From the IMG/VR virus record IMGVR_UViG_3300027833_000259, positions 1 to 20,607 of that record: DNA of 20,607 nucleotides; one strand, written 5' to 3'. This document shows, one piece after another, positions 1 to 20,607 of the stretch. The DNA is from a virus. The position numbers and the translations under genes were made by a program. The notes beneath the pieces were generated by a model that saw only the letters and a list, made by a program, of their open reading frames with translations, made no database searches and was not told the origin of the DNA. How positions within the stretch are numbered: position 1 is the stretch's first letter; each line of letters starts with the position of its first letter.

Positions 1-129
1 ATGATTAGTCACCCAATGTTTAAATTTGTACCAAACGTGTTCTAGCCATGTTTCCCAAACCCACAATGCTACTACACCCGAGAGTAGCCACTGCCATGCT
101 GGTGCTGATACTGTCCATAAAGTTTCCAT
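1..129 (-). CDS. Small Trp-rich membrane protein, holin candidate (partial, 3' end outside window)
   Basis: The first 43 codons are visible from an ATG at 129; the frame runs open off the left edge. The upstream bases contain AGGA nine bases before the ATG, an acceptable ribosome site. The peptide begins METLWTVSAPAWQWLLSG and holds one clear hydrophobic segment at about residues 10-27, followed by a mixed aromatic and basic stretch. Eight of the 43 visible residues are tryptophan. It follows the last ejection-protein gene after 36 bases. A single-span small membrane protein at the end of a structural operon fits a holin or other lysis factor, but that is inference from position and hydropathy, since no holin motif is recognised and the C-terminus is missing. 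Confidence 0.6.
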   Translation of the reverse strand, partial: METLWTVSAPAWQWLLSGVVALWVWETWLEHVWYKFKHWVTNH

Positions 130-150
130 AGATAAAGTTCCTATAAAGTT
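117..150 (-). repeat. Three direct copies of AACTTTAT around the small membrane gene start
   Basis: On the minus strand the octamer AACTTTAT occurs at 143-150, 132-139 and 117-124. The copies span the leader and the first codons of the small membrane protein gene. They could be an operator, an RNA element or chance in AT-rich DNA; nothing here decides. Confidence 0.3.
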
Positions 151-165
151 AAAACTCCCTACCCC

Positions 166-2064
166 TTACCTGCCTTGTCTTAACTCGTTAATGAGTTGAT
201 TTACCTCTACACCTGCTGCGCCACTTGTTGCTGCGTACCTTTCTAACAAATCTGCTGACTGTCTATAATCACCTTTAGCAATCATTTTGTTAAATCTTTT
301 AATTAAAGCTGGGTGATATTGTAATGCTTTAGCACCTACTACACCAATTACACCTAGTATAGCTGGGTTTAATACTGCTCCTGAGCCTACTAAACCACCA
401 AGACCAAGCAATGAACCTGTTGATATAATAGAGCCTGAAGTTCCTGAGTCAGGAATAGTATCACCAACTACATCTTTAAACTTAGTGTTTGCTTTATAAG
501 CAATATTTCCAATACCTTTAGCCATTGCTTTATTTGACCTTTTGGCATTTGCGTTACGACCTGACCTAGAGAAAGCAGTATGAACTTGAGTTGGGGTAAA
601 TAAACCCTTACCTACAGATTTAGATACTGCATCCTCAAGGCTTAAAACAGCGTTATACGCATATTGAGTTGCATCATAATCATCTATGGCATTTTTACTG
701 TTCTTTCTAATGTTCTTTTTTACAACATCTTCTAAGTCTTTATAAACAGAGCCAAACGGCCCCTTTTTTAAATCAGATGCAACATCATCACCAGTAAGTG
801 ACTTTTTCAATACATTATCATGCCTACTTCTTAGTCTTTGAAATAAATCTTTTAATCCATTGGCACTTGATTTTCCAACCTGACTTGGAATAACATTCAT
901 TGCTGAAGTTATGCCCTGAAACTGACTGTCTATTTCTTTTATAGCATTTTCTGACTTGCCTTTTCTTGCTTGTTTATACCAATCTGCTAAATCATTTTTA
1001 AGAGAATTGTCATTTTTATAAAACCTCATGTTCATATAAGATGAATCATAGTTCTCATTTACCATCTCTCTAATTACCCTAGCTCTTTCGGTATTATTTT
1101 CAGCCGAACCAAGCCTTACTCTATACGCTTCTTTTTTATTGTTGCCTAGCTTTACTAAATCAAACACATCATCAAAGACGTTCATGTTATAACCCTCTAA
1201 ACCTTCAGCCCTACCTTTCTTAATGGTTTTAGAGACATTGCTTAACTGTCCTTCAGAAGCTCTTTCTACTGCACTTACTGCTGATTGACCACGAGTAATA
1301 AAACCAGGAAAGAATCCTTCTTTATCTCGCGCAATCGCTTTTTCAGCTAATCTTTTTGCATCTCTAGTTACTAAAGGTTTTAATTGTCTAGTTGCACCTA
1401 ATATAGCACCACCAGCAACTCCACCAACTGCACCGCCAAGTGCTGCATCCGCTGCAATTCCTGAAGCACTTTCAGACTCACTAGCACCTGCACCATAGGT
1501 TGCACCTAAAGCTGCATTGTTACCAACAGCTTTTTTATATGTGTTGGCACTGTTAGACACAGGGTCAGTTAGGTTTCTTTTGTTTAACTTATCAGTAGAT
1601 GGTCTTGGAGTATTATTAAAGAATCTTTTATTTGATAGACCTTTTCCTACCAAAGCTTTTGCACCCGATCTTAATATACCGCCAGGAATAACAACACCAC
1701 CTGCCATTTCTAATGCTAACGCTTGTCCCGGATTGTCTGTACGAAAGTCTCTAGTGTTTTGCCTAATTTCATCCCTGATGTCTTTATACTTGCTATCAGA
1801 GAATAGAGACCTTGCACCAGCTTCGATTTCATCTGCAAAACCCAATGTAACACCTTGTGCAACAGTTCTTGCCCTTTCTGCACCCACACTGTAGTCACCT
1901 GTTTTAACATCTGCTTCAGCATCTGCTTCAGCACGACTAGTCTTACCTCTAAGTGATATGTACTTTGCTTTAACCTTTTCAAAATCTTGTCCATCTTTGC
2001 CCTCTTTGCCTTGTTTATCTTGGTTGTCTACTATCCATGTCTTTAACTGCTCTTTAGTCGCCAT
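166..2064 (-). CDS. Large virion protein with hydrophobic Gly-rich segments, probable DNA-ejection/internal protein
   Basis: The frame opens at 2088, but the ATG at 2064 is the likely start: it lies one base past the upstream stop and has GGAGG five bases before it, giving 632 residues. Residues 71-83 carry a G-(L/F)-GF-DEIEA-G pattern that I associate with large phage internal virion proteins. Three hydrophobic, glycine- and alanine-rich stretches are visible, at about 115-129, 200-226 and 544-582; the middle one resembles a glycine zipper. The remainder is charged and helical-looking. Its place as the last and largest of four consecutive proteins behind the tail hub fits an ejection or pilot protein that inserts into the cell envelope. 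The role is inferred from context and composition; no enzymatic motif was seen. Confidence 0.7.
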   Translation of the reverse strand: MATKEQLKTWIVDNQDKQGKEGKDGQDFEKVKAKYISLRGKTSRAEADAEADVKTGDYSVGAERARTVAQGVTLGFADEIEAGARSLFSDSKYKDIRDEIRQNTRDFRTDNPGQALALEMAGGVVIPGGILRSGAKALVGKGLSNKRFFNNTPRPSTDKLNKRNLTDPVSNSANTYKKAVGNNAALGATYGAGASESESASGIAADAALGGAVGGVAGGAILGATRQLKPLVTRDAKRLAEKAIARDKEGFFPGFITRGQSAVSAVERASEGQLSNVSKTIKKGRAEGLEGYNMNVFDDVFDLVKLGNNKKEAYRVRLGSAENNTERARVIREMVNENYDSSYMNMRFYKNDNSLKNDLADWYKQARKGKSENAIKEIDSQFQGITSAMNVIPSQVGKSSANGLKDLFQRLRSRHDNVLKKSLTGDDVASDLKKGPFGSVYKDLEDVVKKNIRKNSKNAIDDYDATQYAYNAVLSLEDAVSKSVGKGLFTPTQVHTAFSRSGRNANAKRSNKAMAKGIGNIAYKANTKFKDVVGDTIPDSGTSGSIISTGSLLGLGGLVGSGAVLNPAILGVIGVVGAKALQYHPALIKRFNKMIAKGDYRQSADLLERYAATSGAAGVEVNQLINELRQGR

Positions 2065-2065
2065 A

Positions 2066-3460
2066 TTACCCTCCAAAAACAATTGCATCTACCACTTCAT
2101 CACTTGGTACGCCACTACCGCCTGACAATCCTAAGCCATCAGCGTTAGGAGTAGATGATTCGTATTCTGTTAATTCGTTAAGCCCAAACTTCTCTTTGTC
2201 ACCATAGGTTTGATAGTATTCAACCCTATCAAGCTCTTCATACTTGCCTAACTCTTTTTCAAGCATAATTAAAGTATCTTTAAATTGCTCTGGGCTTTGG
2301 GCTTTATTTAACACAGCTCTCATATTCTCTAGTCTTTCGCCCTCTTTCTCTGTCAATGAACCAAAACCACCACCTGCTGCCTTAATACGTTGATAGTTGT
2401 TTAGAAATTCTTTCTCTTTAATACCTGTAAGTAAACTGTCAGCATCTGCAGCATCTGAACCCCACATATTAGGAAAAGCACCGACAACACCTGTTATCTT
2501 ACCTAAGTCACCAGTAGCCAACAATCTTCTAATACCATTTCTTGCACCTCTTAATAAGAGCTGATTGCTTTTAAATGCTTTATCTACTTTTGGCTTTAAC
2601 GTCCTCATTTCATTAATAACTTTTTGAGGTTGTGTTGTATCAAAGATAATTGGTGTTCTAGTAACACCCTGACTGTCTGTATAGTTATAGTTAGCATTTT
2701 TTGTTGCTGGATTAGCCTGTACTCTATACTGATTAGGTTGACCGCTTTGTATAGAAGCAATGTAATTATTTGCCTCTTCCTCGCTGTATTCATTTTTAAT
2801 CCTTGCATATTCAGCTTTAATATCAGCGTTCTCTTTACTTTTGTCTGGTCTTAGATAAGTAGAGTCTCCTGTAGCTACATAGTTTGCCCATGATGGCACA
2901 GTGTAGTCAGCCATTTTTGGTTTAGCCATAGTAACTGATGGGACAGCTCTGTTTTCTTCTGCTTCAGAATATAACTTATCAATCTTAGCATCATTAAGTT
3001 CAAGCTCTTGGTATTTTAAGAACGCTGCAGGGTCTTCTGCTCTTAACTGTGTTAATACTTCAGCATTAATAGTTCCATCAGGGTTTCTAATTTTATCCAT
3101 TAATTCTCTTGATCTGGCACTTCTTTCTCTTGTTTGTTTCTGTAGAGCATAATCTTCCATCTTCATAGCAGAGTTAGCAGTGCTTCTTAACTCAGTAAAT
3201 GGTTGTTTAGCTTGGGTCATTCCTTGTTGGAATCCTTTTGCAAGGTAAGGTGCAAATGAACCATAGTTTTGATTTTTAGGTTGAGCTGCATAAGCAACAC
3301 CTGTCCCAATTAACCCTTGCATTAACGATGCGTTTTGTGCTTTATCAACAGCCTCTTGTGATAGTAAACCATTTTCAACAAGTAAGTCTGTCTCGCCTCC
3401 AGCACTTGCACCAAATATATTAGTACCTGTACCAAATATGTCTTTTAAATAACTTGCCAT
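2066..3460 (-). CDS. Probable internal virion/DNA-transfer protein
   Basis: This 464-residue protein starts at an ATG overlapping the upstream stop by one base (TAATG). The N-terminal third is glycine- and alanine-rich with a short hydrophobic patch at about residues 47-60, then a charged helical region. The C-terminal part (about 350-420) contains the run EFLNNYQRIKAAGGGFGSLT followed by EKEGERL and a helical tail, a pattern I recognise from conserved phage structural or injection proteins, where it reads as a small helical bundle. Neighbours on both sides are presumed internal proteins, and the gene is coupled to each of them. There is no catalytic signature. The likely job is inside the capsid or at the tail tip during genome delivery; this is inferred. 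Confidence 0.65.
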   Translation of the reverse strand: MASYLKDIFGTGTNIFGASAGGETDLLVENGLLSQEAVDKAQNASLMQGLIGTGVAYAAQPKNQNYGSFAPYLAKGFQQGMTQAKQPFTELRSTANSAMKMEDYALQKQTRERSARSRELMDKIRNPDGTINAEVLTQLRAEDPAAFLKYQELELNDAKIDKLYSEAEENRAVPSVTMAKPKMADYTVPSWANYVATGDSTYLRPDKSKENADIKAEYARIKNEYSEEEANNYIASIQSGQPNQYRVQANPATKNANYNYTDSQGVTRTPIIFDTTQPQKVINEMRTLKPKVDKAFKSNQLLLRGARNGIRRLLATGDLGKITGVVGAFPNMWGSDAADADSLLTGIKEKEFLNNYQRIKAAGGGFGSLTEKEGERLENMRAVLNKAQSPEQFKDTLIMLEKELGKYEELDRVEYYQTYGDKEKFGLNELTEYESSTPNADGLGLSGGSGVPSDEVVDAIVFGG

Positions 3461-4209
3461 TAGTATTGTCCTCTTCTCATTCTATCTCGTTGAAATGGGC
3501 TAATTAAGCCTTGTGCTTGTGTCATCTGCATTGAGTTTAGTGGTTGCACTGGTTTAACCATTGAATTAACACCTTGCATACCACCTTGTGGTATTGGTAT
3601 TGGATTCCCTTTAGTCATTCCAGGGCCTGCTGGTGCTTTTGATGGTTGTATTGGTGGTTGTGATGCTGCACCTACTCCTGCTGCTAATACACCTTGCATA
3701 CCCATCTTAGTATAATCTTTGCCTTCTAAACCTAAGAATGTTCCGGGAGTTTCAATTTCACCTTGCCCAGCTATTCCTGATTCATTTAATCCCGCTGTAT
3801 TAATGTCTAAAGCTGGGTTAGATATAGCTTTGTCCATTGCAGGCGAAATAGCTTGACTGTTCGCAACGTCTGGTGTGCTTAATGGATTATATATAGCATC
3901 ATTATATGAGCTAGGTATAGCTTCAGGTTGTATATTAACATCTTGCGGTTCTATTTGAAATTGACTGCCATCTAATTGATTAGGTATAGCCTCATTAAAT
4001 AATTGCTCTTGCCCCGCATCATTAAATAATTTTTCTTGTGAGTTACCAAGTGCATCAGTACCTCCTAAAGAGTCTACACCACCTGATATTGCCTGTCCTG
4101 TAGCGTAATTTAAAGCAGCCTCATCAATAGACTTTTCTCCTGTTGCTACATCAACACCAGCCCTCATTTCAGGCGTAAGAAACATTTTCCAATCTATTCC
4201 ACCAAGCAT
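3460..4209 (-). CDS. Low-complexity probable virion protein
   Basis: A 249-residue protein starting at TAATG with GGTGG upstream. It is rich in Ala, Gly, Asn, Gln, Pro and Ser and has few aromatic residues. The middle (about 60-150) is polar with repeated short patterns of the type FNxAxQxQL; the C-terminal third is rich in Pro, Gly, Met and Gln and ends with basic RDRMRRGQY. A weakly hydrophobic AGVGAA patch near residue 175 is too short for a confident membrane segment. It is not recognised as a named family. Tight coupling within the series from 5117 down to 166 suggests a virion component made in step with its neighbours, probably an internal or ejected protein. It looks largely disordered. 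Confidence 0.6.
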   Translation of the reverse strand: MLGGIDWKMFLTPEMRAGVDVATGEKSIDEAALNYATGQAISGGVDSLGGTDALGNSQEKLFNDAGQEQLFNEAIPNQLDGSQFQIEPQDVNIQPEAIPSSYNDAIYNPLSTPDVANSQAISPAMDKAISNPALDINTAGLNESGIAGQGEIETPGTFLGLEGKDYTKMGMQGVLAAGVGAASQPPIQPSKAPAGPGMTKGNPIPIPQGGMQGVNSMVKPVQPLNSMQMTQAQGLISPFQRDRMRRGQY

Positions 4210-5117
4210 TATTTGCCACCTCCGCTATTAGATGTTGTAGAAGTACTACCACCTGGCGCACCCCATACAGCGTTAGTGTAATTATTTAATAACTGTGCTT
4301 GTGCGTTCTGACCATAGTCATGTCTTGCAATATCTGCATTAAGTGCTGTTTGGTCAAATCCAGCTTGAACATTACCTGCGTTCATTAGTTGGTTAGCATC
4401 ATAGTATTGGTTACTTGCTAGGTTCTGTGCTTGTCCCATTGCTTGGTTTTGGTTAGCCCTTTCTGCTGAGTAGTTTCCATAAGCATATTGTCCTGCTGTA
4501 TCAGCTAAAGACTCAGCTAGTTTACCAGCATTTCCAGCTTGTAGGTTTCCATGAGCATTACTTCCGTATCTTCCAGCTTTACTTACATCCGAGAATGTAT
4601 TGTTAGTAGCTGTGTTATATAAATCTGTTGCTTTACGGCCAGCAGTATTCATTACGCTATTAAAGTAAGGGTTTGTTGCTGATAGGTAATCACCCTGTAT
4701 CATACTGTTACCTAAATTAGTTGCATTATTTAATACAGGACTTCCAGCGTTTGCTTGTGTTGCTATTTGGTTCATAGCATTAGTTTGGTTAGCGTTAGGG
4801 TCTAAATATGTTTGCCCAGCGTAATACTCTGGTGCACCTTCGTTATACAACCCTTGTTGTTTAGATAGAGCATCTCTTACATAAGGAACTACATTTGGGT
4901 CTAAGTCATTTGTTGTCTGTGAGTTACCACCTCCACCACCACCTTTATATTGAACTAAGCCAGTGTCAGGATTAATACTTCCCTCACCACCTACAGTCTT
5001 GAGTAGTTTATCTTCAAATTTATTTATGTGAGCTAAGTAAACATCACCATCATGTCCATGCTTAGATACATCGTTAAGCAGTTTTTTAAGTAACCACACT
5101 TTTAATTTAAGTATCAT
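4209..5117 (-). CDS. Asn/Ala/Gln-rich probable virion structural protein
   Basis: This 302-residue protein starts at an ATG at 5117 that overlaps the upstream stop by 11 bases and has AAGGA five bases before it. Residues 1-45 are basic and amphipathic. A GGGGGG run near residue 59 separates this from a long helical region dense in Asn, Ala, Gln and Tyr (about 70-285), ending in a Ser/Thr/Gly tail. The stretch AGRYGSNAHGNLQAG and the following YSAERANQNQAMGQ match a pattern common in phage virion proteins, where Ala/Gln/Asn helices precede a conserved Y-x-x-ER-x-xQ. I infer an internal or tail-associated structural protein. No enzyme motif is present. Confidence 0.65.
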   Translation of the reverse strand: MILKLKVWLLKKLLNDVSKHGHDGDVYLAHINKFEDKLLKTVGGEGSINPDTGLVQYKGGGGGGNSQTTNDLDPNVVPYVRDALSKQQGLYNEGAPEYYAGQTYLDPNANQTNAMNQIATQANAGSPVLNNATNLGNSMIQGDYLSATNPYFNSVMNTAGRKATDLYNTATNNTFSDVSKAGRYGSNAHGNLQAGNAGKLAESLADTAGQYAYGNYSAERANQNQAMGQAQNLASNQYYDANQLMNAGNVQAGFDQTALNADIARHDYGQNAQAQLLNNYTNAVWGAPGGSTSTTSNSGGGK

Positions 5118-5538
5118 TTTGTTCCTTGTTAAGTTTAAGTTCTACTGTTATATATTTACGTTCAAAGCCATACATCTTAGCCCATAATTTAGCTACTGAT
5201 TCTGTTACTGCACTTCCTGTTACTCTGTCGCATCCTTGATTCTGTGTCCAATCTAAAAACTGCTGCCATCCATCTTTTGTATTCTTGCCACCTATGTAAG
5301 ATATATACATCTGTCTAAATCTAGGAAAGTTATACTGTATTGTTGTTAACGCACAATGACATTTGTCATCTCTCATTACCATCAACAACTGTTGCTCTCC
5401 TCTGCTGCATACATATCTTAAATCGTTAAGGTCAAACTCTCCATTTCCTTTTTCTATTGCTAACTTCAAGTGTGGCTCTGCCATGTGCCAATATTTATGT
5501 ACTAATTGTGGCGGTACTACATATAATTCTGATTTCAT
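5107..5538 (-). CDS. GNAT-fold protein, possible internal virion protein
   Basis: The frame opens at 5592, but I choose the ATG at 5538 because AGGGG sits just upstream and this start does not overlap the previous gene (143 residues). The C-terminal part, from GSAVTESVAKLWAKMYGFER to VELKL, matches the last helix-strand unit of GNAT acetyltransferases, where a helix leads into Y-GFE and a final strand. The classic acetyl-CoA loop (Q/RxxGxG/A) is not obvious, so activity is doubtful. T7 gp13, a core-associated protein, has a related small GNAT-like character, and this gene sits directly ahead of the presumed ejection proteins. A structural or assembly role is therefore as likely as catalysis. 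Confidence 0.55.
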   Translation of the reverse strand: MKSELYVVPPQLVHKYWHMAEPHLKLAIEKGNGEFDLNDLRYVCSRGEQQLLMVMRDDKCHCALTTIQYNFPRFRQMYISYIGGKNTKDGWQQFLDWTQNQGCDRVTGSAVTESVAKLWAKMYGFERKYITVELKLNKEQNDT

Positions 5539-5557
5539 CCTTACCCCTATATAATTT

Positions 5558-5863
5558 TTAGCCAAGTACAACATAATCAAATTTAGTTCCATTGTCGCCT
5601 ACATAACCTACCTTTGCTTCGCCCTTACTTTTACTTTCTATAAAAGGTAATCCAAACTCTGAATTAGACCTTGCACTAAATAAAATAACTGACTCTGTTG
5701 ATATTCTTTCATCTACCAGTATGTTAGTTCCTTGATAAACTGTCATTGTTCCTGTTGCATTAATCTTACCATTCATTACACCATTAACGACCTCTGAAAC
5801 ATCTCTGTTAGTCCATAATCCATTAAATGGAAGTATGCGATACATAATTCCTTTTTTTGCCAT
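5558..5863 (-). CDS. Small conserved phage protein, function unknown
   Basis: A 101-residue protein starting at TAATG. The first 30 residues are mixed and the rest looks all-beta. The segment from TVYQGTNILVDERISTESVI to the closing FDYVVLG resembles a small phage family whose members carry a T-x-V-xD-xRIs-x-x-SVI-x-F core, then a Gly-rich loop and a C-terminal FDYVI(I/L)G strand. Such proteins are found among tail and neck genes of many phages, but their biochemical role is not known to me. Here it lies between a Q/N-rich protein and the GNAT-like protein, which suggests a tail or virion accessory role. Confidence 0.6.
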   Translation of the reverse strand: MAKKGIMYRILPFNGLWTNRDVSEVVNGVMNGKINATGTMTVYQGTNILVDERISTESVILFSARSNSEFGLPFIESKSKGEAKVGYVGDNGTKFDYVVLG

Positions 5864-6273
5864 TACTCTAATAACCCCCAGCCTAAATCTTGTTTTTTAT
5901 TATTATTACCACCCATAAATGTATCTTGGAATAATATGTCTGCTTGTAGGTTTGGTGAGCTTACATGGCTATCATATGCTGATAATAGTTTATCCGACCA
6001 TCCTTGCAAAGCGTTGTTATTATTTTGTTGTCCAAATATATTCATAGCACTGTTATTTTGCATACCATTTAGCACGTTTCCACCTTGATTCTGTTGTGGG
6101 AAGTTAAATAGGTTCTCAAAGTATGAACGCCCACCATTGTCACCTTGATTTGCAAAGTTAAATGCCCAGTTACCTAGTAAGCCTTGTTGTATTGCTGGGT
6201 CTTGTGATAGGTTACTAAACGGGTTAGTTAGGTTTAGTGGTTTTTGTTGCTGTTGTTGTGCAATCATTACCAT
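5863..6273 (-). CDS. Gln/Asn-rich small protein, function unknown
   Basis: A 136-residue protein overlapping its upstream neighbour as TAATG; a second in-frame ATG two codons on is an alternative start. The N-terminus has five consecutive Gln. Asn and Gln dominate throughout, with an NNNN run near residue 84 and NNNKK near the C-terminus, plus scattered Phe, Trp and Leu (for example FENLFNF and GWSDKLLSAYDSH). The composition is prion-like and probably disordered with short hydrophobic contact motifs. No family is recognised. Being placed directly after the tail hub gene and coupled to it suggests a partner or assembly factor of the tail, but this is inference. Confidence 0.55.
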   Translation of the reverse strand: MVMIAQQQQQKPLNLTNPFSNLSQDPAIQQGLLGNWAFNFANQGDNGGRSYFENLFNFPQQNQGGNVLNGMQNNSAMNIFGQQNNNNALQGWSDKLLSAYDSHVSSPNLQADILFQDTFMGGNNNKKQDLGWGLLE

Positions 6274-7733
6274 TATCTTTGCCCTTGAGGTGTTACTGTT
6301 AAATCAAATCCTATAGCCTTTGTCCAAGCTCCTGTTGGTATTGTTCTTACCCTGTGGTATCTTCCACCACCTCTTAGGTCTGCTCTATTTTCACTACTTG
6401 TAATTGATACGGGCATAAAGTCTATTGCTGATGACATAGTTTGTCTTGATGCTATTTGAAAACCAGCACTGCCATTCTCAATGATGGGTTGTGCTAAAGT
6501 AGCAACACTAAACATACCAAACTCTAAATCATTAGTTGTTAATGTACAGTCATCAGGTATTAAATTAAAAGCTACTATATGACTACCAGAAGCTCCACAA
6601 AGTGCAAATTGCCCACCAATAAATAATGGTGAATCTAGCGATACTGGCATATCATCAAGTATGGGATATGGGACATCTAGTGAATCTAGTGTTCTTCCTT
6701 GAGTAGCTAATCCAGAAACAACTTGAGCATCTGTGCCACCAACTGTCCATCGTTGAGTATTAAAGTTATACATAATTAATCCTCTAGTGTCTTTAGCTGT
6801 AGGAAAATCCCACACAATTAAAGATTTTAAAGGGTCTATTGTTACACTTATATTATCTATTTGAGTTCTATCAAACTCGTTAAAGAACCAATCATTAATC
6901 TTGCCCTCGCCAATCGGTGTGACTGTTGAGCCATCACAAGACATAAATCCTGATTCTGATAACCAATAAGATGAGCCATTATGAGCTATTGCTGAAGAAC
7001 CTGAAATACACCCTGTGTTATCTGATATTAAATCAAATTGCCATATCAATGGAGTCCCAATATAGCTGGCACGAGTCACTGCTTTTTCTTGTAAAATTAA
7101 TCCAAACTCACCACCTGTAACTGCTTTTACAGCTCCACCAGAGGGTAGTATTTGAAAGTCAGCTTGATTTATATCTGTGCTATCCCAAACATTCTCATTA
7201 TTTAAATCAGACCATTGCACTTTATTGTAATCTTCATCACAGTACCCAGCCATTACAAAATCTCTTACAATAGCCATTGTTTTACATACTGGTGCTTGTT
7301 CTATGTCTGCAAATGGTTTGCTATCACCAATAATATACCTTTGAATTTTATCTGTTCCATTTGTGGCTAAAACAGCTCTACCAAATTGTTTAAATACCCA
7401 ATTAACTTGTGGTGAAGTATATCCACCAGCCTTACCTACTGGAGCAATTGTTGCTCCACTTGTTCCTGTTCTTAATATGTTATTAGCACGATATATCTCA
7501 GAATCAGTACCAGCCATAATGATTATTTCTGCTTGGTCTTTTGCTAGGAATAAAGAATTAACATCTTCACCATTGGGCATATCATCAGAAGCAGTAGATG
7601 CTTTAGGAAAAGGTGCGTAACCTGTAGAACTAGAATATACATTGTAAGCCATATCTAAGTTAGCTGTTGGACTACCTTCATTATCAGGTAAGTCAGGCTT
7701 AAATTCACCGAATAGTATTCTTTGTGTTGTCAT
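6273..7733 (-). CDS. P22 gp10-like tail hub/nozzle protein (packaged-DNA stabilisation)
   Basis: This 486-residue protein appears to be all-beta with regularly spaced strands. Its C-terminus, GRYHRVRTIPTGAWTKAIGF followed by DLTVTPQGQR, is the pattern I associate with podoviral stabilisation proteins (a G-x-YHR strand, then a W-x-x-A-x-G-x strand and a final G-x-R). The N-terminus (FGEFKPDLPDNEGSPT then LDMAYNVYSSSTGYAPFP) also fits: an opening that names the gene products loaded on the tail and a Y-P-F-P strand. Family members such as P22 gp10 sit below the head-tail adaptor, form the six-fold hub of the short tail and keep packaged DNA in. This supports a podovirus morphology. Confidence 0.75.
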   Translation of the reverse strand: MTTQRILFGEFKPDLPDNEGSPTANLDMAYNVYSSSTGYAPFPKASTASDDMPNGEDVNSLFLAKDQAEIIIMAGTDSEIYRANNILRTGTSGATIAPVGKAGGYTSPQVNWVFKQFGRAVLATNGTDKIQRYIIGDSKPFADIEQAPVCKTMAIVRDFVMAGYCDEDYNKVQWSDLNNENVWDSTDINQADFQILPSGGAVKAVTGGEFGLILQEKAVTRASYIGTPLIWQFDLISDNTGCISGSSAIAHNGSSYWLSESGFMSCDGSTVTPIGEGKINDWFFNEFDRTQIDNISVTIDPLKSLIVWDFPTAKDTRGLIMYNFNTQRWTVGGTDAQVVSGLATQGRTLDSLDVPYPILDDMPVSLDSPLFIGGQFALCGASGSHIVAFNLIPDDCTLTTNDLEFGMFSVATLAQPIIENGSAGFQIASRQTMSSAIDFMPVSITSSENRADLRGGGRYHRVRTIPTGAWTKAIGFDLTVTPQGQR

Positions 7734-7740
7734 ATATTAT

Positions 7741-8415
7741 TTACCAATTAAGTTGAATTTTACCGCCAGTGCCTACACCACCAGTCCAGTAGTAAGGGTT
7801 AGACCTATCTTGAAATCCAGCACCTCCGCCACCTGAACCATAACCAGTTGCATTAGCTCCATTACCACCACCACCACCTATTCCACCAGTTCCAAAAGGC
7901 GAACTTCCTCCTTTACCACCACTACCACTAGACCTGTCATTAGTTCCAGCTTGTCCACCAGCACCACCTACACTTCCTCCTCCACCACCATAGCCATTAC
8001 CACCATTGCCACCATTTGTTCCACCATTAGCAATTATTGAACCAAAAGTAGAACTTGCGTTTCTTCCACCTACTGAATATGAAATAACTTGAAATGGACT
8101 TACAGTAATTGTAGTGTTTTTATAAGTACCAGCACCGCCACCGCCACCGCCACCACCATTGCCAGTTTCAGTACCAGAGCCACCACTACCACCACCACCT
8201 ACTATACTAACTGTAATTCTTGTAACGCCAGCTGGAACAGTAAAACTACCATTTCCAGATGTGTATGTTGCAGAACCAGACTTGTAGAGAAGTGGTCTCC
8301 AAGCATCATCAACCTTTACATAAACTTCAGCACACTGACTCCAAGTTCCAGACCTTTTGATGTAAATGTCTTTAGTATTCTGCCATGACCCACCTGATTT
8401 GTAATATAAAGGCAT
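7741..8415 (-). CDS. Polyglycine-rich tail adhesin-like protein
   Basis: A 224-residue protein beginning at TAATG after the fibre-like gene. Residues 1-47 contain three imperfect units with a Trp about every 15-20 residues (GGSWQNTKDIYIK, SGTWSQCAEVYVK, DDAWRPLLYKSG). A short beta segment ending in ITVSIVGGGG follows, and then from about residue 72 to 215 the protein is dominated by glycine runs of up to eight, with Asn, Ser and a few aromatic residues. The T-even gp38 adhesins of the S16 type use a polyglycine-II sandwich in this way, with the loops between glycine runs binding the receptor. A receptor-binding tip protein is inferred by analogy in composition, not by sequence homology that I can show. 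Confidence 0.6.
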   Translation of the reverse strand: MPLYYKSGGSWQNTKDIYIKRSGTWSQCAEVYVKVDDAWRPLLYKSGSATYTSGNGSFTVPAGVTRITVSIVGGGGSGGSGTETGNGGGGGGGGAGTYKNTTITVSPFQVISYSVGGRNASSTFGSIIANGGTNGGNGGNGYGGGGGSVGGAGGQAGTNDRSSGSGGKGGSSPFGTGGIGGGGGNGANATGYGSGGGGAGFQDRSNPYYWTGGVGTGGKIQLNW

Positions 8416-8888
8416 TATATATACTTATACCAAATGTCACCATTTTCACCGCCACTTGGGTTTGATGTAGAAAATGTTTTACGTCCTGAAGCATTAGTTC
8501 CAACTGTAACGGAGTTAACTGTTGTTCCAGTCATTGTGCCACCAGTTATATCAACTGCATCTTTATTTTGAACGGACATATTCCCTAGCGTTTCCCATGT
8601 AGGGGTATCTACAGAGCCTTTAGATGTTAATACTTGACCATTTTCACCTAACACACCATCCATAGCAAAAGAGCCAGTAATGTTAGTTGCTCCATTAGAA
8701 GTAAATGAACCATTAGAAACTAGTGGTTGAGCTGGAACTCCCATCTGCCAATCTTTGATTTGTGCCATCATTTCACGAATTGCATCGTTAACGTAAGATG
8801 GCGGGCAATCATTAGAAATATTTATTCCATCAATATCTAAGTTGTTAGTTGCTACTGAGTCCCATTCTGAAACATTTGATTTTGCCAT
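8415..8888 (-). CDS. Short tail fibre/collar-like protein
   Basis: A 157-residue protein. Its N-terminus, with W-x-x-x-A-x-x-N, then LDIDGINISNDCPPSYVNDA and IREMMAQIKDW, is a recurrent virion-attachment signature of tail fibre and collar-type proteins in marine phages. The middle is Ser/Thr/Asn/Gly-rich beta sequence with a trimer-like look (GTTVNSVTVGTNASG). It ends abruptly with GGENGDIWYKYI, which is a known terminal motif of fibre proteins. There is no receptor domain in this chain, so the adhesin encoded directly downstream may supply one. The gene is coupled to that adhesin through TAATG. Confidence 0.65.
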   Translation of the reverse strand: MAKSNVSEWDSVATNNLDIDGINISNDCPPSYVNDAIREMMAQIKDWQMGVPAQPLVSNGSFTSNGATNITGSFAMDGVLGENGQVLTSKGSVDTPTWETLGNMSVQNKDAVDITGGTMTGTTVNSVTVGTNASGRKTFSTSNPSGGENGDIWYKYI

Positions 8889-8902
8889 TGTAAAATTTTA
8901 CC

Positions 8903-9091
8903 TTATTTATTTTGAAGTTTATATGCCACTAAATTACATGGGTCATACTGCCATGAGGTCATTGTGTTCTGTACTTTAGGATGGTCAACTCGGCAGTTTT
9001 CATATGACTTATATGCTTTTGCTACTTTCCAGTCATTATCAATACCATATCCTACACCACCTAATAAAGCTACTATTGCTACTATATGCAT
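8903..9091 (-). CDS. Small exported or membrane-anchored protein, function unknown
   Basis: A 62-residue protein with AGAGGA upstream of its ATG. Residues 2-17 (HIVAIVALLGGVGYGI) are hydrophobic with no basic residue before them, so they could be a short membrane anchor or an uncleaved signal. The rest is polar and carries two cysteines, Cys33 and Cys52, which could form a disulfide outside the cytoplasm. No lipobox is present. The position between two tail genes is unusual for a lysis protein, yet a spanin-like or superinfection-related role is possible. The gene is short but uses an intact ribosome site and clean spacing, so it is probably real. Confidence 0.5.
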   Translation of the reverse strand: MHIVAIVALLGGVGYGIDNDWKVAKAYKSYENCRVDHPKVQNTMTSWQYDPCNLVAYKLQNK

Positions 9092-9106
9092 AATTATTTC
9101 CTCTAG

Positions 9107-9367
9107 TTATTTAATTTGATTCCAATCTTGAGACTTATCCATATCCCATTCAGGGGTATTAGGATTTTGTCTCACCCAACCACTTCCAGCAATAGTGCTG
9201 TTTGTTTGTAATATTGCTTCACCTACTATATCTGCCTTGTTAGACCAGTCAGCATTAGCATTAGCGTTAACAATAGCTTCGCCAACAAAACTTGCTTGTT
9301 GTCTAACGATTGCTCCACTACCTGTAGATGCAAAAGGTGCTGATGCAAAAGGGCAAAATCCTAGCAT
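9107..9367 (-). CDS. Small tail-region protein with MLG-FASAPFAS N-terminus
   Basis: An 86-residue protein starting at TAATG directly after the large fibre gene. The N-terminus MLGFCPFASAPFASTGSG is a signature I recognise from small proteins near tail fibre genes in marine phages and prophages. Two imperfect copies of VGEAI-x-x-(A/T)N follow (about residues 28-37 and 48-57); in other members this part is a longer series of short beta repeats. The C-terminus is acidic and rich in Asp and Trp. The function is unknown; given the context, it is likely a small virion tail component. Confidence 0.55.
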   Translation of the reverse strand: MLGFCPFASAPFASTGSGAIVRQQASFVGEAIVNANANADWSNKADIVGEAILQTNSTIAGSGWVRQNPNTPEWDMDKSQDWNQIK

Positions 9368-12300
9368 TACTTAACCCTCTTTTCTAGTTCATCTAATCTT
9401 GCTGATAGTTTCTCAATGAGTTTATCTTTGATAGCTAACATCTTGTCAATCTCTTCTATTGAATACAAAGTAGGTGATAAATGTTTTACAATCTGTCCCG
9501 CAGTACCGATATAACAGTTTGGTACATTTGCTGAAAATTCAGTTGTAGTTAAATTTGGCATAGCAACAGAGCCATCAGTATCAACTGTTATCCCATATTT
9601 ACTATTAGAAACAAGACTTACAGGGTCATTGGATTCCATTACTGCCCCATCACCATTATAATTGGGGTTTAAGTTAATCTCTTGACCACCTCTCTTAATT
9701 TTAACAAAACCATTTTCAAGGGTTGCATTACCATCATTGCCTGTCCATATGCTATCACCTGAACCACCACCCTCTCCTATAACTGCTATGTTAACATACT
9801 CAGAAATACTATTTCTGTTTGTTTGATAGTCTGGTGTAGTTATATAGAATGAATCTACAGTAGGGGCTGATGTTGCCCAAGTTGCACCTTGATTAAACAG
9901 TTGAGGTGTGAGCATTGGTTTTGTGGCAGAGCTTGAAGTAGAAGCTATTACACAATAATTAGCGTTAGGCATTGGGGTTTTAAAAGTTACCTTATATTCG
10001 CCCGAACCTGTATTTTCTACAGAAGCAATATTGTTTTCAGCTCTTATATCTGATGTTGTACCATCAAAGTTTACCCAAGCCTTTATTGAATCACCTCCGC
10101 CTGAACCACCTGTTCCTACTGCTACAGGCATACGAGCTTCTTTCCAATTATAATAATCTACAGTACCAGCTCCTGTTTTAAGCTCATAAGTGCTACCAGC
10201 TGGAATTAGTTGGAATAAAGGACTATATAAATTACCACCACCTGTATTATTATTTAAACCAATAGTGGACATATTATCGCCATCTATATGAAATTCAGCA
10301 TAAGAATTTGGTGCTGTATTTACATAAATAGAAATATATAATGGAACATCATTATCATTAGTATATACAACATCTTTTACTCTAGTGCTTCGTACGTCTT
10401 CCCACACCATCTTCTCTGGAGTGTAACTACCACCACCTGAACCACCTGTGCCAAATGAAGTAATTGTAAACTCACCATTAGTTAAACCCTGTGTACCTGA
10501 TTGTGCTCTCATGTAAGCAGAAAAATTTACTGTTTCGTCAGAAGTAGCAGTGAATATATATTGATGTGCTATAGGGGCAAATATTGCTGACTGAACATTT
10601 GTAACTACCGACCCAACATAAGCTATATTGCCAACATCCTCTGGCACTCCATTTGTATCTTTTACAAATTTAAATTCAGCTACAGGTACATTATTTGTAA
10701 GACCATTATATTGACCTGATAAATTTAAAGTGTATGTTTGACCAGCCTTAACATCAAGAGTAATACCACTTAAACCCCACTTCATCCAGTCAGTGCCGTT
10801 TAATGTAGGAACATCATTTAACTTCTCAACTTCATATAATGTTGGTGTACCTGTTGCTTCACCACCACCACTAGATTGACCAGTGATTAGTGAGGCTGAT
10901 AGGTAGGTTTTTACACCTGACCCAAGATAAGAAACATCTGGATTTGTTGATACAATATAACCCGCTAATTCTAAATAATCATTAACACCATCTAAATAAA
11001 TTATATCACTTACAGTACCTCTTACTGCCTTATCAGCTGTTACATCATTACCATAAGAAACAGGAATACCATTTTTATATAACGAAGCTACAAGCCTAGT
11101 TGCATTTGGAACTCCAGCTTGAGATACTGCTCCATTAACTTGATACCAACCTTTTACAGTGGGTTTAAATTTACCATTATCAAAAGCCCCACTTGTATCA
11201 ATAGAAGCAGAATCTAGTTTAACAGTTTCCTCTACTCCACTTGTTACTGGTTGATTTGTAGTTAACTCACCCCTAAACACAACCGCTTCTTGTACCTCAC
11301 CACCACCTGAACCACCACTAGATTGACCAGTGATTAGTGCTACGTTAAATTTAGTTGTACGACCACTAACAATATTAACCTCACTAGAGCTAACAGTTAA
11401 TGCTTCTATGGTTATATAATCAGTTGTGCCATTACATTTAACTATTGTGGTTGTTGTAGAAGTTATATTATCTTGAGTAGTAGCATCATTATACGCTTCT
11501 GAACCTTGTTGTACCTTGTTGCCATTTAATGATACTGCACATATTCCTCGTCTTACAGAACCATCTCTAAATCCTGTGCTTCCAGAGACAAGGTAATAAC
11601 CTTCTACATTTGGTGTGTATCTTCCAGTAGCTGTATCTAAACAGTCATTTGTATCAATTTCTGCATCCTCAAACGTAACTGGAACCCATAAGTTTGATGG
11701 TATAGATTGGTCTGCTGTTTTACTAGCTCTCATTGTAACTGCTGGTTGTACATCTCCACCACCACTTCCACCGCCTGTTACCTCTGACCATGCTTCATCT
11801 TGTCTTGCATATTGTTTACCATCTGCTGGTGCTTCTGTAACTACTGTTTTACCATTGACTGTTATGTCGTCTGGTGTAGTTATACCCCCATTCCTTTCTA
11901 TTGTTAAAGCTTCTTTGTTACCATCTCTTAAAAATTTAAATCCACCAAACGCTGAAGCAAACTCTATTGTGTTGTCAGGGTCAGCATACTTTTTAATGTA
12001 GTTCTCTCTATCACCATCAAACTGTTCTATATAATACTCTTTACCAGCAACTCCACCATCATATTCAGCTACATCATCTACTTCTGTCCATATACTATCA
12101 CCACCTCCACCAGCACTTGCTGGGAAAGCTTGAAATGCTACTTTAACACCTTCTATTATTGTGCCTTGTGCATCTTTGTTGTTAACTAAAAGAACTACAT
12201 AATCACCAGCATCATCAACACTAATAAGTTCATATCTTCCATAGTTAGGACTTTCTACTTGATTTAACACAAGAGAATCACCAGCTTTTATAGCAGTAAA

Positions 12301-13395
12301 TTCACGAGTATTGCCTTGTTCATCAGTCTTAGATAATAATATTTGATTACAAGTTGCATAGCTATATGTAAATACACCCGTTGCTTGAAGATACATATTA
12401 CCTGTTTCAGGGTCTCTATTAGCACTACTTGGGTAGTCAGCAGAGTAAGATGAGCTAAAGAATATACCTTCTTGTAATGCTTCTATATCTTCTGAGTTTT
12501 GACTTACCTGTCCTGATAGTGTTCCAATAGCAGTTGTGTTAGATGATATGTTTCCTGTGTTAGTTGCAATGTCTGTTGTGTTAGCTGTTATTTCAGCATC
12601 TTGTTCTAGTTGTTGTGCATCTATTTCAGCTTTAGTGTAAGTAGTAGTTTTATCTGCTTTCTCAAATAGCTTACTATCAATTTCAGTGTTGTTGTAAGTT
12701 TCAGCTTTAGTGTAGCTATCGCCAACATTAGCTTTGTTATCTAATAATGTGTCTGTTTGTGTTTTAGTGTAAGTTGTTACCTTGTCAGCCTTATCATCTA
12801 ATAGGTCGTTTGTTTCTGTTTTAGTATATCCATCAGTAGACTCTACTTCTGTCCATTCACCATCTTGTCTACCATATTGTAATCCATTAACAGGTGCATC
12901 AGGTATGCCAGCAGTATCAGTAATAGATACCCATGTCTTGTTGTTACGAGCATATGTCTCACCATCTGTTGGTGCTTCAGGTGCTAGGTTATTTGTATCA
13001 GCATTAATGTTAGTAATACCATTGCCTTTACCTACAAAGTTATTAGCAGTAACATTAGATGATGGAAAATATATATTGTCATCAGCATTTAAGAATACAG
13101 CCTTTTCAGAAGGGTATGTACAGAATATACTTGAGTTACCTGATAGAGGTATCTTTTCGTTAGCGTTAGATGAAGATAACACAGTTCTTGATATTGCTTG
13201 TGTTGAACCTCTGTTCATGTAGTTCCCATAACCAACTTCCCAAGCTGTATTATCTGTAATACAGTAGTAAACTGTGTTACCATATGTAATACCTTCCCAA
13301 CCTTGATAACCCTCTTTGGTTGCACCAATGATTAAATCACTTGTGCCTGTGGTTGTACATAGTGTAAATATTCTATCTTTTAATTGAATTGCCAT
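9367..13395 (-). CDS. Large multidomain tail fibre with C1q-like modules and Gly/Ser linkers
   Basis: A 1342-residue fibre. Residues 1-105 form the attachment domain (KDRIFTLCTTTGTSD, then YQGWEGITYGNTVYYC and AWEVGYG), a common phage fibre N-terminus. Residues 138-187 hold two P-x-x-G-x-x-Y-x-R-x-x-x-x-W units and a third lies at 520-539. Residues 189-258 contain YTK-T/AE-x-x-x-LLD-x-KAD repeats, then a heptad coiled coil with NTT-I/T patterns (262-310). From 311 on, beta domains are separated by Gly/Ser linkers near 428-434, 540-549, 690-702, 838-846, 983-990, 1094-1102 and 1207-1214. Domains 550-690 and 703-838 look C1q/TNF-like. Residues 1311-1342 are a C-terminal coiled coil, which could nucleate trimers. 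It is the best candidate for the main host-recognition fibre. Confidence 0.85.
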   Translation of the reverse strand: MAIQLKDRIFTLCTTTGTSDLIIGATKEGYQGWEGITYGNTVYYCITDNTAWEVGYGNYMNRGSTQAISRTVLSSSNANEKIPLSGNSSIFCTYPSEKAVFLNADDNIYFPSSNVTANNFVGKGNGITNINADTNNLAPEAPTDGETYARNNKTWVSITDTAGIPDAPVNGLQYGRQDGEWTEVESTDGYTKTETNDLLDDKADKVTTYTKTQTDTLLDNKANVGDSYTKAETYNNTEIDSKLFEKADKTTTYTKAEIDAQQLEQDAEITANTTDIATNTGNISSNTTAIGTLSGQVSQNSEDIEALQEGIFFSSSYSADYPSSANRDPETGNMYLQATGVFTYSYATCNQILLSKTDEQGNTREFTAIKAGDSLVLNQVESPNYGRYELISVDDAGDYVVLLVNNKDAQGTIIEGVKVAFQAFPASAGGGGDSIWTEVDDVAEYDGGVAGKEYYIEQFDGDRENYIKKYADPDNTIEFASAFGGFKFLRDGNKEALTIERNGGITTPDDITVNGKTVVTEAPADGKQYARQDEAWSEVTGGGSGGGDVQPAVTMRASKTADQSIPSNLWVPVTFEDAEIDTNDCLDTATGRYTPNVEGYYLVSGSTGFRDGSVRRGICAVSLNGNKVQQGSEAYNDATTQDNITSTTTTIVKCNGTTDYITIEALTVSSSEVNIVSGRTTKFNVALITGQSSGGSGGGEVQEAVVFRGELTTNQPVTSGVEETVKLDSASIDTSGAFDNGKFKPTVKGWYQVNGAVSQAGVPNATRLVASLYKNGIPVSYGNDVTADKAVRGTVSDIIYLDGVNDYLELAGYIVSTNPDVSYLGSGVKTYLSASLITGQSSGGGEATGTPTLYEVEKLNDVPTLNGTDWMKWGLSGITLDVKAGQTYTLNLSGQYNGLTNNVPVAEFKFVKDTNGVPEDVGNIAYVGSVVTNVQSAIFAPIAHQYIFTATSDETVNFSAYMRAQSGTQGLTNGEFTITSFGTGGSGGGSYTPEKMVWEDVRSTRVKDVVYTNDNDVPLYISIYVNTAPNSYAEFHIDGDNMSTIGLNNNTGGGNLYSPLFQLIPAGSTYELKTGAGTVDYYNWKEARMPVAVGTGGSGGGDSIKAWVNFDGTTSDIRAENNIASVENTGSGEYKVTFKTPMPNANYCVIASTSSSATKPMLTPQLFNQGATWATSAPTVDSFYITTPDYQTNRNSISEYVNIAVIGEGGGSGDSIWTGNDGNATLENGFVKIKRGGQEINLNPNYNGDGAVMESNDPVSLVSNSKYGITVDTDGSVAMPNLTTTEFSANVPNCYIGTAGQIVKHLSPTLYSIEEIDKMLAIKDKLIEKLSARLDELEKRVK
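10864..10892 (-). repeat. 29-base perfect direct repeat, copy A (end of second C1q-like module)
   Basis: Identical base for base to 11311-11339. On the minus strand it encodes the end of the second C1q-like domain and the start of the next Gly/Ser linker (LITGQSSGG). The two copies are 447 bases apart, an exact multiple of three, so recombination between them would remove or add one module in frame. Confidence 0.9.
11311..11339 (-). repeat. 29-base perfect direct repeat, copy B (end of first C1q-like module)
   Basis: Partner of the copy at 10864-10892. It encodes LITGQSSGG at the end of the first C1q-like domain. The flanking domain bodies have diverged strongly, so the identity is confined to this junction. 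Confidence 0.9.
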
Positions 13396-13403
13396 TTTTT
13401 ATC

Positions 13404-13787
13404 CTATGTTAATTGTAGTTTTACTTCGTTAAGATTAAATCTAAGTTGGTCGCCAGTCAGGATTTCTTTCGTACTTTCTAATGCTGTAAAATAAAGTAAG
13501 TTACCAGATACTGTGTTATCAAAAATTCCTACCCAACCTACAAAACCCCAATTACTTGTTGCTGTTGCAAAATCTATTTGAGCTGAGTTATTTGTTACAC
13601 CATCTACTGGCTCGTTAAATACTATTTTTTGCCTAGTATAAGATTCCCCTACTACTTCAATTCCTGTTGCTTCTTTTGTTGGGTCTGATGTAAATAATGC
13701 TAAATAAACATCACTTTCAGTTGTGTAAGGTAAATTCCTTACAGTTGCGTTGACTAATTTATCTGCTAAATAATTGGTAAAATCCAT
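13404..13787 (-). CDS. Gp80-like neck/tail protein
   Basis: A 127-residue, mostly beta protein with AGGA upstream of its ATG. It follows the pattern of a widespread phage family of the Gp80 type: an N-terminal helix with N-x-LADKLVNATV, then YLALFTSDPT, a G-x-E-V-x-G-x-x-YTRQ segment, a middle N-x-x-x-I-x-F-x-x-ATSNWGFVGWVGIFD core, and a closing G-x-x-L(Y/F) and D-x-L-R-F-x-x-x-x-V-x-L strand. Members lie between head-tail connector and tail genes and are thought to be virion tail or fibre-attachment proteins; the exact function is not settled. Here it sits between the adaptor and the large fibre. Confidence 0.6.
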   Translation of the reverse strand: MDFTNYLADKLVNATVRNLPYTTESDVYLALFTSDPTKEATGIEVVGESYTRQKIVFNEPVDGVTNNSAQIDFATATSNWGFVGWVGIFDNTVSGNLLYFTALESTKEILTGDQLRFNLNEVKLQLT

Positions 13788-13796
13788 TTGTGTGTC

Positions 13797-14417
13797 CTAT
13801 GTTGTAAGTTGTATAGATAGTGGTTGAGCTGGGAACGTACTTGATTCGTCTGATTTTGTAATACTTGCTAATCCTGTTTGATACATACCATCCCATGTAG
13901 CTAGTCTAGGGTCATCCATTAAGAATGGAGCTGACTCTGCTAATGAAGCATATAACACTAAATCAGGGCATACATCTAAGTATTCGTTAGTAGGATTAGT
14001 ATCTGACATTGGCTTTGGTATCTTGTAGTAAGTCATGTTTACTGTTGTAGCACCAGTTGGTTGTGGAGCTAGTACAAAGTTATCAGCAACTAGTGTGTAG
14101 TTAATGGGTTGTCCTTGTGCATTAGAACCACCATTTCTTCTGTAGAATTGTGATACTGTTTGAAATGTTAACGGAATTATAGGGTTAGCATCCAAGTGTA
14201 TGTCTTGCATCTCCAAGAAATCTGCTGGAGTTGGCACAGAAAAACCACTACTCATTGTGTATGTAGATTGTTGCAAAGTCTGTCTAAGTCTTAAATCTCT
14301 ATTAAGTCTTTTCTCTGCTAACGATATAAACATAGGAATTTGCTCAGTTAGGTCTGTCCTAGCCAAGTAACTTGCTATGTTTGTCTTTAAGTTTGCGTAA
14401 CTTGTAAATGCTGGCAT
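13797..14417 (-). CDS. Head-tail adaptor, SU10/P22 gp4-like
   Basis: A 206-residue protein. The N-terminal helices (SYANLKTNIASYLARTDL, then IPMFISLAEKRLNRDLRLRQ) and the following strand P-x-DFLEM-x-DIHLD are typical of podoviral adaptors of the SU10 and P22 gp4 type: an L-x-x-x-I-x-x-x-L-x-R-x-D helix, an I-x-x-FI-x-x-AE-x-R-x-x-R-x-x-R helix and then a beta core. The middle carries YYKIPKPMSD and the last third contains the E-Y-L-D-x-x-P-D-L-x-L-Y-A-x-L helix. Such adaptors assemble as a dodecamer beneath the portal and connect head and tail. Its place between capsid and fibre genes fits. Confidence 0.75.
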   Translation of the reverse strand: MPAFTSYANLKTNIASYLARTDLTEQIPMFISLAEKRLNRDLRLRQTLQQSTYTMSSGFSVPTPADFLEMQDIHLDANPIIPLTFQTVSQFYRRNGGSNAQGQPINYTLVADNFVLAPQPTGATTVNMTYYKIPKPMSDTNPTNEYLDVCPDLVLYASLAESAPFLMDDPRLATWDGMYQTGLASITKSDESSTFPAQPLSIQLTT

Positions 14418-14420
14418 ATC

Positions 14421-14735
14421 TTATAGGTGTCCTTTTTTAGTCCTGAAAAACAAATTCTCAGGGTCATTTAACCAAGCGAAGAAACGCTTTTGGTCTAGTA
14501 TCTCAAATCCTTTCATAACTCCCTGTTTGTTTAGTATGTCTACCGCTGTAAATGGTATGCTAGCTACTTTATTTCCCCATAAATGGTCTGACCACTTAGT
14601 GTCAGCATTATTATATTCTTGTTTGTTTCTTTCTATTAAGTCAGTAACATCTTGTGACTGCTTAAAAGTTATTTCATCTTTGTCATTAAGTCCTACCGAT
14701 GTAGTCTTATTGTTATGGTCTTTAAATGATTTCAT
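14421..14735 (-). CDS. Small head-region protein, function unknown
   Basis: A 104-residue protein with AAGGG five bases before its ATG, encoded just after the capsid gene and its hairpin. The N-terminal 40 residues are polar. The C-terminal half has the pattern W-x-D-H-x-W-G-N-K-V-A-S-I-P, then LDQKRFFAWLNDPENLFFRT, which I know from small conserved head-completion-region proteins in many phages (an IP-x-x-V core and a WLNDP-x-N-x-x-FRT motif). The function is not established. The location between capsid and adaptor suggests a head or neck component. Confidence 0.6.
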   Translation of the reverse strand: MKSFKDHNNKTTSVGLNDKDEITFKQSQDVTDLIERNKQEYNNADTKWSDHLWGNKVASIPFTAVDILNKQGVMKGFEILDQKRFFAWLNDPENLFFRTKKGHL

Positions 14736-14753
14736 ATTTTCCCTTAAAGGTAA

Positions 14754-14771
14754 TGCCCTCCGAAGAGGGCA
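14754..14771 (-). terminator. cUUCGg hairpin after the capsid gene (attenuator or mRNA-protecting element)
   Basis: On the minus strand the RNA reads U-GCCCUC-UUCG-GAGGGC-A, a perfect 7-pair stem closed by a UUCG tetraloop with a C-G closing pair, one of the most stable RNA hairpins. It begins 9 bases past the capsid stop. There is no U-run after it, so it is a poor full terminator. Plausible roles are partial attenuation below the highly expressed capsid gene or protection of the mRNA 3' end. T7 places a terminator in the same position, after gene 10. Confidence 0.6.
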
Positions 14772-14780
14772 ATAACTTGA

Positions 14781-15677
14781 TTAAGCAATTTCGTTAATCA
14801 TTGCATGAGCCGCTTCGTTTTTAACAACGAGTGTGTACTCAACATTCATCATATACTTCTCTGAATCACCAGTCTTAGCTAGTTTAGTCTTTTTGAACGG
14901 ACGTAAGTAAGCTACTGATGCCATACTAGGGTCTAGGACTAGAGCTGCGCTGTTGTCTAAGAATCTATCAGGTACTACTGACAATGTACCAAAATCTGAC
15001 ATGTAAATATCAGCAGTTGCTACGATTGTTGTAGGTTTGTTGCTTGGAGCTTGAAAACGCTGTTCAGCAATACCAGCAAACTTTGAAACTTGTTGCTTGT
15101 TAGATGGTGAAACCAATAGCATTGATGGTTCGCCACCTGCTGTATATGCTTCTAAAACAGCTTCGTTTAGGTTTTCTTCTAAAAACGCAGTTGAACCATC
15201 TCCATCACCAGCAGTCACTACGTTAGTAGTTAGCCATTGTTGTATAGCTTTTAGAGTTCTAGCTGTTCCTGTACCACCAGCACCGCCTGCTTGGTTAGAC
15301 AATAGGATAGATTCCATGTCTCGTTTTAGCTCTGATGATGCTTTAGCTAGTTGGTAAGCTGTTTCTGTAGTTCTACCAGCTTTATCTACAACGTCATCTG
15401 TTGTTGATACTTGAACAACTTTATCAGAAATCTGAGTCCAGTTTTGGTTCATAGTTGTAGAAGTTAGAGCTGGTGATACCGCATCTGCCCCTTCAACTTG
15501 TGCATTAGCTAAATCTACATCTGATAGTGAGTCGGTCTGCCACTCGTGAACAGTTGCTTTTGCTTTAGTTCTGCCAACTGTTGACATGAATGGTGTTGTT
15601 GTTGGTGAAATGTCGTAAATCGCATCTTGTAAATCTTCGCGAATACCGACTGTTGAATATGTGTCTAATGTTGCCAT
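14781..15677 (-). CDS. Major capsid protein, SU10-type (HK97 fold)
   Basis: A 298-residue protein. The start MATLDTYSTVGIREDLQDAI, then YDISPTTTPFMSTVGRTKA and EWQTDSL, is the N-terminal signature of the SU10-type major capsid protein family (formerly DUF5309), whose members have the HK97 fold. Later landmarks are ELKRDMESILLSNQ in the long spine-like helix region, an AGGAGGTGTARTL loop, LLVSPSNKQQVSKFAG, and a C-terminal strand with A-Y-L-R-P-F-K-K-T-K-L-A-K-T-G-D. It follows the scaffold gene after 12 bases with AGGA upstream and is followed by a stable hairpin. No maturation protease is visible in the window. It forms the capsid shell around the packaged genome. Confidence 0.85.
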   Translation of the reverse strand: MATLDTYSTVGIREDLQDAIYDISPTTTPFMSTVGRTKAKATVHEWQTDSLSDVDLANAQVEGADAVSPALTSTTMNQNWTQISDKVVQVSTTDDVVDKAGRTTETAYQLAKASSELKRDMESILLSNQAGGAGGTGTARTLKAIQQWLTTNVVTAGDGDGSTAFLEENLNEAVLEAYTAGGEPSMLLVSPSNKQQVSKFAGIAEQRFQAPSNKPTTIVATADIYMSDFGTLSVVPDRFLDNSAALVLDPSMASVAYLRPFKKTKLAKTGDSEKYMMNVEYTLVVKNEAAHAMINEIA

Positions 15678-15689
15678 TGTTAATGTTTC

Positions 15690-16688
15690 CTATAAAAAGT
15701 TTTTGAATACTGAGGTAGCATCGTCCAGACTGCCTGTACCTTTCAGTTGTTTTTTCTGCTTAGTGTAGGTGTCTGCATTCGTAACCCTTTTAGTTTTACT
15801 TGCCATCTTAGGTGCGCTTTTAAGCTTTTTGTTAACACCCGGATTAGCTTTCTGCAATTTATCATATGCCATAGCCTTTTGTAATATCATTACATGACGA
15901 TGGTCATACACTTGCGATAACTCTTGGTCACTGAATCCTACACTTTTCCCAAATGTGCGAATATCATTCTTGATTTGTTCGGCTTTCTTTGGGTCAGAAA
16001 ATTCCTTTACTTTTTCAGATAACATTAAAGCTTCATTGGCTACGACTTGATTTTGTTGCTGCAATCGGTAATGTTGTTGTTCTTGAGCTACCTTTTGCTG
16101 TTCTTGTCGTATTGTATTAATCTTTTTGTTTGCTTCTGTTTGTTCCGCTACTGTTATAGCGTATTGTATTGGGTCATTTTCTTTTAATTCTTCTAAATTC
16201 TCACCTGGTTTTGCTTGACTAGTTAAGTATTGCTCTACCTGTGATAATTTTTGAGCATATGCCTCTCTTGTACGCATAGCATTTTGAATTTCTTGAGCGT
16301 GTTCTTCTACTTTCTTTCGCTCTTCTGCTAATGTTTGAGATTTCTGTGTGTAGTCTGTTGATTTTTGATAACCTGAAACTAACTCATCTAGGGTAACATC
16401 TTTTTCTTCGCCACTAGCTTTAACTCTGTAAGTTTTACGCTCTTCAACTTCTACCTCTTCCGACTCATCTTCTTCGTCAGTAGCCTCTGGTTCATCTTCC
16501 GATTCCTCTTCTACTTCTTCTTCCAATGCTTCTTCATCAGTTTCCTCAACTGCTTCCGTTGCCACTTCTTCATTTGCTACCTCTGGTTTATCGTTTGATT
16601 CCTCGGCATCTAACATATCAGTGAAAACTTCCGTTGCGTCTCTTGGAGTTTCAACTGAGTTAGACTCTTGGTTGATTTGCTCGTCCAT
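15690..16688 (-). CDS. Capsid scaffolding protein
   Basis: A 332-residue protein directly upstream of the capsid gene, with AAGGAAG six bases before its ATG. Residues about 22-83 are almost entirely Glu, Asp, Ala and Val, a long acidic region. Residues about 86-125 contain YRVKASGEEKDVTLDELVSG and a YQKSTDYTQKSQTLAEERK stretch, a motif of phage scaffolds (Y-x-V-x-G-E-x-x-x-V-T-L-E-E-L-x-x-G-Y-x-x-x-x-D-Y-T-x-K). The middle (about 115-225) is a Gln- and Glu-rich coiled coil. The C-terminus is basic, which is typical for the part that contacts the inner face of the capsid. It should direct procapsid assembly and leave before or during packaging. Confidence 0.8.
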   Translation of the reverse strand: MDEQINQESNSVETPRDATEVFTDMLDAEESNDKPEVANEEVATEAVEETDEEALEEEVEEESEDEPEATDEEDESEEVEVEERKTYRVKASGEEKDVTLDELVSGYQKSTDYTQKSQTLAEERKKVEEHAQEIQNAMRTREAYAQKLSQVEQYLTSQAKPGENLEELKENDPIQYAITVAEQTEANKKINTIRQEQQKVAQEQQHYRLQQQNQVVANEALMLSEKVKEFSDPKKAEQIKNDIRTFGKSVGFSDQELSQVYDHRHVMILQKAMAYDKLQKANPGVNKKLKSAPKMASKTKRVTNADTYTKQKKQLKGTGSLDDATSVFKNFL

Positions 16689-16866
16689 GTTTCTTCCTTA
16701 TAATTTGCTATTTAACGATAGCTCGTTTTTACCCATTTGGGTAATAAATATGTGTTTTGTAAGTTATTGATTTGTAAGGCTTTTATTTTACTAAAAATAC
16801 CCTCTAAGGCGTTTTAAGGCTCTAGGACGTTTTTAGGTATACTACCCTACCTTGAAGAATTATAAT
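16689..16866. promoter_or_regulatory. Structured intergenic control region upstream of the scaffold-capsid genes
   Basis: This is the only non-coding stretch of this size in the window. It holds several inverted repeats: 16707-16711 with 16718-16722, 16729-16734 with 16739-16744 (6 pairs, 4-base loop), 16791-16797 with 16830-16836, and 16835-16839 with 16848-16852. It also holds an 18-base tandem repeat (16802-16837). TATAAT matches occur on the minus strand at 16859-16864 and on the plus strand at 16699-16704, but neither has a clear -35 box. It is the likely place for a promoter for the capsid operon; no precise start can be assigned. Confidence 0.45.
16802..16837 (-). repeat. Two tandem copies of an 18-base imperfect repeat
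   Basis: Units at 16802-16819 and 16820-16837 agree at 15 of 18 positions. On the minus strand the shared form is CCTNAAAACGNCNTAGAG. Tandem copies about 1.7 helical turns apart could bind a regulator or belong to an RNA structure. Function unknown. Confidence 0.75.
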
Positions 16867-16886
16867 CGCTCACAGAGCGTTTTTTT
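16867..16886 (+). terminator. Plus-strand intrinsic terminator at the 3' end of the lysozyme gene
   Basis: On the plus strand CGCTC, loop ACA, GAGCG is followed by seven T. The orientation faces opposite to every gene seen. On the minus strand the same hairpin has only an A/T-mixed tail, so termination there would be weak. It may stop antisense or divergent transcripts coming from the intergenic region. Confidence 0.55.
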
Positions 16887-17358
16887 AGCCTTCGTTAATA
16901 AAGGATTTAGCACTTGCTAATCTTCTATCTGAATGAGGTATTCCAGGTCTTTCCCAGATCTCTTCAAAAGCTTTTGTTATTTCTTCAACAGTGCCTGTTT
17001 CAAATATTTTTCTTAATTTTGCTGCATTGCCATAACCAATCTCGTCTTGTAAGTCTCCGTAGATTGTTTCGTGCATATAATCTAGCTGTGCTCTAGGGCT
17101 ATCTTCAAAACCATTATCGTTAAGATAGTTATTATAATCTTCTTTCTTACTTCCCTCTAGTTGAAATAATCCTTGTCCAGGGCCACCACCATCTTGCTTT
17201 TGTAAGTAATCAAATGAGCCACCTGTCTCTACATCTATGTTACCCATTAACGCTGCAGTTACTTCTGGTCTATATTTTCTATCGTTAGAAAGATAATTAT
17301 TTACCATTCCTTTGTTGCCTTGATACATAGCATCTCCAGCTAATAATCCCGGAGACAT
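16885..17358 (-). CDS. Virion-associated lysozyme (phage tail lysozyme family)
   Basis: A 157-residue protein if read from the first ATG. Residues about 18-70 hold V-x-x-Y-L, ALMGNIDVETGGSFDYLQ and GGGPGQGLFQLEG; then comes QLDYMHETIYGD and, near the end, AFEEIWERPGIPHSDRRLASA. This order fits the phage tail lysozyme family (Phage_lysozyme2), with Glu44 in VETGG the probable catalytic acid. The ATG at 17358 has no Shine-Dalgarno site. The ATG at 17328 (residue 11) has GGAG five bases upstream and is the better independent start. The frame is open upstream to 17446 with no usable start codon, which supports access by -1 frameshifting from the upstream gene. A role in local cell-wall digestion at infection or in lysis is expected. 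Confidence 0.75.
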   Translation of the reverse strand: MSPGLLAGDAMYQGNKGMVNNYLSNDRKYRPEVTAALMGNIDVETGGSFDYLQKQDGGGPGQGLFQLEGSKKEDYNNYLNDNGFEDSPRAQLDYMHETIYGDLQDEIGYGNAAKLRKIFETGTVEEITKAFEEIWERPGIPHSDRRLASAKSFINEG

Positions 17359-18257
17359 TTGGTTACTTGCAACTATATTGCTACTCGCTGATATGCCAGA
17401 GTTAGCTTGGCTTTCTACTTTCCCGTAATTAAACCAGGAATTGAGTATTTAAGAGGGTCTATGTTATATTGTTTAAGTAAAGCTGCTTTTTCAGCATTTG
17501 ATGTTCTTGGATTACCCATAATCATCTCTACAGTATATGCTTGTTGGTCGTTTAGATTAGCTATATTGTTTGAGGTATCGCTTGAAACTTTATCCACAGG
17601 ATTTGTAATTGCATAGTCAGGTTGCTGTGCTTGTGAAGCAATAGCATCAGCAATAGCAAGATTATTTTGTTCATATACTGTGTTTTTAGAGGCATTCTCA
17701 ACAGGTATTGTTGTGTCTATTTGGTCTACATTAACTTGACTCATTTGTGTATCATCTGTTGCATTTAAAAGGCTCATGTCTTGAGCTTGACCCATTACTC
17801 CAGAGTCATACATTGGTGCGTTTGCTCTTGTTGCATAATCATAAGAAATTACTGGAGCATTTTTTGTTGGTTCTTCGTAACCACCCTGAGAAACAGGAAT
17901 ATAATCTTTTTGTCTTGTTATGTCTGATTCTTCTCTATTATAATAAGGTTTTAGAGGTGTAGGCTCGTAGTCATAGTTGCTGTATTGATTTACCGCTGCC
18001 ATATTAGGTTTTATTTGTTGAGCATCTGGAATGAATGTTTGTCTATTTTGCATTGCAGGGTCTACTACCAATTGTGCTGATGTATCTAATAAATTAGCTT
18101 GTGTTGGTTGAGCTTGATATTGAGAATTTAAATCTACAGGTGCGCCCATAAGTCTTTTAGCTGCCATACCAGGGTCAGATTGTACTTTGTTCCAATCCAT
18201 ACCTGTGTTATCAGTTAACCACTGTGTCCCCTGTTTCATAAAGTCTAGCAATGCCAT
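16885..18257 (-). CDS. Predicted -1 frameshift fusion: upstream virion protein plus lysozyme (457 residues)
   Basis: If ribosomes slip at 17418-17424, the product is the 280 residues of the upstream gene, a 20-residue linker (VESQANSGISASSNIVASNQ) and the 157 residues of the lysozyme frame. The linker is rich in Ser, Ala and Asn, similar to the upstream protein and unlike random out-of-frame translation. The lysozyme's catalytic Glu would be residue 344. A minor fused form could carry the enzyme into the virion while the short form fills the structural role. This is a prediction from frame arithmetic and the slippery site; expression has not been shown. Confidence 0.5.
17395..17424 (-). other. 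Candidate programmed -1 ribosomal frameshift site
   Basis: On the minus strand 17424-17418 reads GGGAAAG, in the 280-codon gene's frame as G GGA AAG, and the next codon is its UAG stop (17417-17415). Slipping back one base re-pairs as GGG AAA and enters the lysozyme frame (GTA GAA AGC...). After a 6-base spacer a modest hairpin is possible: GCCA (17411-17408) with TGGC (17398-17395), extended by AG/CT with one bulge. G GGA AAG is the heptamer used in lambda G/GT. Confidence 0.6.
17415..18257 (-). CDS. Asn/Gln/Asp-rich protein upstream of lysozyme, probable virion protein
   Basis: The frame opens at 18296, but I choose the ATG at 18257: it lies one base past the upstream stop, has GGGAA seven bases before it and gives MALLDFMKQGTQWL (280 residues). 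Residues 1-40 look helical with an amphipathic WLTDNTGMDWNKVQ stretch. The rest is low in hydrophobics and rich in Asn, Gln, Asp, Tyr and Pro with repeated PVSQGG- and YDYAT-like pieces, so it may be extended or disordered. The last 40 residues are again helical (AYTVEMIMGNPRTSNAEKAA then LLKQYNIDPLKYSIPGLI). No family is recognised. The codon before the stop is part of a slippery heptamer that leads into the lysozyme frame. Confidence 0.65.
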   Translation of the reverse strand: MALLDFMKQGTQWLTDNTGMDWNKVQSDPGMAAKRLMGAPVDLNSQYQAQPTQANLLDTSAQLVVDPAMQNRQTFIPDAQQIKPNMAAVNQYSNYDYEPTPLKPYYNREESDITRQKDYIPVSQGGYEEPTKNAPVISYDYATRANAPMYDSGVMGQAQDMSLLNATDDTQMSQVNVDQIDTTIPVENASKNTVYEQNNLAIADAIASQAQQPDYAITNPVDKVSSDTSNNIANLNDQQAYTVEMIMGNPRTSNAEKAALLKQYNIDPLKYSIPGLITGK

Positions 18258-18258
18258 A

Positions 18259-18486
18259 TTAAAATTCCCATTTGTTGTCTTCGATTTTCTTACCATCTGC
18301 GATACTTTGCAAATGAGCTATTATTTCATTTACTGTTGTAATTCTCATGTAACATATTTCTCTTGCAACCTTATCATCCACATCTGAATTTATTAACATA
18401 TTAACGTGTGTTTTAACTAAGTCTGCCATTGCCTCTTTAAACGATTCGTCATCAACGATTCTTTGTATTGATTCTTCTTCAATCAT
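18259..18486 (-). CDS. Small helical protein next to terminase, function unknown
   Basis: A 75-residue acidic, all-helical-looking protein overlapping the upstream gene by 8 bases. The core (V-x-TH-V-x-M-L-x-x-S-x-x-D-D-K-V-A-R-E-I-C-Y-M-R-I) resembles small proteins coded after terminase genes in other phages, with an A-R-E-x-x-Y-x-R-I-x-x-x-x-x-I/F-x-x-x-L-Q-S-I-A signature. I do not know a function. It may act in packaging or head assembly by neighbourhood alone. Confidence 0.6.
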   Translation of the reverse strand: MIEEESIQRIVDDESFKEAMADLVKTHVNMLINSDVDDKVAREICYMRITTVNEIIAHLQSIADGKKIEDNKWEF

Positions 18487-18763
18487 CTGAGTCTATTCCT
18501 GTAACCACTCTAATAGTAATTGGCTCATCACCACCACCAATCTCTTGCATGGCTTTACCATCTAGTCTATCACCTAGCTCTTTAATAGCAGAGATGTCGC
18601 CATCTTCAGCCTTAGCATAAAGTGCGTTAGCAACTGCGTGTAGTTTTTTATAGTCTTCTTGGATTGCTAATTTCTTAACAATCTTACCCCAAACTCTTTT
18701 CTCTCTTGTTGAGTTTTTGTTTCCTTTGGGTGCGCCTACTTTCTTTTTTACTTCATCTTCCAT
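18479..18763 (-). CDS. Small terminase-subunit-like protein
   Basis: A 94-residue basic protein. It starts 9 bases after the large terminase stop with AGAGGA upstream. The N-terminus KKKVGAPKGNKNSTREKRVW is the G-x-PKGNKN pattern of DUF5681-type and small terminase-like proteins, where a basic GxPKG loop comes before a helix. The second half has A-x-AEDGDISAIKELGDRLDG then KAMQEIGGGDEPITIRVV, matching the A-L-x-G-D-x-x-A-I-K-x-x-x-D-R-L-D-G-K-P element of that group. Such a subunit would recognise the packaging site and load the large terminase. The order here (large subunit first) is the reverse of the usual one. Confidence 0.55.
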   Translation of the reverse strand: MEDEVKKKVGAPKGNKNSTREKRVWGKIVKKLAIQEDYKKLHAVANALYAKAEDGDISAIKELGDRLDGKAMQEIGGGDEPITIRVVTGIDSDD

Positions 18764-18772
18764 AATATCCTC

Positions 18773-20077
18773 TTAAACGTAATAATCTTTATATGAATCA
18801 CCATCTAATGTTGTTTCAAATGGCTTTGACCAATCTGTTCTTTGTCCGTTACCTGTTGAGTCCATTCCTAGTGCTAAGTATCTAAAAGCATCTGCTGCGT
18901 GTGAACTCCAATCATGTAATGGCCTGTTTTGGAATGAGCTAGTTTTTTCGTTAAAGACTCTACGATAATTCTGTAAACACTCTACTCCAGCTCTTGTCTT
19001 ATCTTTATTAAACCAACAGTTAGGTAATATTCTTCTGACTGCTTGTATTCCATCTTCTACAGAACTCTTAGGTGCAACCTCAATATCTAAACCAGCTTCT
19101 GTTAAAAATTGGTATCGAGATTTTCCTGTTTGTAATTCTCTAACATTAACATCGTGTGGCATAATGTGAGTGTAGTCTCTATAACCTTTCTCATCTAACC
19201 AGTTTATATAATGGTCTAATGACTCACCAGATGCTTCATAAAAATCCATTACTCTTACTTCACCACTTATTATTTCTGCTACCCAAATGGCGGTTGAATC
19301 AGACATTCCTAAATCCCATGCAGTTACCTTTTGAGTTGCTGCCTCAGATATAATCTCTCTAATTCTATGCTTATCAGTAAGTTCTTTTAAAAGCTCTCCG
19401 TAGTAAGCTCCGACAATAGGTGCTTCAAAACTAATCTCAAATTCTTGGTCATATTTATTATCACCCATCGCTTTCTTCGCATCTTTTAGCTCATCTGGTG
19501 CAATTAACTTTGTCTCACTAGCTTTAAACTCTCTGAGTGTCCAGTTTTCGTTATCATCTGTATCGGCAAAATCTCTTAGTGTCTTGAAGTGATTTGAGCC
19601 TTTAGGTGTTCCGATAAACATTGCCCAACCAATTCTATCTGATAATGCTGGTCTTATTACTTCTGTAAATAACTGTGGTGCAACATCGCCATATTCATCT
19701 ATGACTGCACCATCTAAGTAAATGCCTCGAAGTGAGTCTGCATTATCTGCTCCGTACAAACTTATTCTTCTTCCCATGAAATCAACACGAAGTTCACTTA
19801 CATTTGGAACTCCACCTAAAGGGCGAGTATAATCTTTTAAATAATCCCAAGCAATTCTTTTAGCTTGACTGTAAGTTGGAGCTATATAAGCATACTGTGG
19901 ATTTGGCTTATCGCATTGTAATGCAGCGTGAATTAACTGATTAATTGCAGCGACAGTCTTACCCATTCGTCTGTGACAGACTGCTACAGTCCACCTATAA
20001 TCCCTTACTGCTTTGTGGATTGCTTTCTGTGGCTCTCTAGGCTCATATCCTGTACTTACTTCCTCTACGACTGCCAA
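18773..20077 (-). CDS. terL: Terminase large subunit
   Basis: A 434-residue packaging motor. The ATPase has a Walker A at 34-41 (CHRRMGKT), a Walker B ending in Asp127-Glu128 (LDGAVIDEY) and the coupling motif GTPKG at 156-160. The nuclease half starts with WDLGMSDS, giving Asp255 and Asp260, and ends with HAADAFRY, giving Asp396; these are the expected metal-binding acids of the RNase H-like fold. The start is a TTG at 20077: an in-frame TAA lies six codons upstream and no ATG occurs before residue 38, so TTG (with GGAA upstream) is the best choice. The gene overlaps the HNH gene by 13 bases. It drives ATP-dependent DNA translocation into the procapsid and cuts the concatemer. Confidence 0.9.
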   Translation of the reverse strand: MAVVEEVSTGYEPREPQKAIHKAVRDYRWTVAVCHRRMGKTVAAINQLIHAALQCDKPNPQYAYIAPTYSQAKRIAWDYLKDYTRPLGGVPNVSELRVDFMGRRISLYGADNADSLRGIYLDGAVIDEYGDVAPQLFTEVIRPALSDRIGWAMFIGTPKGSNHFKTLRDFADTDDNENWTLREFKASETKLIAPDELKDAKKAMGDNKYDQEFEISFEAPIVGAYYGELLKELTDKHRIREIISEAATQKVTAWDLGMSDSTAIWVAEIISGEVRVMDFYEASGESLDHYINWLDEKGYRDYTHIMPHDVNVRELQTGKSRYQFLTEAGLDIEVAPKSSVEDGIQAVRRILPNCWFNKDKTRAGVECLQNYRRVFNEKTSSFQNRPLHDWSSHAADAFRYLALGMDSTGNGQRTDWSKPFETTLDGDSYKDYYV

Positions 20078-20472
20078 TATTCTTCCGAGTTCTTATTGTT
20101 CTTTATTAAATTCCATGTAGCAGGAACTACTTGCAGATTGTCTGCCTTATTTGTTCCGCCTAATGATAAAGGAATAATATGGTCAATATGCCAAGCATAT
20201 CCAAATAGCTTTGTTGCATCATCACGAATTTTAACTAAACTTGCCCAGTTATCTTTGTCTTCTTTAGTCATTAGAGACTCTACATTCTTTCTTTGTAGTC
20301 TTCTCATAGCAGAATCTGCCTCAACCTTTTCTTTATTATCTTTCTTCCACTGAGCTTTTCTTACTACTTCAGACTCTTTATTTTTTTCTGCCCAAGCTTT
20401 TTTATTAGCTGATACTTTTTCTCTGTTGTTTCTAACCCAAGCTTTTTGGTCTTCTTTGTTTTTATATGCCAT
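20065..20472 (-). CDS. HNH endonuclease next to terminase
   Basis: A 135-residue protein with AAAGGAG eight bases before its ATG. The C-terminal part holds the HNH core: WHIDHIIPLSLGGTNKADNL with His95 and His98, Asn112, and then NLIKNNK as the third element with Asn121. Residues 1-60 are very basic and charged, with tryptophans at 12, 27 and 42, an exact 15-residue period (K-A-W-x-x-x-N-x-E-K-V type units), likely a DNA-binding helix. HNH proteins beside the large terminase are known in many phages and in some are needed for packaging cleavage; a selfish free-standing endonuclease is the alternative. Overlap with the terminase gene favours a shared task. Confidence 0.8.
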   Translation of the reverse strand: MAYKNKEDQKAWVRNNREKVSANKKAWAEKNKESEVVRKAQWKKDNKEKVEADSAMRRLQRKNVESLMTKEDKDNWASLVKIRDDATKLFGYAWHIDHIIPLSLGGTNKADNLQVVPATWNLIKNNKNSEEYWQS

Positions 20473-20524
20473 CCATCAATCTCCTTTAAAAGTTTATTAC
20501 TATACATTTAATCTCCTGATAATT

Positions 20525-20607
20525 TTACTCTTCTCTTCTTTTTTTGTATGCTTCCCAATCTGTAGTTTGGTTAGTAATATAATTTTGAATATACTTTTGC
20601 TTTTCTA
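20525..20607 (-). CDS. C-terminal fragment of an unknown gene (5' end outside window)
   Basis: The frame is open from the right edge for 26 codons and ends at TAA 20525-20527. The visible end includes YIQNYITNQTTDWEAYKKRR, a soluble charged tail. The other two frames on this strand stop sooner. About 50 bases of leader with two purine-rich AGGAG sites separate it from the HNH gene. It is too short to identify. Confidence 0.5.
   Translation of the reverse strand, partial: EKQKYIQNYITNQTTDWEAYKKRREE

Follow-up and report, generated by a model that had tools for sequence, protein, structure and literature searches.

The multi-module fibre gene of the virus record IMGVR_UViG_3300027833_000259 contains a perfect 29-bp direct repeat, which is probably the footprint of recombination in a fibre made of adhesin-like modules strung together, with edges that share their DNA and bodies that have diverged. 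The window, i.e., the whole stretch of 20,607 bases that was analysed, is a virus record not classed as complete in IMG/VR. It belongs to the SU10/GP4-like podophage group, as seen from its Pfam matches to the capsid (PF17236), adaptor (PF24175) and gp80 (PF23140) families. The fibre gene is composed of a fibritin-C-like part, two C1q-like modules (A and B) and several further modules, with Gly-Ser linkers between them. Its features are, in coding order:

9367–13395, minus strand: multi-module fibre gene, 1342 aa (ORF; PHROG tail-fibre and fibritin matches; Pfam C1q and Fibritin_C)
12106–12465, minus strand: conserved domain, residues 311–430, used as bait for related fibres (61–68% amino acid identity to six fibres; 24 loci)
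11776–11853, minus strand: fibritin-C/foldon-like segment, residues 515–540, upstream of module A (Pfam PF07921)
11728–11778, minus strand: Gly-Ser linker between foldon and C1q module A
11338–11760, minus strand: C1q-like module A, residues 546–686 (Pfam C1q; C1QL1/C1QL3 fold match; sister of the L087 module)
11311–11339, minus strand: repeat copy 1, the first of the two to be translated; covers the C-terminal edge of module A and the linker start
11287–11337, minus strand: linker between C1q modules A and B, overlapping repeat copy 1 and containing GGTTCAGGT
10891–11301, minus strand: C1q-like module B, residues 699–835 (model with pLDDT 90.7; PDB C1q matches; sister of the L008 module)
10864–10892, minus strand: repeat copy 2; covers the C-terminal edge of module B and the linker start
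10840–10890, minus strand: linker between C1q module B and the next module, overlapping repeat copy 2
10444–10860, minus strand: module 846–984 (bounds set from linkers)
10411–10461, minus strand: linker GGSGGG, with 18 bp exactly in common with linker A/B, containing GGTTCAGGT
10114–10428, minus strand: module 990–1094, of the 995 family whose number varies among relatives (phrog_18834; 24 modules in 12 loci)
10078–10128, minus strand: linker between module 995 and module 1100
9775–10092, minus strand: module 1102–1207, 83% identical in nucleotides to an L003 module of other context (phrog_11355/27810)
9736–9786, minus strand: linker ahead of the C-terminal region, containing GGTTCAGGT
9370–9753, minus strand: C-terminal region, residues 1215–1342, the last 99 nt being 93–94% identical to several relatives

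Elsewhere in the window, a 224-aa Gly-rich protein with tail-fibre PHROG matches and several Gly-coding repeats is encoded at 7741–8415 (minus strand), and a small ORF resembling an HNH endonuclease by eye (20065–20472, minus strand) is found just before the terminase large subunit gene.

The two repeat copies are identical, as a previous sequence-only reading of this DNA had claimed; their spacing is 447 bp (149 codons), and both are read in the same phase of the minus-strand ORF. No other exact direct repeat in the window is as long; the next-longest (18 bp) is found in a Gly-Ser linker of the same fibre gene. A 30-mer that topped the repeat scan was an artefact of overlapping slices and no repeat. 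The repeat encodes LITGQSSGG, the last strand and the linker of each C1q-fold module, found at the end of the module and the start of the linker as ALITGQSSGG and SLITGQSSGG. The copies had been described as framing one module: they do bracket module B, but each of them marks the C-terminal edge of a module. Joining the gene across the repeat in silico removed exactly one module and left an open frame of 1193 aa, in agreement with the proposal that recombination between the copies would remove one module with the frame kept. Shuffling of synonymous codons with the protein kept gave a maximum repeat of at least 29 bp in 1 of 2000 shuffles, and codon usage gives nine equal codons a probability of 0.0005. 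That the tails of A and B share a common origin is therefore judged much more likely than chance. Comparison of the two modules gives a modest signal: the tail uses the same codon at 9 of 9 sites, against 17 of the 35 residues that are identical between the bodies (Fisher P = 0.006). At their N-terminal edges the two modules resemble each other in DNA without matching exactly, with a codon in common at 6 of 10 identical residues. The 29-mer had no match in other IMG/VR viral contigs, and the peptide (A/S/T/P)LITGQxxGG had only three, none of which qualifies as a C1q linker on frame and surroundings (in two, the frame runs through stop codons, and the remaining one is an unrelated protein). The repeat is for these reasons not regarded as a conserved device.

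Modules A and B are predicted to have a jelly-roll fold like that of solved gC1q domains. The Pfam C1q profile scored 26.0 bits against a cut-off of 23.7, its best stretch lying in module A; module B gave no separate stretch in this search and was recognised by a profile derived from C1q modules of phages. The model of module A has TM scores of 0.85–0.86, by target length, to C1QL1/C1QL3. A first tandem A+B model was poor in module B, which was hence folded alone. Its model (mean pLDDT 90.7) has TM scores of about 0.75–0.79 to C1QL1/3 and C1q matches in the PDB. All structure models are monomers. The modules share 33% amino acid identity, the value away from the repeat (~33%) bearing out the divergence of the domain bodies noted earlier. 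In a tree of 25 modules A pairs with the C1q module of locus L087 (98/94) and B with that of locus L008 (94/91), and A+B as a single clade was rejected (AU p 0.00526). The same pairing was obtained in a tree of 90 modules, where A and the L087 module are joined by the long-branched row L178. In-place tandem duplication of one C1q module is rejected by the AU test (p 0.005): A and B are not sisters, and hence not tandem copies of one another, and the phylogeny assigns them to separate lineages. In L087 the A-type module stands alone in the same place after the fibritin-like part and is followed by a Gly-Ser linker and a 995-type module, and the B-type module of L008 is part of a second fibre. 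Pattern searches with the C1q pair gave 9 matches in viral contigs and 37 in genome contigs, module B alone gave 13 and the 311–430 domain 75 in genome contigs, none of them related; the C1q pair searched against PDB sequences gave one chance nanobody match (E 0.39).

The conserved fibre domain was found in 24 contigs, one of which (L087) has a C1q module in the same ORF. L008 and L020 have clear C1q matches in another ORF of the contig and L098 a weak one (E 0.001). Absence of C1q from this set counts as weak evidence because many of the 24 contigs end prematurely. The window fibre thus has two C1q modules, L087 one and the second fibre ORF of L008 one. A search for relatives with zero, one or more modules had been suggested, and fibres with 0, 1 or 2 C1q modules do exist, but no near-identical relative of the window fibre with zero, one or three was found. 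Nor did any relative turn out to have this C1q pair or this repeat, so use of the window's own 29-bp repeat is unseen. More than one C1q match is present in 4 of 123 C1q ORFs, some matches being weak or partial, and the window ORF alone has an exact repeat of at least 15 bp; the three others have none. A general rule of end repeats in tandem C1q modules was discarded on this ground. Among C1q pairs of the same locus, 12 of 43 have a longest common exact word of 14–21 bp. At two loci, L122 and L171, this word is close to the C1q tail, and elsewhere it falls within a body or an N edge; the window pair is missing from these 43 pairs, trimming of overlapping slices having removed its tail.

Many phage contigs show neighbouring genes with a single C1q domain. 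In L083, L191, L076 and other loci, two to three adjoining genes with one C1q domain each are found instead of a one-gene tandem. L119 differs from L120/L121 by 150 bp: it lacks the last part of one C1q gene with the stop codon, and also the start of the following gene, and so reads as one 660-aa ORF; such a fusion is a natural route to tandem C1q proteins. L137 and L172 differ from L138 by 257 bp in a third C1q gene, a length that is not a multiple of three, and are otherwise identical.

Sharing of DNA at module edges extends beyond the repeat. All 21 pairs of the seven window linkers have 7–29 bp in common, in frame, the 29-bp repeat being the longest of these shared linker DNAs, and three of them contain the 9-mer GGTTCAGGT. 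Comparison of the window fibre with relatives by BLASTN gave short high-identity blocks at module edges with diverged bodies between them: 94.6% over 56 nt in L006 (linker and first residues of a 995-type module), 95% over 41 nt at a module edge in L092, and 84–98% over 51–105 nt at the fibre C-terminus in several relatives. The sequence-only reading had suggested comparing the linker DNA with that of other fibres; edge blocks and GGTTCAGGT recur in relatives but the 29-mer itself is in no other contig searched. In the 995 family (16 modules), the ratio of same-codon counts to the codon-use expectation is 1.30 at the N edge and 1.48 at the C edge, whose columns reach partly into the neighbouring module, against 1.06 in the body. 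Bootstrap intervals of edge minus body are above zero, and one pair has 98% identity at the N edge and 49% in the body. The set was obtained by removing redundant modules with more than 85% identity (24 reduced to 17) and then the L130 row. These counts show excess synonymous identity at the edges of this one module family. Loci with double identifiers were removed from the window-fibre BLASTN, the 995-family set and the 86% identity scan described below; they were kept in the 90% scan, where some rows repeat.

Genome comparison provides natural cases of module number change. L095 and L098, whose contig names point to two different metagenomes, are one 995-type module apart (330 bp, in frame, L095 about 6857–7187), with flanking identities of 97.5% (6.9 kb) and 99.9% (3.5 kb). 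The 9-bp Gly-Ser linker repeat GGTTCAGGT is found at each end of the additional segment, and the shorter variant has a single copy. L092 and L094 are two 995-type modules apart (615 bp, in frame; flanks 89.6% and 95.3%), and the distance from foldon to collar is 681 bp in L092 and 66 bp in L094. By motif positions it is 384–396 bp in L003, L005, L006, L007, L095 and L098, which have one module there. The L092/L094 junction lies within a linker, yet is no simple repeat deletion. L008 and L090 are 174 bp apart, in frame, with Gly-rich ends. A first scan at 90% identity detected only L095/L098; lowering the threshold to 86% yielded 17 pairwise events among 181 loci, and the three indels inside one ORF are all in frame. 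The other 14 events comprise ten pairs with one 369-bp difference upstream of the capsid gene, two with the C1q gene fusion and two with the 257-bp difference. The 369-bp segment is found in L052 (8562–8965) and L053 (4890–5293) and is missing from five relatives. L003 and L006 show a different pattern, blocks of 96–100% identity alternating with unlike blocks whose borders are at or near module edges, a case of module replacement. Natural relatives that differ in module number with the frame kept are thus L095/L098, L092/L094 and L008/L090, and by comparison of their sequences in-frame gain or loss of modules at linkers, the two being indistinguishable here, is shown to occur in the phage group of the window. 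No indel event was seen at the window's own repeat among relatives.

Enzymes that could carry out such exchanges are encoded in this group. A YqaJ exonuclease was recognised in 7 of 10 records of relatives (all seven longer than 35 kb). Three of the ten have an ERF annealing protein, which adjoins the exonuclease by position (reading frames for two). RecT and Rad52 models matched none of these ten records, and no recombinase was recognised among the ORFs searched in the window, which is a fragment. In L197 (1983–2360, minus strand) and L198 (1124–1471, plus strand), a phrog_11717 protein of 115–125 aa lies directly before a RecE/YqaJ-like exonuclease. It occupies the slot of the ERF protein in L194 and is a candidate small annealing protein. 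The minimal pairing length is given as 31–34 bp for RecA and 23–27 bp for Red beta (PMC3945230). The 29-bp repeat falls between these minima and the 9-bp L095/L098 junction is below both, therefore slippage or illegitimate joining may act at the latter.

Taken with the relatives, the repeat most likely records a joining of modules and offers a site at which module B could be lost. The fibre would be a string of adhesin-like modules on Gly-Ser linkers in which the edges (last strand, linker and first residues) would keep their DNA similar as the bodies diverge. Such similarity of edges next to diverged bodies argues that recombination, between phages or within one genome, may join, swap, add or drop whole modules in frame; the near-identical linkers would allow a module to be lost or gained cleanly. 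We infer an event by which two C1q modules of separate lineages would have come to have one C-terminal edge in common, creating the 29-bp repeat, which would remain a substrate for precise deletion of module B. The putative machinery would be the phage exonuclease together with an ERF-type or other annealing protein. The sequence-only reading had seen in the repeat a built-in device for changing module number. Relatives do have in-frame module indels at linkers, but the repeat is not conserved and A and B are not its duplicates. That reading had named as joint evidence against itself a repeat not conserved in nucleotides, which is the case, and relatives that always carry two modules, which is not, their number being zero, one or two. 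Its mechanism is partly supported: it is right in kind, and may apply at the 29-bp repeat itself, with a possible effect on host range.

The idea that the repeat is maintained as a device for recurrent deletion or duplication of module B, and thereby for shifts of host range, would be favoured by the exact geometry of the repeat, the frame that stays open, the variable module number of relatives and a length above the 23–27 bp minimum of Red beta, if below the 31–34 bp of RecA (PMC3945230). We regard it as unlikely in view of a repeat found in no other contig searched, of the separate lineages of A and B, which imply that the repeat has not been generating tandem copies, and of a window fibre for which no sibling with zero, one or three modules was found. 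Gene conversion between A and B could have homogenised the tail and left the module count unchanged, as its restricted identity with an abrupt end would suggest; by eye, the A tail ALITGQ is also closer to the VLVSGG tail of the B-type L008 module than to RIASSS of the A-type L087 module. It leaves unexplained the adjacency of two lineages and the module indels of relatives, and is quite improbable.

The assumption that the same last strand and Gly-Ser linker are needed in both modules and that their codons coincide by chance finds some ground in the C1q final strand, loosely conserved by eye, and in the recurrence of Gly/Ser linkers. We consider it very unlikely, 29 bp having been reached in only one of the 2000 synonymous shuffles, nine equal codons having a probability of 0.0005, and the LITGQ-Ser-Ser-Gly-Gly tail not being found in other C1q linkers. 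The metagenome contig might also have fused two strain variants at a 29-bp word during assembly, in a record that IMG/VR does not class as complete. Common assemblers use longest words that exceed 29 bp, the reading frame is unbroken, and related fibres match other stretches of the gene, all of which make an assembly artefact very improbable. The footprint of module joining is the reading that we retain as probable.

Fibre variation by recombination is known already in T4 and OP1, in the form of motif swaps or of duplicates of small domains. In work attributed to Tetart in 1996, the host range of T4 reportedly expanded through duplications of a small domain of the gp37 adhesin. The T4 system shares with the fibres of the window group an in-frame change in the number of a small repeated adhesin piece, and differs in that the window group has whole folded modules of different lineages in place of duplicates of one motif. 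Short conserved motifs that flank variable segments reportedly act as crossover sites in phage adhesins; there, segments are swapped at motifs, whereas the window group has both swaps and number change along a long string. The T4 fibre-domain duplication is cited in a report on Xanthomonas oryzae phages OP1, Xp10 and Xop411, whose fibre domains are arranged as 1-2-3, 1-2-2-2-3 and 1-2-3-3-3 (PMC2248197). Short direct repeats are found at the domain ends, recombination was suggested, and host range was linked to fibre domain number in OP1 mutants (PMC2248197). The OP1 type resembles the window group in its variable number of fibre domains and in the short direct repeats at their ends. Its duplicated domains are small and lie in a short N-terminal stretch (1-2-3 of ~118 aa; PMC2248197), while in the window fibre the bodies have diverged and the edges alone are in common. 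In metaviromic islands of marine phages, which like the window phage are marine and have C1q-domain and tail-fibre genes, C1q-domain genes were among the most variable, and a role in host recognition was inferred (PMC3909814). That work deals with genes and read coverage (PMC3909814), our study with in-frame module change inside one fibre. By the general role of fibres and this work on marine phage C1q genes (PMC3909814), fibre change in the window group may alter host recognition. Among titles and abstract beginnings searched, subscription journals being mostly outside the scope, none was on in-frame gain or loss of whole modules at linkers in this phage group.

The phage group of the window is little studied and known mainly from metagenomes; among cultured relatives, Methylophilales phage Venkman has a related capsid and fibre N-terminus. 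Modular exchange is a known style of phage evolution, and in this group the units exchanged via common linker DNA appear to be entire folded modules from different lineages. Near-identical genomes that are one module apart make fibre turnover measurable from population sequence data, and the module junctions offer concrete sites for examining phage-encoded annealing recombination. It is conceivable, if doubtful, that the linker DNA is kept alike beyond the needs of the protein and forms a shared crossover code for in-frame module exchange by the phage exonuclease and annealing protein. If this were true, the fibre would be a recombination-ready string of adhesins, with turnover of module number and order inside populations.

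Follow-up and report, generated by a model that had tools for sequence, protein, structure and literature searches.

The locus analyzed here raises the question of how a lysozyme is translated from a reading frame that runs through the end of an upstream gene in the -1 register, and of where the resulting protein would act. The window, that is, the whole stretch of 20,607 nucleotides that was analyzed (positions 1 to 20,607 of the virus record IMGVR_UViG_3300027833_000259), carries this frame at the end of a 280-codon gene, whose product is referred to as P280 (Table 1). The sequence features described below make -1 programmed ribosomal frameshifting at the end of this gene very highly probable. 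The explanation taken as a whole, in which the frameshift makes a hydrolase-tailed 457-aa form that is most likely a virion or ejection protein, is highly probable.

Table 1. Features of the frameshift locus and its neighbors in the window
Feature	Coordinates	Strand	Remarks
Terminase	18773-20077		
p75, conserved small gene directly upstream of the 280-aa gene	18259..18486	-	
0-frame gene, 280 aa (P280)	17415..18257	-	N-terminus conserved (MALLDFMKQGT...DPGMAAKRLMG), middle variable and mostly disordered (alignment of 16 homologues)
Slippery heptamer G_GGA_AAG	17418..17424	-	In phase, directly 5′ of TAG; A_AAA_AAG or C_CCA_AAG in relatives
0-frame stop TAG	17415..17417	-	Abuts the heptamer; in every frameshift-type relative, the stop is TAG or TAA at +0 or +1 codon
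-1 frame linker, 20 codons	17359..17418	-	Contains no start codon
-1 frame product, linker and PF18013 tail-type lysozyme domain, 177 aa	16885..17418	-	Predicted C-terminal part of the 457-aa fusion; coordinates include the stop
Candidate 3′ stimulatory element, 17-nt block GCCAAGCTAACTCTGGC	17395..17411	-	Identical in 9/9 aligned group-1 sequences, which carry three different enzymes
Scaffolding protein gene, directly downstream	15690..16688	-	phrog_3927, 7.8e-56
SU10-type major capsid protein	14781-15677		PF17236, 1.7e-92

The slippery heptamer and its conservation

The 3′ end of the 280-codon gene reads ...TTA ATT ACG GGA AAG TAG, which confirms the original prediction that a slippery heptamer stands in phase right at the stop. 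The predicted relation of the two frames was confirmed as well: the -1 register is the lysozyme frame, and it contains no ATG, GTG or TTG before an ATG at codon +20 (17358), 57 nt past the stop, at which no Shine-Dalgarno site was found. This frame opens 10 codons 5′ of the slip point, and after the slip it continues as GTA GAA AGC CAA (VESQANSG..., VESQANSGISASSNIVASNQMSPG...) and stays open for 177 codons. Its product matches PF18013 (Phage_lysozyme2) at 1.1e-20, and the assignment of the frame to a lysozyme was thus borne out; the swap of three hydrolase types at this position, described below, had not been foreseen.

In the proposed mechanism, a ribosome that reaches G_GGA_AAG at the end of the 280-codon gene would have its P site on GGA and its A site on AAG, with UAG next. 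The majority of ribosomes would terminate and release the short protein, and a minority would slip back one base onto GGG AAA, bypass the stop and read 177 more codons, which would result in a 457-aa protein with a C-terminal peptidoglycan hydrolase. The short and long products would have a common N-terminus and would be made in a fixed ratio with the long form in the minority. Because the N-terminus is shared, the long form could be built in wherever the short form is built in. Most likely, the protein is made late, belongs to the head or the ejection apparatus of a short-tailed phage and would bring a small number of enzyme copies to the cell wall at DNA entry. The heptamer, the stop, the open frame and the lack of usable starts are read from the DNA itself, as are the concerted heptamer replacement and the enzyme swapping among relatives; from them we infer that the host's ribosomes slip, how often they do so, that virions contain both products and that the enzyme has a role at entry.

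The same arrangement was found in 21 contigs (14 distinct 3′ ends among the full-length copies), in which an in-phase heptamer lies 0-1 codons before the stop of the homologous gene. The heptamer varies by lineage (G_GGA_AAG, A_AAA_AAG or C_CCA_AAG), and the form X_XXA_AAG is always kept, with XXX changing in concert between G, A and C and with AAAG fixed. Among close relatives, the gene ends in GTG GGA AAG TAG (L002), GCA AAA AAG TAG (L003) or ACA AAA AAG TAG (L004 and L006), and through the concerted change of XXX from G to A one canonical slippery heptamer therefore becomes another. The end is TCA AAA AAG TAG in L017, L027 and L010, which have the same N-terminal gene, and TCA AAA AAG followed by TAG or TAA in L034, L038, L112 and L138. 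In the distant relatives L039, L040, L041 and L151, the gene ends in GCG GGA AAG TAG and the QANSG block is absent from the -1 frame; this block is also absent from L156 and L158 (GGG GGA AAG CTC/CTT TAG), L152 and L160 (CCC CCA AAG TAA) and L157 (CCC CCA AAG CCA TAG).

A degenerate pattern scan, in which only AAAGTA and the linker codons were fixed and which doubled as a control, returned true family members that were all A_AAA_AAG or G_GGA_AAG, and chance matches that were GCAAAAG, CCTAAAG and similar. The background frequency of in-phase XXXAAAG was 0.046% (101 of 219,939 in-phase positions). In the last two phases, XXXAAAG was present in all 14 distinct full-length family members with a hydrolase -1 frame compared to 4 of ~824 other ORF ends (those in the loci fetched by that point), and three of these four resemble classical tail-chaperone frameshift genes. 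Given the residues T-G-K in the window, the codon choice that creates the heptamer has a probability of ~0.003 under local codon usage. The corresponding probability given the amino acids ranges from 0.003 to 0.12 per lineage and is ~10^-11.6 over six distinct states, a figure to be read as a guide for lineages that are not fully independent. A pattern for the N-terminal motif had matches in viral contigs and none in bacterial and archaeal genomes.

The original prediction had pointed to relatives as the place to look for conservation or loss of the signal. Every comparable relative proved to share the heptamer, the proximal stop and the open -1 frame. Where the heptamer differs, it is replaced only by other canonical ones; the one frame-separated relative that has lost it, L182, has gained a Shine-Dalgarno site and an ATG. 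As a side observation in unrelated phages, ~125-aa genes ending in KKK-stop with A_AAA_AAG and a 107-111-codon -1 frame (VTWDDI...) were seen in L125 (~688), L129 (~3193) and L133 (~690), a pattern that resembles the classical tail assembly chaperone G/GT frameshift.

Exchanged hydrolases, head-gene context and role of the product

In every frameshift-type member, the -1 frame encodes a peptidoglycan hydrolase of one of three kinds: a PF18013 lysozyme (the window and L002-L004), an SLT-type transglycosylase (L010, L017 and L027, in which the frame starts VERQANSGNYN) or a T4-type lysozyme (PF00959-type; L034, L038, L112, L138, L039 with L040, L041 and L151, L152, L156-L158 and L160). The PF00959 matches include those of L034 (2e-10) and L112 (4.6e-11), and the SLT match of L027 (E 0.0017, 18.3 bits) is under the Pfam cut-off of 21.3. 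Within the hydrolase domain, synonymous differences outnumber nonsynonymous ones. The lysozyme ends early, at ~90 codons, in L006 and L018, which are one contig with an error-rich assembly. By sequence, no match to the window lysozyme was found among solved structures, and its AlphaFold model was poor (pLDDT 53 with 4 sequences). In the T4-lysozyme variants of group 1, an extra ~240-aa gene (MGINVKKIIDMADMFKRFESKLN...) was observed after the lysozyme (L034:2925-3653 and L112:6279-6989).

Two relatives are built differently. In L035, the same N-terminal gene is fused in frame to an SLT domain (1.5e-11). In L182 (1890-2923), a member of the same gene family has no heptamer, and the sequence AAAAAGGGGATTCTAATG provides a Shine-Dalgarno site (AAGGGG) and a stop-start TAATG for the lysozyme. 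This stop-start coupling is a natural alternative to frameshifting. The lysozyme of L182 is a separate protein, which shows that a covalent link is not an absolute requirement. When this lysozyme occurs in unrelated genes of other phages, it mostly has an ordinary start or is fused in frame.

The gene order in the window is terminase, p94, p75, the 280-aa gene with the lysozyme, scaffold and SU10-type major capsid protein, and past the capsid gene are head, fibre and DNA-ejection-type proteins. A 41-kb relative (G001) has an SU10-type portal and adaptor. Because of these neighbor genes and the portal and adaptor of G001, the locus is, judged by gene content, the head-gene module of a short-tailed-type, SU10-like phage. 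Farther along the minus strand of the window (9367-13395), a 1342-aa fibre-like protein has weak mid-protein C1q and Fibritin C-terminal matches (Pfam 1.2e-5 and 1.3e-4). In L018 / G002 (a 36.8-kb record) and L017 / G001, the terminase is broken by several apparent indels, as are the scaffold and capsid genes in L018; these breaks are probably the result of error-rich assemblies rather than biology.

The cultured relatives by capsid (~45-51% identity) include Methylophilales phage Venkman and Pelagibacter phage HTVC106P. In both, a small gene lies between the portal (or the portal's position) and the scaffold, in the same place as p75, and in neither record is a gene annotated at the position of the 280-aa gene and lysozyme cassette. 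The cassette is accessory because several relatives (L031, L036, L042, L043 and L045) have no space for it between p75 and the scaffold.

The AlphaFold model of P280 is of low confidence (mean pLDDT 47, with 190 of 280 residues below 50), and the short protein is predicted to be mostly disordered. Its homologues are Gln/Asn-rich. Searches of Pfam and PHROG with P280 gave no match, and no isolate relative was found. The original prediction had taken the Ser/Asn/Ala composition of the linker as a sign of a virion protein; this composition by itself is no evidence, because relatives with other enzymes have a different linker. Among isolates, the group-2 lysozyme is most closely related to domains of N4-like RNA polymerase proteins that are packaged in the virion, and a tape-measure protein is among the PF18013-type matches in PHROGs. 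The position of the gene in the head cluster and the virion nature of these group-2 relatives favor a role in the virion or the ejection apparatus. A virion protein is plausible for a disordered, Gln/Asn-rich product encoded between p75 and the scaffold that carries domains known from virion proteins and is fused in frame in L035. That the long product is a minority lysozyme-bearing virion protein is somewhat probable on the basis of position and composition.

A different and rather unlikely reading is that the frameshift is real and the long product is a non-virion assembly or lysis factor, with the hydrolase acting as the endolysin or in intracellular remodelling of the host wall. A lysis role is conceivable because the scan of G001 genes recognised no further peptidoglycan hydrolase, and this reading is also consistent with the separate enzyme of L182 and with a P280 that has no homologue of known location. 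It is countered, however, by the same head/scaffold location, virion-type and tape-measure relatives and in-frame fusion that suggest a virion protein.

Internal initiation, the linker and the downstream RNA

It is very unlikely that there is no frameshift and that the lysozyme is a separate protein made by termination-reinitiation at an internal ATG of the -1 frame. The ATG at codon +20 of the window does precede the core of the lysozyme domain, and L182 works in this way, with AAGGGG upstream of its TAATG. However, the distance of the window ATG from the stop and its lack of a Shine-Dalgarno site do not suit reinitiation, and three distinct sequences (L039, L156 and L158) have no ATG, GTG or TTG ahead of the catalytic Glu, which was assigned from the family motif. 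A standard internal start therefore cannot yield an active enzyme in these three. Internal initiation would also leave unexplained the conserved, interchangeable heptamers and the conserved linker that has no start.

The ~24 nt after the heptamer show 88-100% identity in pairs of sequences for which identity is ~20-53% upstream and 22-32% downstream when the enzyme differs. Synonymous-site constraint in the linker, as proposed originally, was present: synonymous differences occurred in 4 of 120 codon pairs of the linker compared to 119 of 936 in the domain. Nonsynonymous change in the linker is tolerated and synonymous change is depressed. Besides an RNA function, recent recombination at that point could account for part of the conserved ~24-nt block.

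A 3′ stimulatory RNA structure is a frequent but not invariable companion of -1 frameshift sites. A stimulatory element in the group of the window is a proposal. The 17-nt block contains a GCCA/TGGC stem with a loop that is able to pair with a downstream GAGTAGC. The candidate H-type pseudoknot of group 1 consists of GCCA/TGGC and of GCTAACTC paired with GAGTAGC or GATTAGC; its 5′ arm is invariant, so covariation is uninformative. The hairpin of the window is weak (z -0.4, single-strand folding). In group 2, a predicted stem is located 6-8 nt 3′ of the heptamer (AGCCUGAAU/AUUUAGGCU in L039), with z from -1.5 to -4.4. All six counted pairs of this stem are formed in 6/6 sequences, with one C-G to U-A compensatory double change; slid versions paired at 0-53%, and the shuffle control, in which 88 of 500 shuffles were as high, has limited strength at six sequences.

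Slippage of RNA polymerase rather than of the ribosome is an extremely improbable source of the fused frame: the six-A run of the A_AAA_AAG members would suit it, but neither the window (GGGAAAG) nor the CCCAAAG members contain a long homopolymer, and the placement of the stop codon and the 3′ stem suits ribosomal slippage. The splitting of one in-frame fusion by a sequencing error, an assembly indel or decay has next to no probability and is already refuted by the comparative data, for although some contigs of relatives are error-prone (the broken terminase of L017 and L018) and L035 is fused in frame, the same junction recurs across many metagenomes, with any of three heptamers and any of three types of enzyme, its stop and frame are constant and the hydrolases are under amino-acid constraint. 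Ribosomal frameshifting as such, the core of the original prediction, is strongly supported by the conserved heptamer, the stop, the open -1 frame and the depressed synonymous change in the linker.

Relation to known frameshift systems

As precedents, frameshift-added Ig-like domains, T7 10A/10B and lambda G/GT come closest. Frameshifting in phages has been reviewed for lambda G/GT, for the T3/T7 capsid and for Ig-like domains that are added in frame or by frameshift, and the frameshift-appended Ig-like domains include those of the T3 capsid, Lactobacillus A2 and Listeria phages (PMC5009743, citing Fraser et al. 2006). As proposed here, a minority of the copies of a structural protein gain a C-terminal domain by frameshift in the Ig-like systems, and some relatives are fused in frame, as L035 is. 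Unlike in those systems, the domain in this family is a cell-wall hydrolase (PF18013, SLT-like or PF00959), and three types occur behind one recoding element.

The gpG/gpGT system of lambda uses the same GGGAAAG heptamer as the window, in the same -1 direction and near the end of the upstream gene, and neither of its products is in the mature virion (PMC5009743). It is flanked by the genes for the major tail protein and the tape measure in a long-tailed phage, and its -1 product adds a T domain that binds the tail tube protein, whereas the gene described here lies between p75 and the scaffold, near the capsid genes of a short-tailed-type phage, and its -1 product adds a hydrolase domain. GGGAAAG also occurs in Privateer's capsid gene, and phiEco32 and SU10 are known to make frameshift products of the capsid (PMC7881722). 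T7 10A/10B and the capsid genes of phiEco32, SU10 and Privateer resemble the present system in their related SU10-type capsid module and in a minor long form made by -1 slippage. In those phages it is the capsid gene that shifts, whereas here it is a separate gene between p75 and the scaffold, and the extension is enzymatic.

Virion-associated peptidoglycan hydrolases, for example T7 gp16 and tail-tip lysozymes, are normal in-frame domains. They belong to the same domain families and share the likely purpose of local wall digestion at DNA entry; in contrast, the dose of the enzyme here would be set by recoding. Shearman 1994, going by its title, reportedly concerns a lysin and not an addition to a head-region protein. 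Citing that work, lysins have been listed among the genes known to contain frameshifts (PMC10885494). Phage Sabazios has two overlapping lysin ORFs, in which no slippery sequence was found (PMC7260188). In the open literature, outside of which most subscription papers lie, no muralytic enzyme attached by frameshift to a protein of the phage structural region was found, which is not proof of novelty.

There is about an even chance that the conserved recoding element acts as a docking junction, in which the slip site, the stop and ~24 nt are kept while unrelated hydrolases are exchanged behind them and divergence accumulates in front. The frameshift ratio, and not a promoter or ribosome-binding site, would then set the number of enzyme-bearing subunits per virion, whatever the enzyme. 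Ordinary gene callers will miss the hydrolase in these uncultured phages, or will assign it a false start. The three heptamers, the three enzymes and the in-frame-fusion and stop-start variants form a natural series for testing what amount of wall enzyme the virion needs. If the explanation is true, phage frameshifting, so far tied to assembly chaperones and capsid decorations, would also serve to dose a wall-degrading enzyme.
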